Virus record (IMG/VR): IMGVR_UViG_3300007609_000003
Location: 1-64,000 of that record
Length of the DNA: 64,000 bases
DNA from: a virus
Strand: one strand, 5' to 3'
Made by a program: the position numbers and the translations under genes
Notes under the pieces: model-generated
The model's input: the letters and a program-made list of their open reading frames with translations, nothing else
Database searches by the model: none
Told to the model about the DNA's origin: nothing
In this document: piece by piece, positions 1 through 64,000 of the stretch
How the letters are laid out: every line of letters begins with the position of its first letter
Position numbering within the stretch: position 1 is the first letter of the stretch

Positions 1-227
1 CAACCCACTCGGTCCAGCAGCCTGGCGGACTCGGCACTTCGTCTGGTGGTAATCGTGACTACGTTCCAGGTCTTACTCGCGCTGCCTCTGCTCTGGGTGT
101 TACTAACTTCTTTTTAGAGGTACATCGTAATCCAGATAAATCCCCGAGTGACGGACCGAACATGCTAAAGCTTAAAGATTTTGAAAAGACAGTAGACAAC
201 ATCGTTAAATATAGGTATGAAGGATAA
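1..227 (+). CDS. kdsA: KDO-8-phosphate synthase (KdsA), C-terminal part only
   Basis: This is the last 74 codons of a gene cut by the window start; the first full codon is at position 3 and the stop TAA is at 225-227. KdsA condenses arabinose-5-phosphate and phosphoenolpyruvate to KDO-8-phosphate, the entry step to the inner-core sugar of lipopolysaccharide. The fragment shows the family's C-terminal block: THSVQQPGG, a Gly/Ser-rich loop, then DGPNM followed by LKD. It is followed after 3 bases by a tiny membrane protein, with an AAGGA site inside the kdsA end. A phage copy suggests that infection supports or alters LPS synthesis, in line with the sugar cluster at 18-26 kb. Identity is confident; whether the full gene is intact cannot be seen. 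Confidence 0.88.
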   Translation, partial: THSVQQPGGLGTSSGGNRDYVPGLTRAASALGVTNFFLEVHRNPDKSPSDGPNMLKLKDFEKTVDNIVKYRYEG

Positions 228-230
228 TAC

Positions 231-341
231 ATGCTTGAGATTATACTACTTAACATTACGTTTTGGGGAGTTTGGTATATGATATCTTCGATACCATACT
301 TCTTTGTTGCATTCGCAATCAACAACTACGAACTGGTATGA
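231..341 (+). CDS. 36-residue membrane peptide
   Basis: A short ORF starts 3 bases after the kdsA stop, with a GAAGGA ribosome site at 219-224. The peptide is almost wholly hydrophobic and aromatic, consistent with one or two short membrane segments. Tight coupling to kdsA and a good ribosome site favour a real gene. No family is recognised. Confidence 0.5.
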   Translation: MLEIILLNITFWGVWYMISSIPYFFVAFAINNYELV

Positions 342-385
342 TAGTAACATTTTAGATACACTATTGCTAAAGAATATAATAACAG

Positions 386-414
386 TTGACATTTTGCCCA
401 TTTGGTATTATATA
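386..414 (+). promoter_or_regulatory. Sigma-70-type promoter for the tmRNA gene
   Basis: TTGACA (386-391) and TATATA (409-414) are separated by 17 bases. A start near 421 falls just before the acceptor half of the permuted tmRNA, so this looks like a dedicated promoter for the RNA gene. Confidence 0.75.
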
Positions 415-420
415 TAGATA

Positions 421-735
421 GTAAGCGTTGAAACAACGTGGACACATACTGGACTCGGGTTCAATTCCCGACATCTCCACCATAGATGCACTGTGGGACG
501 TTATACCAGCGTAAGCAGTGGCCACTGTAGAGGTAGAAAGCAGTGTATCTTTGATGGGGATGACATGGGATCGACAGGTGTGAAGATGAAGTGGAGTTTA
601 CCGTGTTGACCTACGTTATTCGGTCAAACTTTCTAAATGCAAACGCAAATAGAGCGCCAGCAATGGCAATTGCAGCCTAATTAGGTATGCGGGGTATAGG
701 TTCCACCTAGCAACAGAACGGGCCTACATTTAAGA
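421..735 (+). ncRNA. ssrA: Circularly permuted two-piece tmRNA
   Basis: tmRNA rescues stalled ribosomes and adds a degradation tag. The halves are in permuted order. The acceptor piece comes first: hairpin CGTTG-AAA-CAACG (426-438), T-stem TCGGG/CCCGA (455-459/467-471) around the 7-base loop TTCAATT, acceptor strand CATCTCC (472-478) and ACCA (479-482). A spacer of about 73 bases follows. The coding piece then begins GGGGATG (556-562), which pairs with CATCTCC over 7 bp with one G-U. The resume codon GCA at 639 follows CTAAAT, and the tag reads ANANRAPAMAIAA with TAA at 678-680. The 3' limit near 735 is estimated. Permuted tmRNA is typical of alphaproteobacteria, some cyanobacteria and some betaproteobacteria, so the gene points to an alphaproteobacterial source. 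Exact processed ends are not visible. Confidence 0.92.
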
Positions 736-756
736 AATAACAAAGGAAAAGATGTA

Positions 757-1548
757 ATGAATAAATTTTTAGCAACAACTGCAATCGTATTCGCAGGAAC
801 TGCGGCATTCGCAGAAGATATTACTATGGATCCATATGTAGGGATTTCTGGTGAAGTTGAAACAGTAATTGCAGAAACAGCTGGAGATAAGTACGGTGCT
901 ACTACATCTTTGGACCTGGACTTTGCCGCAAGTGGCGCAGGTACGGCAAGAATGGATTTCGAAGTTGACACTACGTCAAAAGAAATTAAGTTAGACGAAT
1001 GGGCAATCGGAACTATGGTTGGCGCAGCTAACGTGAGCTTCGGCGATCAGGGTAACATTTTCGTAGAAGGTGAAACCGGAGCAACTTTGGCAGACCCAAG
1101 CATGGGTACTAGCATTTCCGTAGAAGCAATGAACGCAAAGGTTGCATTGGGCTTTGGTGATATCACTGCTGATGTTACTGACATTGAAAATATCCAAGGT
1201 TCGTATGATACGGCAATGGGTATCATCGGTGTAACAGCGTCTGGCGATTATAACCTCAACACAGAAGATTGGACAATAGGTAACCGCATTGATGCAGACC
1301 TAAATATGGCTGGGCTCGGTGTAACAACTACATACGGTTCGGCAACAGAAACTTTTGCGTTTGAAGCAGATGCAACCGCATATGGCGTTACTGCATATAT
1401 TGCCGGTGATCAAGATGAGCTAGCACAGAACGTAGGTGCTTCATACGATTACGACTTAACGAAAAGCCTTCAGCTTAATGCAGCAGCTGACTATAATATC
1501 GATACAGAAGAATTTAAACCAGAATTTGGCGTATCCTTTAACTTCTAA
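757..1548 (+). CDS. Porin-like outer-membrane beta-barrel protein
   Basis: 263 residues with a clear signal peptide (MNKFLATTAIVFAGTAAFA, cleavage about residue 19). The mature chain alternates polar and hydrophobic residues, is rich in Gly, Ala, Asp and Thr, and has no Cys. It ends in Phe (...GVSFNF), the terminal signature read by the BAM machinery. These features fit a small trimeric-porin-like barrel of the alphaproteobacterial type; the barrel is inferred from composition, not from a motif. A GAAAAG/AAGGA-type ribosome site precedes ATG 757. It lies between the tmRNA and a strong terminator, so it is probably transcribed with the tmRNA or alone. A phage porin could alter outer-membrane permeability or receptor properties during infection. 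An alternative is a virion-associated beta-rich protein. Confidence 0.65.
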   Translation: MNKFLATTAIVFAGTAAFAEDITMDPYVGISGEVETVIAETAGDKYGATTSLDLDFAASGAGTARMDFEVDTTSKEIKLDEWAIGTMVGAANVSFGDQGNIFVEGETGATLADPSMGTSISVEAMNAKVALGFGDITADVTDIENIQGSYDTAMGIIGVTASGDYNLNTEDWTIGNRIDADLNMAGLGVTTTYGSATETFAFEADATAYGVTAYIAGDQDELAQNVGASYDYDLTKSLQLNAAADYNIDTEEFKPEFGVSFNF

Positions 1549-1585
1549 TCGGCACACAAAGGTAACAGTTTTAAAATATCTGTGA

Positions 1586-1613
1586 AAGAGGGGAGCTTAG
1601 GCTCCTCTTTTTT
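1586..1613 (+). terminator. Rho-independent terminator after the porin gene
   Basis: A GC-rich hairpin (AGAGGGGAGC / GCTCCTCT with one bulged G, loop TTAG) is followed by a run of seven or eight T. The late promoter box at 1614-1621 starts immediately after the T-run, so one site ends the porin transcript and starts the next. Confidence 0.85.
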
Positions 1614-1621
1614 TATAAATA
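1614..1621 (+). promoter_or_regulatory. T4-type late promoter TATAAATA
   Basis: A perfect T4 late box sits 33 bases upstream of the start of the next secreted-protein gene. In T4 such boxes are read by the gp55 sigma factor with gp33, and gp33 is encoded at 8584-8817. Confidence 0.8.
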
Positions 1622-1653
1622 GTAGTGAAAGTATAAAAAATGGGATTAGTGTA

Positions 1654-2262
1654 ATGATAATGAAATTACTAACAAAAACCGCGTTTACCGTTTTATTGCC
1701 AATCTTAGCAATGGGAAGCGCAGCATATGCACAGGAAGAAACTGAAACGGTAACGGATCCTGCTGCCTGTCCTGCTGGATATATCTGTACTATTTCAAAT
1801 ACAGAAAGTAATATGAATTCTAGCGCAGATAGCAGAACTGTAGTTGAGTCTCCTCCTCCATCCGCAATTGCTCCATCCATTAATAGTTCAAATTCAGACC
1901 TATGTACTGTAGGTGTATCGGGCGCGGTGCAAACACAGATACTTGGCATTTCTGCCGGCAAGACCGTCCGAGATATGAACTGTGAAAAATTAAAAAATGC
2001 CAAGACCCTATATGATATGGGAATGAAAGTTGCCGCGGTTTCAACGATGTGTCAAGACGAACGTATATTTAATGCTATGATGCAAGCTGGTACTCCATGC
2101 CCATACGATGGTATGATTGGTGCGCAGGCAAGAGCAATGTGGAAGGCAAACGAAAATGAAATTCCAGGAAATCAAAAACGGTCGATTATCAAAGATGATG
2201 CAAAAAGTACTTTGTTTGGCGGCGGGGCTGTCCTTGGCCTCTTACTCCTACTCCTACTCTGA
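1654..2262 (+). CDS. Secreted protein with C-terminal membrane anchor, function unknown
   Basis: Start is set at ATG 1654 (M-I-M-K-L...; ATG 1660 is the alternative) because it gives a clean signal peptide ending AAYAQ; the frame extends upstream without support. The mature part has a SPPPSAIAPSINSSNSDLC stretch, several cysteines that could pair in the periplasm, and a C-terminal hydrophobic tail of Gly then Leu repeats. From memory, proteins with a similar middle block occur in other marine T4-like phages, but this was not checked. The last 68 bases overlap the signal-peptide region of the next gene in another frame. It is driven by the late box at 1614, so it is probably made late. No function is proposed beyond envelope or virion surface location. 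Confidence 0.7.
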   Translation: MIMKLLTKTAFTVLLPILAMGSAAYAQEETETVTDPAACPAGYICTISNTESNMNSSADSRTVVESPPPSAIAPSINSSNSDLCTVGVSGAVQTQILGISAGKTVRDMNCEKLKNAKTLYDMGMKVAAVSTMCQDERIFNAMMQAGTPCPYDGMIGAQARAMWKANENEIPGNQKRSIIKDDAKSTLFGGGAVLGLLLLLLL

Positions 2263-3076
2263 TACTCTAACCGAGCCTGGCGTTACGAACAACGCTATAC
2301 AGAATGGTAACTTAACTTGGGATATGTTAAACATCTTACCTCTTCCTGGAGGTATTTTGGTGAACGGCGTCATATATAGATACAGCGTTGAAAAGAATCC
2401 AGATTCAAGTTTTAAAGTAACGATTCAAAATGAAAATGCAGATGGAAGCGGATATGTATTTCGAGAAGTGGATGATTGGTCAGGACTTCCAGGAAACACG
2501 ATTAATAAGTCACTTCCACTAGATAATGTTCCGATAGAATACTTTGGTACGGGTTCGTTGAGCACAGAAGGAGAAGGTGAAGTAAACGACCCGTTCGTTG
2601 GTTATTCGTATAAACTAGATCCATGTTTTATACCATTAGCCGATCCAAGCTGTCCTGGATATCTGGATGCTCTTTATGCTTGGCTCAAAGAAAACGGTTT
2701 GCTCCCAGACGGCATGGATCCAAACGATCCATTTTATGATGAATACGTTCAGGCTGCCTTAAACAGAGAAACAGAGTTAGAAGACGAAGACGAAAAGAAT
2801 AAAGAAGAAGACAAGGAAGAGGATGAAGAAATAGAGAAATTAAACGACGGCGCATCTATAGAAGCATTAGGAGATCCGTCAGTTCAAGAAAGCATTATGC
2901 AATCTCTATCTACGATTCCAAACTTCGAGAATTACTATGATGTGAAAATACAGGGAGGTGTATATGAGGAAACGATTACTCTTCAAGATGCAGACCTTCC
3001 AGATAATTCAAGAGCATTGAGCAACTTAGCTCAAGATTCTGTGCATAGATCTATGGTTCGATCTCAGTATGATTAA
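2195..3076 (+). CDS. Secreted acidic protein, function unknown
   Basis: The frame opens earlier (2117), but ATG 2195/2198 is chosen because it begins a plausible signal peptide, MMQKVLCLAAGLSLASYSYS, encoded by the same bases that encode the membrane tail of the preceding protein in another frame. About 293 residues. The central part contains an EVDDWSGLPG-like block, and residues around 190-220 form a strongly acidic Glu/Asp/Lys linker that may be disordered or coiled. One isolated pair of cysteines sits in the region DPCFIPLADPSCPG. No catalytic motif is recognised. It lies in the late secreted-protein run and is presumably co-transcribed with the gene upstream. Confidence 0.68.
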   Translation: MMQKVLCLAAGLSLASYSYSYSDTLTEPGVTNNAIQNGNLTWDMLNILPLPGGILVNGVIYRYSVEKNPDSSFKVTIQNENADGSGYVFREVDDWSGLPGNTINKSLPLDNVPIEYFGTGSLSTEGEGEVNDPFVGYSYKLDPCFIPLADPSCPGYLDALYAWLKENGLLPDGMDPNDPFYDEYVQAALNRETELEDEDEKNKEEDKEEDEEIEKLNDGASIEALGDPSVQESIMQSLSTIPNFENYYDVKIQGGVYEETITLQDADLPDNSRALSNLAQDSVHRSMVRSQYD

Positions 3077-3108
3077 TCTAACATAAAACAATTACTGGAG
3101 AACTATGT

Positions 3109-3612
3109 ATGTTTAAAAGAATTACTATACTTGCAGCTACCGCTATTATGACGGCTAGTTTTGCATCAGCAGAAAGCGTTCCAATCACTGGTACGGTCCA
3201 AGCAAAGTGCTCTATCTTTACGGATGTTCAGGGTGTATACGGTAACCCCGTACCATATGAACTAAGCACAGATAGAGTTGACGGCGGCGTTATGCCTATC
3301 ATTCGTTATGACGTAGCTGCGCCTGACTACTATAAAGCAGTTATATCATACCCAAATTCGTTTTCCTCTAGTCCAGAACTAACGGATTCTGTAACTTGGA
3401 CCGGTGATATTACCGTATCGGAAGTTTCAGATCCACTTATGTCTGACTACGAAACGAATAAGATACAGTATGAAAACACAATTGAATTTGATCTAACGGT
3501 AGCAGGTACATCGTGGTTCCAGGTGGAGTCAACTGCTTTGTATGGATATAACAAAGCGTTCCCTGCCGGTGATTATACATCCATTGCCGTTGCGGAATGT
3601 ATAGCAAAATAA
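3109..3612 (+). CDS. Secreted pilin- or adhesin-like beta-sandwich protein
   Basis: 167 residues with a textbook signal peptide ending SFASA (about residue 21). The mature protein starts SVPITGTVQAKC and ends AVAECIAK, giving one N-terminal and one C-terminal Cys. That layout, with alternating beta-strand residues between, resembles disulfide-closed fimbrial or spore-coat-U type domains. This is a fold-level impression, not a motif match. A GGAG site precedes ATG 3109. The next gene looks like a small periplasmic chaperone-type domain, so the pair may form a fibre or a surface-coating complex. Confidence 0.65.
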   Translation: MFKRITILAATAIMTASFASAESVPITGTVQAKCSIFTDVQGVYGNPVPYELSTDRVDGGVMPIIRYDVAAPDYYKAVISYPNSFSSSPELTDSVTWTGDITVSEVSDPLMSDYETNKIQYENTIEFDLTVAGTSWFQVESTALYGYNKAFPAGDYTSIAVAECIAK

Positions 3613-3619
3613 GAGCGTT

Positions 3620-3997
3620 ATGAAATTTGTAATCTACTTTATATCTCTTGTGATGCTAGTTTCAAATGCTTTTGCGCATGAAATGATACCTACGTATCCT
3701 GAATTGAGACCGTCATATTTAGACGGTCTCTATTCTACTGAGGTCTTGGTATTTAATAGAAGAGAAGATGTAAGGTACTATGAAATAGGTGTTTTTGATA
3801 AAGATTGGAACTCTCTTCCTTTTGCTACGAACCAAAAGATAATTAAGATAGATTATCTAAGAAAAAAGAATGTTGAATTGTATTTTAGAAAACAAGAAAA
3901 GAACAAAATTCAATATATTTGCACAACATCTAAAATATTAAAAGGCGAAGTACAATATACCGCCATTACTTCGAGAATTTGCTCTAAAATAAAGTGA
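3620..3997 (+). CDS. Periplasmic chaperone-like small protein
   Basis: 125 residues: a signal peptide ending NAFA, then a short domain beginning HEMIPTYPELRPS and containing VLVFNRREDVRYYEIGVFD. This resembles the N-terminal Ig-like domain of pilus-assembly chaperones, where conserved beta strands bind the partner subunit. Two cysteines near the end (ICTTS... and RICSK) could form a disulfide. It is half the length of a full PapD-type chaperone, so only one domain would be present. It starts 8 bases after the pilin-like gene, which supports a joint role. The assignment is tentative. Confidence 0.6.
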   Translation: MKFVIYFISLVMLVSNAFAHEMIPTYPELRPSYLDGLYSTEVLVFNRREDVRYYEIGVFDKDWNSLPFATNQKIIKIDYLRKKNVELYFRKQEKNKIQYICTTSKILKGEVQYTAITSRICSKIK

Positions 3998-4006
3998 GAT
4001 GAAAAA

Positions 4007-4417
4007 TTGAAATTATTATATGCTATACCATTCGTCCTGTTATCTTCTGTAGTCCATGCTGATACGAGTTCTTTAAATTTGTCATTACCAAACCTACCGA
4101 TGAATTACCAATCTGATAAATTTAGAGCCGGTGATCTCGACTGTTCAAATGCTATCGGATCAGCAACTCAAATGGAATTTGGCGTCACAGGATTAATAAA
4201 TAATGGTTATGAGGTGAGGGACGATTTTATGAGTGACGATAAATCAGTCGGTGACGTTGGTGTCTATGCTAGGATCGTTATTCCTCTAGGAAAGGTTGCT
4301 AAGGCCAGGATAGATTGTAATAGACTATATGAATTAGAGTTAAGAAAAAAGCAACTTGAAGTAATGAAGCTTGAACAAGAATTGAATCAGTTGAGAGAAT
4401 TGCAGTTTGAAAACTAA
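4007..4417 (+). CDS. Periplasmic protein with C-terminal coiled coil
   Basis: TTG 4007 is used as start because the only nearby ATG (3999) stops after two codons, and the TTG frame begins with a good signal peptide ending VVHA-D. The mature chain contains LNLSLPNLPMNY, two cysteines (DLDCSNA and RIDCNRL), a glycine-rich beta-like middle, and a final heptad-like stretch LELRKKQLEVMKLEQELNQL that should form a coiled coil. Overlap or near-contact with neighbours implies one transcript. Function unknown; possibly an envelope-spanning or oligomeric surface component. Confidence 0.65.
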   Translation: MKLLYAIPFVLLSSVVHADTSSLNLSLPNLPMNYQSDKFRAGDLDCSNAIGSATQMEFGVTGLINNGYEVRDDFMSDDKSVGDVGVYARIVIPLGKVAKARIDCNRLYELELRKKQLEVMKLEQELNQLRELQFEN

Positions 4418-4431
4418 GAGGAACGAACTCT

Positions 4432-4773
4432 ATGATTTGTAAATATCTGGCAGGAATTGCACTTTCTGCGCACCTAGGTGTTTCTGAAGACCTAAATGAA
4501 ATTCATCCGCAAGCAAGAGTAGAGTGTGGAAGTTATATATCAGGCATTTATTATAACAGTTATGAGAAGCCAAGCGTATATGCAGGTTTTGAAACGCAGA
4601 TATTAGAAGACAGAGATCTCTCAGTAGAATATGGTATAGTCGATGGGTATAGTATGAATTACGATAAGGATATAATGCCATTCGTGAGATTTAAGTATAA
4701 GTATTTCTTTGCAACGCCGTTGATTGAAGACAACGGAGCTGTAATTGGAATAGAATATTTCATAGGAGACTAA
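4432..4773 (+). CDS. Small beta-rich envelope-type protein
   Basis: 113 residues with short repeating strand-like blocks (SGIYYNSYEKPSVYAGF, LSVEYGIVDGY, PFVRFKYKY) and C-terminal GIEYFIGD, suggesting a small barrel or beta-sheet protein. The N-terminus is weakly hydrophobic but is not a standard signal peptide. A GAGGAACG site precedes ATG 4432. The stop is separated by one base from the next gene. No family name can be given with confidence. Confidence 0.62.
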   Translation: MICKYLAGIALSAHLGVSEDLNEIHPQARVECGSYISGIYYNSYEKPSVYAGFETQILEDRDLSVEYGIVDGYSMNYDKDIMPFVRFKYKYFFATPLIEDNGAVIGIEYFIGD

Positions 4774-4774
4774 T

Positions 4775-5329
4775 ATGGCTGAAGTTGAATTTGGCGGAAT
4801 GAAATTTGCTGGAGGCAAGGCTGCAGTGCTTATAACTGCATTGTCTACTTTAGGCGGGGCCGCTTGGGGTGGATTTCAGATCTATACCGATTATATGAAT
4901 ATGAAAGAAATCATAGAGAATATTGACACCGATGCAATATCGGCTCGCAACGACGTAATTGAAACAAAGCTAAACGATGCTATAGATTACACACGTGATA
5001 TTAAAGATGGTCTCCGCGAAGATCTGCTTAAACTCGAGGCAACTATAGACCGCTTTGAAGATAAGCTTGACGAAACCGAAAGAAGAACAAAGACCACACA
5101 AGATAGTATAGAAAATTCACTTGAAACCGTCCGCGACGAAATGAATAAACTTCAGAAAGACATAACTGCTTCGATACGCCAAGTGGAGTCTCTTAACCGA
5201 GAAACAGAAAAAGACGTACGCGATACAATGAGAAATACTGAAAGCAGAATAGACGAAGACATGAGACGCCTTGATAATGATATAAACGAAAAGCTACAGG
5301 AAGCTTTAAACAATCCATTATCACAATAA
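4775..5329 (+). CDS. Membrane-anchored coiled-coil protein
   Basis: 184 residues. A hydrophobic Gly/Ala-rich segment (about residues 14-35, AAVLITALSTLGGAAWGGF) is followed by an almost unbroken charged coiled coil of about 140 residues. This architecture resembles membrane-tethered lysis or holin-accessory proteins. Its position directly upstream of a lipase and several small membrane proteins fits a lysis cassette, but no diagnostic motif is present. The gene starts two bases after the stop of the previous one. Confidence 0.68.
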   Translation: MAEVEFGGMKFAGGKAAVLITALSTLGGAAWGGFQIYTDYMNMKEIIENIDTDAISARNDVIETKLNDAIDYTRDIKDGLREDLLKLEATIDRFEDKLDETERRTKTTQDSIENSLETVRDEMNKLQKDITASIRQVESLNRETEKDVRDTMRNTESRIDEDMRRLDNDINEKLQEALNNPLSQ

Positions 5330-5339
5330 AGGGAAGAAC

Positions 5340-6065
5340 ATGATCGAACTTTGTCCTAAGATGGCTGAAATGGCCGAACTCGCATACCTAGATGAAAAAC
5401 TAGCAAAACCAAAATACAAAAAACTTGGGTACAGCGGCCACGAGTTTCTAGAAAACGATGGAGCTCAATGTCATATTGTTTGGAATGACGATGAAATCGT
5501 TTTATGTTTTAGAGGAACCGAACCTTCAGAGCTGTCCGACATATTGGCAGATCTTAATGCATGGCCAGATCGAGCCCAAGTAGGAGGAAGAGTTCATAAC
5601 GGGTTTCAAAATGAGTTGGAAAAACTTTGGGATAATGTTATTGAAATACTCGAACAAAACAAAGATAAAGATCTATACATCACGGGTCACTCCCTTGGTG
5701 GGGCGATGGCAACCGTTGCGGCCAGCCGTTTGAAAGATGAAGTAGAAGCTCTATACACATATGGGTCTCCAAGAGTTGGTACACGAAAATTTGTAAAGTC
5801 TTTTTCAAACGTCTTACACTACCGTCATGTAAACAACAACGACGTGGTCACAGGAGTACCATTTGCACTTATGGGTTATGTTCATCATTGCCCACCGCGT
5901 TATATTAATTTCTATGGTAACATTAGAAAATCTACTCCATGGCAAAGATTTAAAGATAAATTGCGTGGTCGCTGGAAAGCACTGAAAAAAGGACAACCTT
6001 TTGATGGTGCGTACGATCATGGAATGGATTATTATTGTAAATACACGAAAGAAAACAACACATGA
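5340..6065 (+). CDS. Class 3 lipase (alpha/beta hydrolase)
   Basis: 241 residues. The nucleophile elbow GHSLGG is at residues 116-121 (Ser118). An oxyanion-region FRGTE lies near residue 58, and the likely catalytic Asp168 (NNND) and His227 (DHGMDYY) complete a Ser-Asp-His triad in the order of the Lipase_3 family. There is no signal peptide, so the enzyme would act in the cytoplasm or reach lipids through a membrane lesion. It follows a membrane coiled-coil protein and overlaps a holin-like gene by 4 bases, suggesting a role in membrane breakdown at lysis or lipid turnover. Family call strong; substrate unknown. Confidence 0.88.
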   Translation: MIELCPKMAEMAELAYLDEKLAKPKYKKLGYSGHEFLENDGAQCHIVWNDDEIVLCFRGTEPSELSDILADLNAWPDRAQVGGRVHNGFQNELEKLWDNVIEILEQNKDKDLYITGHSLGGAMATVAASRLKDEVEALYTYGSPRVGTRKFVKSFSNVLHYRHVNNNDVVTGVPFALMGYVHHCPPRYINFYGNIRKSTPWQRFKDKLRGRWKALKKGQPFDGAYDHGMDYYCKYTKENNT

Positions 6066-6259
6066 AATACATTAAAGATATTATAGTCCTAGTAATGGCA
6101 GTAGGACTAATGGCTCTTTTAGGACTTATCGTAGTGGATGAGTTTATGATGGCGGCAGAACATAATGCTGAATTGGATCAAAATATTATAGAACTATTAC
6201 AGATGAGCATTACTGGTATTATTGGACTGGTAGCAGGATACGTCGGTGCTAGTAAATGA
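6062..6259 (+). CDS. Holin-like two-segment membrane protein
   Basis: 65 residues with two hydrophobic segments (about 7-27 and 46-62, the latter ITGIIGLVAGYVG) separated by an acidic stretch. Size, topology and position between the lipase and other small membrane proteins fit a small holin or antiholin. ATG 6062 overlaps the lipase stop (ATGA-type coupling). Inference from topology only. Confidence 0.6.
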   Translation: MKYIKDIIVLVMAVGLMALLGLIVVDEFMMAAEHNAELDQNIIELLQMSITGIIGLVAGYVGASK

Positions 6260-6534
6260 TAGATGTATTAACCAGGATGATGGGTGATACCCTTTGGATA
6301 TATACAGCTATAGCAGGATCCCTTATAGGTGCTGCCTTCCTTGCGTACTTTAAAGATACTCGTGCAGGTCTATGGTGTTATGCAAAGTTGGACCAAACTC
6401 TCGACTTTTTGGTTGAGCGCTGGGGTTGGACGTGGTTTGAACAACCAACTGATGCTTGGCGTAAAAAGTATCCATATGTAACTCGAAAGATTGATGAACT
6501 TGAAAAGCGTATATCTGATTTAGAGAAGAAATAA
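6256..6534 (+). CDS. Small single-span membrane protein with coiled tail
   Basis: 92 residues: an N-terminal membrane segment (WIYTAIAGSLIGAAFLAYF), a Trp-rich juxtamembrane part (WGWTWFEQ), and a C-terminal charged helix ending in Lys. It overlaps the preceding holin-like gene by 4 bases and abuts the next coiled-coil gene. Probably part of the same membrane or lysis complex; no family recognised. Confidence 0.62.
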   Translation: MIDVLTRMMGDTLWIYTAIAGSLIGAAFLAYFKDTRAGLWCYAKLDQTLDFLVERWGWTWFEQPTDAWRKKYPYVTRKIDELEKRISDLEKK

Positions 6535-6768
6535 ATGGATGACCTGAAAGCAACGGTTGAAAGTCTTAGATCGAGGATTTCAGATCTTCGAGAAAGGTTG
6601 TCGTTGCCAGGCGATATGAGTGAACCACCGGCGGCGCCGGTTATTGAAGAACCAAAATTTCAAGAAGTAGTGGAAGTAGTTCACGACGATAAAGAAGCTG
6701 AACGAAAAAGAAAAAGCGCGGAGCTAAATGCTATGAAAGCAAAACTGCTAGGAGGAAAGAAAAAATGA
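6535..6768 (+). CDS. Short coiled-coil protein
   Basis: 77 residues, highly charged. The N-terminal heptads (LKATVESLRSRISDLRERL) predict a coiled coil, followed by a Pro/Ala/Glu linker and a basic end. Starts right after the stop of the previous gene and overlaps the next (ATGA at 6765-6768). Likely partner of the neighbouring membrane proteins. Confidence 0.58.
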   Translation: MDDLKATVESLRSRISDLRERLSLPGDMSEPPAAPVIEEPKFQEVVEVVHDDKEAERKRKSAELNAMKAKLLGGKKK

Positions 6769-6917
6769 ATTGGTTAAAAAATAGATTAAAAGAAAGAACA
6801 ACACTCGATGGAGTTGCTCTTATCGCAACCGGAGTCGCGATGATACTGGTACCAGTGGATCTAATTGCGTATGCCGCAATCTTTTATGGAGCATGGACGA
6901 TCTGGAAGTCAGAATAA
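6765..6917 (+). CDS. 50-residue membrane protein
   Basis: ATG 6765 overlaps the upstream TGA and has a GGAGG site at 6751-6755. The protein has a basic N-terminus and a hydrophobic core from GVALIATGVAMILVP through AYAAIFYGAWTIW, so one or two membrane spans. It closes the lysis-like cassette just before a new promoter. Function inferred only from size and context. Confidence 0.6.
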   Translation: MNWLKNRLKERTTLDGVALIATGVAMILVPVDLIAYAAIFYGAWTIWKSE

Positions 6918-6921
6918 ACCA

Positions 6922-6950
6922 TTGACAAACAAACAAAAAGAGTATATAAT
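6922..6950 (+). promoter_or_regulatory. Consensus sigma-70 promoter for the bilin operon
   Basis: TTGACA (6922-6927), 17-base spacer, TATAAT (6945-6950): a perfect match to both boxes. It lies 25 bases before the heme oxygenase start and should drive the heme oxygenase, bilin reductase, gp33 and gp59 genes by host polymerase. Confidence 0.85.
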
Positions 6951-6974
6951 TAAATAATTGAAAGGTGGCGACGA

Positions 6975-7559
6975 ATGGATAATCTAAAGAATTTGACAAA
7001 GACTGAACATCGCAATGCGGAGAGAACTGCGTTTATGAGTCGGTTGATTAAAAAGAATATTACTCCTGAGCAATACTACGTCTACATAAAGAACCAAGCA
7101 TATGTATACTCTGTCCTTGAGCACTACGCCGATATACTTGGTATATTTGACGGGGATATGATAAACTTAAAAAGATCCGTTCCTTTGTTTGAAGACTGCT
7201 TGGATATGGAAATTAAAAGACAGTTTGCGAATGCTCCTATCCTTTCAGCATCAAAGAAATATGTAGACTATATAAAAGAGATACAAAAGGATAAGGATAG
7301 ACTCTTTGCTCATATATACGTAAGACATATGGGAGATCTATCAGGTGGGCAGATCATTAAGAAACTAATCCCCGGGCCAACAAATCTTTACGAGTTTGAA
7401 GGCGATACGGAAGATCTAAAGAATAAGATACGAGAAAAATTACATGATGGGCTTGTTGATGAAGCTAAAGTTTGTTTCACTATGGTTCAAAACTTTTTAG
7501 AAGAATTGGAACAGTACTTTAATGGAACAGACACCGAAGCTGTGGAAGCGACTCAATGA
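6975..7559 (+). CDS. ho1: Heme oxygenase
   Basis: 194 residues. Heme oxygenase opens heme to biliverdin, CO and iron. The proximal His lies in TEHRNAER (His12), and the distal helix shows HMGDLSGGQIIKK (GDLSGGQ at 120-126), whose Gly residues contact heme oxygen in this family. Length is a little shorter than typical plastid-type enzymes (about 240). An AAAGGTGG ribosome site precedes ATG 6975. The gene overlaps the bilin reductase by 38 bases, a strong sign that biliverdin is handed to it. Family assignment is confident. Confidence 0.92.
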   Translation: MDNLKNLTKTEHRNAERTAFMSRLIKKNITPEQYYVYIKNQAYVYSVLEHYADILGIFDGDMINLKRSVPLFEDCLDMEIKRQFANAPILSASKKYVDYIKEIQKDKDRLFAHIYVRHMGDLSGGQIIKKLIPGPTNLYEFEGDTEDLKNKIREKLHDGLVDEAKVCFTMVQNFLEELEQYFNGTDTEAVEATQ

Positions 7560-8211
7560 ATACGCTGACTACATAGAAAAGAGGTTTGACGAAACGTTCG
7601 AGCGTTTTGAAGAACCTCGAATGAACGATCTTAAATTTGAAAATTGGAACGATACATTCTGGCGGTCGGATGTTATTCGTAAGTGCCACCTAAAGACCAT
7701 TGCACCCAATGATAATAAAGGTCTTTGGCTAATGCACATAAACGTATTTCCGAAAGAAGGTATTGAGTTACCTATCCTTGGCTTTGATATCGTCGCCGGT
7801 CCTAAAAAGATCACAGGATCCTTTATGGATTTTAGTCCCTTATATGGCTTTCCACATCCGTACTCCGAATACATGGAGATCGCCGTTGACGGTTTGGAAT
7901 GGAATAAACCACGCGAACTTCCAGATTGGGCAAAGGAGATCTTTTCTGGAGATATGATCGCGGTCGGCAACATCAATACCGAAAACGAATTAGACCAGTT
8001 TATTCATACCACTTCGCATCTTTTAGATCATTATCTGTATAATTTAAAAGAAAACGCATTTGAGTCTGGTCGTGATACGAAGATCCTATTGAATAGGTAT
8101 TGCCAAAACCAAAAGATGAACCCTCATCTGCATAGATCCATTCTTGCGATGGGTATATCAGAACAAGACAAAGATAAGTACGTTAATGAAATTCTGTTCG
8201 AAGAGATATGA
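7522..8211 (+). CDS. pcyX: Ferredoxin-dependent bilin reductase (PcyX/PcyA/PebS family)
   Basis: 229 residues. These enzymes reduce biliverdin with electrons from ferredoxin to phycobilins. The family block runs from MHINVFPK (about 71-78) through LPILGFDIVAGPKKITG to FMDFSPLYGFPHPYS; the Asp in MDFSP (about residue 103) matches the conserved catalytic Asp. No phycobiliprotein gene is seen here. The combination of heme oxygenase and an FDBR in a non-cyanobacterial T4-like phage fits the PcyX type described from uncultured marine viruses, reported to make phycoerythrobilin. The subtype is inference: PcyX, PebS and PcyA cannot be separated by eye. Start ATG 7522 lies inside the heme oxygenase gene. 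Confidence 0.85.
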   Translation: MEQTPKLWKRLNEYADYIEKRFDETFERFEEPRMNDLKFENWNDTFWRSDVIRKCHLKTIAPNDNKGLWLMHINVFPKEGIELPILGFDIVAGPKKITGSFMDFSPLYGFPHPYSEYMEIAVDGLEWNKPRELPDWAKEIFSGDMIAVGNINTENELDQFIHTTSHLLDHYLYNLKENAFESGRDTKILLNRYCQNQKMNPHLHRSILAMGISEQDKDKYVNEILFEEI

Positions 8212-8390
8212 ATTTAACAAAAAAACAGTTGACATTTATGCATTGTTGTAATAATATTAATATTATCAAAAGCGAAACGGTTTTAAATCTTTCAGGACAC
8301 GATTACCGAGTCGTTATATACCACTGCGATAGTTGCGGGAGTAAAAAAGAAACTTCTCACATCAAACATATAAAGGAAACAAAATGTTAG
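8208..8390 (+). CDS. Small Cys/His-rich protein, possible zinc binder
   Basis: 60 residues with CC near residue 13, HCDSC at about 39-43 and a final Cys, plus several His. ATG 8208 overlaps the reductase stop, and the end overlaps the next start, so it sits in the operon. A TTGACA occurs inside it (8230s) but without a good -10. A zinc-knuckle role is possible; nothing more can be said. Confidence 0.55.
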   Translation: MNLTKKQLTFMHCCNNINIIKSETVLNLSGHDYRVVIYHCDSCGSKKETSHIKHIKETKC

Positions 8391-8584
8391 TAAACCAATT
8401 CCTTAAAGAAAAGGCAGGAAAGACTCTACGCGCAGAAATTCATTCTGATGTAGACGGATATAATGTAAAATATTTTATCAATGAAACAATGCAGACTCAG
8501 AAAACATTTGCAGGACAGAGCATCCAAAAGGTTGAGTCTCAGGCTCAGAATTGGATCGATTCAATTGGAGTTTTAAACGGATAA
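8384..8584 (+). CDS. Hypothetical small protein
   Basis: 66 residues, mixed alpha/beta by composition, no motif. AAGGAAAC ribosome site before ATG 8384; TAATG overlap with gp33 at its end. Co-transcription with the bilin and gp33/gp59 genes is clear from spacing. Confidence 0.6.
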   Translation: MLVNQFLKEKAGKTLRAEIHSDVDGYNVKYFINETMQTQKTFAGQSIQKVESQAQNWIDSIGVLNG

Positions 8585-8817
8585 TGATTGAAACTCGAAC
8601 ACCAGAAAAGATACACATGGCGATCGCCGATAAATTAAAGAACGGCGCAACCTACATCGATGCATTGGTGGACTATGCAAAAGAAAACAACCTTGAGATT
8701 GAAACTGTTGCGAATATTGTAAAGAAGTCTTCCATCATTAAGGAAAAGATCCGTTCCGAGGCCGTTGAAATGAGACTAGTGAAAAAGGAAAACGATGACG
8801 TCACTGAACTATGCTAA
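8584..8817 (+). CDS. 33: Late-transcription coactivator, gp33-like
   Basis: 77 residues from ATG 8584 (TAATG overlap with the previous stop; the frame is open further upstream but unsupported). gp33 bridges RNA polymerase and the sliding clamp at T4 late promoters. The body, with YIDALVDYAKENNLEIETVA followed by a Lys-rich helix and an acidic C-terminus ending ELC, matches the short gp33 proteins I know from marine T4-like phages, and the order 33-59-32 is the T4 order. The numerous TATAAATA boxes in this window need such a factor. It overlaps gp59 by 23 bases. Confidence 0.72.
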   Translation: MIETRTPEKIHMAIADKLKNGATYIDALVDYAKENNLEIETVANIVKKSSIIKEKIRSEAVEMRLVKKENDDVTELC

Positions 8818-9391
8818 CGAAGCTTCGTTTCGAGTCTATGTAAATTACCTCGCCCTCAAGAAACATTTTGATACAGACGGTTACGACTATCATAAATATA
8901 ACGGTAAGATCCGCGCCTCCTTTGATAAGTTCCAAACTCGAAACGACGCATTCTTTTTCTATAAACTATCAAAGAAAGAAAATCCACTTAAGATTCTTAT
9001 CGCTAATCTCGTTAGGAATCCTAAGGCTTGGATACGTGAGATAGTCGAAGAGCGTGGAGAAGAAGTCTATAACGAATGGGAAAAGAAGATGGACTCCTTG
9101 TCCTATTCGTATAAATCGGACCTAAAGAAGCTTAAGGATAACTATCACGACAATCTATCCGTCACTGATGGGCAACATCCATATCTTATGACCATGTACT
9201 TTCAAAAAGAGATCTCGCTCGAAACATTTACGATACTCTCAAAGATTTCCAATGTTTATGACTATTGGGATGAAAAAGTAGTTGACAAATTCGTCGCGCG
9301 TGATATAATAAGGTTATCTAAGAAGTACTATCCATTCTTAGAGATCGACCAAAAAAAGTTTTCAACAATTACTAAGGAATACTTTTTCTGA
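8795..9391 (+). CDS. 59: Replicative helicase loader gp59
   Basis: 198 residues, close to the 217 of T4 gp59. gp59 loads gp41 helicase on gp32-coated forks. The diagnostic segment KFQTRNDAFFFYKLSKK is present near residues 49-65, followed by the helical C-terminal domain. Location between gp33 and gp32 is as in T4. Start ATG 8795 lies inside gp33. A strong promoter for gp32 is embedded in its 3' part (9282-9309). Confidence 0.9.
   Translation: MTSLNYANEASFRVYVNYLALKKHFDTDGYDYHKYNGKIRASFDKFQTRNDAFFFYKLSKKENPLKILIANLVRNPKAWIREIVEERGEEVYNEWEKKMDSLSYSYKSDLKKLKDNYHDNLSVTDGQHPYLMTMYFQKEISLETFTILSKISNVYDYWDEKVVDKFVARDIIRLSKKYYPFLEIDQKKFSTITKEYFF
9282..9309 (+). promoter_or_regulatory. Promoter embedded in gp59, reading toward gp32
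   Basis: TTGACA (9282-9287), 16-base spacer, TATAAT (9304-9309), inside the gp59 coding region. Together with the late box at 9393 it would give gp32 both an early and a late transcript. Confidence 0.6.
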
Positions 9392-9392
9392 G

Positions 9393-9400
9393 TATAAATA
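9393..9400 (+). promoter_or_regulatory. Late promoter TATAAATA and gp32 leader
   Basis: Perfect late box 75 bases before the gp32 start. The leader carries a small hairpin GTCAG-GCAAT-CTGAC (9405-9419) followed by A/T-rich, little-structured RNA. T4 gp32 represses its own translation by binding such a leader; a similar control here is inference. Confidence 0.72.
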
Positions 9401-9474
9401 GATGGTCAGGCAATCTGACATATACATCGCAATATAAACAATCGCTATATACAGCAAAATCAGGAGATACAAAT

Positions 9475-10413
9475 ATGACAATGTCATTCGATGCACTCAA
9501 AAAGAACCGTTCATCTTCACTCGATAAGTTGAACACTCAGCTCTCGCAGATCGCAACAAAGAGCTACTCAGATCCCAACGAAGGTAAATTTTGGAAACCA
9601 ACCCGTGATAAGGCAGGTAACGGCTTCGCCATCATTCGCTTTCTTCCTCCATCACAGGGAGAAGAAATGCCATTCGTCCGACTCTGGGACCACGGATTTC
9701 AAGGTCCAACCGGTCTGTGGTATATCGAGAACTCACTCACAACCATCGGAAAGGATGACCCAGTTTCAGAATTTAACTCCAAGCTCTGGAACAGTGGTGT
9801 CGATGCGGATAAAGAACAAGCTCGTAAACAGAAACGCCGCCTTAAATACGTATCGAACATCTACGTAGTCAAGGACAGTGGCAATCCTGAGAACGACGGC
9901 AAAGTCTTTATGTATCAGTTTGGTAAGAAGATCTTTGATAAACTCAACGATCTGATGAACCCGTCCTTTGAAGATGAAAACCCAGTCAACCCGTTTGACT
10001 TTTGGGAAGGCGCAAACTTCCGTTTGAAGATCCGGCAGTTCGAAGGTTACCCAAACTACGACAAGTCAGAGTTCGATGGTCCATCCCCACTCTTTGAGGA
10101 TGATGATAAACTCGAAGGAGTCTGGAAACAGCAGCACGCACTCCAAGAACTCGTTGACGAAAAGAACTTCAAATCCTATGGAGATCTTAAAGCAAAATTG
10201 TATCGCGTTCTAAATCTAACTGGTGACTCTCCACTGTCAACAAGCACAGCAGAAGATGAAACGGATAACGAGCTCGATATGAGCAAGTTCGGAAAGAGCG
10301 ACGACGCACCTACGATGAAAGAAGAAACATCTTCACCACAAACATCGCAGTCTGATGATATCAGTGACGACGATGAAGATCTTGCAATGTTTAGAGACCT
10401 CGTTAAAGGTTAA
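9475..10413 (+). CDS. 32: Single-stranded DNA-binding protein gp32
   Basis: 312 residues, near the 301 of T4. The core shows FWKPTRDKAGNGFAIIRFLP, VRLWDHGFQGPTG and WYIENSLTT, and the C-terminus is strongly acidic (DDISDDDEDLAMFRDLVKG), the part that contacts other replication proteins. The zinc-binding Cys residues of T4 gp32 are absent; the whole protein has no Cys. An AGGAG site precedes ATG 9475. It is followed by a terminator, so gp32 can be expressed as a single-gene unit. Confidence 0.94.
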   Translation: MTMSFDALKKNRSSSLDKLNTQLSQIATKSYSDPNEGKFWKPTRDKAGNGFAIIRFLPPSQGEEMPFVRLWDHGFQGPTGLWYIENSLTTIGKDDPVSEFNSKLWNSGVDADKEQARKQKRRLKYVSNIYVVKDSGNPENDGKVFMYQFGKKIFDKLNDLMNPSFEDENPVNPFDFWEGANFRLKIRQFEGYPNYDKSEFDGPSPLFEDDDKLEGVWKQQHALQELVDEKNFKSYGDLKAKLYRVLNLTGDSPLSTSTAEDETDNELDMSKFGKSDDAPTMKEETSSPQTSQSDDISDDDEDLAMFRDLVKG

Positions 10414-10419
10414 TAATGA

Positions 10420-10443
10420 GAAGGGGCTTCGGCCCCTTCTTCT
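10420..10443 (+). terminator. Terminator after gp32
   Basis: An 8-bp perfect stem GAAGGGGC/GCCCCTTC closed by the very stable TTCG loop, then TTCT. The T-tract is short, so some read-through into the uvsX operon is likely. Confidence 0.8.
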
Positions 10444-10458
10444 ATCCAGGAGGTAAAC

Positions 10459-10785
10459 ATGGCTAACAAAACATACGAAGAAGTTTTGGATTTCGACTTT
10501 GGATTTACTTTTATAGACGAAGAGCTGCAAGAAAAAGAACTTGCGGCTGAAGAAACTATTCAACAGGTAAGTTCTGAAAAACAAACGCTTGAGGACCAAC
10601 TTACTGATGCTAAAGTAGCAGCAGATGATCTAGAATATAGATTGGAACTTCTATATAAATCAATCGTTCCGTTCCTCAACAATCTTTGTAAGAATCCAGA
10701 CAAATCAACAATCTATTGGCCCGACCGAGTTTCTAAAATTGAATCTTATCGGGATAAACTGCTTTCAATCGTAGAGGGAAAATAA
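10459..10785 (+). CDS. Coiled-coil protein upstream of uvsX
   Basis: 108 residues. Begins with the acidic/aromatic block EEVLDFDFGFTFIDEE, then a coiled coil (about 30-75), then a short tail. A perfect AGGAGG site precedes ATG 10459, implying high expression. From memory a similar protein precedes uvsX in marine T4-like phages. It may bind UvsX or gp32; no function is established here. Confidence 0.7.
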   Translation: MANKTYEEVLDFDFGFTFIDEELQEKELAAEETIQQVSSEKQTLEDQLTDAKVAADDLEYRLELLYKSIVPFLNNLCKNPDKSTIYWPDRVSKIESYRDKLLSIVEGK

Positions 10786-10786
10786 T

Positions 10787-11878
10787 ATGAGTCTACTCGA
10801 CAAACTCGTGAAAAATAGTACTATCAAAATGACGGCTCAGTTAAACGAGTCAAAGGTATTTGGTAAAAAGGAAATGGCTACAACTCCAGTTCCTATGGTG
10901 AACGTGGCTCTATCAGGAGATATCGACGGCGGCCTGTCGCCAGGTCTCTTGGTTCTTGCTGGTCCATCGAAACACTTTAAATCAGCATTCGCCCTTCTTA
11001 CTGCTGCAGCATATATGAAGAAGTACGACGACGCTGTCCTACTCTTTTATGATTCTGAGTTCGGTACTCCTCAAGCTTATTTTGAAACCTTTGGTATCGA
11101 CATGGATCGCGTAGTTCATACTCCGATTACAAACGTTGAAGAACTTAAGTTTGATATTGCAAACCAGCTTAACTCTATTGATAAGAAAGATCACGTCTGT
11201 ATTATTATCGACTCGGTTGGTAACCTTGCTTCAAAGAAAGAAGTTGAGGATGCAATGAACGAAAAATCAGTTGCTGATATGTCTCGCGCAAAGGCTCTGA
11301 AATCGTTGTTCCGTATCGTAACACCACACCTCAACCTAAAAGACATTCCGCTGATTGCTGTTAACCACACATATCAAGAGATCGGCCTGTTTCCAAAGGC
11401 TATCGTATCGGGCGGTACTGGCATCTATTATTCAGCTGATGCTATTTGGATTGTTGGTCGCCAACAGGATAAAGTTGGCACTGAGATCCAAGGTTATCAC
11501 TTTGTTATTAACATTGAAAAATCTCGACACGTCAAGGAAAAGTCCAAGATTCCAATCTCAGTATCTTGGGAAGGTGGTATCGTAAAATGGTCAGGTCTAA
11601 TGGACGTTGCTGAAAAAGGTGGATACCTTCGTAAGCCAAAGGTTGGTTGGTATGAAGCTGTGGATCCATCGACTGGCGAGATCATTTCTGAAAAACTAAT
11701 GCGAGCTAAAGAAGTAAATGATAACGGTGATTTCTGGAAAATGATGTTTGAAAAAACAGACTTTAAAGAATTCATTCGTCGTAACTTTACAATTGGCGCA
11801 TCTGGCAGTATTATGCGAGAAGATGATGATGTTACAGATATTGAAGAAATCGAAGAAATGGACGCGGTCGAAGAATAA
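10787..11878 (+). CDS. uvsX: UvsX recombinase (RecA family)
   Basis: 363 residues. UvsX pairs homologous DNA during recombination-dependent replication. The Walker A loop is GPSKHFKS (59-66), nearly identical to the T4 version. VCIIIDSVGNLA holds Walker B, and the C-terminus is acidic. One base separates it from the previous gene. A new promoter follows directly. Confidence 0.95.
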   Translation: MSLLDKLVKNSTIKMTAQLNESKVFGKKEMATTPVPMVNVALSGDIDGGLSPGLLVLAGPSKHFKSAFALLTAAAYMKKYDDAVLLFYDSEFGTPQAYFETFGIDMDRVVHTPITNVEELKFDIANQLNSIDKKDHVCIIIDSVGNLASKKEVEDAMNEKSVADMSRAKALKSLFRIVTPHLNLKDIPLIAVNHTYQEIGLFPKAIVSGGTGIYYSADAIWIVGRQQDKVGTEIQGYHFVINIEKSRHVKEKSKIPISVSWEGGIVKWSGLMDVAEKGGYLRKPKVGWYEAVDPSTGEIISEKLMRAKEVNDNGDFWKMMFEKTDFKEFIRRNFTIGASGSIMREDDDVTDIEEIEEMDAVEE

Positions 11879-11884
11879 TACCTA

Positions 11885-11913
11885 TTGACATTTCTACTAT
11901 ATAATGGTATATT
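11885..11913 (+). promoter_or_regulatory. Early-type promoter for gp41
   Basis: TTGACA (11885-11890), 17-base spacer, TATATT (11908-11913), 65 bases before the gp41 start. Confidence 0.75.
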
Positions 11914-11922
11914 GAAAGTAAC

Positions 11923-11953
11923 TGATGGCATTGATCTATGATTGGTGCCATCA
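11923..11953 (+). promoter_or_regulatory. Inverted repeat in the gp41 leader
   Basis: Perfect 8-bp arms TGATGGCA (11923-11930) and TGCCATCA (11946-11953) around a 15-base loop, starting about 10 bases after the -10 box. No T-run follows, so it is not a terminator. It could be a leader hairpin or a protein-binding site. Confidence 0.55.
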
Positions 11954-11977
11954 TTCATCTAATTATGGAACATCTGC

Positions 11978-13405
11978 ATGATTGAAAAAACAATTCTATC
12001 CAACCTCATATACAATGAAGATTACTGTCGCCGAGTATTTCCTTATATTAAGGAAGACTATTTTGATGACAATAGCCTTCGCAAGATATTTTCCACATAC
12101 TCGGAATATATGAATGAGTATAAAGAGCCTCCTTCTATCGAAGCTCTGAAGATCTCTATCGATAAACGCAAGGATCTAAACGAAAACGCGTATAAGGAAG
12201 TAACGACTCTAATTGATGAGTTAAAGACGGATGAGAATACGAACGAAACATTTCTTGTAGACGAAACTGAAAAGTTCTGTCAGAATAAAGATCTATATAA
12301 TTCAATACGTAAAGCTATTCTTATTCTTGACGGTCAAGACAAGGAGAACGATAAGGGAGCAATTCCTGGTATCCTCTCCGACTCTCTCGGTATTAGTTTC
12401 GATACTCATATCGGTCACGACTTTCTTGAGGACTATGAGTCTAGGCACGAATATTACCATCGTAAAGAAGAACGTATTCCATTCGACGTTGACATTCTAA
12501 ACACTATTACGAAGGGCGGCCTTCCTCGCAAATCCATGTCTGTTCTTTTGGCAACGACTGGCGGCGGTAAGTCTCTCGTTAAATGTCACATGGCAGCATC
12601 GAGTTTAATGCACGGCAAGAACGTTCTATATGTTACGATGGAATTAGCGGAGGAAGAAGTTGCTCGCCGTATCGATGCAAACATTATGGATATTACACTC
12701 GATGAAGTCAAGGAAGTTCCTCTTGATGTATTCGAAAAAAGAATGGATCGTTATAAGAGTAAGACTCCTGGCAAGTTGGTCATTAAAGAGTATCCAACCG
12801 GTTCTGCTCACTCTGGCCACTTCCGCCATCTTCTCAATGAAATGCGAATGAAAAAGAACTTCACTCCAGACATCGTCTTTATCGACTACTTAAACATCTG
12901 CGCGTCAGCAAGAGTAAAAGGCGCAGCTGCGGCAAACTCTTATACGCTCGTTAAATCAATCGCTGAAGAGATCCGTGGTCTTGCCATGGAATTCGACATT
13001 GCGATCGTTACATCCTCTCAGTTTAACCGAGATGGGTATGGAAACTCTGACGTAGATCTTACGAATACTTCTGAGTCTATGGGTATCACTCACACGGCCG
13101 ACTGTATCCTCGGTCTTATTACATCAGAAGAATTAGAGTCTCGAGGTCAAATTATGTTTAAACAACTTAAGAACCGTTGGGGAGATCTTGGCTACTATCG
13201 CAGGTTTGTTGTAGGTATCGAAAGAGCAAAGATGAAACTGTTTAACCTAGAAGAAAGAGCCCAGGACAATATTCAATCAGAGTCTTCAGGTGGTAAGGGT
13301 AGTAACGATTCCGGCCCTACGTTTGACAAGTCTTCATTTGGTGAACAATGGGATATGAGCCCAAAGAAAAAGAAGGGTCTATTTGAAGTGGGAGATCTGC
13401 AATGA
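11978..13405 (+). CDS. 41: Replicative DNA helicase gp41 (DnaB-like)
   Basis: 475 residues, like T4 gp41. Unwinds DNA 5'-3' at the fork with primase gp61. RecA-fold core with Walker A ATTGGGKS (192-199), LYVTMELAEEEVARR and VFIDYLN Walker B, and the DnaB-type motif TSSQFNRDG. The C-terminal tail is Ser/Lys-rich. The gene ends with a 4-base overlap to a small ORF. Confidence 0.95.
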   Translation: MIEKTILSNLIYNEDYCRRVFPYIKEDYFDDNSLRKIFSTYSEYMNEYKEPPSIEALKISIDKRKDLNENAYKEVTTLIDELKTDENTNETFLVDETEKFCQNKDLYNSIRKAILILDGQDKENDKGAIPGILSDSLGISFDTHIGHDFLEDYESRHEYYHRKEERIPFDVDILNTITKGGLPRKSMSVLLATTGGGKSLVKCHMAASSLMHGKNVLYVTMELAEEEVARRIDANIMDITLDEVKEVPLDVFEKRMDRYKSKTPGKLVIKEYPTGSAHSGHFRHLLNEMRMKKNFTPDIVFIDYLNICASARVKGAAAANSYTLVKSIAEEIRGLAMEFDIAIVTSSQFNRDGYGNSDVDLTNTSESMGITHTADCILGLITSEELESRGQIMFKQLKNRWGDLGYYRRFVVGIERAKMKLFNLEERAQDNIQSESSGGKGSNDSGPTFDKSSFGEQWDMSPKKKKGLFEVGDLQ

Positions 13406-13599
13406 GCTATTCAGTGAAGAAGAGTAAGGGTCAGTACGATATCTTGGAAAAAGAGAGTGGTACTCTAATTGAAATGCGATGTGATGAAAAGAACGCAAGG
13501 GATACGTGTAGAAAACTAAACCTAGGATCCGGTTTTGAGGGTTGGACACCAACATTTTTCTCAAAGAAACCGCCTCTTGTAAAGACTACTTGCTCTTAG
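13402..13599 (+). CDS. Small hypothetical protein downstream of gp41
   Basis: 65 residues, starts at an ATGA overlap with the gp41 stop. The pattern YDILEKESGTLIEMRCDEKNA looks like a small beta-hairpin plus helix domain. It contains two lone cysteines in the second half. No function assigned. Confidence 0.62.
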   Translation: MSYSVKKSKGQYDILEKESGTLIEMRCDEKNARDTCRKLNLGSGFEGWTPTFFSKKPPLVKTTCS

Positions 13600-13606
13600 A
13601 CAGTTT

Positions 13607-13614
13607 TATAAATA
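13607..13614 (+). promoter_or_regulatory. Late promoter TATAAATA
   Basis: Perfect box 27 bases before the next gene. It is flanked by short 5-bp arms TTAGA (13596-13600) and TCTAA (13617-13621), which may be chance. Confidence 0.78.
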
Positions 13615-13640
13615 GATCTAAACCAACGAGAGTATAGGTA

Positions 13641-14939
13641 ATGATTTCATTTAAAAAATATATGAAAGAGAATAATGAGATGCTTTTTGTATCACAGCAG
13701 GATCGAGCAAAGTTTGATGCTGCAATCAAACCATACGAATATACCGTAAAGAATGCAACCCAGAGAAAGACTGTCTTAATCGTTCGTGCGCAAACAAGTG
13801 AACGTGACAACGTAAAGAAAGACATCGAAGAAAAACTAAGTAATGCAAATATAGATTACGAAATGAGTAGCTCCGGCGGATCCGTCGGTTCGACTATCGT
13901 ATCCTTTGGACCACATAAGATCCAGATTACATACAAGCCTATTTCTGGCGGAATGGCTGAGACCACTCTCAACTCTACGATTACTGAGTTAGTTCCTTCT
14001 CTAGCATTTATGTCAAAACAAAAGTTCTCAAATGTAAACGATCTATACGATTTTGTTTCTCAAACATCAGGAAATAAGTACGGTGTATATGTAAACAGCA
14101 GGGATGCTGAAGCCGGTAAACAGTTCATCGAACAGATGCCAACTTCTTCTAAGTATAAAGAAAAGATGGAAAACGCGTTAGCTATCATAGATTATCTCAA
14201 TGATCTAAATAAGGATACTCCTATTCAACAGGTATTCTGGGGATATCGCGCAAAGCCTGCCGGTATACCTGCTTCTCACAAGGGTGACCTGTTTATTAAA
14301 TTTAAGAACGGTAATATGCTTGGTGTATCTCTTAAGGCAGGCGGAGAAAAGACGGCTGAACCTCAACTGAATACCTTTGTGAATAAGTTCTTTGACGACT
14401 TTGGTTATAAGAGAGAAAAGGATCTACTCAAATTAAATGTTTTCCGTCAGATACATTCTAAGCTTGCTCTTTCGAACGATTGGGAATCTAGACCAAAGAA
14501 GAGAGCTTCTCTGAACGTTATCTCAGAGTTTAAAAGAAAGAACCCGAGAGAATACGAAAAGCTCTACGATGACATGTTGGAAATGGTCCGCGACTCTCTT
14601 ATTCGGACTGTAGGAAAGAATAAAAATAAAACGCTTGAATACATAGAAAAGCAAGTACTCAAGAAGGACGATAACGTTCCTCTCGTAGTCGTAAAGGCGT
14701 TTGGCACAAAGTATAAGATGGTAACAGATGAAGATGACCTAGGAGCATTTCTTCCTCGAGTTAAAAACGTTCGTGCCTATGCGTCCCCTTCCTCAAAACA
14801 GAACTGGTTCATTGAGTTAAGCGCAAGTCCGCGTGAAAAAATAACTATGAATATGTCTGTACGCTCAAATAAGCCGCCACCCGAAAACAAGATCGCCCAG
14901 GGGTTTAATCTTGCTATCAAATTCAATGGGATTAAGTAA
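13641..14939 (+). CDS. Putative packaged nuclease-like protein with capsid-targeting N-terminus
   Basis: 432 residues. The start MISFKKYMKE resembles the capsid-targeting leader of T4 internal proteins (aromatic/basic, ending in Glu for cleavage by the gp21 protease). The middle has KGDLFIKF (Asp216) and GVSLKAGG (Ser230, Lys232), spaced like the D...(E/S)xK metal site of PD-(D/E)XK nucleases. The nuclease reading is an inference from that pattern. It is driven by the late box at 13607 and followed directly by another protein with the same leader, so both may ride in the head and enter the host with the DNA. Confidence 0.6.
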   Translation: MISFKKYMKENNEMLFVSQQDRAKFDAAIKPYEYTVKNATQRKTVLIVRAQTSERDNVKKDIEEKLSNANIDYEMSSSGGSVGSTIVSFGPHKIQITYKPISGGMAETTLNSTITELVPSLAFMSKQKFSNVNDLYDFVSQTSGNKYGVYVNSRDAEAGKQFIEQMPTSSKYKEKMENALAIIDYLNDLNKDTPIQQVFWGYRAKPAGIPASHKGDLFIKFKNGNMLGVSLKAGGEKTAEPQLNTFVNKFFDDFGYKREKDLLKLNVFRQIHSKLALSNDWESRPKKRASLNVISEFKRKNPREYEKLYDDMLEMVRDSLIRTVGKNKNKTLEYIEKQVLKKDDNVPLVVVKAFGTKYKMVTDEDDLGAFLPRVKNVRAYASPSSKQNWFIELSASPREKITMNMSVRSNKPPPENKIAQGFNLAIKFNGIK

Positions 14940-16169
14940 ATGATTCGTTTTAAAAAGTTTCTCTCCGAAGAAAAAAACCTGCACATGACCCATGCGGAAG
15001 ATTCTGTTATCGACGGTGGAGTAAATGGAACACGTAACGTGATTAATTACTTTAGAGCACTCCGTGACATGCTCTCAGGTAACGCAAGCGCGCCAGTGAA
15101 TATATCGGTCAAATGGGATGGTGCTCCTGCTATCTTTGCTGGAATTGATCCAAGCGATGGCAAATTCTTTATAGCAAAGAAGGGCATATTCAATAAGAAC
15201 CCAAAGGTATATAAAACAAATGATGAGATAGACGCCGATACATCCGGTGATCTAAATGATAAGTTTAAGTTGGCTCTGGCTGAGCTACCTAAGCTTGGTA
15301 TTGAAGGAGTGGTTCAAGGTGATTTCCTCTATTCGAGAAATGATATCAAAGAAGATAATATTGATGGAGAACCGCATATTACTTTTCATCCTAACACGAT
15401 TGTTTACGCGGTACCAAAGAAAAGCAACCTCGCTAAGGAGATACTCAGATCCAAGATCGGAGTGGTCTGGCACACTCGATACCGAGGCGACTCTTTTGAA
15501 ACAATGCGAGCGAGTTTTGGAGAGGAGATCGCAACAGATCTCAAAAAGGTAAGTTCTGTCTGGTCCGTAGACGCAACCTTTAAAGATGTGTCAGGAAGTG
15601 CAACTTTCACAGCTATTGAATCCGAGAAAGTTACAAAAATGCTGTCCGAAGCCGGCAAACTTTTCCGAACAATTAAAAAAGATACTCTGAATGGTCTATC
15701 AGACAACCCAGAATTGAACATAAGATTAAACACGTACATTAACTCGAAGGTCCGTGAAGGTAAGAAGGTAGGAAATGTAAAAACGTTTGTGAAAGGTCTT
15801 ACTGACTTTATCGAAAACTATTATCAGAAAGAAGCTGATAAGAGAAAAACCGAAAAAGGCAAGCGAGCTCAGACCGATAAGAGAGACGCTACTCTTCAAT
15901 ACTTTAAAAAGAATAAAGCTTCTGATATTGAAAAAGTGTTTACATTATATAATATGATGGTGGATATCAAAGAGGTGTTCATCAAAAAGTTAAACAAAGT
16001 CGGTGGACTAAAGACCCTACTCAAGACAAAGAACGGGTACGAAGTAACCGGCCAAGAAGGTTTCGTTGCTATCGATCGTTACGGAAAAAACTCAGTAAAA
16101 CTCGTGGATAGACTTCAATTTTCGAAGGCTAATTTTTCCGACGAATACATAAAAGGATGGCAAAGATAA
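14940..16169 (+). CDS. Putative packaged nucleotidyltransferase/ligase-like protein
   Basis: 409 residues. N-terminus MIRFKKFLSEE again fits a capsid-targeting leader. SVKWDGAPAIFAG (K58-W-D-G61) matches motif I, KxDG, of the covalent nucleotidyltransferases (DNA/RNA ligases and capping enzymes), and IEGVVQGDFLYS (about 121-132) could be the later strand motif with an acidic residue. The C-terminal half is Lys-rich and helical. The ligase-fold call rests on these motifs only; the usual C-terminal OB domain is not evident, so activity is uncertain. It abuts the upstream gene and overlaps the next by TAATG. Confidence 0.6.
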   Translation: MIRFKKFLSEEKNLHMTHAEDSVIDGGVNGTRNVINYFRALRDMLSGNASAPVNISVKWDGAPAIFAGIDPSDGKFFIAKKGIFNKNPKVYKTNDEIDADTSGDLNDKFKLALAELPKLGIEGVVQGDFLYSRNDIKEDNIDGEPHITFHPNTIVYAVPKKSNLAKEILRSKIGVVWHTRYRGDSFETMRASFGEEIATDLKKVSSVWSVDATFKDVSGSATFTAIESEKVTKMLSEAGKLFRTIKKDTLNGLSDNPELNIRLNTYINSKVREGKKVGNVKTFVKGLTDFIENYYQKEADKRKTEKGKRAQTDKRDATLQYFKKNKASDIEKVFTLYNMMVDIKEVFIKKLNKVGGLKTLLKTKNGYEVTGQEGFVAIDRYGKNSVKLVDRLQFSKANFSDEYIKGWQR

Positions 16170-17476
16170 TGGCACAGTTTAACAAAGATACCGGGCAATT
16201 TCTTAATAATAATAAAACACTATATGAAGTTGTTATGGTTGCTGGCCAGGCCGGTCCTTCAACATATGTTAATGTAGGTAATCTAAACACATCTTCTGAT
16301 TCTTTTGGTAGAATGAGAGTCTCAGAACCACTTACTTTGTTTGATAGTAGTCATAGATACGCCGACAATGGACTCTTTGCAGAGGACACAACAGGAACGG
16401 CGTCATCCACTTTTAATGCTAATGAAGGACTTATTGAGTTAGATGTCGGTTCAAGCTCTGGTGATGAAATTCTAAGAGAAACTTATAAAGTATTCTCATA
16501 TCAGCCGGGTAAAAGTTTATTGTTTATGTCAAGTTTTTTATTTGCCACGCCGAAAACTAATCTTAGACAGCGGATAGGTTATTTCGGCGATGAAAATGGC
16601 ATTTTCTTAGAACAAGACGATAGCACAGTGTCAATAGTCTTACGAAGCAATATAACTGGCAGCGTAGTTGATACAAAAATTGCGCAATCAAACTGGAATG
16701 TTGACTCGTTAGATGGCACAGGCCCAAGTGGCGTAACTTTAGATCTGACTAAGGTTCAACTCATGTGGGTAGATTTTGAATGGTTGGGTGTCGGTAGCGT
16801 GCGTTTTGGTTTTGCAATCAACGGCCAGTTTATTCCTTGTCACGCGTTTCATCATGCAAATTTAATTGAATCAACGTACATGACAACCGCATCTTTACCA
16901 ATAAGACAAGAAATAACAAACACGGGTGCCACTTCTAGTGCAAGTCAAGCAAAACAAATTTGTAGCACCGTTATTAGCGAAGGCGGTTATGAATTGAGAG
17001 GCAGGCAGCACGCCGTTGGAACTCCAATCACAAGTTCATACGCTTTGGACGATGCAGGAACATATTACCCCGTCGTCTCAATTAGACTGAAGTCCGCAAG
17101 ACAGGATGCAATAGCTATCTTAACTGCGGTATCTTTGTTGGGTGTTGGTAACGGTGTAAACTTTTCATGGAGAATTGTTGCAGGAGGCGCAGTAACAACA
17201 GCTTCTTGGACGAGTGCCGGTTCTGATTCCTCAGTCGAATATACCCTAGCTGGAACCGCGCACGATGGTGGTGGTAGAGTTCTTGCACAGGGGTATTTGA
17301 ATTCATCAAATCAAGGTTCGCCTACGTTGGATATCTTAAAAGAAGCGGTATTTAAGTTTCAGCTAGAAAGAGATTCGTTTACCGGAGTTTCAGAGCCGCT
17401 TACATTTTTGGTCGCTGCTGGAACTAATGACGAAGATATTTTTGCTTCTATGGATTGGGAAGAGATTACTCGCTGA
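16169..17476 (+). CDS. Virion fibre- or spike-like structural protein
   Basis: Start placed at ATG 16169 (TAATG overlap) rather than 16157. About 435 residues, rich in Ser, Thr, Gly and beta-forming residues. The segment SFGRMRVSEPLTLFDSSHRY is typical of phage tail-fibre or capsid-decoration proteins of marine phages as I recall them. No catalytic motif and no coiled coil. A role in host contact or as a head/tail decoration is likely. It ends the late operon begun at 13607. Confidence 0.65.
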   Translation: MAQFNKDTGQFLNNNKTLYEVVMVAGQAGPSTYVNVGNLNTSSDSFGRMRVSEPLTLFDSSHRYADNGLFAEDTTGTASSTFNANEGLIELDVGSSSGDEILRETYKVFSYQPGKSLLFMSSFLFATPKTNLRQRIGYFGDENGIFLEQDDSTVSIVLRSNITGSVVDTKIAQSNWNVDSLDGTGPSGVTLDLTKVQLMWVDFEWLGVGSVRFGFAINGQFIPCHAFHHANLIESTYMTTASLPIRQEITNTGATSSASQAKQICSTVISEGGYELRGRQHAVGTPITSSYALDDAGTYYPVVSIRLKSARQDAIAILTAVSLLGVGNGVNFSWRIVAGGAVTTASWTSAGSDSSVEYTLAGTAHDGGGRVLAQGYLNSSNQGSPTLDILKEAVFKFQLERDSFTGVSEPLTFLVAAGTNDEDIFASMDWEEITR

Positions 17477-17520
17477 CACAATGTCACAGTTTCCCTAGAC
17501 GAATAACGGCTATTCCAAAC

Positions 17521-17545
17521 TGGTAATGGTTATTTACCAATTTTT
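17521..17545 (+). terminator. Terminator-like hairpin after the fibre-like gene
   Basis: TGGTAA (17521-17526) and TTACCA (17534-17539) form a 6-bp stem followed by ATTTTT. Modest strength. It sits directly upstream of the inverted repeat that controls the DUF1127 gene. Confidence 0.5.
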
Positions 17546-17546
17546 C

Positions 17547-17599
17547 GTGTTCTCCTTAATAAATAGTTCTGTAATACAGAAACCCTTTAAGGAGAACAC
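17547..17599 (+). promoter_or_regulatory. 13-bp inverted repeat hiding the DUF1127 ribosome site
   Basis: GTGTTCTCCTTAA (17547-17559) is the exact reverse complement of TTAAGGAGAACAC (17587-17599), which contains the AAGGAG ribosome site for ATG 17602. The late box lies at the inner edge of the left arm. RNA coming from upstream would fold and hide the site; RNA begun at the late promoter would lack the left arm. Confidence 0.75.
17558..17565 (+). promoter_or_regulatory. Late promoter variant AATAAATA
   Basis: Matches the T4 late box except for the first base. It overlaps the inner edge of the left arm of the 17547-17599 repeat and points to the DUF1127 gene. Confidence 0.6.
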
Positions 17600-17601
17600 A
17601 C

Positions 17602-17856
17602 ATGAGCCACACATTACAAAATACAAAAGCACTCTTTGACTTTTCTTTCGTATCCAATATCTTCTCAGGTTTGGTAAGTTACTATCAACACAGAAAGCAA
17701 GTTAATAAAACAATCAGCGAACTATCATCTCTATCAAACCGCGAACTCAATGATATGGGTATCTCACGTGGGGATATCTATGCTATTGCAAATGAAAAAT
17801 TTCATAGAGAATATCCAAGCACAAAAGTAAACCGTAACCTAAAAGGTTGGGTGTAA
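17602..17856 (+). CDS. DUF1127 small protein
   Basis: 84 residues. The C-terminal half, ELSSLSNRELNDMGISRGDI, is the hallmark of DUF1127, a domain of about 40 residues that is abundant in alphaproteobacteria. A Rhodobacter member has been reported to bind RNA and to affect small-RNA maturation and turnover. N-terminal 40 residues look like an amphipathic helix with aromatic residues. The gene sits behind a late box and a sequestering hairpin, so it is probably translated late. A host-derived regulator used to steer host RNA metabolism is a reasonable inference. Confidence 0.85.
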   Translation: MSHTLQNTKALFDFSFVSNIFSGLVSYYQHRKQVNKTISELSSLSNRELNDMGISRGDIYAIANEKFHREYPSTKVNRNLKGWV

Positions 17857-17858
17857 TT

Positions 17859-18044
17859 ATGGCTTTTTATACAGAAACAATTCATATACCGGCGTCAAGA
17901 CCTTCTTTGTTTAAAAAATTCTTGGCCAAGATAAACAATGCATTTATGATAGCAGGATATGCAAGATCTGCCTCTGAATTAACCCGCTTGGGCTATCATA
18001 AAGCAGCTAAGAACTGCATCCTTGAAATGAAAAAACTACAGTAG
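17859..18044 (+). CDS. Small basic protein paired with DUF1127
   Basis: 61 residues from ATG 17859, three bases after the DUF1127 stop; an upstream in-frame ATG (17847) lies inside that gene and is not preferred. Basic, with the pattern ARSASELTRLGYHKAAKNCILEMKKL, reminiscent of short helical companions of DUF1127 proteins in alphaproteobacteria. No family named. Followed by a terminator. Confidence 0.6.
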   Translation: MAFYTETIHIPASRPSLFKKFLAKINNAFMIAGYARSASELTRLGYHKAAKNCILEMKKLQ

Positions 18045-18062
18045 ATCTACTCTACAACATTT

Positions 18063-18095
18063 GATAAATATAGGGAGGCTCAGGCCTCCTTTTTT
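18063..18095 (+). terminator. Late box GATAAATA fused to a terminator
   Basis: GATAAATA (18063-18070) is followed at once by the hairpin GGAGGC-TCAG-GCCTCC (18074-18089) and six T (18090-18095). Incoming RNA would stop here. RNA started from the late box would begin inside the hairpin and so escape termination, and would express the sugar cluster. Confidence 0.7.
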
Positions 18096-18123
18096 ATTAT
18101 CTTTATTATTAGCGGTTAAGTAA

Positions 18124-18681
18124 ATGAAAGAATGGTTTGAAGGAAAGACGGTTGCGGTAGTTGGCAACGCGGCGTCTCTCATACAACAGAGATATGGCAA
18201 TGAGATAGACACTGCGGACGTAGTCGTAAGGATCAATCGCGGTGGGTATCGGTTTCCTCAATATAGGAAGCAGATGGGATCGCGTATCGACGTATGGTGT
18301 ATGCAAAACATTCGACAGAACAAAGCGCATTTTAATACCGCTCACAACAAAGGTGTTCTTAAGATGCAGATGGATACCACAAGCGTATCTCCTGAGTTTA
18401 TAGAAATGGCTGATACAGTCTTTTCTGAAGAGGATAGAATAGATCTTGACAGCAACCTAACAAAGAAATCTTCGACCGGGCTCAGAGTCCTCTATTACAT
18501 TTCTAAGCAGGATCCAAAGAGCGTACACGTCTACGGTTTTGACTGGAAAGAAACATATTCTTGGCACGAAAAAAGAAAGTGCGTTGCCCACGTTTTTAGC
18601 GAAGAAAAAGAATATTGTTATCAGAACTTTTTCAATAGAGATAATTTTATCCTTCGTGGATCTAAGGAGAATAAACTTTGA
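18124..18681 (+). CDS. GT29-like (sialyltransferase-fold) glycosyltransferase, copy 1
   Basis: 185 residues. KTVAVVGNAASL followed by DTADVVVRINRGG is the nucleotide-binding sialyl-motif-like pattern of family GT29. STGLRVLYYIS and VYGFDW are shared with two further copies at 25294 and 25800. Small for a glycosyltransferase, so it may be a single-domain version. It overlaps the next gene by TTGA. Acceptor and sugar donor unknown. Confidence 0.72.
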   Translation: MKEWFEGKTVAVVGNAASLIQQRYGNEIDTADVVVRINRGGYRFPQYRKQMGSRIDVWCMQNIRQNKAHFNTAHNKGVLKMQMDTTSVSPEFIEMADTVFSEEDRIDLDSNLTKKSSTGLRVLYYISKQDPKSVHVYGFDWKETYSWHEKRKCVAHVFSEEKEYCYQNFFNRDNFILRGSKENKL

Positions 18682-19697
18682 AATATTTCGTTTCAGTGAC
18701 ATCTAGATCTACCGAAAAATTCGCAAGGATGACAGACAGCCCATCCATAAGTTACTTTAACGAATTTAAGATTAAAGATAAAGATTTTATTCCACAGGAG
18801 TATATGAACTATTTTTACGATGCTGATGCAATTGTGTTAAATGGTACGTGGGGCAGTGATTTAAGAAAGCAACTTCATATCCCTCCAGATTTTTCATACG
18901 ATAGAGTATCAAGCGGCGAATTACAACAGAAATATAAGTTAAGAAGCGCTGTCTTGGACGTTTTAAATTCGCACTGGGTAGATCTGGCAAGAAAACATGA
19001 CAAAAAGATCGTCGTCTTTGAGAGTAGAACGATATCAAGAGCCGAAGATAATTACCGTAAAACAGACCACAAAGCAAACATAAGAATTTCTTTAGACAGT
19101 TGGGTATATGAACATGGAAAGTGGTTAACTCCAGAAGATTTTAATATACTTAGAACAATAAATGCTGAACGTTTGTATGATCATTCTTGGAATGTAAATA
19201 AATGTGGTTCTATATACATATTCACCGGTCTTGAGATAGATCCAACGAGTACTATGCCAATAAACGAATTTTTAGAAAGCTCCATAAAAACTATAAGAAA
19301 GCATACCGAAAGAAGAATAAAAATTAAAATTCATCCTGCAAGTAAAATGCAAAAAGAATATCAATACTTAACAAAAAAGTATAAGAATATAAAGTTTTTA
19401 AGTTCAAAGCAAAATATTAGAGAAATGTATGAAGATATGTACTGTGCAGTAATTAACAATTCAACTAGTATATTTGAGTTAATAGACGCAGGCATACCAA
19501 CGTACTGTGCAGATGAAAACTTTGGAAGAGACTTAAATAATACAAATTTAAATACTATAAATAATCCATATCTTGCATCAAAAAAAGAAGTCCTTAGGTG
19601 GGTAAAAAATATGTCTTGCACCGAGATCCCAACGACCTATTTTGAAACTGGGCAAGCATCCTATTACGTGGAAAAATTAATAAGAAAGTATTCATAA
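18678..19697 (+). CDS. Capsule-polysaccharide-type glycosyltransferase-like protein
   Basis: 339 residues from TTG 18678, which overlaps the upstream stop and has an AAGGAGA site. The C-terminal half, with KIKIHPASKM and then NNSTSIFELIDAGIPTYC, follows the pattern of KpsC/KpsS or CDP-glycerol transferase-like GT-B domains (His-Pro, then Ser-Thr-x-x-x-E). The gene is visibly more AT-rich and uses AGA for Arg and AAA for Lys more than the replication genes, suggesting a separate origin. Confidence 0.6.
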   Translation: MKYFVSVTSRSTEKFARMTDSPSISYFNEFKIKDKDFIPQEYMNYFYDADAIVLNGTWGSDLRKQLHIPPDFSYDRVSSGELQQKYKLRSAVLDVLNSHWVDLARKHDKKIVVFESRTISRAEDNYRKTDHKANIRISLDSWVYEHGKWLTPEDFNILRTINAERLYDHSWNVNKCGSIYIFTGLEIDPTSTMPINEFLESSIKTIRKHTERRIKIKIHPASKMQKEYQYLTKKYKNIKFLSSKQNIREMYEDMYCAVINNSTSIFELIDAGIPTYCADENFGRDLNNTNLNTINNPYLASKKEVLRWVKNMSCTEIPTTYFETGQASYYVEKLIRKYS

Positions 19698-20270
19698 GTG
19701 GATTTTAAAGAAAAACAACACGGCGGTGGTACAAACGTTGACATTGAAGCGCTGAGATATGCGAAAGAAAAATGGAACGTAAAGACTATGATTGATATTG
19801 GATGCGGTACAGGCGGTCAAGTATTGGAAGCGTTAAAGCTTGGTATCAATGCGTATGGCGTAGACGGTACAAACGAAACACCAAAATCAAATAACTTTCA
19901 GCAGGTTGATTATAGAATAGGTTCATCAGACTTTGATATTGATTTTGATCTCGGTTGGAGCGTAGAGTTCGTTGAACACGTTGAAGAAAAGTGTATTCCA
20001 ATCTTTATGAAAGATTTTCAAAAGTGTAAGAGAGTAATTCTTACGGCCGCACCTCCATTTTGGGGTGGAAAGAATCACGTCAACGAGCAGACTGAGATCT
20101 ATTGGGTAAAGGTATTTAAAGAGTATGGGTTTGATATTAATCTAAAAGAAACTATGGCTGTGAGAGGTGCGTCGGTTACTTTAATGAACAACGAAATAAG
20201 AAAAGACAGACAACAATTTGTAAAAATACGCGGCCTGGTGTTTGATAGAAAGGATTTGCCATGCGGATAA
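19698..20270 (+). CDS. SAM-dependent methyltransferase
   Basis: 190 residues from GTG 19698, directly after the upstream TAA. Motif I MIDIGCGTGG (about 31-40) and the following acidic strand end AYGVDGT are those of class I methyltransferases; a SVEFVEHV block corresponds to motif IV/post-I in glycan methyltransferases. Overlaps the next gene by 10 bases. Likely methylates a sugar or small precursor made by this cluster; substrate not visible. Confidence 0.78.
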   Translation: MDFKEKQHGGGTNVDIEALRYAKEKWNVKTMIDIGCGTGGQVLEALKLGINAYGVDGTNETPKSNNFQQVDYRIGSSDFDIDFDLGWSVEFVEHVEEKCIPIFMKDFQKCKRVILTAAPPFWGGKNHVNEQTEIYWVKVFKEYGFDINLKETMAVRGASVTLMNNEIRKDRQQFVKIRGLVFDRKDLPCG

Positions 20271-21049
20271 ATGCAGTAACGTGTTATAGCCTCCAAGGAT
20301 GGAAAGAGACCGGTGGCTTATTAGTAAGAGGGTTCATAGAAAACTGGCCAAAGGATACTTATTTAACCGTCTATGTTGATGACCCGATACCAAAGAAGGA
20401 TCTGATAAGAGATCCGAGAGTACAATATAAAATCCTAGATCATAAGGATCTTTTATCATTTAAAGAGAGACATAAAAACAATCCTGAGGCAAACGGGTTA
20501 GGTAGACACGCAACAAATGGTAAAAAAAATTATCGCTTCGATGCTGTAAGGTTTAGTCATAAAGTTTTCGCCTTATTTCAATTCCTAGAAGAAAATGAAA
20601 CCGACATCCTCGTGTGGTTAGATGGCGATAGTAGAACGCACTCTCCGGTTCAGAGAAGTGACATTGGCAACTGGTGCCCAAATGAAAAGTTTGCAGGATA
20701 CCTTGCGCGCCCATGGATGTATACCGAAACCGGCTTTCATATCTTTAATATGAACCACGAGATTGCCAAGGACTTTTTAAATGCATGGAAGAAATACTAC
20801 CTAGACGATAGTATCTTTGGTCTAGAAAATTGGACCGACTGTCATACGTATGACGATGCCATGAAAAGGTTTGATCCAAAACACTGGCACAACCTGAGTC
20901 CTTCTATTAAAAATAACCACCCCTTTATCAATGGACCTCTTGGAGAATTTATGGATCATATGAAAGGCCCTCGAAAAAAGAAGGGTACCAGCCATAAAGG
21001 CGACCTGATTGTAAAAAGAAAAAATCAATATTGGAATAATGTAAGGTAA
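20261..21049 (+). CDS. GT-A-type glycosyltransferase-like protein
   Basis: 262 residues, start ATG 20261 inside the methyltransferase gene. The strand ILVWLDGDSRTH carries a DxD motif as used by GT-A enzymes to bind the metal and sugar nucleotide. PWMYTETGFHIFN and a later NHPFINGPLGEFMDH block fit the acceptor side. No closer family is recognised. Confidence 0.68.
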   Translation: MRINAVTCYSLQGWKETGGLLVRGFIENWPKDTYLTVYVDDPIPKKDLIRDPRVQYKILDHKDLLSFKERHKNNPEANGLGRHATNGKKNYRFDAVRFSHKVFALFQFLEENETDILVWLDGDSRTHSPVQRSDIGNWCPNEKFAGYLARPWMYTETGFHIFNMNHEIAKDFLNAWKKYYLDDSIFGLENWTDCHTYDDAMKRFDPKHWHNLSPSIKNNHPFINGPLGEFMDHMKGPRKKKGTSHKGDLIVKRKNQYWNNVR

Positions 21050-21053
21050 TATA

Positions 21054-21941
21054 ATGATATATGCTTTTTTATCAGGTAAAAGAGAGCAGGATCGCTATGT
21101 AAAAGCGTTTGGGTCTGCGTGTGGAGCAAAGATAGTACATACGCGGCATCTCATATCAGTGCAGAAACCAAACGGAACATTGCCAGAAAAAGTTATAAAG
21201 AAGGGCATTCCTCCTCGGGCTAAGGCGATTATTTTTTCGGGTATTCTTCGTGGAAATGCCCATCTTTTTGAGATGGCAAGGAAGCGCCATGTAGATTTTT
21301 ATTACATAGATCACGCATACTTTAGTAAAGGTTATAACGGCCCGTGCTGGATGAGAATTACAAAGAACGGGTTTGCTCAAAATGCAATTATCCCGAATGT
21401 AAGTAAAGAGAGATTTGAAACCAACTTTGATCTAGAGTTTAGAGATTATAATTTTAAGGATAAGCAAAATATCGTTATTCTCCCTCCAAGCAATGTAGTT
21501 GCCAAAGTTTTTGATAAGCTAGCTTGGGAACAAAATATAATTAACGAAATAAGAAAGTATACGAATAGACCTATTATCGTAAGAAGAAAACCCGGTGATA
21601 CTATTGACAATCTGTTAATTAATCCAAAAAAAGTAAAAGGTAAACCAAAATACGAAGAGAGCCTCGAAGAAGCTTTTGAAGACGCATACTGTGTTGTCGC
21701 ATATAACAGTTCTGCTGCGTTAGACGCCTTAAGAATGGGAGTACCGGTTATATGTGACAAGTTTTGCCCAGCGTTTCCACTTTCACATTCGATAAGCCAA
21801 ATAGAAAATCTTACAGAGAAAGAAAGAATGCCACTCTTTCAAAGTCTTGCGCACGGCCAATATACAATCGGCGAGGCACAGGATTTAAAAACATTCGAAT
21901 ATTTAAACAGTGTTATACAATGGAAAGGAAAGTTCCCGTGA
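21054..21941 (+). CDS. Glycosyltransferase-like protein (capsule type)
   Basis: 295 residues. YYIDHAYFSKG near residue 84 and later AYNSSAALDALRMGVPVICD mirror the C-terminal pattern of the 18678 gene (N-S-S/T ... D/E ... G-V/I-P), the nucleotide-sugar site of capsule GT-B enzymes. Probably a distant paralogue. It overlaps the next gene by 4 bases. Confidence 0.58.
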   Translation: MIYAFLSGKREQDRYVKAFGSACGAKIVHTRHLISVQKPNGTLPEKVIKKGIPPRAKAIIFSGILRGNAHLFEMARKRHVDFYYIDHAYFSKGYNGPCWMRITKNGFAQNAIIPNVSKERFETNFDLEFRDYNFKDKQNIVILPPSNVVAKVFDKLAWEQNIINEIRKYTNRPIIVRRKPGDTIDNLLINPKKVKGKPKYEESLEEAFEDAYCVVAYNSSAALDALRMGVPVICDKFCPAFPLSHSISQIENLTEKERMPLFQSLAHGQYTIGEAQDLKTFEYLNSVIQWKGKFP

Positions 21942-23098
21942 AATATAGATTAGCAAGTGATACTTGGGGTGATGAAGAAGTTAGTGCTATTCATCGTGTA
22001 ATCGCAAGTGGTAAGTATACGATGGGTGAAGAAGTAAAAAGATACGAAGAACAGTTTGCTGAGTTCTTTGGAAGTAAGTATGCCGTTATGACGAATAGCG
22101 GTAGCAGCGCCAATCTGATTACAATAGCGGCGCTTGCATTGAATCCAAAGTATAAGAATAAGGGAAACATAATCGTACCTGCCGTGAGTTGGAGTACAAC
22201 ATACTTCCCTGTTCATCAGTGGGGATATACTCTGCGGTTCGTTGACGTGGATCCATATACATTTAACATAGATCCTAAAGCTGTAGAAGAAGCGATCGAT
22301 GAAGATACCGCGGCCGTCTTTGTTGTTAACCTTCTAGGTAACCCCGCCGAGCTCAAGAGATTAAAACAGATATGTGATGCAAAGGATATCACATTGCTTG
22401 AAGATAACTGTGAGAGTCTAGGTGCGCTTGAATACGACAGGCACTGTGGATCTATCGGCGAGATGGGAACGTTTAGTTTCTTCTTTAGCCACCACATGCA
22501 GACTATGGAAGGTGGCATGGTTCTTACGAACGATGATACGACCTACGAGTACCTAAAGAGCCTAAGAGCTCACGGTTGGTTAAGGGATAGTACATCTGAC
22601 GATCCATTGTTTAAAAAGTCCGGTGATCCGTTTGAAGACAGCTTTAAGTTTATACTTCCAGGCTATTGCGTACGCCCTCTTGAGATGAGTGGTGCGATCG
22701 GCCAAGAACAGCTCAAAAAGTGGCCTCAGATGATGATAGATCGAAGAAAGAACGCCGAGGTCGCCAAGAAGGTCTTTGCTGATGTTCCTAACATAAGACT
22801 TCAAGTAGAGCACGAAAAGAGTAGCTGGTTTGGTTTTGGATTGATCCTCGAGGACGATCTTGCCGGCAAAAGAAAGAAAGTAATCGAGGAACTCACGGCG
22901 AATGGTGTAGAAACACGACCAATCGTTGCAGGTAACTTTATGAAGAACCCAGTGATAGATAGATTAAACTGGGACAGTAGTGGAACCTTTGAAGGAACCG
23001 ATAAGCTTCATTACGACGGTTTCTTTATAGGAAACGATTGTGTCGATCTCTCTGAAAAGATCGATATGGTAGCAGATGTAATAAGGAATATAAAATGA
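21938..23098 (+). CDS. DegT/DnrJ-fold PLP enzyme, probable sugar 3-dehydrase (ColD/RfbH type)
   Basis: 386 residues from GTG 21938 (overlap with the upstream TGA, AAAGGAAAG site); the longer upstream frame is rejected. TNSGSSANL, LLEDNCESLGA and EGGMV are DegT-family blocks. At the place of the PLP-binding Lys (usually SKxxxxGEGG) the protein reads SHHMQTMEGG (about 184-193). A His here is the mark of ColD and RfbH, which remove the 3-hydroxyl of 4-keto-6-deoxy sugars instead of transaminating. The next gene makes GDP-4-keto-6-deoxymannose, the ColD substrate. The 3-dehydrase role is inferred from residue and context. Confidence 0.78.
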   Translation: MKYRLASDTWGDEEVSAIHRVIASGKYTMGEEVKRYEEQFAEFFGSKYAVMTNSGSSANLITIAALALNPKYKNKGNIIVPAVSWSTTYFPVHQWGYTLRFVDVDPYTFNIDPKAVEEAIDEDTAAVFVVNLLGNPAELKRLKQICDAKDITLLEDNCESLGALEYDRHCGSIGEMGTFSFFFSHHMQTMEGGMVLTNDDTTYEYLKSLRAHGWLRDSTSDDPLFKKSGDPFEDSFKFILPGYCVRPLEMSGAIGQEQLKKWPQMMIDRRKNAEVAKKVFADVPNIRLQVEHEKSSWFGFGLILEDDLAGKRKKVIEELTANGVETRPIVAGNFMKNPVIDRLNWDSSGTFEGTDKLHYDGFFIGNDCVDLSEKIDMVADVIRNIK

Positions 23099-24069
23099 AG
23101 ACCGCTTTAATTACAGGATTTCCTGGACAAGATGCCTGCTATCTTGGTAAACTATTATTAGAAAAAGGGTATGATGTTTATGGTCTCGTTAAAAGATATA
23201 GTAGTCCAAACTGGAATAACATCGAGTACCTAGATCTTTTCAATAAAGGTTTAAAAACAATCGTTGGGGATGTTACGGATCCTTGCAGTATGATGGATGT
23301 AATGGAGATAGTGCAACCAGACGAACTCTATAACCTAGCAGCCCAGAGCTTTGTTGGAGGTTCTTGGAGACTTGCGTATGTAACCACTCACGTTGATGCG
23401 CTCGGCCCGTTAAACTGTCTAGAAGCAATTCGTCGTATTAAACCGGATACAAAGTTTTACCAAGCGGGCACCAGCGAAATGTTTGGAAACAGTAATATAG
23501 ATGGAAGACAGAATGAAAAGACTCCCTTTGAGCCGGTAAGTCCATACGGTATCGCTAAACTATACGGATATCATATTACTAAAAACTATCGTGAGAGTTA
23601 CGATGCGTATGCCTGTACTGGATTGCTATTTAATCACGAGTCGCCGATACGCGGAATTGAATTTGTTTCAAGAAAGATAACGGATGGAGTAGCAAGAATT
23701 AAGAACGGTTTACAGGATAAGGTGGTTCTTGGAAACCTTGATGCCGAACGCGATTGGGGTCACGCTGAAGACTACGTTCGTGCACAGTGGTTAATGATGC
23801 AACAAGAAAAGCCAGAAGACTTTATTATTGCGACGGGAATTAAACACAGCGTACGTGATCTATGTAGTGTAGCATTTAATACTGTCGGTATAAACGATTG
23901 GGAAAGTTATGTTGTAAGTGACGAGGAGTTTGAAAGACCTAACGAGCTACACAGTCTCCATGCCGACTCTGATAAAGCAAAGAAGACTCTAGATTGGACG
24001 CCGGAATATACTTTTGAACGTATGATTACTGAAATGGTCGAAGCAGATATGAATAGGTATAAAAAATAA
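23095..24069 (+). CDS. gmd: GDP-mannose 4,6-dehydratase
   Basis: 324 residues. Converts GDP-mannose to GDP-4-keto-6-deoxymannose. Rossmann loop GFPGQDACYL near residue 8, catalytic TSEMFG, YGIAK (YxxxK) and the cofactor-binding VRDLCSVAF-like end are those of Gmd, an extended SDR. A little shorter than the usual 345-370. It overlaps the DegT-fold gene by 4 bases, so the two steps are probably coupled. Confidence 0.88.
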   Translation: MKTALITGFPGQDACYLGKLLLEKGYDVYGLVKRYSSPNWNNIEYLDLFNKGLKTIVGDVTDPCSMMDVMEIVQPDELYNLAAQSFVGGSWRLAYVTTHVDALGPLNCLEAIRRIKPDTKFYQAGTSEMFGNSNIDGRQNEKTPFEPVSPYGIAKLYGYHITKNYRESYDAYACTGLLFNHESPIRGIEFVSRKITDGVARIKNGLQDKVVLGNLDAERDWGHAEDYVRAQWLMMQQEKPEDFIIATGIKHSVRDLCSVAFNTVGINDWESYVVSDEEFERPNELHSLHADSDKAKKTLDWTPEYTFERMITEMVEADMNRYKK

Positions 24070-24070
24070 A

Positions 24071-24613
24071 ATGAAGATAGTGATTACAGGACATACAAGC
24101 GGTCTTGGTAAAACTTTATATAATATTTTATCAAAAGATCATGAAGTAGTCGGTTTAAGTAGACAAAACGGATATGATTTAAGCAAAGACCTAGATACAT
24201 TCTTAGTTGATGATTTTGACGTATACATAAACAATGCATACCATGATTATTCGCAGACTACTCTTTTATATAAGTTGTTTGAAAAAAATAAATATAGAGA
24301 TTGCACGGTAATTAATGTTGGGAGCGTGAGCGCTGATGGCAACAGGGATGCGGTTAATGAATATGCTATTCATAAGGCTGCGTTAGAAAAAACCTGCCTG
24401 CAGCTGCAACTTATTGATACGAGTTGCAAGATCATTCATTTAAAACTCGGAAGAATGAATACTCCAATGACGGATCATAGAAGAGAATACCCTCGAATAG
24501 AAACTGATTATATCGCAAACACAATCAAGTGGTTAATGGATCAACCTAAAGATATACTAATAAAAAACTTAACGATAGATATAATGAATAGCAGAAGGAA
24601 AAAGAAACAATGA
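24071..24613 (+). CDS. Short-chain dehydrogenase/reductase
   Basis: 180 residues. GHTSGLGKTL (NAD(P) loop), NNAYHD (NNAG position), NVGSVSA (catalytic Ser) and YAIHKAALEK (YxxxK) make a classical SDR, somewhat short. In a colitose-type pathway a reductase would finish the 3,6-dideoxy sugar, and this gene is the obvious candidate; the usual ColC is an extended SDR with epimerase activity, so the product could differ. Confidence 0.8.
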   Translation: MKIVITGHTSGLGKTLYNILSKDHEVVGLSRQNGYDLSKDLDTFLVDDFDVYINNAYHDYSQTTLLYKLFEKNKYRDCTVINVGSVSADGNRDAVNEYAIHKAALEKTCLQLQLIDTSCKIIHLKLGRMNTPMTDHRREYPRIETDYIANTIKWLMDQPKDILIKNLTIDIMNSRRKKKQ

Positions 24614-25287
24614 TACCAGTGTTTATGGGATACGATGTGAGAGAGGCAACAGCATATCACGTATGTTCCAATTCTATCATAAGAAATTCATCTGAACCGG
24701 TAAGCATCAATCCGCTATCACTCAACCTTTTAAAGGGTTATGAAGAGAAGCATACGGATGGAAGCAACCATTTCATATACAGTAGGTTTCTTATTCCTCA
24801 TCTAATGGGATACAAGGGCTGGGCACTGTTCGTAGATGGTGATATGATATTTCGAGACGATATCGCAAAACTTTGGGAAATGCGTGATGACTCGAAGGCC
24901 GTGATGGTAGTAAAGCACGATTATAAGACTCGCATGAAGGAGAAGTACCTTGGTGCAAAGAACGAAGACTATCCTCGTAAAAACTGGTCGAGCGTAATAC
25001 TCTGGAACTGTGCACATCCTGGAAATAGCGTTGTTACTCCAGATTTTGTTCAGAACGCAACCGGCGCAAAGGTACATAGATTTAGTTGGTTGCCTGATAA
25101 TGAGATCGGTGAACTTCCGATTGAATGGAACTGGTTGCCTGACGAGTTTGGTGCAAACCCGGATGCAAAGTTGCTACACTATACTCTAGGTACTCCATGT
25201 TTCCACGATTTCGCAACGACTCCTATGGCAGACGAATGGCATAGAGAACGCATCTATATGGATTATAGTCAACAACACGGTCTCTAG
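24610..25287 (+). CDS. GT8-like glycosyltransferase
   Basis: 225 residues. IPVFMGYDVREATAY at the start and ALFVDGDMIF (DxD, about 74-81) are typical of small GT-A transferases related to GT8 and the lipopolysaccharide-type family; a late ALLHYTLGTPCFHDF-like His block supports it. ATG 24610 overlaps the SDR stop. Acceptor unknown. Confidence 0.75.
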   Translation: MIPVFMGYDVREATAYHVCSNSIIRNSSEPVSINPLSLNLLKGYEEKHTDGSNHFIYSRFLIPHLMGYKGWALFVDGDMIFRDDIAKLWEMRDDSKAVMVVKHDYKTRMKEKYLGAKNEDYPRKNWSSVILWNCAHPGNSVVTPDFVQNATGAKVHRFSWLPDNEIGELPIEWNWLPDEFGANPDAKLLHYTLGTPCFHDFATTPMADEWHRERIYMDYSQQHGL

Positions 25288-25293
25288 GATAAT

Positions 25294-25803
25294 ATGAAGG
25301 AAGTTTTTGAAGGTAAGACCGTTGCGGTAGTAGGTAATGCAAAGAGTCTTTTTGAAAAAGATTATGGGAGTGAAATAGATTCTGCTGATGTGGTATGTAG
25401 AATAAAACGTGGGTTCTTTATGTTGCAGCCTAAGGATGTAAAGTCTCACGGCGAAAGGACTGATGTGTGGTTTTTAAACTGGTTTAAAACTATGAAGCCG
25501 AGTAGAGTTACTAATAAATCGTGCGATCATATCGTAGAAATACTTCATCACAAAGAGATTGACATAGAATGGTTAAAAGAAGATCTCGGCCATCATCGTC
25601 CTTCGACTGGTTTAAGAATATTACATCTTATATCATTATACGATCCTAAGAAGGTTTATGTATATGGTTATGATTGGAAACAAACTCCATCGTTTCATAA
25701 TAAACAATTAAAGGAGGATCGCCACAATTTTCCTCTCGAAAGAAACTATTGCAGAGAAAGATTCTTTCAAAATAAAGATAAGGTATTTGAACTAAGAAAA
25801 TGA
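25294..25803 (+). CDS. GT29-like glycosyltransferase, copy 2
   Basis: 169 residues with the same landmarks as 18124: KTVAVVGNAKSL, DSADVVCRIKRG, HRPSTGLRILHLIS and VYGYDW. Overlaps copy 3 by 4 bases. The three copies differ between the landmarks, so they are old or diversified duplicates. Confidence 0.72.
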   Translation: MKEVFEGKTVAVVGNAKSLFEKDYGSEIDSADVVCRIKRGFFMLQPKDVKSHGERTDVWFLNWFKTMKPSRVTNKSCDHIVEILHHKEIDIEWLKEDLGHHRPSTGLRILHLISLYDPKKVYVYGYDWKQTPSFHNKQLKEDRHNFPLERNYCRERFFQNKDKVFELRK

Positions 25804-26360
25804 AAGAATGGTTTGAAAATAAAACGGTTGCTGTGATTGGCAATGCAATATCATTATTTGATAGAGAATATGGTGAAGAGATAGACTCTCATGATATTGT
25901 AGTGCGGTTAAATAAAGCCGCCGTGTTATACACACGTAAGGACGCAATAAAGAGCCATGGAAAAAGAACAGACGTATGGTTCTTTTGGAATACTTCAGAA
26001 TACAAAATGCAGTTCCCAAAGATTGCAAATAACATAAAAAAGGTTCACGCTGGCCATCAGGGTAGATCTCATAATAATCTAAGTAAAGTAGATTTTGTGT
26101 ACCCAGATTCTCTATACAAACCACTAAAGTTAAAAGCAGGAAAACATGCCAATCCTACAACGGGTTTGATTACTTTAGATTACATCTCTACGTGCGATCC
26201 AAAGATGGTTACGGTATATGGTTTCGATTGGAAAGAATCTGCGACATTTACAGATCCACAGGGTAAAAGAGAAAGGGCCTGCCCTCATGATTATCCAGTT
26301 GAAAAGCAGTATTGTATGGATAACTTTTTCTCAAAGGATAATTTTGAACTAAGAAGCTAA
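25800..26360 (+). CDS. GT29-like glycosyltransferase, copy 3
   Basis: 186 residues: KTVAVIGNAISL, DSHDIVVRLNKA, PTTGLITLDYIS, VYGFDW and a shared C-terminal EKQYCMDNFF. The N-terminal MKEWFE/MKEWFEN start is identical in copies 1 and 3. Last gene of the sugar cluster. Confidence 0.72.
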   Translation: MKEWFENKTVAVIGNAISLFDREYGEEIDSHDIVVRLNKAAVLYTRKDAIKSHGKRTDVWFFWNTSEYKMQFPKIANNIKKVHAGHQGRSHNNLSKVDFVYPDSLYKPLKLKAGKHANPTTGLITLDYISTCDPKMVTVYGFDWKESATFTDPQGKRERACPHDYPVEKQYCMDNFFSKDNFELRS

Positions 26361-26363
26361 TAT

Positions 26364-26371
26364 TATAAATA
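26364..26371 (+). promoter_or_regulatory. Late promoter TATAAATA
   Basis: Perfect box 33 bases before the large modular gene. The leader has 6-bp arms CATGAA/TTCATG around the GGAG site, overlapping the start codon. Confidence 0.78.
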
Positions 26372-26403
26372 CAATAAAATAACATGAAATCCGGAGACAC
26401 TTC

Positions 26404-28674
26404 ATGGTCGAAAAAGAAAATGATAAAAAGAAAAAGAATTCCAAGAAGGTCAAGGAACACGATCCTTCTCAGTATATAGAAGTAGAACCAGTCATGAATG
26501 AGGCTACGAATAAGACCGTCGTTATAAGTTTTGGTCGTTTCAATCCAATCACGGTTGGTCATGAAAAGTTAGTGAACAGAGTTATCACGGAAGCTGTAAA
26601 GCGCAAGGCTGATGCCGCGGTATATATGTCTCATTCTCAGGATGCAAAGAAGAATCCACTATCATACGAACAAAAGGTTAAACTCGGCCAAAAGGCATTC
26701 GGCAAAATTGTAAAGAGATCTTCGGCTCGAACGATCATTGAAGTTGCTAAAGAACTGTCAAAGAGATATGACAAGTTTGTATTGGTCGTAGGATCCGATA
26801 GAGTCAAAGAGTTTGAAACTCTATTGAAAAAGTATAACGAACTCGACTATACGTTCGAAAACATTGAAATAGTTTCAGCTGGAGAAAGAGATCCTGACTC
26901 TGAAGGCGTAACCGGCATGTCTGCATCAAAAATGAGAGCAGCGGCAAAAGCTGGCGACATCGGACTATTTAAGCAAGGCCTGCCTAAAAAACTAAAAGGT
27001 ACTGCAACAGCGGTTATGAATATGGTCCGTAAAGGAATGAACATAACTGAAGAACTTGATTTACAAGAAGAAGATCTTGAGGAAAGAGCTCCTCTCTCAA
27101 TTCAGCAGAGAAGAAAAAGAGCCTTGACTATGCGTAAGTATAAGACCAAGATTAAGATGTCACGTGAGAGATCAAAGAGAAAGATGGCTCCTAAGGATAA
27201 GTTGTTAAAGAGATCGCGTAAACAAGCATTAAACTTTATGAGAAATAGACTATCAAAGAATAAAAAATATTCCGAAATGTCTACAGCCGAAAAGATTACG
27301 CTAGACAAAAGATTACAAAAGATTCCTGGCAGAGTAATAGACAGAATTGCAACTCGCCTTCTTCCAAAGGTTAGAAAAGCAGAAAAAGAACGTCTTGCTG
27401 GTGTTTTAAATCCAAAAAAGAATGAAGAAAAATATAGTACAGATGCAATGTTTGAAGTATTTATGGAATCAAGATCCAAAAAGCCTCAGGATCCTGATGT
27501 AAAGGATATGCCAGGATCTCAGCCAAAGGGATACTATAAAGGTGTAGATAAGGATAAGAAAGACGATCGCGCTCGCCACTTTAAAAAGTATGGTAAGATG
27601 GACGATGATAATCCTGCTGCATATAAACCAGCCCCTGGCGATAAAGATGCAAAGACAAAACCTTCTGTTCATACGAAAAAGTTTAAAGATATGTTTGGCG
27701 AAGCCGCAAAGGCAGATATGACGGTTCGAAAAAGACCTCACATGGCTTTAGAAAAAACCGGCGCTGTTAAGTTTGATAAACGATTTAAGATATTTAAATC
27801 TAAAGAACAGGTGGGCGAAGATTTAAACAATGATATAAATGATATCTTAAATTTCTCAAAAGATTTTGAAGACTTCTTAATGTCAGAAGATTTTGACGAT
27901 CTAACAGAATCGAAAAAAGCTCTAAAGAAAAAGGCGGAAAAGACTGGAATATCGTATGGTATTCTAAAGAAGGTCTTTGATCGTGGAGTCGCTGCTTGGA
28001 GAACTGGCCACAGGCCAGGAACAACCCCAACACAATGGGGATTAGCAAGAGTCAATTCATTTGCTACCAAAGGAAAAGGAACCTGGGGTAAAGCAGATAA
28101 AGACCTTGCAGCAAAAGTTAGAAAGGAACAATTTAGTTTGACAGATAAAGAGAAGGAAGAATTCTCAAGCTTAGATGAACAAACTATGTTAAATAAAGTT
28201 CTTGAAAAAATACACAATCATGTTTCAAAAGGTGAAAGCCTTGGGGATATAATAAATCAAATCGTTACTCTTTCGAACATTGGTATACCGGCTCGCAAAC
28301 TTGAGACCGAATACAAGAAAAAGTACGGTGAACCTGCAACTATGACACGTAATCCTTTACAGCGAAAACAGCTTTTAAAGAAGTACGGTTACAAAGCTGA
28401 ACAAAAAGAGGACTCTCCATCAGAAAGAGAATGGGGAACTGATAGTTTAACTAAAAAGTATAAAAAAGATACACCCGGGCAAGACCTTGAAGAAGCTGCA
28501 TTAGATGCAAATATACATCGTGGCGATAAAGTAAAATTTATTCATAACTATGTGACTGGAAATTCCGAAACATTAGAAGGTACCTTTGTTGGTACTGATG
28601 ATGAAACTGGGAGAGCAAGAATAAGAACAGAGGACGGTAAATTGTATATCGTAAAGCATGATGAAATCATTTAA
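26404..28674 (+). CDS. Modular protein with nicotinamide/cytidylyl-transferase domain
   Basis: 756 residues. After a basic N-terminus, residues about 39-210 form a nucleotidyltransferase: SFGRFNPITVGHEKL (HxGH site reads TVGH), VLVVGSDRVKEF and VTGMSASKMR in place of the ISxTxxR motif, as in NMN adenylyltransferases. The rest is a chain of small Lys-rich modules: PGSQPKGYYKG to TKKFKDMFGE, then KTGISYGILKKVFDRG to GTWG (a DUF5824-like block as I recall it), and a C-terminal SH3-like GDKVKFIHNYVTG. Such linkers recur in marine T4-like phage head proteins. NAD synthesis or repair is possible; a packaged structural role is equally likely. Confidence 0.7.
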   Translation: MVEKENDKKKKNSKKVKEHDPSQYIEVEPVMNEATNKTVVISFGRFNPITVGHEKLVNRVITEAVKRKADAAVYMSHSQDAKKNPLSYEQKVKLGQKAFGKIVKRSSARTIIEVAKELSKRYDKFVLVVGSDRVKEFETLLKKYNELDYTFENIEIVSAGERDPDSEGVTGMSASKMRAAAKAGDIGLFKQGLPKKLKGTATAVMNMVRKGMNITEELDLQEEDLEERAPLSIQQRRKRALTMRKYKTKIKMSRERSKRKMAPKDKLLKRSRKQALNFMRNRLSKNKKYSEMSTAEKITLDKRLQKIPGRVIDRIATRLLPKVRKAEKERLAGVLNPKKNEEKYSTDAMFEVFMESRSKKPQDPDVKDMPGSQPKGYYKGVDKDKKDDRARHFKKYGKMDDDNPAAYKPAPGDKDAKTKPSVHTKKFKDMFGEAAKADMTVRKRPHMALEKTGAVKFDKRFKIFKSKEQVGEDLNNDINDILNFSKDFEDFLMSEDFDDLTESKKALKKKAEKTGISYGILKKVFDRGVAAWRTGHRPGTTPTQWGLARVNSFATKGKGTWGKADKDLAAKVRKEQFSLTDKEKEEFSSLDEQTMLNKVLEKIHNHVSKGESLGDIINQIVTLSNIGIPARKLETEYKKKYGEPATMTRNPLQRKQLLKKYGYKAEQKEDSPSEREWGTDSLTKKYKKDTPGQDLEEAALDANIHRGDKVKFIHNYVTGNSETLEGTFVGTDDETGRARIRTEDGKLYIVKHDEII

Positions 28675-28984
28675 AGAACATTTACAAAGTATGTCAAAAA
28701 TACCAAGATTAGAAGAAGGGCACCCAAACTGCGGAACTTCGCAATGTTGCGGAAAATGTAAAACTGCGATTGCGCTGGCCGAAGGTTCGGAAACATGGGA
28801 AGATGGTTACAAACGTAGAGTCGTTAAAACCACAAAACCTGAACATAAAGAAAAAGGTATGAACTGGCGCATTAAGGGTAAAGATAAAGCACACCTTACT
28901 ATTAAACTATATAAGAAAAAGCCTTCCTTTAAAGAGTTTACCAAACAGATGAAACGCGTTGCAGGACACGAGTTCGGTGGTTAG
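28661..28984 (+). CDS. Small Cys-rich protein with capsid-targeting-like leader
   Basis: 107 residues; ATG 28661 is preferred over 28658 since it gives MKSFKEHLQSM. CGTSQCCGKCK (about 25-35) is a possible zinc site. The start lies inside the end of the previous gene. The leader and late location suggest an internal head protein. Confidence 0.58.
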   Translation: MKSFKEHLQSMSKIPRLEEGHPNCGTSQCCGKCKTAIALAEGSETWEDGYKRRVVKTTKPEHKEKGMNWRIKGKDKAHLTIKLYKKKPSFKEFTKQMKRVAGHEFGG

Positions 28985-29270
28985 ATTTAAACAATATATT
29001 TCAGAGGGTGTAAAGCTCAAGTATATTCGTGATAAGAATATGGGTGTACTTAAGATGTGGGATACCAAAGAAAAGAGTTGGGTCGAGTTACGTGGTAAGC
29101 CAAACTTTGAGACTACTTTTGATCCAAAGGATCCGCTACACAAAGCAATCAAAGATCTTGGTAAAGCGGCAAATATATCAGACTTTGTAAATGGTGAAAC
29201 TGTAAGTATTAATCCAAACCACCCCGATGGCAAAAAAGCGTTATCAACAATAAAGAAGTTAATGAAATGA
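28977..29270 (+). CDS. Small protein with capsid-targeting-like leader
   Basis: 97 residues from GTG 28977, chosen because it yields MVRFKQYISEG, the same leader pattern as its neighbours; a TTG further upstream is less likely. Lys-rich, no motif. Overlaps the previous gene by 8 bases and the next by 4. Confidence 0.58.
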   Translation: MVRFKQYISEGVKLKYIRDKNMGVLKMWDTKEKSWVELRGKPNFETTFDPKDPLHKAIKDLGKAANISDFVNGETVSINPNHPDGKKALSTIKKLMK

Positions 29271-29617
29271 AAAGCTTTAGCAGATATAATCAGATCGACG
29301 AAACTTGCGAAGAATGCAACCTTTACGAAGACCTAGTTGTTGAAGAGGCTGAGTATGAAGGGCGTAAGGTTAAACTCAACGATCCTATTCGTACTTCTGA
29401 AAACCCAAACAAAAAGTTTAAAGTATACGTAAAGAACGATAAGGGTAACGTCGTAGTCGTTCGTTTCGGTGATCCAAAGATGGAAATCAAAAGAGATGAT
29501 CCTAAGAGACGCAAGAACTTTAGAGCAAGACATAACTGTGATAATCCTGGCCCAAAATGGAAAGCAAGATACTGGAGTTGCCACCAATGGCGTGCAGGTG
29601 CTAATGTAGATAATTGA
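29267..29617 (+). CDS. Conserved phage protein of unknown function
   Basis: 116 residues. Starts MKSFSRYNQIDE. The C-terminal two thirds, with KVYVKNDKGNVVVVRFGD and RARHNCDNPGPKWKARYWSC, is a block I recall from many marine T4-like phages; its function is not known. Conserved Cys/His could bind metal. Late operon member. Confidence 0.7.
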   Translation: MKSFSRYNQIDETCEECNLYEDLVVEEAEYEGRKVKLNDPIRTSENPNKKFKVYVKNDKGNVVVVRFGDPKMEIKRDDPKRRKNFRARHNCDNPGPKWKARYWSCHQWRAGANVDN

Positions 29618-29623
29618 TAAATA
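29616..29623 (+). promoter_or_regulatory. Late promoter variant GATAAATA
   Basis: One mismatch at the first base; overlaps the stop codon of the upstream gene and lies 35 bases before the next start. Confidence 0.6.
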
Positions 29624-29657
29624 GTTTAAGATAATCAAAAAAAACAGGGAAATATCA

Positions 29658-30464
29658 ATGAAACGGTTTAAAACTTTTGTAGAACAAATGGCAGGATCTA
29701 AATGTTCCTGTTGTGGTAATATGATTGATGAAAAAGGTAAGTGTGGCTGCGGTCCAGACTGTCCTCATTGCGGTGGACAACACACAATCGACGAAGGTTA
29801 TAAAGCTTCATCTGAAAAATCAAAGTTTGGTGGTTATAGAGCTCATCTAAAAAATCCTGAAGGTAGAACTTCTTATATGGGATCTGCAGGATATAAGAAA
29901 CCTGAATATGCAAAAGGTGAAGCGCAGGCTTATCATGATGCATACTTTGGTGGTCCCGGTAGAGCAAACAACCGCGCGGCTGATCGTGCAGTTGCTGCAT
30001 ACAGGGCAAAACATAAAGATAAAATTCTTGAAGAATCTAAACTTGATGAAGCAATGGATCAGAAGAAGTTTTCTGCCGGCGCTAAAGCAATGAAAGCTTA
30101 TGCTCAAAAATATGGTGGAGTTGATAAGAAAGAATTTATGGAAGTTTCTAAGCTTCTTGATCAAATTGGTCGTGTTAATATTCTACAGGCAGGACAACTT
30201 CTTACTAGATTAAATCGTTTAATTGATGGAATGGATACAGATGTACGTGAACGTATGTTTATTGAACTTAAAAAGGTTGGTCTTGTAGAATCATTTGAAG
30301 CGCTTGATGAAATCAGCAAAAAGACACTTGGATCTTATGTGAAGAAGGCTTCTGACGATCGTGCTCAAAATGCTTTAAATGTTGGTAAGACAGGTAAAAT
30401 GAATTTCAAAGGCTTAAAAAGATCGGCAGGTATTAGAAAAGCGGTCGATCGTCTTACAAAATAA
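29658..30464 (+). CDS. Internal head protein candidate with zinc-ribbon-like start
   Basis: 268 residues. Leader MKRFKTFVEQM, then CSCCG ... CGCGPDCPHCGGQH (about residues 16-42), a plausible zinc-binding pair of knuckles. The rest is helical and includes LDEISKKTLGSYVKKA, a short motif I recall from putative head-core proteins of marine T4-like phages. Expressed from the GATAAATA box at 29616. Function unknown; DNA condensation or head assembly is a guess. Confidence 0.62.
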   Translation: MKRFKTFVEQMAGSKCSCCGNMIDEKGKCGCGPDCPHCGGQHTIDEGYKASSEKSKFGGYRAHLKNPEGRTSYMGSAGYKKPEYAKGEAQAYHDAYFGGPGRANNRAADRAVAAYRAKHKDKILEESKLDEAMDQKKFSAGAKAMKAYAQKYGGVDKKEFMEVSKLLDQIGRVNILQAGQLLTRLNRLIDGMDTDVRERMFIELKKVGLVESFEALDEISKKTLGSYVKKASDDRAQNALNVGKTGKMNFKGLKRSAGIRKAVDRLTK

Positions 30465-30475
30465 CACAAAAAAAC

Positions 30476-30521
30476 ATTGAGTTAAATAAACAATATGATG
30501 AAAACAAAAACAAAACTCAAT
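30476..30521 (+). repeat. Inverted repeat before an abundant virion gene
   Basis: ATTGAGTT (30476-30483) and AACTCAAT (30514-30521), 8 bp perfect with a 30-base loop. The right arm ends 4 bases before the AAGGAG site. A weak late-like GTTAAATA (30481-30488, two mismatches) overlaps the left arm. Confidence 0.5.
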
Positions 30522-30537
30522 AACAAGGAGAGCTGAA

Positions 30538-30840
30538 ATGGCACTTTGGGGAAAAACAGATACATTGGCTGATGTTCCAAAATGGTTGGAAGATGACGCA
30601 AACAACACTAATACTTCGAATGATCGCGATAACTGCGTATTCGTTGATACTACAGAAGCTGGTATCGCAGCCAACCGCGCAAAAGGTCTTAAGACTCCAG
30701 GTTGGAACCTATACAGCAATGCAGGTAGCCGTCATAGAACTGAATGCCTAGTTGCTATGAAAGTAACTGCTGGCGATGCAGGTGACTTGGGTATCACTGG
30801 TAATACTGCTATTGAAGATACTATTGTTGCTGATAGTTAA
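30538..30840 (+). CDS. Conserved virion protein candidate
   Basis: 100 residues, no Met-rich or catalytic signature; MALWGKTDTLADVPKWL and NRAKGLKTPGWNLY are blocks I recall from structural proteins of marine T4-like phages. A strong AAGGAG site and leader hairpin suggest high late expression. Codon choice is the most regular of the region, as for an abundant protein. Confidence 0.6.
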   Translation: MALWGKTDTLADVPKWLEDDANNTNTSNDRDNCVFVDTTEAGIAANRAKGLKTPGWNLYSNAGSRHRTECLVAMKVTAGDAGDLGITGNTAIEDTIVADS

Positions 30841-30855
30841 GATTAGCAATATATT

Positions 30856-31230
30856 ATGAAATTAACAGAATCAACCTTTCTTCTTTACGCTGCAAAATAT
30901 TATGAAAACCCGCATTGCTCAGATACGTCTGAGTTTGAAGAAGACTTGAAGAGATTGCAGTACTTAAGAAAACTCTTCGGTCGATATAAACAGACCGGAG
31001 AGTTAAAAGAAAGGTTGATTCTAAATCATCTGATTATCTTATACAACTGTTTTGGAGTTGAGACAACAAATATGTTGTTTATGAAACTCGAAGAATACCA
31101 CGAATACTTAAAGCCGTTTGTTGTATACCTAAACTTTATGCCAGAGTTCATCGAGTACGAGGATGAAAGAATTCATAATCGCCACTTTAAATCAGACGAA
31201 CATATAGAAGAGATCTTAAGGAAGATATAA
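30856..31230 (+). CDS. Conserved phage protein, function unknown
   Basis: 124 residues, mostly helical: FEEDLKRLQYLRKLFGRYKQTGEL and LNHLIILYNCFGVE. Overlaps the next gene by one base. No motif; conserved context with head and lysis genes. Confidence 0.62.
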   Translation: MKLTESTFLLYAAKYYENPHCSDTSEFEEDLKRLQYLRKLFGRYKQTGELKERLILNHLIILYNCFGVETTNMLFMKLEEYHEYLKPFVVYLNFMPEFIEYEDERIHNRHFKSDEHIEEILRKI

Positions 31231-32054
31231 TGGTAGTCGACTTATTCCTAGTTTATCAATTCATACGCAGATTGGCTATGCCTTTTGAAAAATGGCCGGC
31301 ATATGAAGCTGGCGTAATTGATAAAGATGGAAACATCCTCAAAGGAAAAAGAGAAAGAAATACCAGATCCGAAAAGGAATCATTTGGTAAGTTCGATCTT
31401 ATGCTACTCAAACTCAAGAAACTTCTTGCGAAGGTACCTGGAGGTTCTTCAAGACTCGGATCCTATGCAGCTGCTCTCTGGTTGATTAAAGAATGGAATC
31501 ATTTTACTGATGAAAGCCTACTTAATGAGTCTGTCTCTGAAGAGAGTATTGACCGGTCACTGGACTTGTTTCTTAGTAGATATAATCATTATAACACACT
31601 CTCGAAAGATGTCAACCATTTAAATGAGTCTGACGCAATTATTTTAGAAAAACTAAAGGCGTCTGATGATATGGGAGATTGGATAGACGATTTCTATAAA
31701 TCTGATGCTCCTCAGTTCAAAGGTAAGTCAAAGGCCAAGAGAAGACAGATGGCAATCGCAGCGAAACTGGATGCAGAAGAAGAACAAAATGAGGCAGCAA
31801 CGAACATGCGGACTATGAAACTTATTAACAAGATTAAAAAGTCTGGTGTTGTAAAATCCGGTTCTATGTCAAAGAACGTAGATACAAAACCAGAGATGAA
31901 GGAAGAACCAACGAATAGTGCTGGATCCGGAGCGGTTGCTGGTATAGGCGTTGGTCCTCAAGGAGAGCCAGGATTGACTCCTGCTCAAATGAAAAAGTAT
32001 AAAAAGAAGAATCAGGGTCCAAAGAGACTAAGAGATATTATAGGAGCAAAGTGA
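31230..32054 (+). CDS. Conserved putative internal/structural protein
   Basis: 274 residues. VVDLFLVYQFIRRLAMPFEKW at the start (split here: VVDLFLVYQF, IRRLAMPFEKW), then KVPGGSSRLGSYAAALWLIKEW. A later SDAPQFKGKSKAKRRQMA block is a short basic motif that I recall recurring in T4-like marine phage proteins. The C-terminal 60 residues are low-complexity and Lys-rich. Likely a head-associated protein; no enzyme motif. Confidence 0.62.
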   Translation: MVVDLFLVYQFIRRLAMPFEKWPAYEAGVIDKDGNILKGKRERNTRSEKESFGKFDLMLLKLKKLLAKVPGGSSRLGSYAAALWLIKEWNHFTDESLLNESVSEESIDRSLDLFLSRYNHYNTLSKDVNHLNESDAIILEKLKASDDMGDWIDDFYKSDAPQFKGKSKAKRRQMAIAAKLDAEEEQNEAATNMRTMKLINKIKKSGVVKSGSMSKNVDTKPEMKEEPTNSAGSGAVAGIGVGPQGEPGLTPAQMKKYKKKNQGPKRLRDIIGAK

Positions 32055-32902
32055 TGATTACTCTCGAACAATTCAAAGCAATGATACCAAGAAACAAAGA
32101 ACCAGAAGAATGGTACGAAAATGTTGTTGACATGTTTAAAAAATATGATATAGTAACACCATTACGTATCGCTGGTTTTATGGCTCAGTGCGGTCATGAG
32201 TCTGCGGACTTTACTCGCCTTGAAGAAAACTTAAACTACTCAGAAAAAGCTTTAAATAGTGTGTTCGGTAGATACTTTGGAAAAGGTAAGAGAGACGCAT
32301 CCGAGTATGCTCGTAAACCAGAAAAGATCGCTAACTACGTATACCAGGATGAATTCCGTTCGAAGCGCGGTCAGATGGGTAACACAGAAGACGGAGACGG
32401 ATGGAGATTTCGTGGTCGTGGCATCAAACAGCTAACCGGTCGTAATAACTATACTGCCTTTGGTAAATCCGTTGGTATGTCGGCAGAAGAAGCTGCTGAG
32501 TACGTTGCGACGAAGAAGGGTGCTCTTGAGTCTGCTTGCTGGTTCTGGGCTACGAATAATATCGATCGTTACGCGGACAAAGATGATATCGTAGGAATGT
32601 CAAAACGTATCAACGGTGGAACGATTGGTCTTGACGACCGTAAGTCTAGATATGAAAGAGCAAAAAGAATCTTAGGTGGAGAAAGTATTCCGACTCCACG
32701 TAAAACATCAACAAAGGTCCGTACTCTACGTAAAGGTATGAAGGGCGATGACGTTGCTAAAATGCAAAAGGCAATTGGTGTATCCGCGGATGGCGACTTC
32801 GGTCCAGGAACGTTAGTAGCCGTGAAAAAATGGCAGAGAGCGAATGGCCTAACTCCAGACGGTATAATTGGGCCAAAGACTCAAGCAAAAATGTTTAGAT
32901 GA
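32051..32902 (+). CDS. Endolysin: GH19 domain plus peptidoglycan-binding domain
   Basis: 283 residues. Residues about 1-200 are a glycoside hydrolase 19 (chitinase/muramidase-like) domain: AGFMAQCGHESADF holds the catalytic Glu, followed by FRGRGIKQLTGRNNY and ACWFW. Residues about 225-283 form a PG_binding_1 domain (LRKGMKGDDVAKMQKAIGV ... DGIIGPKTQAKMF). No signal peptide, so it needs a holin to reach the wall. Overlaps the upstream gene by 4 bases. Confidence 0.9.
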   Translation: MMITLEQFKAMIPRNKEPEEWYENVVDMFKKYDIVTPLRIAGFMAQCGHESADFTRLEENLNYSEKALNSVFGRYFGKGKRDASEYARKPEKIANYVYQDEFRSKRGQMGNTEDGDGWRFRGRGIKQLTGRNNYTAFGKSVGMSAEEAAEYVATKKGALESACWFWATNNIDRYADKDDIVGMSKRINGGTIGLDDRKSRYERAKRILGGESIPTPRKTSTKVRTLRKGMKGDDVAKMQKAIGVSADGDFGPGTLVAVKKWQRANGLTPDGIIGPKTQAKMFR

Positions 32903-32908
32903 TAAATA
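32901..32908 (+). promoter_or_regulatory. Late promoter variant GATAAATA
   Basis: Overlaps the endolysin stop codon, 34 bases before the next start; first base differs from consensus. Confidence 0.6.
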
Positions 32909-32942
32909 ATAAGTTGAAACTATAAACAAATAGGAGACAAAA

Positions 32943-33326
32943 ATGTCTATTAGAGATATTATAGAACATTCTGTTAACAAAAACCCTCTTGGAATGAAAG
33001 AGGCATTGGAAGAAGAAATGCGTGAGCGTATTGCTCTCGCTATCCAAGCAAAAATGACAGAAGGTTCTTTCGACCAAGAAGAACTTGATGAAGAGAACGA
33101 CGAAGACACATTGTCTGAAATGTCTGATGAAGACGACATGGACGACGAAGACGATGATGATGATGATGACGACGATGACATGGATGAAGCGGCATGCGTT
33201 CGTGAAATGAAAAAACTTCACGCTGCAGCATGTCCGAAGAATGAAATGTACAAGAAATGTAATGAAAAGTACGGCTGCACAAAAGAAAAGTTTAACGAGC
33301 TATACGCTTCATACTGCAGCAAGTAA
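32943..33326 (+). CDS. Acidic head-core-like protein
   Basis: 127 residues. The N-terminus MSIRDIIEHSVNKNPLGMKEAL resembles small prohead core proteins (gp67-like), followed by a run of Asp encoded by GAT/GAC repeats (about residues 63-80) and a Cys-rich end (AACVREM, AACPKNEMYKKC, YGC, YCSK). The Asp tract is typical of proteins filling proheads; the Cys end is unusual. Assignment tentative. Confidence 0.55.
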   Translation: MSIRDIIEHSVNKNPLGMKEALEEEMRERIALAIQAKMTEGSFDQEELDEENDEDTLSEMSDEDDMDDEDDDDDDDDDDMDEAACVREMKKLHAAACPKNEMYKKCNEKYGCTKEKFNELYASYCSK

Positions 33327-33347
33327 TTCTAAACTCTCGGAGTACTA

Positions 33348-33791
33348 ATGGCCAGGCTATATCTCTTAATAATCGTTTTAGGCATCGTAGGCGGTGTGGC
33401 CTTTGCTGCTAAGAGCTATTACGAATGGTCTGAACAAACCATTGCCACTCTTCGAGAAAATAACGTAAAACTTGTGTCTGCGGCTGAAACATTACAAAAT
33501 ACAGTAGATAAACTGGCCGCAGACGCAAAACGTAATGAAGAACTTAATCAAAACCTATCGAAGCAACTTGCAGAATCACGTAAGGATCTAAACGTATTAC
33601 GTAGCAAGTTTGCTCGTATTGATTTAACTATGGAAGCTTTACAGGATCCTGTAAACTTAGAAGAAAGGGTCGACCGTGCAGTTAATAAACTCATCGATGA
33701 CATTGCTAGGGAAACTACTCCTCCTAGCGATACCACTGATGCTACTGACGGGGTGTCTGGGGAGAACTCCGGAACCGACGGTAGTAACTGA
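33348..33791 (+). CDS. Inner-membrane spanin (Rz-like)
   Basis: 147 residues: N-terminal membrane anchor (YLLIIVLGIVGGVAFAA), then a periplasmic coiled coil of about 80 residues, then a Thr/Ser/Gly tail. The outer-membrane spanin gene begins inside it in another frame, the classic Rz/Rz1 layout. Spanins fuse the two membranes at the last step of lysis. Confidence 0.82.
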   Translation: MARLYLLIIVLGIVGGVAFAAKSYYEWSEQTIATLRENNVKLVSAAETLQNTVDKLAADAKRNEELNQNLSKQLAESRKDLNVLRSKFARIDLTMEALQDPVNLEERVDRAVNKLIDDIARETTPPSDTTDATDGVSGENSGTDGSN

Positions 33792-34059
33792 AACAGAATA
33801 TTTAGAACAGAATATTCCAATTCAAGAACGTCCTGAGAAGGTTAACTTTCCTCCGGTCGATTGGTTTGTTGTAACGGAAGAAAACCTTGAAGAAAAACTT
33901 GCTGAGCTAGAAGATAGCACAGGAAACGTTGTATTCTTTTCCATCACTCCAAAGGGTTATGAAAACCTTGCCATAGGTATTGGTGATCTTCGTAGGTACA
34001 TTAAAGAGCAACAGGCCATCATCGCATATTACGAAGAGTCCTTGTCTACACCAGAATAA
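33676..34059 (+). CDS. Outer-membrane spanin lipoprotein (Rz1-like)
   Basis: 127 residues from GTG 33676, which has an AGAAAGGG site; ATG 33697 is the alternative. LLLAIPLMLLTGC ends in a lipobox (Cys about residue 27), so the protein is lipidated and sorted to the outer membrane. Proline-containing periplasmic part follows. 116 bases overlap the Rz-like gene out of frame; the Thr/Asp-rich tail of one protein is encoded by the same DNA as the lipobox of the other. Longer than usual Rz1 proteins. Confidence 0.8.
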   Translation: MQLINSSMTLLGKLLLLAIPLMLLTGCLGRTPEPTVVTETEYLEQNIPIQERPEKVNFPPVDWFVVTEENLEEKLAELEDSTGNVVFFSITPKGYENLAIGIGDLRRYIKEQQAIIAYYEESLSTPE

Positions 34060-34067
34060 AGTATTCT

Positions 34068-34075
34068 TATAAATA
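34068..34075 (+). promoter_or_regulatory. Late promoter TATAAATA
   Basis: Perfect box 50 bases before the next gene. Confidence 0.78.
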
Positions 34076-34124
34076 CGGATGTATACAATTACAAAGTGAG
34101 TCATTTAACTAGGAGCTACATCAA

Positions 34125-34592
34125 ATGACTGATAACGAAGTAAATACTTTAAAGACAGATGTAGCACTAATCAAAAAAGACATAAACCAGATTGATCGCG
34201 TGTTCAATAAAATTGACACAGCGATTGAAGACATGTCCGAGCTTCACAAGATAGCCGCGGTTCAGGAAACTATTCTAGAAAACACTGAAAGAAGACTTAC
34301 AAGTCTCGAGGATAATTTTGTGAAACACGGGGAAGAAGAACTCGAATTCAGAAAGGATTTGAATAAGTCCTTGAACGAAATGAAAGAAGACGCTCAAAAG
34401 CAACGTGAGCGCCGTCATAAAGAAATCTTGGAAACCCTCCAGGAAATGAGCTCCAACTTAAATACGAAGTTGGAAGTTCAGGATAAACGTATCCGCGCAC
34501 TAGAAAACTGGAGATGGTGGATCCTCGGCGCGTCCGCTGCACTTGTTTTCATTCTAACAAGATATAACTCGATAATGTCATTTTTTGGTTGA
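34125..34592 (+). CDS. Coiled-coil protein with C-terminal membrane anchor
   Basis: 155 residues: about 120 residues of coiled coil then WRWWILGASAALVFILTRY as a tail anchor. The same architecture as haemolysin-XhlA-type lysis accessory proteins, though much longer. AGGAGCT site before ATG 34125. A lysis or head-membrane role is possible. Confidence 0.62.
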   Translation: MTDNEVNTLKTDVALIKKDINQIDRVFNKIDTAIEDMSELHKIAAVQETILENTERRLTSLEDNFVKHGEEELEFRKDLNKSLNEMKEDAQKQRERRHKEILETLQEMSSNLNTKLEVQDKRIRALENWRWWILGASAALVFILTRYNSIMSFFG

Positions 34593-34617
34593 CATTTTCA
34601 TATACTGGTAGTATACT
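34589..34617 (+). promoter_or_regulatory. Early-type promoter for primase
   Basis: TTGACA (34589-34594), 17-base spacer, TATACT (34612-34617). Begins inside the stop region of the upstream gene and reads into gp61. Confidence 0.75.
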
Positions 34618-34648
34618 AATAATATCGTAATTCTAATTGTGAGGCGAA

Positions 34649-35662
34649 ATGGTAGATTTCGTAGATCTTCATTATGCAACTATGCTATCAAACAGGCTTG
34701 AGCGCTTTCGTGTTCGGTCAACGAATCCATACAAGATAAACTTCAGGTGCCCGGCGTGCGGTGATTCTCAAACATCACGTACGAAGGCACGTGGCTGGTT
34801 GTTAGAAAAAGATAACAGCTTTCACTTCTACTGTCATAACTGTGGAGCAAGTCAATCCTTTTCGTTCTTTCTCAAGAGTGTTGATAACCTTGTCTATAAC
34901 GACTATATCTCAGAAAAGTTCGTAAAGAAAGTAAGCGAAAAGAAGCCTGAAGAAACCACTCTTGAAAAGACTAAGTTTGAAGCGCCGGTCTTCAACACCA
35001 ACCCACTTAAAAAACTCAAAAAGATAAGTCAGCTGAGTGTGGATCATCCTCTTAAAAAGTATATCGTAAAGAGAGGTATTCCACCAGAACACCATTATCG
35101 CATGTTCTATGCTCAGAAGTTTAAAACGTGGATCAATAGTATCATACCAAATAAATTTGAAAACGTTGGTAAGGATGAGCCACGTCTAGTGATTCCTTTT
35201 ATAGATAAAAGAGGTAAGGTATTTGGTGTATCGGCTCGAGGGTTTGACCCAAAAGGAATACGATACATCACGATTATGTTCGACGATCGTCCAAAGATCT
35301 TTGGTCTCGATAAAGTTGATTTTAACAAGCCATACTTTGTTGTTGAAGGGGCGCTCGACAGCATGTTTCTTTCTAACGCCGTAGCAATGGCTGGTGCTGA
35401 AGGTAGTACAGCCGCCCTTCAAAACGTAAATAATGCAACCTTTGTATTTGATGCTGAACCACGAAACAGAGAAATTCATAAACGAATGGAAAAGATAATT
35501 CGCAACGGTTATAAGATCTGTATCTGGCCTTCTGATGTTCCAGCAAAAGATATTAACGAAATGGTATTAGCCGGAGCAAACAACGTTGAAGAAATCATTC
35601 GTAATAATACATACACTAGCCTAGAAGCTAACTTAAAATTAATGACATGGAGAAAAGCATGA
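34649..35662 (+). CDS. 61: DNA primase gp61
   Basis: 337 residues (T4 gp61: 342). Makes RNA primers with gp41. N-terminal zinc finger CPAC (34-37) and CHNC (62-65), then the TOPRIM core with PYFVVEGALDSMFL (Glu) and FVFDAEPRN (acidic pair). Overlaps DHFR by 4 bases. Confidence 0.93.
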   Translation: MVDFVDLHYATMLSNRLERFRVRSTNPYKINFRCPACGDSQTSRTKARGWLLEKDNSFHFYCHNCGASQSFSFFLKSVDNLVYNDYISEKFVKKVSEKKPEETTLEKTKFEAPVFNTNPLKKLKKISQLSVDHPLKKYIVKRGIPPEHHYRMFYAQKFKTWINSIIPNKFENVGKDEPRLVIPFIDKRGKVFGVSARGFDPKGIRYITIMFDDRPKIFGLDKVDFNKPYFVVEGALDSMFLSNAVAMAGAEGSTAALQNVNNATFVFDAEPRNREIHKRMEKIIRNGYKICIWPSDVPAKDINEMVLAGANNVEEIIRNNTYTSLEANLKLMTWRKA

Positions 35663-36132
35663 TACGAGCGATTTTAGCATGTGACGACGATTGGGGTATA
35701 GGTAAGGGTGGAGGTCTACCTTGGCCAAACAACCCAGCGGATCTAAAATGGTTCAAAGAAACTACACTCAACGGAACGATCGTTATGGGTCGAAGAACCT
35801 GGGACAGCCTTCCGTTCAAACCGTTGCCCGGTCGACGAAACATTGTTGTGTCTGATACAATGAAACAGCAGAACGATGTAGAGGTAATTCGTTCGGATAT
35901 CTATAGATCAAGAATGAATGTACTCAGCTATGAAGATGACGTTTGGATCATCGGTGGGAGTAACCTAATTGAAAATAGTCTAACTCTTATAGACGAGTTC
36001 TGGCTGAGCCGTATTCAAGGGACTTATGATTGTGAGGTGTTTTTACCGAGAACATTGATTGAGCTAACGTATGAGCTTTATAGTAGCGAACGTGAAGGTG
36101 AAGTATATGTAGATAAATGGAAGAAGATATAA
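35659..36132 (+). CDS. frd: Dihydrofolate reductase
   Basis: 157 residues from ATG 35659 (ATGA overlap, GGAG site). Regenerates tetrahydrofolate after thymidylate synthesis. IRAILACDDDWGIGKGGGLPW, VMGRRTWDSLP and VWIIGGSNL are the substrate and NADPH motifs. Overlaps thymidylate synthase by TAATG, as frd and td are neighbours in T4. Confidence 0.93.
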   Translation: MIRAILACDDDWGIGKGGGLPWPNNPADLKWFKETTLNGTIVMGRRTWDSLPFKPLPGRRNIVVSDTMKQQNDVEVIRSDIYRSRMNVLSYEDDVWIIGGSNLIENSLTLIDEFWLSRIQGTYDCEVFLPRTLIELTYELYSSEREGEVYVDKWKKI

Positions 36133-37022
36133 TGCATCAGTATAAAAAACTAATTAATGATATCGTTGTAAATGGGGAAGACGTAAGTGACAGGACCGGC
36201 GTAGGTACTCGTTCTATCTTCGGTTACCAAATGAAGTTTGATCTCGCAGACGGATTTCCAGCAGTGACTACAAAGAAACTTGCATGGAAAGCAGTCGTTG
36301 GCGAACTTATGTGGTTCCTTGAAGGCGGTACCGATGAACGGCGATTGGCTGAACTTACATTTGGTAAAGATCGTGAGGAGCTCGTTGAAAAGAAAACCAT
36401 TTGGACAGCAAATGCTGATAAACAAGGCGTAGAACTCGGGCACTACAATGATGAATACATCAAGGATCTTGGTCCAGTATACGGATCCCAATGGAGAAAG
36501 TTCTCTTACTTTCAGGATGATCCGCGAGGTGTAGACCAAGTACTAAGTGTAATCAAACAGATCAAACATACTCCTGACTCTCGCCGCATTATTATGTCGG
36601 CCTGGAACCCTATGGTATTGAATACAATGACTTTACCTCCTTGTCACGTTATGACTCAGTTTGCAGTTCGTAATGGAAAGTTACACTGTCAAATGTATCA
36701 AAGGTCCGCAGACGTAGGTCTTGGAGTTCCGTTTAATATTGCATCGTATGCACTACTTACTCACATCATTGCAAGAGAATGCAACCTTGACGTCGGTACA
36801 TATGTGCATACTATCGGTGATGCTCATATCTATAACGACCATCTGTATAGCCTAACGGAAGTATTGGATAGAGAACCTTATCCGCTTCCTACTCTCGAAA
36901 TAGATGAGTCCTTTAACCTTATTGAACGCCTTTCGGTTGGTTTTAAGAAAGAAGACGCATCTTTGTTTAAACTGAATAACTACCAGCACCATCCAGAAAT
37001 TAAGATGAATATGGCGGTGTAA
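36132..37022 (+). CDS. td: Thymidylate synthase (ThyA type)
   Basis: 296 residues from ATG 36132. Methylates dUMP to dTMP. Catalytic Cys171 lies in LPPCHVMTQF; RSADVGLGVPFNIASYALL and HIYNDH are the folate/nucleotide motifs. Intact with no intron, unlike T4 td. Confidence 0.95.
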   Translation: MHQYKKLINDIVVNGEDVSDRTGVGTRSIFGYQMKFDLADGFPAVTTKKLAWKAVVGELMWFLEGGTDERRLAELTFGKDREELVEKKTIWTANADKQGVELGHYNDEYIKDLGPVYGSQWRKFSYFQDDPRGVDQVLSVIKQIKHTPDSRRIIMSAWNPMVLNTMTLPPCHVMTQFAVRNGKLHCQMYQRSADVGLGVPFNIASYALLTHIIARECNLDVGTYVHTIGDAHIYNDHLYSLTEVLDREPYPLPTLEIDESFNLIERLSVGFKKEDASLFKLNNYQHHPEIKMNMAV

Positions 37023-37053
37023 AAAATTTAGAAATATGTGAAACAATCTATAT

Positions 37054-37084
37054 ATGTTGTGTGTAAGGCTAATAAATACAACAT
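37054..37084 (+). promoter_or_regulatory. Late box AATAAATA inside an inverted repeat, before nrdB
   Basis: ATGTTGT (37054-37060) and ACAACAT (37078-37084) flank AATAAATA (37071-37078). A second element, GACAG-CAT-CTGTC at 37088-37100, overlaps a TTGACA (37086-37091) without a clear -10. The 163-base gap to nrdB therefore holds several control signals. Confidence 0.5.
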
Positions 37085-37130
37085 GTTGACAGCATCTGTC
37101 TAAAAATCAAAATAATAAAACAATAAAAAG

Positions 37131-37155
37131 ACCGTATTGCGGAATACGGTTTCTT
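37131..37155 (+). terminator. Terminator upstream of nrdB
   Basis: Perfect 8-bp stem ACCGTATT/AATACGGT with loop GCGG and TTCTTT tail. It lies only 31 bases before the nrdB start and after the candidate promoters, so it could act as an attenuator for nrdB. Confidence 0.72.
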
Positions 37156-37185
37156 TACTCATTTAACAAAAAAGAGGGTACTTAT

Positions 37186-38466
37186 ATGTTCGAAGGTTCT
37201 TTGACTCCAGAATATCCAAAAACTGTCAGTTACGTTTTAAAACGTGATGGTTCTACCGAAGAATTTAATGTTAGTAAAATACAAACGGCCGTTTCAAAGG
37301 CGATGAAATCCATCGGCATAAAGAGCAGAACTCTACCTAGCGAAGTTGCAACTGATGTATCTAATCTTTTAAACCAAGACGTGAATGATGTGGTAGCAGA
37401 TGTTGACACCGTTCATAAAGCAGTCGAAAACGTAATCATGGATATGGGTCTTCACGATCTCGCTCGCGAGTATATCCTTTTTCGTTTTAATAACATGCCG
37501 AACATCTTTCGTAAACGCTCGAACCTAAAACCTTATGAGTACCCCCAGCTCGTAGAGTTCACAGATGCTATTCGTCACTCATACTGGGTTCATACAGAAT
37601 TTAACTACTCAGCTGATATTCAGGATATGAAGGTCCGTATGACTCCTGAAGAAGTTGAGATCGTAAAGAAAGCTATGCTTGCGATCTCTCAGATCGAGGT
37701 TGCAGTAAAAACATTCTGGGCAAAGATTGGCGATAAGTTCCCAAAACCAGAGGTTGCCGCTGTCGGTATTACATTTGGCGAATCAGAAGTAAGACACGCC
37801 GACGCATATTCAAACCTAATCGAGATCATGGGACTCAATGAAGAGTTTGAAAAGGTAGTAGAAGTACCGGCAATGAAAAAGCGTATTGCATACCTCGAGC
37901 AATCTATCGGAACACCGGTCGATGACAAGGACTACTTCCATAAGATCATTCTTTTCTCGATGTTTGTAGAGAATGTATCTCTATTCTCACAGTTCCTTAT
38001 TATGATGGCATTCAATAAACATAAGAACGTTCTTAAGGGTATCTCAAACGCTGTCGAAGCAACATCAAAAGAAGAAGACATTCACGCGCGTTTTGGTTTC
38101 GAACTCGTAAACATTATCCGCGAGGAAAACCCAGATTGGTTCAATAAGGATTCAATCAACGAGGTAAACAGACTGTGTCGTGAAGCATACAAAGCAGAGT
38201 CTGCAATTGTCGATTGGATCTATGGAAACAGCGATCTCGACTTCCTTCCAAAGGATACTGTTAAGGAGTTCCTTAAGCACCGTTTTAACCAATCACTCAC
38301 TGCGATCGACCTTAAACCAATCTATGAAGTAGATGAAGAAAAGGTACGCACAACCGACTGGTTTGCAGAAGAGATCCTAAGTACGAAAAACGTAGACTTT
38401 TTTGTAAAACGCTCGACCGCGTATTCAAAGAAGACAAAAGCATTCACAGAAGACGACCTATTTTAG
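37186..38466 (+). CDS. nrdB: Ribonucleotide reductase small subunit with N-terminal ATP-cone
   Basis: 426 residues. Residues about 14-105 form an ATP-cone (YVLKRDGSTEEFNVSKI ... LAREYILFR), the allosteric on/off domain usually found on the large subunit. The radical domain follows: E201-V-R-H204 and Y208 (helix with metal ligands and the radical Tyr), E262, and E297-D-I-H300. An AGAGGG site precedes ATG 37186. ATP-cones on NrdB are known from a few bacteria where the large subunit lacks one, and the NrdA here indeed lacks it. Confidence 0.9.
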   Translation: MFEGSLTPEYPKTVSYVLKRDGSTEEFNVSKIQTAVSKAMKSIGIKSRTLPSEVATDVSNLLNQDVNDVVADVDTVHKAVENVIMDMGLHDLAREYILFRFNNMPNIFRKRSNLKPYEYPQLVEFTDAIRHSYWVHTEFNYSADIQDMKVRMTPEEVEIVKKAMLAISQIEVAVKTFWAKIGDKFPKPEVAAVGITFGESEVRHADAYSNLIEIMGLNEEFEKVVEVPAMKKRIAYLEQSIGTPVDDKDYFHKIILFSMFVENVSLFSQFLIMMAFNKHKNVLKGISNAVEATSKEEDIHARFGFELVNIIREENPDWFNKDSINEVNRLCREAYKAESAIVDWIYGNSDLDFLPKDTVKEFLKHRFNQSLTAIDLKPIYEVDEEKVRTTDWFAEEILSTKNVDFFVKRSTAYSKKTKAFTEDDLF

Positions 38467-38478
38467 AGAGAGAAGAAT

Positions 38479-40173
38479 ATGGAAAAATTTTATTGGCTAA
38501 ACGAAGACTCACGCACATTTTTGTCACGAGGATATATTGATACTGACAACGGTGAAACTCCTGAAGGTCGTATACGTGAGATCGCAGACAAAGCAGAGCA
38601 GTACCTTAAGGATATGGCTGCGACTCCTGAAGCAGGAAGCAAGTTTGATGGGTTTGCAGACAAGTTCTATGACTACATGGCAAGAGGATTTTATTCTCTA
38701 GCGTCTCCAATCTGGGCTAACTATGGTAAGGAACGAGGACTACCAGTTTCTTGTTTTGGATCGTTTATTGATGATAGTATGCAGTCCATTCTATTTGGCC
38801 ACGCTGAAAACGGCATGCTCATGAAGAATGGTGGTGGAACATCTGGCTACTTTGGAGCTGTTCGTGAAAGAGGAGCTCCAATCAAAGACCAAGGAGAATC
38901 ATCTGGCTCTGTTCACTTTATGCAGATGTATGATACGCTTGCTTCTGTAGTTTCGCAAGGATCCGTCCGTCGTGGCTTCTTTGCTGCGTATCAAGATATT
39001 GAACATCCTGACGCAAGCGAGTTCCTAGACATCGGTACGGAAGGTAACCCTATCCAGGGTCTAACGACCGGTATTACTGTTTCGGACCAATTCATTGAAG
39101 ATATGAAATCCGGAGACGGAGAAAAAAGATCTCTGTGGGCAAAGGTACTTCAGCGCCGTTCTGAGATTGGTTTTCCTTATATCCTATACAAAGGTAACGT
39201 AAACAACAATAAACCGCAGGTCTATAAAGACAAGGGTATGGATATTCACGCATCAAATATGTGTGCTGAGATCGCTCTGCCATCGAGTGTAGATGAAACC
39301 TTTACATGTGTACTATCGTCTCTTAACGTTTTGCATTGGGACGAGATCAAAGAGACCGACGCGATTGAAGTACTTACTATGTTCCTTGACACGGTATGTC
39401 AGGAATTTATCAATAAGACTGAGGGTCAGATCTATATGAAACGCGCTCGTGATTTTGCTATCAATCACAGGGCTCTTGGCGCAGGTATCCTTGGCTGGCA
39501 TTCATACCTACAGTCAAAAATGATTCCTTTTGAGTCAAAAGAAGCAGCGCAAAAGAACCTAGAGATTGCGAAAAACCTTCGTGAGAGATCGCATGCTGCG
39601 TCAAGACAGTTAGCCGAGATCCTTGGTGAAGCTCCGTTACTAGAAGGTTACGGTATGCGTAACACAACAACGATGGCTATCGCACCTACAAAGTCAAGTA
39701 GCTTTATCCTTGGTCAAGTATCTCAGTCTATCGAACCAGAGTTCTCGAACGCATATGTAAAGGATCTTGCAAAGATTAAGGTTACGATTAAGAACCCTTA
39801 TCTTACGAAGTTGCTTCAAGAAAAGGGTAAGGATAACCTCGATACGTGGGAGTCAATCAAGAACCGCGATGGTTCCGTTCAACATCTTGAGTTCCTTACA
39901 CAGGAAGAAAAAGAAGTGTTTAAGACCTTCTCTGAGATTAATCCATATACCATCGTAGACCAAGCAGGCGTTCGCCAGGAATACATCGACCAAGGTCAGA
40001 GTTTGAACCTAATGTTGGATCCTGACATGTCGGTAAAAGAAATCAATCAGCTGTATCTATATGCTCATGGCGTTGGCGTAAAGAGTCTGTACTATAGCTA
40101 CTCCATGTCTGCAGCACAGTCTTTGACTCGTAAACGTGTAATGTCTGATGATTGTGCAGCTTGCGAGGCATAA
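38479..40173 (+). CDS. nrdA: Ribonucleotide reductase large subunit (no ATP-cone)
   Basis: 564 residues, short because the chain starts directly at the catalytic barrel region with no ATP-cone. Redox Cys92 (VSCFGS), active-site Cys262 and Glu264 (NMCAEIALP), a further Cys277, and the C-terminal CAACEA pair for re-reduction are all present. Start 12 bases after nrdB with a GAGAGAAGAA site. Class I partner of NrdB; the glutaredoxin at 55315 could supply electrons. Confidence 0.92.
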   Translation: MEKFYWLNEDSRTFLSRGYIDTDNGETPEGRIREIADKAEQYLKDMAATPEAGSKFDGFADKFYDYMARGFYSLASPIWANYGKERGLPVSCFGSFIDDSMQSILFGHAENGMLMKNGGGTSGYFGAVRERGAPIKDQGESSGSVHFMQMYDTLASVVSQGSVRRGFFAAYQDIEHPDASEFLDIGTEGNPIQGLTTGITVSDQFIEDMKSGDGEKRSLWAKVLQRRSEIGFPYILYKGNVNNNKPQVYKDKGMDIHASNMCAEIALPSSVDETFTCVLSSLNVLHWDEIKETDAIEVLTMFLDTVCQEFINKTEGQIYMKRARDFAINHRALGAGILGWHSYLQSKMIPFESKEAAQKNLEIAKNLRERSHAASRQLAEILGEAPLLEGYGMRNTTTMAIAPTKSSSFILGQVSQSIEPEFSNAYVKDLAKIKVTIKNPYLTKLLQEKGKDNLDTWESIKNRDGSVQHLEFLTQEEKEVFKTFSEINPYTIVDQAGVRQEYIDQGQSLNLMLDPDMSVKEINQLYLYAHGVGVKSLYYSYSMSAAQSLTRKRVMSDDCAACEA

Positions 40174-40177
40174 ACTA

Positions 40178-40206
40178 TTGACATCTCCTTAGAATCAGTT
40201 TATATA
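40178..40206 (+). promoter_or_regulatory. Early promoter with shared spacer element
   Basis: TTGACA (40178-40183), spacer with TTAGAATCAG, TATATA (40201-40206). Spacer bases CCTTAGA (40187-40193) are complementary to TCTAAGG (40225-40231), which holds the ribosome site of the next gene. Confidence 0.78.
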
Positions 40207-40239
40207 ATATCTATAATGAAAAAATCTAAGGCATGAGCA

Positions 40240-40731
40240 ATGAAAAAAGTACTAACCGGTTTGGCTATCGTAATGGCAACAGCAACTTCAAGTTTTGCCG
40301 ATAGCTGTAACAAAGAAGAACAGATCCACGCGCTCGCGATGAACATGTATCACGAAGCGCGTGGAGAAGGATCCGAGGCGATGCAACTCGTTGCTGAAGT
40401 AACTTTAAATCGGGTTGCGAGTAAACACTTTCCAAGCACGATTTGTGATGTGGTTTATCAGGCAAGATTTGATCCAAGGGGTAACCCGCGCCGCCATCAA
40501 TGTCAGTTCTCCTGGTTCTGTGATGGCCGGTCTGATAAAGCATACGACGCAAAGTCATGGAAACACGCTGAAGAGATCGCTGAAGGTCTCGTGAATAAAA
40601 CTATCTCGTTAATTGGTGTCGATGCTACTCACTACCACACAACGAACGTAAAACCATACTGGTCAAAATCATATACCAAGCTTGGTACATATGGAGACCA
40701 TGTCTTTTATAAGATGGGAGACAGATTATGA
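40240..40731 (+). CDS. Secreted cell-wall hydrolase (SleB family)
   Basis: 163 residues with a signal peptide ending SSFA. The domain MYHEARGEGSEAMQLVAEVTLNR followed by CQFSW and THYHTTNVKPYW is that of Hydrolase_2/SleB, lytic transglycosylase-like enzymes; the Glu in HEARGEG is the probable catalytic residue. A secreted wall enzyme from an early-type promoter is unusual and may serve exclusion or wall remodelling rather than lysis. Confidence 0.85.
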   Translation: MKKVLTGLAIVMATATSSFADSCNKEEQIHALAMNMYHEARGEGSEAMQLVAEVTLNRVASKHFPSTICDVVYQARFDPRGNPRRHQCQFSWFCDGRSDKAYDAKSWKHAEEIAEGLVNKTISLIGVDATHYHTTNVKPYWSKSYTKLGTYGDHVFYKMGDRL

Positions 40732-40919
40732 TAAGATGGTATGACTACGTAGCCGCAATCATAATGGCCGATATTATGTTTGTCACGTTTATCGTATTCG
40801 TTACTGCACCAAATATGTTCATTGCGTTCTTCTCATCGTTTTCTTTGTTTTTCTTGTTTGAACTCTGGGATAAATATTACTGTCACTTTAGGTTAAAGTT
40901 GGAAGAAGACAAAAAATAG
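40728..40919 (+). CDS. Small two-span membrane protein
   Basis: 63 residues, two hydrophobic segments rich in Phe and Ile, charged C-terminus (KLEEDKK). ATGA overlap with the SleB gene, so the pair is translated together. Function unknown. Confidence 0.62.
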   Translation: MIRWYDYVAAIIMADIMFVTFIVFVTAPNMFIAFFSSFSLFFLFELWDKYYCHFRLKLEEDKK

Positions 40920-40928
40920 ACTTATTCA

Positions 40929-41222
40929 ATGAAGGTTTGTGTTAACGATAGAGTATATGAAACGAAATACTTTCCGTTTTTCCTTAAAGAAAAACGAGGA
41001 GGTATATCGATATATACTCTAAGATATCCTTCAGGTTTTGTTGAAAAGGTCATAGTCGTTAATGAAGACGATTACATTTCTGAGCTACAGGAATACTTAA
41101 AGTTTCTAATAAAGGAATATCTGCTTGAAGATGATATTATGTTAACTCCACGAGCCTTGCGGTTAAAGCAAGATGTATCAGATTTATTTTATGAAAGTGA
41201 GGTAAGTAATGGCTATGAATGA
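40929..41222 (+). CDS. Hypothetical protein
   Basis: 97 residues, beta strands then a helix by composition. No motif and only a weak ribosome site. Overlaps the next gene. Confidence 0.52.
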   Translation: MKVCVNDRVYETKYFPFFLKEKRGGISIYTLRYPSGFVEKVIVVNEDDYISELQEYLKFLIKEYLLEDDIMLTPRALRLKQDVSDLFYESEVSNGYE

Positions 41223-41391
41223 TTCGACTGAAGCTGAGATGTATCGGAAAATGTTTTTGCAACAGTCCGAAGAAAATAGAATTCTAAAATTAAATATTGC
41301 TCATGAGATTTCTGAAAAGTATGCAGCTTATAAGAGAATTGCTGAACTTATCGGATCCACTCCTGAAAACGTGAAAGAAGAAATGGAATGA
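41209..41391 (+). CDS. Small coiled-coil protein
   Basis: 60 residues, charged helix (EENRILKLNIAHEISEKY). A GAGGTAAG site lies before ATG 41209; ATG 41215 is an alternative. Overlaps both neighbours. Confidence 0.55.
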   Translation: MAMNDSTEAEMYRKMFLQQSEENRILKLNIAHEISEKYAAYKRIAELIGSTPENVKEEME

Positions 41392-41810
41392 CAAAAAACA
41401 TAAAGAAATCTCTTTGGTTTGTTCTTGGTATGATACTTGTAGGAGTGGCGTATCTCGGAGTATTTCTTCCAGGTCTACCTTGGAGTACTCCTATCCTCGG
41501 TGCAACGTTCTGCTTCGCAAAGTCAAGCGATAAGTTCCACAATTGGATTATGAACCACCCTCGGTTCGGTCCCTTCGTAAAGAGTTGGTCCAAGTATCGA
41601 GTATATCCAACGAAGGCAAAATGGCTCATGGTAGCCGTCATGTCAACCTCGCTCGCGTTTATGTACTTTGGAACAGGCAATCCAATGGCAACGCTATACC
41701 TTGCGATTACCTTTGCCTTTATCGTAACTTGGGCATGGCGTTACCCTGGTTCTCAGGCAGAAGCCGAGCGAAGAATTGAGACAGGTGAAAAAATTGGTTG
41801 GTTGAAGTAA
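41388..41810 (+). CDS. DUF454/YbaN-like inner-membrane protein
   Basis: 140 residues. GVFLPGLPWSTPILGATFCFAKSS (split: GVFLPGLPWSTP, ATFCFAKSS) and NHPRFGPFVKSW are the conserved blocks of the bacterial YbaN (DUF454) family, followed by two membrane segments. A host-type membrane protein in a phage; cellular role not established. Confidence 0.82.
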   Translation: MTKNIKKSLWFVLGMILVGVAYLGVFLPGLPWSTPILGATFCFAKSSDKFHNWIMNHPRFGPFVKSWSKYRVYPTKAKWLMVAVMSTSLAFMYFGTGNPMATLYLAITFAFIVTWAWRYPGSQAEAERRIETGEKIGWLK

Positions 41811-41827
41811 TTTGAGTTCATTTTTAG

Positions 41828-41856
41828 TTGACATTGCCTTTAGAATCAGTTATATT
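41828..41856 (+). promoter_or_regulatory. Early promoter with TTTAGAATCAG spacer
   Basis: TTGACA (41828-41833), 17-base spacer ending TTTAGAATCAGT, TATATT (41851-41856). Confidence 0.82.
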
Positions 41857-41888
41857 GTTTATATAAGGTAAAACAAAGGAACCTGAAA

Positions 41889-42260
41889 ATGACAAAGTTT
41901 GCAATCTACCAGATCCAGTTTACAGAAGCTCAATACGCAGCAATCAACGCTGGTGAGATGATCCCAGCTTTTGAAGCTAAGAACAAAATGAACATGGATT
42001 TCTCAGGCGACAAAATTGGTGGTCTGGCGGATGAAGCGATGGCTAAAGGGCACTACACACACGTCGCAAACATTGAAGCTAAAGACTTCAACGAAGTGTT
42101 TGAGATCGGCAACATTGGCCCAGAGCAAAACATCGAGCGCCTGACTCGTATGTCTTCCATTTCTGTAGGAGATGTGATCGTCGATGAAGAAGGAAACACT
42201 GTCGTAGTAGCACCATATGGTTTCACGTTGTTTGGTTTTCGCCCAGCACTCGCAGCGTAA
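41889..42260 (+). CDS. Early protein of unknown function
   Basis: 123 residues, acidic, with YQIQFTEAQYAAINAGE at the start and a C-terminal GDVIVDEEGNTVVVAPYGF strand region. AAAGGAACC site. Single-gene unit between an early promoter and a terminator, suggesting a strongly expressed takeover protein. Confidence 0.68.
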   Translation: MTKFAIYQIQFTEAQYAAINAGEMIPAFEAKNKMNMDFSGDKIGGLADEAMAKGHYTHVANIEAKDFNEVFEIGNIGPEQNIERLTRMSSISVGDVIVDEEGNTVVVAPYGFTLFGFRPALAA

Positions 42261-42269
42261 TCCTCAGGA

Positions 42270-42779
42270 TTAATCTTCGTTTAATCCCGGCCATCTTCGA
42301 ATTGAGATGGCCGCTTTTGCATTAAACTTAGCGTAACTTACTTCATCATCTTGATTTCCACCTAGGATAATGTAATATTCAATTCCTTCGTCAAAGTAAG
42401 AGGTAACATAGAAACCTACGTGTCCTTGCCAACCTTGGTTTCCTCGAGGGAATACTACGATATCTCCTCTTCTTGGATCTTCAACCTTTTCACCCCAACT
42501 TAAAAAGCTGCGTGCTAGCAACGGGTTATCGTGAAATATATTTGAACCAGGTATGTTTCTTGACTCTAGAACCGCATTTACAAACGCGGCGCACCATTCG
42601 TAATTTACTGGATCTAGATCTATAAAGGACCTGAGCTCGGATCTATTTTCTCTTTCATTCATGCCAACATACGCGTCTGCGCTGTTCATTAAGGAGTCGA
42701 TCTTGTTCGGTTCACTAAGCCTTTCATATTGGACACATCCTGCCATGAAAGTTAAAATAAATAAAAATACTATTCTCAT
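42270..42779 (-). CDS. Lipoprotein amidase-like protein (CHAP/TIGR02594-like)
   Basis: The only minus-strand gene. 169 residues: lipobox LTFMAGC (Cys about 15), then a domain with EWCAAFVNAVL (catalytic Cys), GDIVVFPRG, GHVGFYV (catalytic His) and ILGGNQDDEV, the layout of Cys/His peptidoglycan amidases of the TIGR02594 type. Lipidation would anchor it in the outer or inner membrane facing the wall. It faces the upstream + gene, and the two stops lie in a palindrome TAATCCT-C-AGGATTA (42258-42272). Its promoter on the minus strand was not found. A surface enzyme made outside the main programme, such as for exclusion, is possible. Confidence 0.8.
   Translation of the reverse strand: MRIVFLFILTFMAGCVQYERLSEPNKIDSLMNSADAYVGMNERENRSELRSFIDLDPVNYEWCAAFVNAVLESRNIPGSNIFHDNPLLARSFLSWGEKVEDPRRGDIVVFPRGNQGWQGHVGFYVTSYFDEGIEYYIILGGNQDDEVSYAKFNAKAAISIRRWPGLNED
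42289..42318 (+). terminator. Terminator inside the 3' end of the minus-strand gene
   Basis: Perfect 8-bp stem GGCCATCT/AGATGGCC with an 8-base loop, then GCTTTT. It ends the transcript of the 41889 gene while encoding part of the convergent gene. Confidence 0.75.
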
Positions 42780-42797
42780 GTGTTAGGAGTATCCCTT

Positions 42798-43019
42798 ATG
42801 TATAGTGCCATGATTCTTTTGTGTTTAAACAATCAACCGATAGACATAGATAGCTGTATGATAATGCAAAGCAATATTATATATGAAAGTGAGAGTGATT
42901 GCACTGAAGCAATCGTAGAACTGTTAAACTATGAAATGTTTAATTATTCGTATCCTGATTATAAGTTAAAAGATCTCGTATGTTATGAATGGTTAAATCC
43001 ATCTGAGAGTAAAATATAA
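42798..43019 (+). CDS. Hypothetical Cys-containing protein
   Basis: 73 residues from ATG 42798, with AGGAG at the right distance; the frame opens earlier at GTG 42780. The hydrophobic start (MYSAMILLCL) and spaced Cys suggest a small exported protein. Divergent from the lipoprotein gene. Confidence 0.52.
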   Translation: MYSAMILLCLNNQPIDIDSCMIMQSNIIYESESDCTEAIVELLNYEMFNYSYPDYKLKDLVCYEWLNPSESKI

Positions 43020-43043
43020 TTACCCAATACCTATATTTATATG

Positions 43044-43072
43044 TTTACAAATCCAGACGCTTGTGATATAAT
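43044..43072 (+). promoter_or_regulatory. Promoter for a leaderless transcript
   Basis: TTTACA (43044-43049), 17-base spacer, TATAAT (43067-43072). The -10 box ends only 6 bases before ATG 43079. Confidence 0.7.
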
Positions 43073-43078
43073 ATACTT

Positions 43079-43390
43079 ATGTTAGAAAATTTTATAAAAG
43101 ATGATTCCGAGGAACCTGTAGTATGGGGCTCCAAAGTTGAGGTTGAGATCCGCCGTAGAATTAGACTTGCAGTCGCGGCCTACGCATACGAGTATGAAAA
43201 TGAGTCGATTATATCTGACGCTGAGTATGACAAGGAGTCTTTACTTGTAAACCCAAAACGAAACACTGGAAACTCGAGGCTGGATCGTTTCTTTCGTAAT
43301 AATTTTAATCCAGACACTGGGCAATGGATCCGAAAACATCCGGACCTTCCTCGAATAAAAAAGATATATAATGACTATTACAAGAGGTGA
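43079..43390 (+). CDS. Small protein resembling the NAD-ligase N-terminal helix pair
   Basis: 103 residues. RIRLAVAAYAYEYENESIISDAEYD recalls the YY...ISDAEYD pattern of the NAD-dependent ligase Ia domain (split: AYAYEYENES, IISDAEYD), but the adenylation domain is absent. No ribosome site precedes ATG 43079, and the promoter position implies a leaderless mRNA. Overlaps the Dda gene's upstream region. Function unknown. Confidence 0.6.
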   Translation: MLENFIKDDSEEPVVWGSKVEVEIRRRIRLAVAAYAYEYENESIISDAEYDKESLLVNPKRNTGNSRLDRFFRNNFNPDTGQWIRKHPDLPRIKKIYNDYYKR

Positions 43391-43392
43391 AT

Positions 43393-44490
43393 ATGTGGTC
43401 ATCACAGCAAGAACAGGCTCTTAAGGCTGTAGACAAGTGGTTCTATACGGAATCAAAAAAGAAACAAGTATTTCGTATCTTCGGATATGCTGGTACTGGT
43501 AAGACTACTCTCGCCACTCACTTTGCCCAAAACATCGATGGATTGGTTCTCTTTGCCGCGTTTACTGGTAAGGCTGCGCTCGTAATGAAAAAGCGTGGTT
43601 GTGTTGGTGCAAGAACAATCCACAGTTTAATCTATATCGCGGCGCAGAATAAAAATACCGGTGAAGTTACTTGGCGTTTAAATAAAGAGAGTGCTCTTCG
43701 AGACGCGTCCCTTCTTATTATCGATGAATGCTCGATGGTTGACGAAGAATTGGCTACAGATCTTTTATCTTTTGGGATTCCAATTCTAGTCCTTGGTGAT
43801 CCTGCTCAGCTACCACCGGTTTCAGGCGCAGGTTACTTTACAGAAGCAAAACCGGATATTATGCTGACTGAAATCCACCGGCAAGCAAAAGATAACCCAA
43901 TTGTGTATTTAGCGTCAGAAATTCGAGAAGGACGATACCCAAATCACGGATCTTACGGTGAGTCTAGAATCGTTTCTAAGATCGCTTCGACAGACGCGCT
44001 TGACGCGAATCAGATCCTAGTTGGAAGAAACGCAACGCGTGACAGCATGAATGGCAAGATGCGAAAGCTACTTAAAATGAATGGCGACTATCCAATACAG
44101 AACGAGAAGCTAATATGTTTAAAGAACGATAAGGATCTCGGCATCTTTAACGGCGGCATCTTTACAGTTGATCGTGTTATCGATACAAATCGCAAGAGTA
44201 ACTTTTTGCATATGAGCCTATACCCAGAAGAAGATGAAGAATTGCCGATGCTAGTTAAGGTTCACAAGAGCCAGTTTAGTGCAGAAATCCCGGTACCAAA
44301 TTGGAAACTTTTAAAAGGCAGCCAGGAATTTGACTTTGGTTATGCTATTACGTGTCATAAATCTCAGGGTTCACAATGGAATAGCGTATTAATATACGAC
44401 GAGTCATGGTGTTTCCGTGACGACTGGCAACGTTGGTTGTATACCGCAATTACACGCGCGTCTGAAAAAATTACACTCGTAAAGAACTAA
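43393..44490 (+). CDS. dda: Dda-like DNA helicase (SF1B)
   Basis: 365 residues from ATG 43393 (AGAGG site; an in-frame GTG lies at 43387). T4 Dda is 439, so this is a compact version. Walker A GYAGTGKTTL, IIDECSMV (motif II), GDPAQLPPV (motif III) and AITCHKSQGSQW (motif V) with YTAITRAS (motif VI) are complete. Early-phase helicase in replication and recombination. Confidence 0.92.
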   Translation: MWSSQQEQALKAVDKWFYTESKKKQVFRIFGYAGTGKTTLATHFAQNIDGLVLFAAFTGKAALVMKKRGCVGARTIHSLIYIAAQNKNTGEVTWRLNKESALRDASLLIIDECSMVDEELATDLLSFGIPILVLGDPAQLPPVSGAGYFTEAKPDIMLTEIHRQAKDNPIVYLASEIREGRYPNHGSYGESRIVSKIASTDALDANQILVGRNATRDSMNGKMRKLLKMNGDYPIQNEKLICLKNDKDLGIFNGGIFTVDRVIDTNRKSNFLHMSLYPEEDEELPMLVKVHKSQFSAEIPVPNWKLLKGSQEFDFGYAITCHKSQGSQWNSVLIYDESWCFRDDWQRWLYTAITRASEKITLVKN

Positions 44491-44493
44491 CTA

Positions 44494-44522
44494 TTGACAT
44501 TTCGTTTAGAATCAGTTATATT
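44494..44522 (+). promoter_or_regulatory. Early promoter with TTTAGAATCAG spacer
   Basis: TTGACA (44494-44499), 17-base spacer, TATATT (44517-44522); starts the long early gene block. Leader contains the AAATGAAAAGG sequence seen at two other early genes. Confidence 0.82.
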
Positions 44523-44551
44523 GTATATATTAAATGAAAAGGCAATAGACT

Positions 44552-44752
44552 ATGACAAACGTTACTCACACACTTTATCATCCTCGCAAACCAAAAGGCG
44601 CAACTGGAAGCGCCTTTGCCATTCATTTCACTCCTAAAGGTGATAAGGTAGAAATCGTTAATTATGTCAAAGGTGGTATGGGAGCAAATTTTCCAATCAA
44701 AGCTGCTCGTATTTATTATAAAGAAAAACTCAAAGAAGGGTATACGTCATGA
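44552..44752 (+). CDS. Early hypothetical protein
   Basis: 66 residues, basic, no motif. AAAAGG site. ATGA overlap with the next gene. Confidence 0.6.
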   Translation: MTNVTHTLYHPRKPKGATGSAFAIHFTPKGDKVEIVNYVKGGMGANFPIKAARIYYKEKLKEGYTS

Positions 44753-45186
44753 TGAACATCAATCATACACCAATTCTTGATACAAAACGAGTATGTGAAC
44801 TTTATTCTAAAAAGGACGGAGTTCCTGTGACATACGTTTGCACTTCAGCTATTGGTGATGAAGCTCAAGCAATGGATATTTTTTATCGTGAGACTCCTCA
44901 TCCTGATTTTGGCAATCGTTACTTTGGTCTGTATCGTAATCAACACTTTGCTGCGGATGGAATGGTTATGATCACTAACGCAGACAAGATTGAAGATGTT
45001 GAATTTGGTATGCTTGAAGGTCCTAATGGCTGGGAATACAGTCAACATCGTCATGACTATCGTATGGTAGGCGAATGCGCTATTGATGGTGGTCGTGCTT
45101 ATATTCGCCGCGCTGGTGACTTGAGTGTGCCAGTAAAAGTAATGGCTATCGTTGATGGCAAATTCGTGGAGAAAGAAAATGCATAA
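44749..45186 (+). CDS. Early hypothetical protein
   Basis: 145 residues, beta-rich and acidic; HPDFGNRYFGLYR and HRHDYRMVGE are the most distinctive segments. ATG 44749 or 44752. No family recognised. Confidence 0.62.
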   Translation: MMNINHTPILDTKRVCELYSKKDGVPVTYVCTSAIGDEAQAMDIFYRETPHPDFGNRYFGLYRNQHFAADGMVMITNADKIEDVEFGMLEGPNGWEYSQHRHDYRMVGECAIDGGRAYIRRAGDLSVPVKVMAIVDGKFVEKENA

Positions 45187-45346
45187 ATCTGATGTACCAA
45201 CAATGGGCTTTCTTGCCCTTTGCGCCTTTTGTGTGTGGGGTATTGGTTATTTGATTATGATTGATATGGAATACAGCTCACGACTGAAAGAACAGTGTAT
45301 TGCTGCTGGTAAACAAATAGTTGAGGGAAACTGTATCAGTGAGTGA
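45179..45346 (+). CDS. Single-span membrane protein
   Basis: 55 residues from ATG 45179 (GGAGAAAG site). One membrane segment (LALCAFCVWGIGYLIMI) and a short periplasmic tail with two Cys. Overlaps both neighbours. Confidence 0.6.
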   Translation: MHKSDVPTMGFLALCAFCVWGIGYLIMIDMEYSSRLKEQCIAAGKQIVEGNCISE

Positions 45347-45539
45347 TGGTATGAACAGTAAGGTGAAATACAAGCCAGGCATGGTATTGACCTCGAAGAC
45401 TTCTACCGTTACGATAGAGCTAATCAATCGCAAGAGTGGTAATCGCCACTGGAATACACGTAAAGTTGGTTCGAAGAAGTCGCACATGGTTCACGAAGGA
45501 ACCTTAGACAAATATTACGAACCATTGGAAAACAAATGA
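45339..45539 (+). CDS. Small basic protein, SH3-like
   Basis: 66 residues from GTG 45339 (ATG 45351 is the alternative). KPGMVLTSKTSTVTIELINR and HMVHEGTLDKYYEPL suggest a small beta-barrel as seen in other phage early proteins. Start uncertain. Confidence 0.52.
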   Translation: MSDGMNSKVKYKPGMVLTSKTSTVTIELINRKSGNRHWNTRKVGSKKSHMVHEGTLDKYYEPLENK

Positions 45540-45557
45540 TTGGATATGGAGTAAAAG

Positions 45558-45791
45558 ATGAGTGACGAAATGGATATATCAAAATACGCCTACACGTTTG
45601 AGCCAATGTTCACTTTGGAACCAGATGTAATAGACGAAGTAACTTGTCACTTTATGGACAAAAACTACACACTGCCCGCTGTGGAGCATAAGCAATATGA
45701 CGCCATGTCGTCACTTTTTGCGGTCGTCATTGAGCTTCACAATCGGGTTCAGGCACTTGAGGCAGAACTGAAAGGACAAGACGATGAGTGA
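45558..45791 (+). CDS. Early hypothetical protein
   Basis: 77 residues, acidic with a C-terminal helix (ELHNRVQALEAELKGQ). Overlaps the next start. Confidence 0.58.
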   Translation: MSDEMDISKYAYTFEPMFTLEPDVIDEVTCHFMDKNYTLPAVEHKQYDAMSSLFAVVIELHNRVQALEAELKGQDDE

Positions 45792-46080
45792 TAAATCTCC
45801 AGTAGAAGAAATCAAAGAACTTGCCCCTCAAGCTCGTATCGAGATGCTTGAGAATGAAGTGAAAAATCTGCGCAAAGCTCTTGAAATCTATGAACGTGAA
45901 CGTAATCGTTTTAAACACGCAACACCAGAAATGAGTGGTGCATATTTCTTGACCGGTGGTCATGGGCCTAAAGATGATAATCAGATGCCACAATTCGTAG
46001 AGGTAGTCCCTGCATATGGATGCGGTTGGTCAATGATTTATGAAGATACTGGTCGCACTATTAGCTATGAGGGATCGTGA
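45784..46080 (+). CDS. Coiled-coil early protein
   Basis: 98 residues: a coiled coil at about 17-43, then a Gly-rich small beta segment. Ends in TATGAGGGATCGT, a 13-base junction repeated at the end of the next gene and holding the GAGGG ribosome site. Confidence 0.6.
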   Translation: MSDKSPVEEIKELAPQARIEMLENEVKNLRKALEIYERERNRFKHATPEMSGAYFLTGGHGPKDDNQMPQFVEVVPAYGCGWSMIYEDTGRTISYEGS

Positions 46081-46268
46081 TGAGTGATGATCTATTATGC
46101 AAAGGTTGTGACACACCTCTATCTGACTGTGGCCCAGTTGGGTTTGCCTGTCTGAACAAGTCTTGTAGTTATGAATTGGATCGGGCTATTGCATGGTTAA
46201 AGGAAGATAGAGAACGTGAAGAAAGAGCCGAACTAGCTAGGCTTAAAGCAAAATATGAGGGATCGTAG
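46080..46268 (+). CDS. Small zinc-ribbon protein
   Basis: 62 residues from ATG 46080. CKGCDTPLSDC and CLNKSC give a four-Cys or five-Cys knuckle, followed by a charged helix (EDREREERAELARLKAKY). May bind nucleic acid or protein. TAG/GTG overlap with the next gene. Confidence 0.62.
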   Translation: MSDDLLCKGCDTPLSDCGPVGFACLNKSCSYELDRAIAWLKEDREREERAELARLKAKYEGS

Positions 46269-46618
46269 TGGATAACTATACACTATTTTTAGATGACATC
46301 CGCTTTCCGGCGGATGTGCGCTATGACTATGGACCATACCGCAATGTTGTGATCTGTCGCAGTTATCATGATGCAGTGTGGGCTGTAGAGCAATATGGAT
46401 TGCCAAAATTTATTGCATTTGACCACGACCTTGGAGAGATCCCAGGTAGCAATCATCACGGCTATGGATTCGCTAAATGGTTTTGTAATTATATCATGGA
46501 CAATGATCTTGACATTCCCGAAGACTTCGGTTATAATGTGCATAGTGCAAATCCAGTAGGAGCAGAAAATATTCGTGCTTATATGGAAAACTTTTTGAAG
46601 GCTTACAACAATGAGTAA
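46268..46618 (+). CDS. Receiver-like domain of the cyclic-phosphate-processing (cREC) type
   Basis: 116 residues from GTG 46268. LFLDDIRFP, KFIAFDHDLGE and VHSANPVGAENIRAYM match the small receiver-like domain that has been linked by comparative genomics to processing of RNA 2',3'-cyclic phosphates in RNA-repair systems. The acidic pair DD and the FDHDLG loop resemble the phospho-acceptor pocket of response regulators. Its place about 4-7 kb before a 3'-phosphatase, a kinase and an Rnl1 ligase supports an RNA-repair role. Family call moderate; activity inferred. Confidence 0.7.
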   Translation: MDNYTLFLDDIRFPADVRYDYGPYRNVVICRSYHDAVWAVEQYGLPKFIAFDHDLGEIPGSNHHGYGFAKWFCNYIMDNDLDIPEDFGYNVHSANPVGAENIRAYMENFLKAYNNE

Positions 46619-46937
46619 CTATCATCCTGACAATTGGGTCATTATTAAATTCAAAGGTGATGATCCGCATTACCGTGTACTGGCTGGTTGGTCAGGCGGA
46701 TACACAACTGGCAACTCTTGGAGAATGAATAGTGGTATTACTTCTTTCTTTGAAGGCGATGAGCACTATCTGTTTTATGGATCAACTGGCTCTTGCTATA
46801 GTTGTGGTAAAGAATCTTACATGCTGAGAATGAATAATGCTGGTATATGGGATCAACTACAAAAGCTACATGGTGATAAAGTTGAAATGATGCCAGAAGA
46901 CACTGACTGGGCAAAAATGGATTGGATTATAAAATGA
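46611..46937 (+). CDS. Early hypothetical protein
   Basis: 108 residues, aromatic-rich (HPDNWVIIKFKGDD, RVLAGWSGGY), with a CYSCGK pair. Looks like a small beta-sheet domain found in other phages, but no name can be given. Confidence 0.6.
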   Translation: MSNYHPDNWVIIKFKGDDPHYRVLAGWSGGYTTGNSWRMNSGITSFFEGDEHYLFYGSTGSCYSCGKESYMLRMNNAGIWDQLQKLHGDKVEMMPEDTDWAKMDWIIK

Positions 46938-47095
46938 AGTTTACACACCAACACAGTCATGGTACAAAGATTGAAATAGAAATGTCAGATCATGCGTCAA
47001 TGGATGCTGTTCTTGAAGAGTTTCAAAACTTCCTTCGTGCTTGTGGATACGTGATTGAATACAATCAATGTTTAGTTTTGGAGAATATGGAATGA
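46934..47095 (+). CDS. 53-residue early protein
   Basis: ATG 46934 overlaps the upstream stop. MSDHASMDAVLEEFQNFLRACGY reads as a short helix-rich segment (split: MSDHASMDAVLEEF, QNFLRACGY). Too short for the standard ORF cut-off but tightly packed between genes. Confidence 0.55.
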   Translation: MKFTHQHSHGTKIEIEMSDHASMDAVLEEFQNFLRACGYVIEYNQCLVLENME

Positions 47096-47098
47096 GTA

Positions 47099-47290
47099 AT
47101 GTTGAGCGGTGATCCCTGGGGTGCTCTTACTGGTTTGTTCTGGGCTTTTGTTATTGCAGTAGGGTCAGCAACACTACTTGCAATTTATGTTGTCTGGAGT
47201 ATATTTTTTGGGTTGACAGACTGGGAAGTTTGTAATAGAATGGAATCAGATAAAGCAAAGATTAAATGCATGGAGATTATGAATGAGTAA
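47099..47290 (+). CDS. Small membrane protein
   Basis: 63 residues, one long hydrophobic segment (about 10-36), then DWEVCNRMESDKAKIKC. Overlaps the phosphoesterase gene by 8 bases. Confidence 0.55.
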   Translation: MLSGDPWGALTGLFWAFVIAVGSATLLAIYVVWSIFFGLTDWEVCNRMESDKAKIKCMEIMNE

Positions 47291-47834
47291 AAACATATGG
47301 GTAATCAGTGATACTCACTTCAGCCATAGTAATATACTCAACTTTCTAGATAGTAAAACAGGCAAACCTGTCCGCCCAGAATTTAGTGACTCTCAAGAGA
47401 TGGATGAAACTATGATCCAAAGATGGAACGAAGTTGTTCGGCCTGGTGATAAGGTCTATCACTTAGGAGATGTATTCTTTGGTGATAAAGAAAAGTTTAA
47501 GAGTTTATGGCCGCGATTAATGGGCAGCAAACGTTTAATTGTTGGTAACCACGATGATATTAAATTTCTATCGTCAGGTGGCTTTTTTCAAAAAGTACAA
47601 ATGTGGAGGATCTTTTCTGAGCTTGGTATTATTATGAGTCATGTTCCTCTACATGAAAGTTCGTTAATGCGTGGTGCAAAAGGTGATAAGAAAATGCTAA
47701 ACGTGCATGGTCATATTCACCAAAATAAGTCACCAAAAGGACCATACCACTGTGTATGTGTAGAACAAACTAATTACCGTCCAGTTCATATTGAAGAGCT
47801 GGCCAAGATTGCAAAGGATATTATTAATGATTAA
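47283..47834 (+). CDS. Calcineurin-like metallophosphoesterase
   Basis: 183 residues with all metal motifs: SDTHFSH, HLGDVFFGD, GNHDD, MSHVP and HGHIH. Small phage-type phosphoesterase; substrates in this family include cyclic nucleotides, 2',3'-cyclic phosphates and phosphoesters. In the RNA-repair neighbourhood a cyclic phosphodiesterase role is attractive but not shown. Confidence 0.88.
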   Translation: MSKNIWVISDTHFSHSNILNFLDSKTGKPVRPEFSDSQEMDETMIQRWNEVVRPGDKVYHLGDVFFGDKEKFKSLWPRLMGSKRLIVGNHDDIKFLSSGGFFQKVQMWRIFSELGIIMSHVPLHESSLMRGAKGDKKMLNVHGHIHQNKSPKGPYHCVCVEQTNYRPVHIEELAKIAKDIIND

Positions 47835-48108
47835 GAAACTAACAATGGCCACTCTAGCACTCGCACTTATAACAACCACAGCATCAGCTGGTTTGTTCGA
47901 TATGGTGGCAACATCTGATTGGCCAGTGAAAGAAAGTAATGCTTTTAAAGTAGAAGCATATGGTTATGACTTCCGTGTATACGAATGGGTATCAGAGACA
48001 AATCCAAATGTTGTATGCTCAGTAGCTATCGGTAGCAGCACATCAGCACCTTATATGGGTATGCAGTGCTTTGAAAAAGGCGAAAAGACAGAAAGCAAAA
48101 TGAAATGA
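47827..48108 (+). CDS. Secreted small protein
   Basis: 93 residues from ATG 47827 with a signal peptide ending TTASA. The mature domain holds two Cys (NVVCSVA and MQCFEK) likely to form a periplasmic disulfide. Function unknown. Confidence 0.62.
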   Translation: MIKKLTMATLALALITTTASAGLFDMVATSDWPVKESNAFKVEAYGYDFRVYEWVSETNPNVVCSVAIGSSTSAPYMGMQCFEKGEKTESKMK

Positions 48109-48272
48109 TGGGACTAGCACTAATTGGCCTTCTTGTAATGGGAAGCATTCTTGGCTTTGGTATCTATTGGCTATTGACCAATATTACATTTAAACAACAG
48201 CAAGAAAAATACACCTATAAAGGTGACAAAGTAAACAACAACACAACTGAAAATGAAAAGGAAATTAAATAA
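48108..48272 (+). CDS. 54-residue membrane protein
   Basis: ATG 48108 overlaps the upstream TGA; TAATG overlap with the SPFH gene. N-terminal membrane span (LALIGLLVMGSILGFGIYWLL) split as LALIGLLVMG, SILGFGIYWLL, then an Asn/Lys/Glu tail. Probably a partner of the SPFH protein. Confidence 0.6.
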   Translation: MGLALIGLLVMGSILGFGIYWLLTNITFKQQQEKYTYKGDKVNNNTTENEKEIK

Positions 48273-49120
48273 TGAAACCTGTTGTAGCTATTTTTGCAGT
48301 TATTATTGCCATCTTTGGTATCACTGCACTACTCGGTTCTTGGTACACAGTAGACCAAGGTGAACGCGGCGTAATGCTACGTAACGGTGCTATTACGGGC
48401 ACGGCTGAACCCGGACTTGGATTTAAGATGCCGATCATTGAAAAGGTTGTAGACATTGACGTCCGAACGCAGGCAAAGGTGTATGAGAATATTCTTGCAT
48501 ATTCGCGAGACCAACAAACAGCTGGTCTTACAGTATCGGTAAACTTCCGAGTTCCAGCAGATGCAGTTGCTACAGTTTACGAGGAATATGGTAGTGTTGG
48601 TGGACTTGCCTCTCGACTTTTGGATCGTAAGGTAATGGATGAGACTAAGAATATCTTTGGTCAATTCAATGCTGTTACAGCTATTCAAGATCGTTCACGA
48701 TTGGTAGCAGAAGTTCAAATGCGAATTCAGGAAGCAGTAGTCGGACCTATTATTATCGAGAGTGTACAAATTGAAAACATTGACTTTTCAGATGCATATG
48801 AAAACTCTATTGAACAACGCATGCTTGCTGAGGTAGAAGTTCAAAAGGTTCGTCAGAACGCGGAACGTGAAAAGGTTCAAGCTGAGATTAAAGTGATTCA
48901 GGCAGAAGCTACAGCCAAAGCAAGGGTCGCACAAGCAAAGGCTGAAGCAGAAGCTATTACTCTCAAAGGTAATGCCGAGGCGGAAGCAATCAATGCTCGA
49001 GGTAAAGCTCTTAAGGATAACCCAAGCTTGATTGATCTTGTAAGTGCAGAACGTTGGGATGGTAAACTTCCAACAACAATGGTTCCTAGTGCAGCGGTAC
49101 CTTTCGTTAGCGTAAAGTAA
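48272..49120 (+). CDS. SPFH/Band-7 (prohibitin/HflC-like) membrane protein
   Basis: 282 residues. N-terminal membrane anchor, then the Band-7 domain (TVDQGERGVMLRNG ... PGLGFKMPIIEKVVDIDVRTQ), then a long coiled coil rich in Ala/Glu/Lys (VIQAEATAKARVAQAKAEAEA). Relatives form membrane microdomains and regulate the FtsH protease. In the phage it could protect early proteins from FtsH or scaffold the membrane. Followed by a strong terminator. Confidence 0.88.
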   Translation: MKPVVAIFAVIIAIFGITALLGSWYTVDQGERGVMLRNGAITGTAEPGLGFKMPIIEKVVDIDVRTQAKVYENILAYSRDQQTAGLTVSVNFRVPADAVATVYEEYGSVGGLASRLLDRKVMDETKNIFGQFNAVTAIQDRSRLVAEVQMRIQEAVVGPIIIESVQIENIDFSDAYENSIEQRMLAEVEVQKVRQNAEREKVQAEIKVIQAEATAKARVAQAKAEAEAITLKGNAEAEAINARGKALKDNPSLIDLVSAERWDGKLPTTMVPSAAVPFVSVK

Positions 49121-49143
49121 ACTAAATCACATATTAAGAAAGG

Positions 49144-49166
49144 GGGCATCTTTGGGTGCCCTTTTT
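49144..49166 (+). terminator. Terminator after the SPFH gene
   Basis: 7-bp stem GGGCATC/GGTGCCC with loop TTTG and five T. The next early promoter's -35 begins 3 bases later. Confidence 0.85.
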
Positions 49167-49168
49167 GG

Positions 49169-49197
49169 TTGACATTCGTTTAAAAATAGTTTATACT
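49169..49197 (+). promoter_or_regulatory. Early promoter
   Basis: TTGACA (49169-49174), spacer TTCGTTTAAAAATAGTT (a diverged form of the shared element), TATACT (49192-49197). Confidence 0.78.
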
Positions 49198-49210
49198 GAT
49201 TCTATAAAGA

Positions 49211-49405
49211 ATGAAAGAAAACGGAACAATGTATAAAGTTCATCACATATTTCCAGAGACTGGCGAATGGGGTTCAACTAATGTTGATACTTTTTGCGAA
49301 GCATTGAATTGGTATCGTGTGAAAGTCTTAGCTCCACGTGTAGCATCAAACGTTGTTACTCTTTTCGGGCGTAATGATGAAGTTATAATGAGGCATGTAA
49401 AATGA
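49211..49405 (+). CDS. Early hypothetical protein
   Basis: 64 residues; ATG 49229 is an alternative start. Small alpha/beta domain with VHHIFPETGEWG and FCEALNWYRV. Overlaps the TOPRIM gene by 4 bases. Confidence 0.52.
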   Translation: MKENGTMYKVHHIFPETGEWGSTNVDTFCEALNWYRVKVLAPRVASNVVTLFGRNDEVIMRHVK

Positions 49406-49926
49406 CACTGTTACAACACCTTCACACTCGAAAGCTTGATACCGATCTTCATCGTGTATGGCTTAATGAAAGTGAAGGTGTTGCTGTATTCCCTATTTGG
49501 AACCTTTCTGGACAGCTGGTAGGGTATCAACAATATCGGCCTTCGGCTACCAAAGAAAAGAACAACAACCCTCTAGAAGGCCGCTATTTCACTCGAGTTA
49601 AGGATGGTAGAGTTGGGATTTGGGGATTAGAAAGTTGGAACTTATCAAACACATTATTTGTAACAGAAGGAATATTTGATGCCTGTAGAATTACTGCCTT
49701 TGGTTATAGCGCAATTGCTGTCTTTGGTAATGATGTTCAACCTAGCACGGCAAGGTGGTTGTGGAGTGTTAGAAAGTCTCGCCCTGTCGTTTCTATTTGC
49801 GATGATGATAGTGCTGGGCGTAGGTTGCGTCGTTTGGGTAATTCTTTCGTCACAGTAGAAGGTTACAATGATCTTGGTGATGCTTCCGATGAATATGTTT
49901 TAAAACTAATTGAAGAAAATGGTTGA
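49402..49926 (+). CDS. TOPRIM-domain primase-like protein
   Basis: 174 residues. TLFVTEGIFDACRITAFGYSA (split: LFVTEGIFDA, CRITAFGYSA) with the Glu of TOPRIM, and VVSICDDDSAGRRLRRLG with the acidic metal pair. The N-terminal half, AVFPIWNLSGQLVGYQQYRP, resembles the RNA-polymerase-like part of DnaG-type proteins. The zinc finger and helicase-binding parts of a full primase are missing, and gp61 is present elsewhere, so this is an extra primase-like or regulatory protein. Confidence 0.75.
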   Translation: MTLLQHLHTRKLDTDLHRVWLNESEGVAVFPIWNLSGQLVGYQQYRPSATKEKNNNPLEGRYFTRVKDGRVGIWGLESWNLSNTLFVTEGIFDACRITAFGYSAIAVFGNDVQPSTARWLWSVRKSRPVVSICDDDSAGRRLRRLGNSFVTVEGYNDLGDASDEYVLKLIEENG

Positions 49927-49951
49927 CATTCGTTTAGAATTAGTATAGTAT
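49923..49951 (+). promoter_or_regulatory. Early promoter
   Basis: TTGACA (49923-49928), spacer with TTTAGAATTAG, TAGTAT (49946-49951). Confidence 0.75.
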
Positions 49952-49971
49952 AGATTCAGAAAGGATACATT

Positions 49972-50112
49972 ATGACCGAAGCACAATATGATAAAGCAAT
50001 GGAAGAACTTGAGGAAGAACTAGAAGCTGGACTTTTATCTCCAGCTCAGTTTGACTGTGAAGTGCAATATTTGAATGAAGTATGGGAAGAAGAAAATGCT
50101 AGTAGTTTTTGA
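49972..50112 (+). CDS. 46-residue acidic early protein
   Basis: AAAGGAT site and ATG 49972 just after a promoter. Highly acidic helix (MEELEEELEAG). Its end overlaps the phosphatase gene in another frame. Real gene likely from promoter and spacing. Confidence 0.55.
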   Translation: MTEAQYDKAMEELEEELEAGLLSPAQFDCEVQYLNEVWEEENASSF

Positions 50113-50539
50113 TATTGATGGCACACTTGCCAATATCGAACATCGTCTTGATTATGTTCGCAGTAAGCCAAAGAATTGGAAAGCGTTTGACGCTGGTATT
50201 CCAAACGATAAAGTGAACGAACAAGTTAAAGAAGTGTTCACGAGTATGATGTTTCGGAATGATATTGTTCTTGCAAGCGGTCGCAATGAGCGTAGTCGCA
50301 AAGCAACTGAGGATTGGTTGTGGGATAATCATATTCGAGGCTATCAGAAACTCTACATGCGTAAGGCAGATGACTTCCGTGGCGATGACATCGTGAAGCA
50401 GGAAATCCTAGATGAGATCATCGCTGACTACGGTAAAAAGCCTGACATGGTATTTGATGACCGACCACGTGTTGTGAATATGTGGCGTGACGCTGGCATC
50501 TTTGTGTTTGATGTATACCAAGGCAAGGAGGACTTCTGA
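50096..50539 (+). CDS. HAD phosphatase of the polynucleotide 3'-phosphatase type
   Basis: 147 residues from ATG 50096 (GGGAAGAAG site; ATG 50075 is possible). VVFDIDGTLANIEHR (DxDGT) is the HAD nucleophile motif, ASGRNERSR and the late VFDDRPRVVNMWRDAG match the phosphatase half of T4 PseT/Pnk, which removes 3'-phosphates from cleaved tRNA. Here the kinase half is a separate gene at 51291. Confidence 0.82.
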   Translation: MLVVFDIDGTLANIEHRLDYVRSKPKNWKAFDAGIPNDKVNEQVKEVFTSMMFRNDIVLASGRNERSRKATEDWLWDNHIRGYQKLYMRKADDFRGDDIVKQEILDEIIADYGKKPDMVFDDRPRVVNMWRDAGIFVFDVYQGKEDF

Positions 50540-50694
50540 TGACCGAACATCTCGCAAATCTTGTGTTTTTCCTCCTTTGGGCGGAGAAACACGACCCTAA
50601 CATGATGTGGGGCGGAATTTATATTGCAGATGCTGTTGATAGTTTAGCAGCAATCATCAACCGTGATCCAAATGAACTGAGAAAGTTAATCTAA
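50539..50694 (+). CDS. 51-residue early protein
   Basis: ATG 50539 overlaps the phosphatase stop, with GGAGGA ahead. Short amphipathic helices; no motif. Ends TAATG into the lipoprotein gene. Confidence 0.55.
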   Translation: MTEHLANLVFFLLWAEKHDPNMMWGGIYIADAVDSLAAIINRDPNELRKLI

Positions 50695-50891
50695 TGTGGA
50701 AATTTATTATTGCAGTACCTTTGATTGTGTTGCTAACTGGTTGCAAAGGCGATACCGAAAGCAACGGTGGCAGAGATTATAAGGTAGACTGTATTGATGG
50801 TGTTGAGTATTTGATACGTAGGTGGGGGTCTGTCGGATACATGGCTCCTCGTATTGACTCTGAAACCCTTAACTTTATTCGGTGTGATTGA
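50694..50891 (+). CDS. Small lipoprotein
   Basis: 65 residues with lipobox VLLTGC (Cys about 17) after a short hydrophobic signal. Mature part has two Cys and a Tyr/Arg-rich segment. A small periplasmic or outer-membrane lipoprotein expressed early could act in exclusion. Confidence 0.6.
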   Translation: MWKFIIAVPLIVLLTGCKGDTESNGGRDYKVDCIDGVEYLIRRWGSVGYMAPRIDSETLNFIRCD

Positions 50892-50892
50892 T

Positions 50893-51036
50893 ATGGAAAA
50901 TCTTATTAGAGACTTTATTTACGTTGCCTTTGCGGTATGCGTGGTATATACAATTGCTTATTTTATGGGTAAAGATGTTACCGATATTGTTGGTTGGGTT
51001 GCTCTTGGCATCGCCGCTAGTGCTTCAAGAGGTTAA
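50893..51036 (+). CDS. 47-residue membrane protein
   Basis: ATG 50893 one base after the lipoprotein stop. Two hydrophobic stretches (FIYVAFAVCVVYTIAYFMG and DIVGWVALGIAAS). A competing frame over the same bases is also hydrophobic, but its start is better placed at 51041. Confidence 0.55.
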   Translation: MENLIRDFIYVAFAVCVVYTIAYFMGKDVTDIVGWVALGIAASASRG

Positions 51037-51040
51037 TATT

Positions 51041-51298
51041 ATGGCTATAAAATACAGAATTCGTGAAGAAACATTGCGCAATGGAAACCGAACGTTCTAT
51101 GTTGAATACAAACGTTTCCTTTTAGATCGGTGGGAGCCTGTTACAGAATTGCTAAGCGGTTATCGTTACCCCAAACATGTTAAAAGGTCAACACTCAAAG
51201 AAGCTAAAAGTTTTGTATTGCAGCAAAAACTTAAAGACGCAGAAGCAGAGGCTCAAAGAAAAGCAACAGAAATCGTGAAAGTGAAATATCATGTCTGA
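51041..51298 (+). CDS. Basic early protein
   Basis: 85 residues from ATG 51041; the longer upstream reading would add a chance hydrophobic segment and is rejected. Beta strands then a Lys/Ala helix. Overlaps the kinase gene by 8 bases. Confidence 0.58.
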   Translation: MAIKYRIREETLRNGNRTFYVEYKRFLLDRWEPVTELLSGYRYPKHVKRSTLKEAKSFVLQQKLKDAEAEAQRKATEIVKVKYHV

Positions 51299-51824
51299 AC
51301 CAATTTGTTATGTAATGGTAGGATTGCCTGCTACTGGTAAATCTACCCTTATCAAAGGCATGTATAAACCAGACACTTGGATCTACAGCACAGACATGTA
51401 TATTGAGTCCATGGCTGAAGATAATGGCATCACCTACAACGAAGCGTTTGAAAGTAACATCAAAGCTGCTACTGAGTTTAATGAAGAAAAAGTTATCACG
51501 ATGATGCGGCTTAAGAAAGATATTATCTGGGATCAAACCAATCTAGGTGTTAAGAAGCGTAAAAAGATTATCAATCGGATGAAGCAAGCCGGCTATCAAG
51601 TTCGGTGTGAGTGCATTGTTCCACCTGAACCTGCACATATTTCAGATCAAAAAGATTGGAAGTATCGTCTTGAGAATCGTCCTGGTAAGAATATTCCTAA
51701 CCACATTATGGCAAATATGATTGAAAGCTATGCTATTCCCACAATTGACGAAGGCTTTGATATGATTAGCTTCTACAATATGCATGGTGCTTTGATTGGG
51801 GTTGACAACGGAGAGTCAGAATGA
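51291..51824 (+). CDS. Polynucleotide-kinase-like P-loop protein
   Basis: 177 residues. Walker A GLPATGKST (11-19), a YSTDMYIES segment and WDQTNLGVKKRKKI follow the order of the kinase half of T4 Pnk (P-loop, DxxR-like acceptor side, lid with Lys/Arg). Would phosphorylate 5'-OH ends. The 3'-phosphatase is separate, so the T4 fusion protein is split here. Confidence 0.78.
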   Translation: MSEPICYVMVGLPATGKSTLIKGMYKPDTWIYSTDMYIESMAEDNGITYNEAFESNIKAATEFNEEKVITMMRLKKDIIWDQTNLGVKKRKKIINRMKQAGYQVRCECIVPPEPAHISDQKDWKYRLENRPGKNIPNHIMANMIESYAIPTIDEGFDMISFYNMHGALIGVDNGESE

Positions 51825-52087
51825 AACAAGCTTACGAACAAAAATACGGAGATTATGGCACTTATTGGGCACCTGTTGAACTAACCGGTCTTTGTAAAAA
51901 AGTGACAGGCGGACCAGATGAATACAACCCGCCGCTTCATTACCGTCAAGTACAGCGGCGGTTGTTTGGTATTCCATTCGGAAAATACTGGAGGCTCGAA
52001 AATAATATAAGGTTCTGTGAACCTGTTATTGAAACTATCTACGAATGTAAGTGTGGAAAGGCACCAGATGAAACAGTATCCCTTTAA
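51821..52087 (+). CDS. Early hypothetical protein
   Basis: 88 residues, aromatic and basic, with CKCGK near the end. ATGA overlap with the kinase gene. No family. Confidence 0.55.
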   Translation: MKQAYEQKYGDYGTYWAPVELTGLCKKVTGGPDEYNPPLHYRQVQRRLFGIPFGKYWRLENNIRFCEPVIETIYECKCGKAPDETVSL

Positions 52088-52307
52088 GTTTAAACTGCGA
52101 TGGAATGGCATCGAATGGTGGCAATCTGAAAAAACGCTCGGCAGTAACACATACTTCTATTACTTCTATTGGTTCGACCGCATTGAAAAGCGAGAAAATA
52201 GATTTCTTGGATACGAATATATGTATTATGATGGACCTCATGTAGCACTGTGTTTGTGGTGGGTGTGCATGACTTGGTCAACCCCGTGGACAAAGGTAAG
52301 AAAATAA
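52068..52307 (+). CDS. Aromatic-rich small protein
   Basis: 79 residues from ATG 52068 with a GGAAAGG site. Unusually rich in Trp and Tyr (NTYFYYFYWFDRIEKR, LCLWWVCMTW). Possibly membrane-associated. Unknown. Confidence 0.52.
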   Translation: MKQYPFKFKLRWNGIEWWQSEKTLGSNTYFYYFYWFDRIEKRENRFLGYEYMYYDGPHVALCLWWVCMTWSTPWTKVRK

Positions 52308-52327
52308 AATAAGATAGGAAAGTTCAA

Positions 52328-52585
52328 ATGAACAAGCCAGTAGTAAACGGTAGAGCAAGCATCTGCACTTGGGAACTTGAATTCTACTATCATCACAAAG
52401 ATCAAATTAAAAAATTTATTGATCTATTGATGGCAGATGAAGTAGATTTTAACTTTGAGTATGAAAAACGCATTGAGCACATACACGAATTGTATTATAT
52501 TACTGTTAGCGGCAGTTGGGCAAACAACCTAGTGCGTGTAGCAAAGATGGCTGATGCTGTTGATTACAAGGACCATAAAAAATGA
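52328..52585 (+). CDS. Early hypothetical protein
   Basis: 85 residues, charged alpha/beta domain, TAGGAAAG site. No motif. Confidence 0.58.
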   Translation: MNKPVVNGRASICTWELEFYYHHKDQIKKFIDLLMADEVDFNFEYEKRIEHIHELYYITVSGSWANNLVRVAKMADAVDYKDHKK

Positions 52586-52603
52586 AATTAATTGAAATTA
52601 ACT

Positions 52604-52632
52604 GTTGACATTCGTATCTCCTTATAGTATAT
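52604..52632 (+). promoter_or_regulatory. Early promoter carrying an anti-SD spacer
   Basis: TTGACA (52604-52609), 17-base spacer, TATATT (52627-52632). The spacer contains GTATCTCCTT, the left arm of the 52613-52653 repeat, instead of the usual TTTAGAATCAG. Confidence 0.8.
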
Positions 52633-52653
52633 TAATTATATCAAAAGGAGATA
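52613..52653 (+). promoter_or_regulatory. 10-bp inverted repeat linking promoter spacer and ribosome site
   Basis: GTATCTCCTT (52613-52622) is the exact reverse complement of AAGGAGATAC (52644-52653), which includes the ribosome site of ATG 52658. The left arm is upstream of the transcription start, so only read-through RNA can form the hairpin. Confidence 0.75.
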
Positions 52654-52657
52654 CACT

Positions 52658-52876
52658 ATGTCAACGCAATTGAGAAATGTTCCAAACACAAACGTAACAC
52701 AAACTCGTTTCTTTGGCGGTAAAGACCGTGGTCCATGCGTTCAATTGACACGCAAAGGTCGGTCAAGTGATCCCTCAAATATGTTTGATATGATGCAGTT
52801 TACTCGTGAAGAAGCATTGGCAGTAGCAACTGAATTGTTGATGTTCGCCCAAGGTTTTGAAGTAGAGGAAGAATAA
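52658..52876 (+). CDS. Early hypothetical protein
   Basis: 72 residues; FFGGKDRGPCVQLT and MQFTREEALAVATELLMF give a strand then helix layout. One-base overlap with the RNA ligase gene, so the hairpin upstream would control both. Confidence 0.65.
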   Translation: MSTQLRNVPNTNVTQTRFFGGKDRGPCVQLTRKGRSSDPSNMFDMMQFTREEALAVATELLMFAQGFEVEEE

Positions 52877-54006
52877 TGAACTATGTATTTCCAACTATCC
52901 GTCACATTGACGATGTCCTGCCTCATATTGAAGGTCGCAAAGAGTTTGTAGTTGCAGAACGCGACTACGGCACAGTGATTAACTATGTGGTTGCTATGCA
53001 AGACACTTTTGACATGGAAGGTCCAGATGATCTTGGTGGAGCAATTCGTCGTGAGTGTCGCGGTCTTATCTTTGACCTTGATGGTAATCTAATGTCTCGC
53101 CCATTCCACAAGTTCTTTAATGTCGGTGAACGCGAAGAGACCCAGAGTCATGCTATTGACTTGAGTGTTGGACACACTATCATGGAAAAAATGGATGGTT
53201 CAATGATCCGCCCATTGCTTGTTGATGGATACTTGCGCCTTGGTACTAAGATGGGGGTAACTACTGTTGCGATGCAGGCTGAGGAGTTTTTGGTAACTCA
53301 GTCTTACGAGAAAAAAGAATGGCTCATGAAGTGCGTTAAAGATGGCGTTACTCCATTATTTGAGTGGATTAGCCCAGACAACCAAATCGTGTTGGACTAC
53401 AACGAACCTGAATTGGTGTATCTTGGTACTCGTGACAATGTTACGGGCGCATATGTAATGGACAAATCATGTCCATTTCCAACAGTGCCTCAGTATGGTT
53501 CTCTTGAACTTGGTTTAAATGACTACATGGATATTGCTCGTAAGCAAGAGTCACGTGAAGGTGATATCATTCGCTTTACTGATGGCCACATGGTTAAAAT
53601 CAAAAACGATTGGTATGTTCGTATTCATAAATGCATGGATCGCATTCGCTTTGACCGCAACATTGTTGACTTGATTATCAATGAAGAAGTTGATGATATT
53701 GTTCCACTGTTGCCAGAGAAGGAGATTGCTAAAGTTCGTGACTTTGAAATTCGTTTCTGGGAAGCGTTTAAACGCACAGAAGAGAACCTAATGCTTCGGT
53801 TCCTTGAAGCTAAGACGAACTATGGTGAAGACCGTAAGCGCATTGCATTGGAGTTTATTCCTACGCTGGAAAACAAAATGGATGCACCTATTATCTTTAA
53901 GATGCTTGATGGTATTGACTTGCGTGAATTTATGATTAAGATTGTTCGTGACAGCGTAAGCAACAACACAAAGTGGGATAAAACAGCAGAATGGTTGGGA
54001 ATGTGA
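52876..54006 (+). CDS. rnlA: RNA ligase, T4 Rnl1 family
   Basis: 376 residues (T4 Rnl1: 374). Seals broken tRNA after end repair. Nucleotidyl-Lys in EKMDGSM (Lys105), upstream CRGLIFDLDG and RPFHKFFN, then LFEWISPDNQIV (motif III/IIIa) and DGHMVKIKNDWY (motif IV/V). The C-terminal helical domain for tRNA recognition is present. Confidence 0.92.
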   Translation: MNYVFPTIRHIDDVLPHIEGRKEFVVAERDYGTVINYVVAMQDTFDMEGPDDLGGAIRRECRGLIFDLDGNLMSRPFHKFFNVGEREETQSHAIDLSVGHTIMEKMDGSMIRPLLVDGYLRLGTKMGVTTVAMQAEEFLVTQSYEKKEWLMKCVKDGVTPLFEWISPDNQIVLDYNEPELVYLGTRDNVTGAYVMDKSCPFPTVPQYGSLELGLNDYMDIARKQESREGDIIRFTDGHMVKIKNDWYVRIHKCMDRIRFDRNIVDLIINEEVDDIVPLLPEKEIAKVRDFEIRFWEAFKRTEENLMLRFLEAKTNYGEDRKRIALEFIPTLENKMDAPIIFKMLDGIDLREFMIKIVRDSVSNNTKWDKTAEWLGM

Positions 54007-54007
54007 A

Positions 54008-54631
54008 ATGAAAATTTATATGGGACCTTTTCGCTATCGCTGGGTAAGCTACGTCCACGACCGCTATATGGATAAGAAGTATGGTCGTTGGGGATGGGAA
54101 GAAAATTCAACTCGTTTTGAATCCTTTCTTGAAAAAGTAGAAGATGGTTTGCAGTGGCTTTATAACTACACTATCAACTTGTATCTTGACAAGCGTAGTG
54201 GTCAAAAGATTAAAGTTCGTATTGACAAGTACGACACTTGGAGCATGGATCATACTCTTGCTCCTATCATTCTTCCTATGCTAAAACAACTTAAAGAAAC
54301 AAAACATGGCTCACCTTGTACTGATGATGAAGATGTGCCTGAGGAACTGCGCAGCACCAGTGCTCCACCTAAAGAAAACGAGTATGACACAGACAAGTAT
54401 CATCACGATCGTTGGGACTGGATCATGGGAGAAATGATCTGGGCATTCGAACAAAAATGTCGAGACCATTGGGAAGAAGACTACTATGGTCCTTACATTA
54501 AAAGCGAAGGCGAATCGCTCTTTGGCGGACATTTTGAATGGACAGACGATGAAGGTCGTAAAGCGCACCAAGAACGCATGAGCAACGGTTTTCGTTTGTT
54601 TGGAAAATACTATGAAAACTTGTGGGATTAA
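54008..54631 (+). CDS. Conserved phage protein of unknown function
   Basis: 207 residues, rich in Trp, Tyr and Asp/His (DTDKYHHDRWDWIMGEMIW). The acidic/His clusters could bind metal. One base after the ligase stop, so probably co-expressed with RNA repair. No family name known to me. Confidence 0.65.
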   Translation: MKIYMGPFRYRWVSYVHDRYMDKKYGRWGWEENSTRFESFLEKVEDGLQWLYNYTINLYLDKRSGQKIKVRIDKYDTWSMDHTLAPIILPMLKQLKETKHGSPCTDDEDVPEELRSTSAPPKENEYDTDKYHHDRWDWIMGEMIWAFEQKCRDHWEEDYYGPYIKSEGESLFGGHFEWTDDEGRKAHQERMSNGFRLFGKYYENLWD

Positions 54632-54633
54632 TT

Positions 54634-54810
54634 ATGGATAATAAAGTACCTACTAAAGATCTTGGTAAACTATATGATATGTCGTTTCCTAAGGTTACTC
54701 GAGTTGAAGTAATCGACAAAGATGGTCGTACATATACAAACTATGATGTAAGTAGTTGTGACCTAGTGTTACAAGACGATGATAAAACTTTAAAACTTTT
54801 TTTGAAATAA
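54634..54810 (+). CDS. Small hypothetical protein
   Basis: 58 residues from ATG 54634, after the upstream stop. VEVIDKDGRTYTNYDV reads as a beta hairpin. Overlapped at the end by a late-like AATAAATA (54806-54813) that may be chance. Confidence 0.55.
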   Translation: MDNKVPTKDLGKLYDMSFPKVTRVEVIDKDGRTYTNYDVSSCDLVLQDDDKTLKLFLK

Positions 54811-54819
54811 ATATTAGAG

Positions 54820-55005
54820 ATGGCTGATATGTTTAGAAAATGTTGGAGAATCTGGGCAAAGAGCCTCGGCGAAAAGGTTGGAGAAACCGACGCGCAGGCT
54901 GACATAGTTGCCTTAGTAAGAACCTTTTGGTGGGTGGTACATATTATCACCTGCTTTATGATTATTATACACAATGGAGCAAAACTAGGATGGTGGCTGA
55001 ATTGA
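54820..55005 (+). CDS. Small membrane protein conserved in marine T4-like phages
   Basis: 61 residues (ATG 54829 possible). FRKCWRIWAKSLGEK then DIVALVRTFWWVVHIITCF. I recall very similar peptides in cyanophages; function unknown. Overlaps the next gene. Confidence 0.65.
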   Translation: MADMFRKCWRIWAKSLGEKVGETDAQADIVALVRTFWWVVHIITCFMIIIHNGAKLGWWLN

Positions 55006-55322
55006 AAAAAGAATATGTTGTTGTAACTACGATCTCTACTCATCGATCAAAGTTCGTTATTCCTAAGGACGAATTGCAAAAGATGAATACAGACGTTGTA
55101 CTAACCGACGATCTTGCAATGGATTGGGCAAAGGATAGCGTCACTATGAACGAGGTTGAGGAGTTCTCTCAGGAGTGGCTAGGAGAGTATATCGTTGACG
55201 CGGATATGAAAACAGAAGGTGAACTGCTTAACATGTTTGACCGCGAAAATGAATACTTAAAGGGATGGTCTCACATTCAAAAAATGGAACATATAAAAAA
55301 TTGGAAGGCGCGAAATGTCTAA
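54990..55322 (+). CDS. Acidic hypothetical protein
   Basis: 110 residues from ATG 54990; the upstream extension overlaps the membrane gene and is rejected. Starts MVAELKKEYVVVTT, then acidic helices. Overlaps glutaredoxin by 8 bases. Confidence 0.6.
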   Translation: MVAELKKEYVVVTTISTHRSKFVIPKDELQKMNTDVVLTDDLAMDWAKDSVTMNEVEEFSQEWLGEYIVDADMKTEGELLNMFDRENEYLKGWSHIQKMEHIKNWKARNV

Positions 55323-55581
55323 AGAAAGTTTAATTATATATGGAAAAGACAACTGTTACTGGTGTAAAGAAGCGGTCTCAACCGCCCAGCGCTATTCGAT
55401 TAAGTTTGAATATAAGAACATCGGTACGACCGAGAATAGAAATGAAATGTTCGAACGTGCACCTGATGCAAAGACCGTTCCTCAGATCTTTTGGCATGGA
55501 AAATACATCGGAGGGTATAAAGATTTTGCATCCGAGGTAGAGAATACTCTAGGAGGAAACTTCGGCCAGGATCTCTTTTAA
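55315..55581 (+). CDS. nrdC: Glutaredoxin
   Basis: 88 residues with redox centre CYWC (about 14-17), TVPQIF (cis-Pro) and GGYKDF, the glutathione/thioredoxin-fold landmarks. T4 NrdC gives electrons to ribonucleotide reductase; the same role is likely for NrdA/NrdB at 37-40 kb. Confidence 0.9.
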   Translation: MSKESLIIYGKDNCYWCKEAVSTAQRYSIKFEYKNIGTTENRNEMFERAPDAKTVPQIFWHGKYIGGYKDFASEVENTLGGNFGQDLF

Positions 55582-55599
55582 CAAACGCAAGGAAACGAA

Positions 55600-55830
55600 A
55601 TGGATGCGTCATATTACGAAAAGCATATCGTTGAGATTATGCGCAGCAAAAACCTTACACTTCTTCAGGCCTTAGAATTTGATCTTGAGGCAAACTGTAT
55701 TGACGTGACTTCGGTACTAAGCATATGCGACTACCTTGAAGAAATGTTAGAGAACCTAGACAAGGTTGAATACTATATGCTTGTATATACAGAGCAAGTA
55801 CCAGACGTAAGATTAAAGGAAACTAGATAA
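55600..55830 (+). CDS. Small acidic helical protein
   Basis: 76 residues; LTLLQALEFDLEANCIDVTSVLSICDYLEEML (split: LTLLQALEFDLEA, SVLSICDYLEEML) has a repeating helix pattern. AAGGAAACG site. One-base overlap with the next gene. Unknown. Confidence 0.6.
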   Translation: MDASYYEKHIVEIMRSKNLTLLQALEFDLEANCIDVTSVLSICDYLEEMLENLDKVEYYMLVYTEQVPDVRLKETR

Positions 55831-56159
55831 TGAAAACAATAATGAAAGCAAGCGATGTTGGAAGCACATTAACGCACAAACCTGGCCTGCGCGGGCGCGC
55901 GGTGTACAAGACTCTCGATAAAGGTCAATATGCTATAGCAACAAAAAATGTAACGATGGAAAACACGCGCACCGGCGAAGTCATTGATATCGGACCTACA
56001 ACTCCAGTGTATGCAAAGGAACTAGTTGAATACAATATGCTTATGCCAAAGGAAAGACTAAATAAAACCTTACCCGGAGTTGTTGGAGAATTCTTTGCGC
56101 AAAGAGGAACTTGGTCTGACAAAGAAGAATGGAATGTAAAGTTTAAAAAAAGTAGTTGA
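55830..56159 (+). CDS. Hypothetical protein
   Basis: 109 residues, basic, with a central beta-rich DIGPTTPVYAKELVEYN. Stop overlaps the next promoter's -35. No motif. Confidence 0.58.
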   Translation: MKTIMKASDVGSTLTHKPGLRGRAVYKTLDKGQYAIATKNVTMENTRTGEVIDIGPTTPVYAKELVEYNMLMPKERLNKTLPGVVGEFFAQRGTWSDKEEWNVKFKKSS

Positions 56160-56184
56160 CATTTGGTTTAGAATCAGTTATATT
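56156..56184 (+). promoter_or_regulatory. Early promoter with TTTAGAATCAG spacer
   Basis: TTGACA (56156-56161), 17-base spacer, TATATT (56179-56184). The leader has AAATGAAAGGAC as at 44.5 and 62.1 kb. Confidence 0.82.
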
Positions 56185-56211
56185 GATACTATCAAATGAA
56201 AGGACTATACT

Positions 56212-56445
56212 ATGTTTTCCATCGAACTCGACGTCTCATACGAATCAACTCATCAAGAAATCGTTGAATTTGCACTTGAACACAACTGTAACGCAACTCT
56301 TGTGACCGAGAATGGTCCAGGCGGCGGAAACCCTGTATACGAATTCGCATCTAATAACATCAAAAGTGTTATGGAATTAACCACCGATATCTATGGTGAA
56401 ACCTTTGACACCGAAACACTCAAGACAATGATCGTGGAGGCTTAA
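56212..56445 (+). CDS. Early hypothetical protein
   Basis: 77 residues, acidic, ferredoxin-like alternation of strands and helices; GPGGGNPVYEF loop. AAAGGAC site. Unknown. Confidence 0.62.
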   Translation: MFSIELDVSYESTHQEIVEFALEHNCNATLVTENGPGGGNPVYEFASNNIKSVMELTTDIYGETFDTETLKTMIVEA

Positions 56446-56447
56446 TT

Positions 56448-56786
56448 ATGTCTATGCATATGATTCGTGGAGTTCAAGTCCACGGTAGATCAAAAAAGAA
56501 ACTTACTCCTAAGGATCGTAAGGCTGCGGTTGAGCATGAAAAGTGGCTTAAGTCTATGGGAGTTGGTAAGACCAAGCAGAAACACGTCAACGAGATCCCT
56601 AACTATAAGACAGGTCCACGTGTAACTTCTGATAAGGTCGCAGGAAACGGTACTGCCCGTGAACCAAACGTCTATAGTGGAGAGCGTCAGCTTCTTGGTA
56701 TTGCTACCATGCATAAGTCAAACATGGTACCGATCTTTGCCGATAAGAAAGAAGATGCGAAAGACATCGCTAGTATGAGACGGTAA
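56448..56786 (+). CDS. Basic conserved phage protein
   Basis: 112 residues, Lys/Arg-rich, VHGRSKKKLTPKDRKAAVEH at the start and VPIFADKKEDAKDIASM at the end. Possibly nucleic-acid binding. I recall similar proteins in marine T4-like phages without known function. Confidence 0.65.
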   Translation: MSMHMIRGVQVHGRSKKKLTPKDRKAAVEHEKWLKSMGVGKTKQKHVNEIPNYKTGPRVTSDKVAGNGTAREPNVYSGERQLLGIATMHKSNMVPIFADKKEDAKDIASMRR

Positions 56787-56791
56787 CCACG

Positions 56792-56819
56792 AATAAATAT
56801 CCTTACAACAAAAGGATAT
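56792..56819 (+). promoter_or_regulatory. Late box AATAAATA joined to an SD-hiding repeat
   Basis: AATAAATA (56792-56799) runs into ATATCCTT (56797-56804), the exact complement of AAGGATAT (56812-56819), which holds the AAGG ribosome site of ATG 56823. Confidence 0.65.
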
Positions 56820-56822
56820 ATT

Positions 56823-57239
56823 ATGTGGCTCTACGAAGATAAAGAATTTACAAGTGAAATGATTGGTGATTACATGGGGTTTGTATATGTAATCACCGAT
56901 AAGTCCAACGGAAAGAAGTACGTTGGAAAAAAACTTTTCAAATCAAAAAGAAGACTTCCTCCGTTAAAGGGGAAAACTCGTAGAAGAATTAAAGTTGTCG
57001 AGACCGATTGGCAGGATTACTTTGGTTCGTCTGACGAGGTAAAGATGTTGGTAGAGGAACACGGAAGAGATAATTTTATTCGCGAGATACTACATCTCTG
57101 TAACACAAAGGGTGAAATGGGATACTTGGAAGCGAAGGTCCAGTTTGATCGAAACGTATTACTCGATGATACTTACTACAATGGCATTATCTCTTGCCGT
57201 ATACATAGGAATCACGTAAAAAGCTTAAAGAAAGGTTGA
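56823..57239 (+). CDS. GIY-YIG-like endonuclease-type protein
   Basis: 138 residues. GFVYVITDKSNGKKYVGKKLF (split: GFVYVITDK, SNGKKYVGKK) has the GIY...YIG strand pair in degenerate form (VYV / YVG), then basic helices with DYFGSSDEVK, EHGRDNFIREIL and a Glu (YLEAKVQFD) at the metal position. No DNA-binding C-terminal domain, so a small Seg-like or repair-type nuclease. Its late box/hairpin control is like that of T4 I-TevI. Confidence 0.72.
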   Translation: MWLYEDKEFTSEMIGDYMGFVYVITDKSNGKKYVGKKLFKSKRRLPPLKGKTRRRIKVVETDWQDYFGSSDEVKMLVEEHGRDNFIREILHLCNTKGEMGYLEAKVQFDRNVLLDDTYYNGIISCRIHRNHVKSLKKG

Positions 57240-57264
57240 CATTTACACTCGACTATGTTATATT
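57236..57264 (+). promoter_or_regulatory. Early promoter
   Basis: TTGACA (57236-57241), 17-base spacer, TATATT (57259-57264). It overlaps the stop of the GIY-YIG-like gene. Confidence 0.78.
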
Positions 57265-57297
57265 AATTATAGAATCAAAACACGATGGAGAAGAGAT

Positions 57298-57543
57298 ATG
57301 ATCATCAAGCGTAAAAGCGTTCTTAGCGGCCTTACTCGTACTATGGATATTCCGGTTAACCCTGATGACTATGCTGCGTGGCAAGCAGGTCATGGTAGCA
57401 TTCAAAACATTATGCCTTACCTCAACGACAACGATCGCGAGTTCATCCTTTCTGGTATCACTCCTGATGAGTGGGACTCTGCTTTCTCTGAGCAGTTAGA
57501 AGATATCATTGCTGACGAAATTGATGATGAGGCTGCATTTTGA
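57298..57543 (+). CDS. Acidic early protein
   Basis: 81 residues. VNPDDYAAWQAGHGSIQNIMPYL followed by REFILSGITPDEWDSAF (split: NPDDYAAWQAGHGSIQN) is a helical pattern known to me from early phage proteins of unknown role. GGAGAAG site. TTGA overlap with the kinase. Confidence 0.65.
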   Translation: MIIKRKSVLSGLTRTMDIPVNPDDYAAWQAGHGSIQNIMPYLNDNDREFILSGITPDEWDSAFSEQLEDIIADEIDDEAAF

Positions 57544-58187
57544 TCGTATTATTTAACGGCCCTCCTGGATCTGGAAAGGATGAAGCTGCAGCCTTCTTTA
57601 AAGGTTACGGCTTTAAACACCTTTCCTTCAAGTACCAACTGTTTAAAGAAACCATTCGATACTTCAAGGTCGACGAAAAGTGGTTCATGGAAGGTTATAA
57701 CAACCGAAAAGAAAAAGAAGCACCTTCCGCTCTACTCGGCCATATGTCTCGGCGCGAGGCAATGATATACGTGTCTGAAGAAGTCATTAAACCAAAGCGT
57801 GGTTTGGATTACTTTGGAAAACAGATCGCAAACGAGATGGACCTATCAAAGGACTACTGTATCTCGGACGGCGGGTTTGTTGATGAACTCATTCCAGTTA
57901 TAAATAGAGTTGGTTCCGATAATTTTGTTTTGGTGCAACTTACTCGAGACGGCTGCGATTACTCTTCAGATTCAAGAAGGTACTTCGACGGCAATCTCCA
58001 CCACGAATACATAAATTCACACGCAACACCAATTCAAAAGAAATATGTTTTGCCACATAAGTTTGATGTGAAAACTTATAGAATTCATAACAACGGCGAG
58101 CTTGGAACCTTTCACAGCGTATTAAAAGATATTTATGAAAAGGAATGCCATGAGCGAGCATCAGGAGCAGAAAAAGAACTCCGCTAA
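57540..58187 (+). CDS. 1: Deoxynucleoside monophosphate kinase, gp1-like
   Basis: 215 residues from TTG 57540 (TTGA overlap). Phosphorylates dNMPs to dNDPs for phage DNA synthesis. P-loop FNGPPGSGKDE at the start, SRREAMIYVSEE, YCISDGGFVDEL and a lid-like basic region match the phage dNMP kinase family. Confidence 0.82.
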   Translation: MIVLFNGPPGSGKDEAAAFFKGYGFKHLSFKYQLFKETIRYFKVDEKWFMEGYNNRKEKEAPSALLGHMSRREAMIYVSEEVIKPKRGLDYFGKQIANEMDLSKDYCISDGGFVDELIPVINRVGSDNFVLVQLTRDGCDYSSDSRRYFDGNLHHEYINSHATPIQKKYVLPHKFDVKTYRIHNNGELGTFHSVLKDIYEKECHERASGAEKELR

Positions 58188-58383
58188 ATCTAAAGTATTT
58201 TGTGAAAACCCCTATGACCTAGAAACTCTTTTTGAATCGTTATCAGTTTCTGCCGATAAGAATAAAGAGTTGCTCTTTATAGATAAATTCATAGCCTATC
58301 TACGGTTGGATCCACAGGTCGATATCACTGAGATAAGCTACAAGATACTTAAAGACCTAGACTTAATAAACGAAGATATGTAA
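58150..58383 (+). CDS. Small hypothetical protein
   Basis: 77 residues from ATG 58150 (AAAGGAA site), inside the kinase end. FIDKFIAYLRLDPQVDITEISYK suggests helices (split: FIDKFIAYLRLD, PQVDITEISYK). Unknown. Confidence 0.6.
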   Translation: MSEHQEQKKNSAKSKVFCENPYDLETLFESLSVSADKNKELLFIDKFIAYLRLDPQVDITEISYKILKDLDLINEDM

Positions 58384-58402
58384 ACAAAGGAAGTACTATA
58401 TT

Positions 58403-58663
58403 ATGTATAATAAGAGTGAAATCGTTGAGACCTTAAAGAATAGCATCTGCAAAGTTGTTTTTACAAAGGTAAACGGTGAAGAGCGCACCATGAGCTGTAC
58501 GCTCAACGAAGAAATTTTACCAGAGATAGTAAAAGAGATCGAAGAAAAAGCTCCACGCGAAAAGAGCAAAGACTCTCTTGCGGTTTGGGATACCGATAAA
58601 GGCGCATGGCGATCCTTTCGTTGGGATTCTCTAAAAGAATTTGAAACGGAAATTCATCTATGA
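58403..58663 (+). CDS. WYL_2/SH3-like small regulatory protein (DUF2693-like)
   Basis: 86 residues. ICKVVFTKVNGEERTMSCTL, SLAVWDTDKGAWRSFRWDSL is the pattern of the small Sm/SH3-fold domain in phages listed as WYL_2. Likely binds nucleic acid or a modified nucleotide; no activity known. Confidence 0.75.
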   Translation: MYNKSEIVETLKNSICKVVFTKVNGEERTMSCTLNEEILPEIVKEIEEKAPREKSKDSLAVWDTDKGAWRSFRWDSLKEFETEIHL

Positions 58664-59613
58664 GTTGCGTATATAAAGGAAAGGTGATAGACACCGATCT
58701 GTCAAAGAATTCAAAAGGCGGTACTGAAATGATGCGTGACCGCCTTGTACGCAACGCAGATCCAGATCTGCTTAAGGAATACGCAATTCATTTATCTCGT
58801 CCACGTGAGATCTACGATGACGTAAAGAATATCTTTTACTGTCATGACCTTGCGATGGATCCTGAGAATAAGATCCTCAAAGATGAAGGTTGGAAAAAGT
58901 TTGACCACTTCGTATTCGTTTCATACTGGCAACGCGACCAATACATCCTACTCTACGGTATTCCGTATTCAAAATGCACTGTTATTCAAAACTCAATTGA
59001 ACTAGAATATACTCCAATTCAAAAACAAACGGATACGATTCGCCTCATTTATCACACTACACCACACCGTGGTCTAGAGCTCGTGTATCCAATTGTAGAT
59101 GCACTCTCAAAGGAATTTGATAACATACATCTAGACGTATACTCTTCGTTCTCAGTGTATGGATGGGATCAACGCGATAAGCCATTCGAGGATCTGTTTA
59201 ATAAAATTAAAGACCACAGTCATATGACATATCATGGCGCCGTAAGTAATGAGAAGGTACTCGATGCTCTACGTGAGTCTCACATATTCCTCTTTCCATC
59301 GATCTGGCAGGAAACGTCGTGTATCGCTATGATTGAGGCCATTCGTTCTGGAGTCCTCGTGGTTCATCCAAGCTACGGTGCTCTACAGGAAACTGCGATG
59401 GATGCAACGATTATGTATGAGTACACCGAGGTTGTAAACGATCATGCAAACATGGCATTTTCAGTCGTCAAGAACCTGCTAAAGGCTCAGAAGTTACAAC
59501 CAGAGCTCTTCAATAATATGACATCTTCAGAGCGCTTTGGTCTGCTAAGAAACGGTATAAATAATTTCACGAATTCATGGAATAATTTATTAAAGGTATT
59601 ACAAAATGGGTGA
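58660..59613 (+). CDS. GT4-like glycosyltransferase
   Basis: 317 residues. GGTEMMRDRLV loop, VFVSYWQRDQY, VIQNSIEL, then IYHTTPHRGLELV and FPSIWQETSCIAMIEAIRSG (the E-x7-E region) follow the GT-B family 4 plan. Separate from the 18-26 kb cluster and encoded among replication genes; it may glycosylate modified DNA bases or a surface glycan. Which one cannot be told. Confidence 0.85.
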   Translation: MSCVYKGKVIDTDLSKNSKGGTEMMRDRLVRNADPDLLKEYAIHLSRPREIYDDVKNIFYCHDLAMDPENKILKDEGWKKFDHFVFVSYWQRDQYILLYGIPYSKCTVIQNSIELEYTPIQKQTDTIRLIYHTTPHRGLELVYPIVDALSKEFDNIHLDVYSSFSVYGWDQRDKPFEDLFNKIKDHSHMTYHGAVSNEKVLDALRESHIFLFPSIWQETSCIAMIEAIRSGVLVVHPSYGALQETAMDATIMYEYTEVVNDHANMAFSVVKNLLKAQKLQPELFNNMTSSERFGLLRNGINNFTNSWNNLLKVLQNG

Positions 59614-59947
59614 ACTGATTACGTTTCCACAGATGAAGCTGGATACTCCTCCACAGTCCGCAGAAGAACTCGCAGAGAAGCTGGCAGATTACAGAACGAG
59701 CTTTTCAAACGACGTTGCGGAACAACTGTGGAATCTAGTCCTACTCGAGATGGTAAGGTCCGGGTGTCGGTTCGAAGAAAATACTGAAGAATACTTTCCT
59801 TCCATCATACTTTTACTTGAAGCTATCCGATCCCTACATCTACACGCAAACGAAATTCATCATCCTCTTCAGGACTTTGCAAAAGATTTCGTTGTTGAAG
59901 AAGATTTAGATGAAGAATCGGTTGACATTAATGAGATTTTAGATTAA
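59606..59947 (+). CDS. Conserved acidic protein
   Basis: 113 residues, helical, acidic C-terminus. LWNLVLLEMVRSGCRFEEN and LLLEAIRSLHLHANEIHH are distinctive. ATG 59606 overlaps the glycosyltransferase stop. Unknown. Confidence 0.6.
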   Translation: MGELITFPQMKLDTPPQSAEELAEKLADYRTSFSNDVAEQLWNLVLLEMVRSGCRFEENTEEYFPSIILLLEAIRSLHLHANEIHHPLQDFAKDFVVEEDLDEESVDINEILD

Positions 59948-59969
59948 TATAAATCTGTACATAACAGAT
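59948..59969 (+). promoter_or_regulatory. Late-like box and hairpin in the rnh leader
   Basis: TATAAATC (59948-59955, last base off consensus) runs into ATCTGT-ACATA-ACAGAT (59953-59969), a 6-bp hairpin. Low support on its own. Confidence 0.4.
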
Positions 59970-59988
59970 ATAAGAGAAACAATATAAC

Positions 59989-60849
59989 ATGGCTATACTA
60001 ATTGACTTTAACCAAGTAATGCTAGCGTCGCTATTCGCCGGCATTGGTAACCACCACAACATTGACGTTGACGAAAATCTTTTACGTCACATGTTCCTTA
60101 ACTCAATTCGCTCAAATCGAAAAAAGTTTAACGAAGAGTTTGGCGAGATCGTAATCTGCGCAGACGGGCAAAAATCGTGGCGTCGAGAAAGCTTTCCATA
60201 CTATAAGGCAGCTCGTCGTAAAACTCGTGAAGAGTCTGAATTGGATTGGAACCACTTGTTTGGTATCATCAATAACATTCGTTCCGAACTCAAGGATTAC
60301 TTTCCATACAAAGTAATTCATATCGACCACTGTGAAGCCGATGACGTAATCGGTACGGTGATCCATAAGTACGGAACAGAACTCAATATTGGCGCCGAAC
60401 AATTCCTCGTTCTCTCAGGAGACAAGGACTACATCCAATTGCACAAGTACGCTAACGTAAAACAGTACGATCCGGTTCGTAAGAAATGGATCCAAAATTC
60501 AAATCCCGATAAATACCTGCAAGAACATGTATTAAAGGGAGATGTTGGAGACGGCGTACCAAATATTCTTTCTGCTGATAACTGTATTGTAATCGGAGAA
60601 CGGCAGAAGCCAATGACGGCAAAAAGAATTGCAAACTTTACTGAGAACCCAGACTCTATGGACTCTCAGACGAAAGCTCGTTTTGATCGTAATACTCTTA
60701 TGATCGACCTTTCTCAAGTTCCTCAGAACTATCAAGAGCAGATACTCTCTGAATACGAAACGGAAAAGGACATCGGGCGTTCCAAGCTGTTCAACTACTT
60801 CGTAGAGAAAAAGTTGAAAAACCTCATCACTGACATACAGGACTTCTAA
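59989..60849 (+). CDS. rnh: RNase H / 5'-3' exonuclease
   Basis: 286 residues (T4: 305). Removes RNA primers of lagging-strand fragments. FEN-type acidic motifs: LIDFNQ, VICADGQKSWRRE, YYKAARRKTREE, HCEADDVIGTVI, VLSGDKDYIQL and GDVGDGVPN. Complete. Confidence 0.93.
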   Translation: MAILIDFNQVMLASLFAGIGNHHNIDVDENLLRHMFLNSIRSNRKKFNEEFGEIVICADGQKSWRRESFPYYKAARRKTREESELDWNHLFGIINNIRSELKDYFPYKVIHIDHCEADDVIGTVIHKYGTELNIGAEQFLVLSGDKDYIQLHKYANVKQYDPVRKKWIQNSNPDKYLQEHVLKGDVGDGVPNILSADNCIVIGERQKPMTAKRIANFTENPDSMDSQTKARFDRNTLMIDLSQVPQNYQEQILSEYETEKDIGRSKLFNYFVEKKLKNLITDIQDF

Positions 60850-61289
60850 TGTTACTATCCCTATCTGAAATTATTGACAAAGCATGCGAATTAAAAACAA
60901 AAGAAGAAAAGGTCGAATGGCTGCAGCAGAACGATGGAGTGCCGCTTCGAACCATTCTTAAGAATACCTATGATAAGAGCGTTGAGTTTCTAATTCCTAG
61001 TACACCACCACCTTGGAAAAAGAATCAGTACATCGGTGTAGAGGGCATGCTATACAAAGAAACCCGCCGTCTACGCATTTTCATAAAAGGTGGCGGATAC
61101 GATGGTTTGGATCAAGTAAAAAGAGAGAACCTTTTTATTAGCTTGCTTCAAGATGTTGATGATAATGACGCGGACCTTTTGTGTAAAATGATTGCTCAAA
61201 AACCACTCAAGGGACTACCAAGATCTGTAGTACAAGAAGCGTTTCCGGACTTAATTCAGACAACAGCAAAAGAGAAAGAGAATGGCTAA
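60849..61289 (+). CDS. Conserved T4-like phage protein of unknown function
   Basis: 146 residues, helical. KTKEEKVEWLQQNDGVPLRTIL and LLCKMIAQKPLKGLPRSVVQEAFP read as a two-domain helical protein known to me from cyanophages next to rnh. One-base overlap with rnh, so possibly a replication accessory. Confidence 0.68.
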   Translation: MLLSLSEIIDKACELKTKEEKVEWLQQNDGVPLRTILKNTYDKSVEFLIPSTPPPWKKNQYIGVEGMLYKETRRLRIFIKGGGYDGLDQVKRENLFISLLQDVDDNDADLLCKMIAQKPLKGLPRSVVQEAFPDLIQTTAKEKENG

Positions 61290-61449
61290 GTCATTTAAAA
61301 AATTTAGAGAAGAATACGACGATGAATGGGGTGATGAAAACGAAGATCGCCGCCGCAATAAAAAGAAGATGAGTATTCAACAGCAGCGTCGTAAAAAGGC
61401 TCAAGAAAAACTTTCTATCTTTGATGAAAATGAAAAACCTGCCAGCTAA
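61282..61449 (+). CDS. 55-residue basic protein with head-targeting-like start
   Basis: ATG 61282 overlaps the upstream stop; AGAAAGAG site. MAKSFKKFREEYDDEW resembles the leader found on the late internal proteins, then a KKMSIQQQRRKKAQEK basic stretch. The early context makes a nucleic-acid-binding role as likely. Confidence 0.55.
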   Translation: MAKSFKKFREEYDDEWGDENEDRRRNKKKMSIQQQRRKKAQEKLSIFDENEKPAS

Positions 61450-61482
61450 ATTTAGCTAACGGTACTTACAAGGTAAAATAAC

Positions 61483-61647
61483 ATGAAAGCTCCACGCGCT
61501 CCGCGCACTCCACCAAAGCGTGCAATCGAGTATTCGACATATGAAGAATATGTTAAGAGTCGGCTTCAACCGACCGGACTCCAACTTCAAGTCATTCCTG
61601 AGAGCTTATACAATACTCTCAAGGAAAATGAAATTAAATCAAATTAG
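61483..61647 (+). CDS. 54-residue protein
   Basis: ATG 61483 after an AAGGTAAA site. Pro/Arg-rich start (KAPRAPRTPPKRA), then a helix. Small but well placed. Confidence 0.55.
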   Translation: MKAPRAPRTPPKRAIEYSTYEEYVKSRLQPTGLQLQVIPESLYNTLKENEIKSN

Positions 61648-61650
61648 GTA

Positions 61651-61679
61651 TTGACATTTGGTGTAAAACGCGTTATATT
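61651..61679 (+). promoter_or_regulatory. Early promoter with downstream repeat
   Basis: TTGACA (61651-61656), 17-base spacer, TATATT (61674-61679). ATTGATTC (61677-61684) and GAATCAAT (61703-61710) form 8-bp arms linking -10/+1 to the ribosome site region. Confidence 0.78.
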
Positions 61680-61713
61680 GATTCTATAAGGTAAAACAAA
61701 AGGAATCAATACA

Positions 61714-62103
61714 ATGGGTACAGCATCAATGATCGGCTACTACAACAAAGAAGACGGCTCGGTTACTGCAACATACTGCCACTACGATGGTTATGTTGCG
61801 TACAACGGCCGTCTTTTAGTTGAAAGCTACAACACTCCACAAAAAGCAAAAGCTGTTGCCAACGCTGGTTATCTTTCAGGTCTCAAGTCCGACCTATATG
61901 AAAGTGTAGTCGAAGCAGTGCATAACGAACCTGCCGTAGAATATGCATCACCGGAAGTATTCCTGCGCTGTGGTGACAATCACGCAGGTGCTGATTATCT
62001 GTACCTCTTTGACGGCGAAGCATGGTTCTTCACAGATACTTCTACGAAACCACGGATGCGACGTTTTGAAGAAGTTGAAATGAATCTTGAAAGTGCAAAT
62101 TAA
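61714..62103 (+). CDS. Conserved early phage protein
   Basis: 129 residues. MIGYYNKEDGSVTATYCHYDGYVAYNG (split: MIGYYNKEDGS, TATYCHYDGYV) and FLRCGDNHAGADYLYLFDGEAWFF; a beta-rich domain seen in other phages, role unknown. AAAAGGAATC site. Confidence 0.65.
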   Translation: MGTASMIGYYNKEDGSVTATYCHYDGYVAYNGRLLVESYNTPQKAKAVANAGYLSGLKSDLYESVVEAVHNEPAVEYASPEVFLRCGDNHAGADYLYLFDGEAWFFTDTSTKPRMRRFEEVEMNLESAN

Positions 62104-62106
62104 CTA

Positions 62107-62135
62107 TTGACATTCTCTTTAGAATCAGATAGATT
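62107..62135 (+). promoter_or_regulatory. Early promoter with TTTAGAATCAG spacer
   Basis: TTGACA (62107-62112), 17-base spacer, TAGATT (62130-62135). Leader contains AAATGAAAAGGAC. Confidence 0.78.
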
Positions 62136-62163
62136 GTATATATCAAATGAAAAGGACTACGTG

Positions 62164-62445
62164 ATGAAAAAGCTGAACCAAACAACTCTGAAGACAATCC
62201 GTACCGCTGACCAAGAAACTCTCAATACTATCATCGCAGAGATCAAAGCTCGTCAACGTTCTATGCAAAAAGAAATTGCTACGAACTTTACGATCGGCGA
62301 TAAGGTTACCTTTAACGCAAAACGCCGTGGGATCGTCGAGGGTTTGATTACGAAAGTAAATCAAAAGACCATCAAGGTAAAGCAAACAAATGGACTTCAC
62401 ACTACATGGTCCGTATCTCCATCACTCTTAAAGAAAGTATCTTAA
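62164..62445 (+). CDS. KOW/SH3-like early protein
   Basis: 93 residues from ATG 62164 (AAAAGG site); the upstream extension would cover the promoter and is rejected. FTIGDKVTFNAKRRGIVEGLITKVNQK (split: IGDKVTFNAKRRG, IVEGLITKVNQK) is an SH3/KOW-like barrel after an N-terminal helix. Confidence 0.65.
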   Translation: MKKLNQTTLKTIRTADQETLNTIIAEIKARQRSMQKEIATNFTIGDKVTFNAKRRGIVEGLITKVNQKTIKVKQTNGLHTTWSVSPSLLKKVS

Positions 62446-62446
62446 T

Positions 62447-63025
62447 ATGAAACTAAACGAAAAACTAATCCTTGTAGATTGCGATGGTGTATTGCTCGAT
62501 TGGCAGTACTCCTTCTATAAATGGATGGCCGCTCGTGGTTATCACCCAATCCTTGAAAATGAATATGATATGGGTAAGACCTTTGACATAACATCCTTTG
62601 AAGCAAAGCAGATGTGTGAATACTTCAACTGCTCTGCTGCAATTGGTTGGTTAACTCCATTCCGAGACGCCGTTAAGTACGTTCGTAAGTTACACGAAGA
62701 TCATGGATATGTATTTCATTGCATTACGTCTCTGTCTACTGATAAGTATGCAGGTAAACTGCGTAAAAAGAACCTTGAAGCCATCTTCGGCAAGAAGGTC
62801 TTTGAAGAAGTTATCTGCCTTGAATGTGGTGGGGACAAGGATGAAGCCCTTGAGCCTTATCGTGATACCGGCTGCGTCTGGGTAGAAGATAAGGAAAGTA
62901 ATGCTGACCTAGGAATTAAACTTGGTCTAAACTCAATGCTTATCGAACATTCACACAATAAAAATTATGTAGGTCCAGCACAAAAAGTTGCGAACTGGAA
63001 GGAAATCTACGAAATGATTGTATAA
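62447..63025 (+). CDS. HAD-superfamily hydrolase
   Basis: 192 residues. LVDCDGVLLDWQ (DxDGV) near residue 10, HCITSLSTDKY (Thr/Ser motif II) and VWVEDKESNADLG (motif IV acidic). Related to 5'-nucleotidase-type HAD proteins of phages; substrate unknown. Stop codon overlaps the late box at 63021. Confidence 0.82.
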   Translation: MKLNEKLILVDCDGVLLDWQYSFYKWMAARGYHPILENEYDMGKTFDITSFEAKQMCEYFNCSAAIGWLTPFRDAVKYVRKLHEDHGYVFHCITSLSTDKYAGKLRKKNLEAIFGKKVFEEVICLECGGDKDEALEPYRDTGCVWVEDKESNADLGIKLGLNSMLIEHSHNKNYVGPAQKVANWKEIYEMIV

Positions 63026-63085
63026 ATAGACTTGAGAATAGGTCATATTATATTATGAGATGGCGGCCTATAGGGTCGCCTTTAT
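63021..63085 (+). promoter_or_regulatory. Late promoter TATAAATA followed by a hairpin
   Basis: TATAAATA (63021-63028). Downstream, GGCG.CC-TATA-GG..CGCC (63062-63080) with a weak T-tract TTTATTATT is either a terminator for upstream RNA or a leader hairpin for the next gene. Confidence 0.6.
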
Positions 63086-63104
63086 TATTAAACAGGAGAC
63101 TTAA

Positions 63105-63338
63105 TTGCCTACTTATAGTTTCAAGAACATCGAAACCAATGAAGAATTTGAACGGATTTTAAGTATGTCTGAGCGTGAGACATATCTCGAAGAAAACCCT
63201 CATGTAAAACAAACTATCAAAAGGGCCCCTTCATTGGGTGACTCAGTTCGCCTTGGTGTAAGAAAACCAGACCAAGGGTTTCGTGAGGTATTGCAAAAAG
63301 CAAAAGTTCATAAACATAACACAATCAACGATTTTTAG
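63105..63338 (+). CDS. Small conserved protein, FmdB-like start
   Basis: 77 residues from TTG 63105 with AGGAG at the right spacing. MPTYSFKNIETNEEFER resembles the opening of small FmdB-type proteins, but no zinc Cys are present. I recall it upstream of phoH or in similar place in marine T4-like phages. Confidence 0.65.
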   Translation: MPTYSFKNIETNEEFERILSMSERETYLEENPHVKQTIKRAPSLGDSVRLGVRKPDQGFREVLQKAKVHKHNTINDF

Positions 63339-63360
63339 GAGCAACATATATTCTCCTAAA
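63334..63360 (+). repeat. Hairpin in the phoH leader
   Basis: TTTAGGAG (63334-63341) and CTCCTAAA (63353-63360), 8 bp perfect with an 11-base loop. The right arm CTCC could also pair with the GGAG of the phoH ribosome site (63368-63374), so two structures compete. Confidence 0.55.
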
Positions 63361-63378
63361 CAATCGCAAGGAGGTTTC

Positions 63379-64000
63379 ATGGCAGCAAAACAGCGTAGAC
63401 TATCCAAAAGAGAAAAACGTAGACAAGAAAGAGATATGGAGTATATGGCTAGTATTCTAAACACAAAGTTTGGAATGCGAAAAATAAAACCATTAACGCC
63501 AACCCAAGGCGATCTATTTCAATCTTATCAAGAAGGATACAATCTAGCGGCCATCGGAACAGCAGGTACAGGTAAGACAATGTGTGCTACATATCTAGCA
63601 CTCAAAGATGTACTAGAGAAAGGAGAGTATGAGAAGGTCGTCATTATTAGATCTGCAGTTCAGACGCGCGAGCAGGGGTTCGTCCCAGGAACACTAGAAC
63701 AAAAAGAAGCAATGTTTGAAGCACCATACGTTGATATTGTCAACGATCTATTTGGTCGCGGAGATGCTTATCAAGTCTTAAAACAAAAAGGAATGATTAA
63801 GTTCACAACATCTTCAAATATCAGGGGTCTTACATTTGATAACTCTGTTATTATTGTAGATGAATGCCAATCAATGAACTATCACGAACTCGATACGATC
63901 ATTACACGTGTTGGTGAATCTTCAAAGATTATTTTCTGTGGTGACACAAAGCAAGACGACCTTGCGACTACTAAGAATAGAGCCGACGTTTCCGGCCTAT
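63379..64000 (+). CDS. phoH: PhoH-like ATPase (cut by window end)
   Basis: At least 207 residues; the end is outside the window. Perfect AAGGAGG site before ATG 63379. Basic N-terminus, then Walker A IGTAGTGKTMC, VVIIRSAVQTREQGFVPG, VIIVDECQSM (Walker B) and FCGDTKQDDL: PhoH-family NTPase. Common in marine phages and often discussed in relation to phosphate stress; its biochemical role in phage is unsettled. Confidence 0.92.
   Translation, partial: MAAKQRRLSKREKRRQERDMEYMASILNTKFGMRKIKPLTPTQGDLFQSYQEGYNLAAIGTAGTGKTMCATYLALKDVLEKGEYEKVVIIRSAVQTREQGFVPGTLEQKEAMFEAPYVDIVNDLFGRGDAYQVLKQKGMIKFTTSSNIRGLTFDNSVIIVDECQSMNYHELDTIITRVGESSKIIFCGDTKQDDLATTKNRADVSGL

Follow-up and report, generated by a model that had tools for sequence, protein, structure and literature searches.

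Near the beginning of the 64,000-nucleotide viral DNA stretch analyzed here (hereafter, the window) lies a two-piece, circularly permuted tmRNA (ssrA) gene of the alphaproteobacterial type, at positions 420-735, preceded by a promoter and followed, outside the tmRNA, by an ORF for a signal-peptide protein (Table 1). The window belongs to an IMG/VR record of 201,055 bp, the last 123 bases of which repeat its first 123, so that the genome looks complete. The record is a large T4-like virus of marine type, with protein matches that include gp32, UvsX, DnaB-like helicase, RNR, RNA ligase, DNA polymerase and topoisomerase II. The gene directly ahead of the tmRNA, which spans the ends of the circular genome (the end of the record joined to window positions 1-232), encodes a KdsA-like 3-deoxy-8-phosphooctulonate synthase (NCBIfam E 3e-103), a phage-borne enzyme for cell-surface sugars.

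Table 1. Features of the permuted tmRNA locus (window coordinates)
Feature	Position	Strand	Basis
tmRNA promoter: TTGACA (386-391), 17-nt spacer, TATATA (409-414)	386-414	+	conserved upstream of phage relatives
Acceptor piece (3' half of the tRNA-like domain) with 5' extension	420-482	+	RF04321 from 420, ARAGORN, T-stem covariation; 5' end putative
T-arm	451-471	+	sequence
T-stem, TCGGG / CCCGA	455-459 / 467-471	+	sequence
T-loop, TTCAATT	460-466	+	sequence
Acceptor 3' strand, CATCTCC	472-478	+	sequence
Encoded ACCA	479-482	+	sequence
Spacer, 73 nt, expected to be excised	483-555	+	predicted hairpin; length varies among relatives
Coding piece: acceptor 5' strand, tRNA-like 5' half, tag frame, downstream structured part	556-735	+	RF01849 to 728, RF04321 to 680, acceptor pairing 7/7; 3' end putative
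Acceptor 5' strand, GGGGATG	556-562	+	sequence
Tag reading frame, GCA AAC GCA AAT AGA GCG CCA GCA ATG GCA ATT GCA GCC TAA = ANANRAPAMAIAA	639-680	+	ARAGORN; frame shared with 46 further phage contigs
ORF, signal-peptide protein resembling outer-membrane beta-barrel (outside the tmRNA)	757-1548	+	homologues near phage tmRNA loci

The identity of the gene is supported by two Rfam models, both lacking pseudoknots and both matched over the full length: tmRNA_permuted (RF04321) at 420-680 (117 bits, E 3.5e-22, gathering cutoff 47) and alpha_tmRNA (RF01849) at 382-728 (102.9 bits, E 5.3e-27, gathering cutoff 50). ARAGORN predicts a permuted tmRNA (tmRNA*) with the tag ANANRAPAMAIAA at 389-771 and makes no tmRNA calls when the window is block-shuffled (20 copies). 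A first-pass annotation had proposed a phage-borne permuted tmRNA of this type and named the alpha_tmRNA model as the check; the two Rfam matches in a T4-like genome bear this out. The limits given there were 421-735; the Rfam start is at 420 with the permuted model or at 382 with the alpha model, and the mature ends are predicted ones.

The gene order is acceptor half, spacer, coding half, with ACCA ending at 482 and GGGGATG beginning at 556. The architecture described in the first pass, that is, the acceptor half placed first with its T-arm, CATCTCC and ACCA, the 73-base spacer, GGGGATG complementary to the acceptor strand, and a resume codon opening a 13-residue tag that ends in AIAA before TAA, is found in its entirety at the positions listed in Table 1. 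The resume codon is GCA (alanine), with the resume consensus at 632-649. The ends of the spacer are complementary (AGATGCACTG with CAGTGTATCT) and are predicted to lengthen the acceptor helix in the precursor; the length of the spacer is between 25 and 257 nt in phages compared with 21-48 nt in hosts.

The two acceptor strands pair at all seven positions, with a single G.U at position 3. This G3.U70 pair, which is the alanine identity element, is invariant in the 212 host and phage genes in which the acceptor was found, and among the genes with both strands located, pairing is complete (7/7) in 145 of 145 host genes and in 66 of 67 phage genes. The acceptor variants that stay paired include GGGGATG/CATCTCC, GGGGCTG/CAGCTCC, GGGGGCG/CGCCTCC, GGGGTAG/CTACTCC and others, and the covariation in the acceptor is located at pairs 5 and 6, counted from the 5' strand. 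In 23 distinct host and phage sequences, five of the 12 T-stem and acceptor pairs are altered on both sides yet remain paired, and 99.6% of the cells pair. The covariation score for the T-stem and acceptor is 0.431, compared with 0.120 in shuffles, and none of the 500 shuffles scores as high, a count that does not amount to a probability because the 23 sequences are mutually related; the slide control, in which the covariation collapses once the partner strand is slid, preserves this relatedness.

The T-loop TTCAATT is a canonical tRNA T-loop, and so is TTCGATA at two other loci, L324 and L234; the loop is GGCGGTA or GGCAGTA in each of the 145 host genes and in the majority of the phage genes. 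The canonical loop may reflect a reversion or a recombination with a tRNA gene. As its origin, the phage's own tRNA genes were considered and rejected: none of the 24, which are located at 189-198 kb, apart from the tmRNA, has a 3' half that is a clear source.

The promoter noticed in the first pass just ahead of the gene is confirmed by its conservation. In this phage, TTGACA-17-TATATA is located 36 nt before the T-arm; a simple promoter scan misses it because the scan requires T as the last base of the -10 element, but the relatives conserve the promoter: 26 out of 27 distinct upstream regions from phages carry TTGACA-17/18-TATAWA with 35-37 nt separating it from the T-arm, where shuffles would give 0.27. 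None of the 144 host upstream regions contains TTGACA-17-TATAWA, which points to a phage-specific transcription unit.

In the tmRNA tree, which was built without the tag, the phages lie on one side of a branch that separates them from 32 Rhodobacterales sequences (support 100/98). The tree is based on 150 columns and includes many weak branches as well as long ones for Melnitz, DSS3_MAL1, the placement of which is unsure, and L284, which was removed in a repeat tree. The separation of phages and hosts indicates that this is an old phage gene with a long separate history rather than a fresh capture; recent capture from a host is rejected on the basis of the tree.

The form of the tag, AN.NRAPAMA.AA, fits the tags of Rhodobacterales. 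When the pattern AN[D/A/E]NRAPAMAxAA was searched in 84,980 species genomes, the matches listed came from Rhodobacterales or from unnamed proteobacterial or alphaproteobacterial MAGs; among the 103 genomes with host tags in these matches, 73 carry ANDNRAPAMALAA, 29 end in ..AVAA and one in ..AMAA. Within the order Rhodobacterales, 308 of 395 genomes contain an AN.NRAP match, and residue 3 is Asp or Asn among the tmRNA-like matches listed, whereas Ala at this position is found in none of the 395 genomes and the ..AIAA ending in one. The comparison with host tags that the first-pass annotation called for reveals a tag of the Rhodobacterales type that departs from it in two ways, residue 3 being Ala instead of Asp/Asn, and Ile replacing the usual Leu/Val in ..AxAA. 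Ala at residue 3 (ANAN..) is present in 46 viral contigs besides this phage, and ANDN.. tags are present in 23 viral contigs, 18 of which have ANDNRAPAMAIAA; on the tmRNA tree, three changes between Ala and Asp are needed among the phages. The resume context is TTTCTAAATGCAAACGCAAAT, or nearly so, throughout the ANAN phages; among the copies listed, tag codons 1-7 never differ, and those after them vary, partly synonymously. The tag frame is conserved across the phages; towards its 3' end, third codon positions change synonymously. As a separate observation, four viral contigs (L145, L154, L165 and L150) contain permuted tmRNAs with an unusually long predicted tag, AKASKFEYMTVDFSLEAADMVA.

The chromosomal ssrA of Rhodobacterales has in common with the phage gene the gene order, the acceptor stem, the G3.U70 pair and the frame AN.NRAP.MA.AA. 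It differs in residue 3 and in the residue preceding the final AA, which is Leu or Val and in rare cases Met or Ile, as well as in the shorter spacer range, the GGCGGTA T-loop and the lack of the phage promoter at that place. The tag and the tmRNA type together suggest that the host is a bacterium of the order Rhodobacterales. The named relatives of the phage cut against this assignment: the best named phages among the matches listed for the DnaB-like helicase are Melnitz (52% identity), a phage of OM43, and T4-like cyanophages. The first 25 kb gave no megablast match to any named phage.

By far the most probable interpretation, in our view, is that this is a functional alphaproteobacterial-type two-piece ssrA in a T4-like phage, the host of which is probably a member of Rhodobacterales, and that it performs ordinary trans-translation; the T-loop, which is unlike that of the hosts, counts against this reading. 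A single precursor would be transcribed from the phage promoter and the spacer would be excised by the tRNA-processing enzymes of the host, for which the complementary spacer ends likely create a tRNA-like substrate at the ends to be processed. The acceptor stem would keep the two pieces, acceptor and coding, together. The host alanyl-tRNA synthetase would charge the phage tmRNA through G3.U70, and the host SmpB and EF-Tu would deliver it to ribosomes stuck on broken mRNAs; no SmpB was found in the phage, so that it would rely on the SmpB of the host. The ribosome would then be released and the stalled protein would receive the tag A-ANANRAPAMAIAA, the -AA end of which should remain readable by the host ClpXP. 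The gain for the phage, conceivably, is that ribosome rescue is kept up during the breakdown of host DNA and RNA.

An alternative, which gives concrete form to the first-pass suggestion that the tag alters what becomes of tagged proteins, is that the main value of the gene lies in the altered tag, with Ala at residue 3 causing poor SspB binding and hence slower degradation or a switch to another protease, so that the handling of truncated proteins changes. We regard this as unlikely but the strongest competitor to ordinary trans-translation. It draws on the presence of Ala in numerous phages and its absence from the Rhodobacterales genomes, on the fact that AT pressure does not favor the change from Asp to Ala, and on SspB, which all six Rhodobacterales genomes examined encode, with ssrA about 1-2.5 kb away in five. 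In the phage itself, no SspB was found. Binding of SspB requires the N-terminal module of the tag, AANDENY in E. coli (PMC8512704), so that, by analogy, the change at residue 3 could weaken delivery. Conversely, the related phages with ANDNRAPAMAIAA keep Asp, hence the change is not general, and the three events on the phage tree are few as independent support for selection; furthermore, we found no literature report on the effect of residue 3 on SspB binding in alphaproteobacteria. The more specific proposal, that a lineage of Rhodobacterales phages changed the tag at the end recognized by SspB (Asp/Asn to Ala), so that proteins stalling during infection receive a degron particular to the phage, evade the host adaptor and have a fate unlike that of host-tagged proteins, is slightly more doubtful still. 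The possible weakening of delivery by the change at residue 3 is the only part with real surprise value. With regard to the purpose of phage tmRNAs, this phage group offers a clean comparison, in which phage and host tags in the same frame are distinguished by a single position close to where the adaptor binds; the comparison is helped by the SspB-bearing hosts and by the available structures of alphaproteobacterial SspB (2QAZ, 2QAS and 2NYS).

That the phage RNA acts as a decoy, being charged or bound by SmpB but tagging inefficiently and so inhibiting trans-translation in the host, appears improbable. The precedent is the tmRNA of mycobacteriophage DS6A, which consists of the tRNA-like part only (PMC4131195, PMC11915505), but DS6A has no coding part, whereas here the tag frame and the resume context are complete, both Rfam models are matched in full, and other phages keep the frame too. 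Least credible of all is a passenger or relic of a host ssrA that lacks a present function: although ssrA is a common integration site of mobile elements (PMC11915505), the compensatory changes in the stems, the intact frame, the conserved phage-specific promoter and the separate phage clade speak strongly against it.

Phage tmRNAs of the two-piece type are already documented, and the novelty here is modest, consisting of a consistent difference between the phage tag and the tags of the likely hosts. The paper describing Melnitz (PMC9004378, published in 2022) lists 402 phages with tmRNA, with 133 unique structures, of which 53 are two-piece, 50 of these from marine or aquatic phages; it discusses similar possible roles of phage tmRNA and notes that tmRNA genes can pass between phages of different hosts. 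Another compilation includes 79 unique bacteriophage tmRNA sequences (PMC11915505). In our analysis, a single pattern identified at least 119 stretches with permuted tmRNA in viral contigs. The numbers for two-piece genes contradict the impression in the first pass that permuted phage tmRNAs are rare. The RF04321 cutoff is exceeded by Melnitz, Mosig, DSS3_MAL1, MD18 and Stenotrophomonas phage Bhz51.

Melnitz, a Methylophilales phage with an OM43 host, and pelagimyophages such as Mosig are likewise T4-like phages with a permuted alphaproteobacterial-type tmRNA, but their tags differ from the one described here, being ANDNYVPVDYALAA in Melnitz and GEDNFALAA in Mosig (ARAGORN). In Melnitz, a glutamine riboswitch has been reported together with ssrA (PMC9004378); the Rfam scan detected none in this window. 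The Ruegeria and Phaeobacter phages DSS3_MAL1 and MD18 also have a permuted gene, and their tag, ANTNAAPMEMAIAA, also ends in MAIAA, but they have Thr at residue 3, a different middle part of the tag and a tmRNA located beside a tRNA cluster, and are distant on the tree.

The ORF downstream of the tmRNA has homologues on the same strand, 0.1-6 kb downstream, in 30 of 67 phage tmRNA loci, and in the five closest loci the distance between the homologue and the first base of the tag frame is 117 nt; the ORF showed no match in Pfam, PHROG or the named phages. At positions 6975-8211, the window encodes a heme oxygenase (Pfam 1.5e-22) and, next to it downstream, a ferredoxin-dependent bilin reductase (Pfam 2e-16), a cassette with the best named match in the SAR11 phage Mosig (35%). 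For a phage with this pair of genes, the tag and the tmRNA type are independent evidence on the host, pointing towards Rhodobacterales, and if the host indeed belongs to this order, the cassette works in a non-cyanobacterial cell. Another gene in the same part of the window, at 5340-6065, encodes a class 3 lipase-like protein (Pfam 1.2e-23), which is conserved at 78-82% in relatives.
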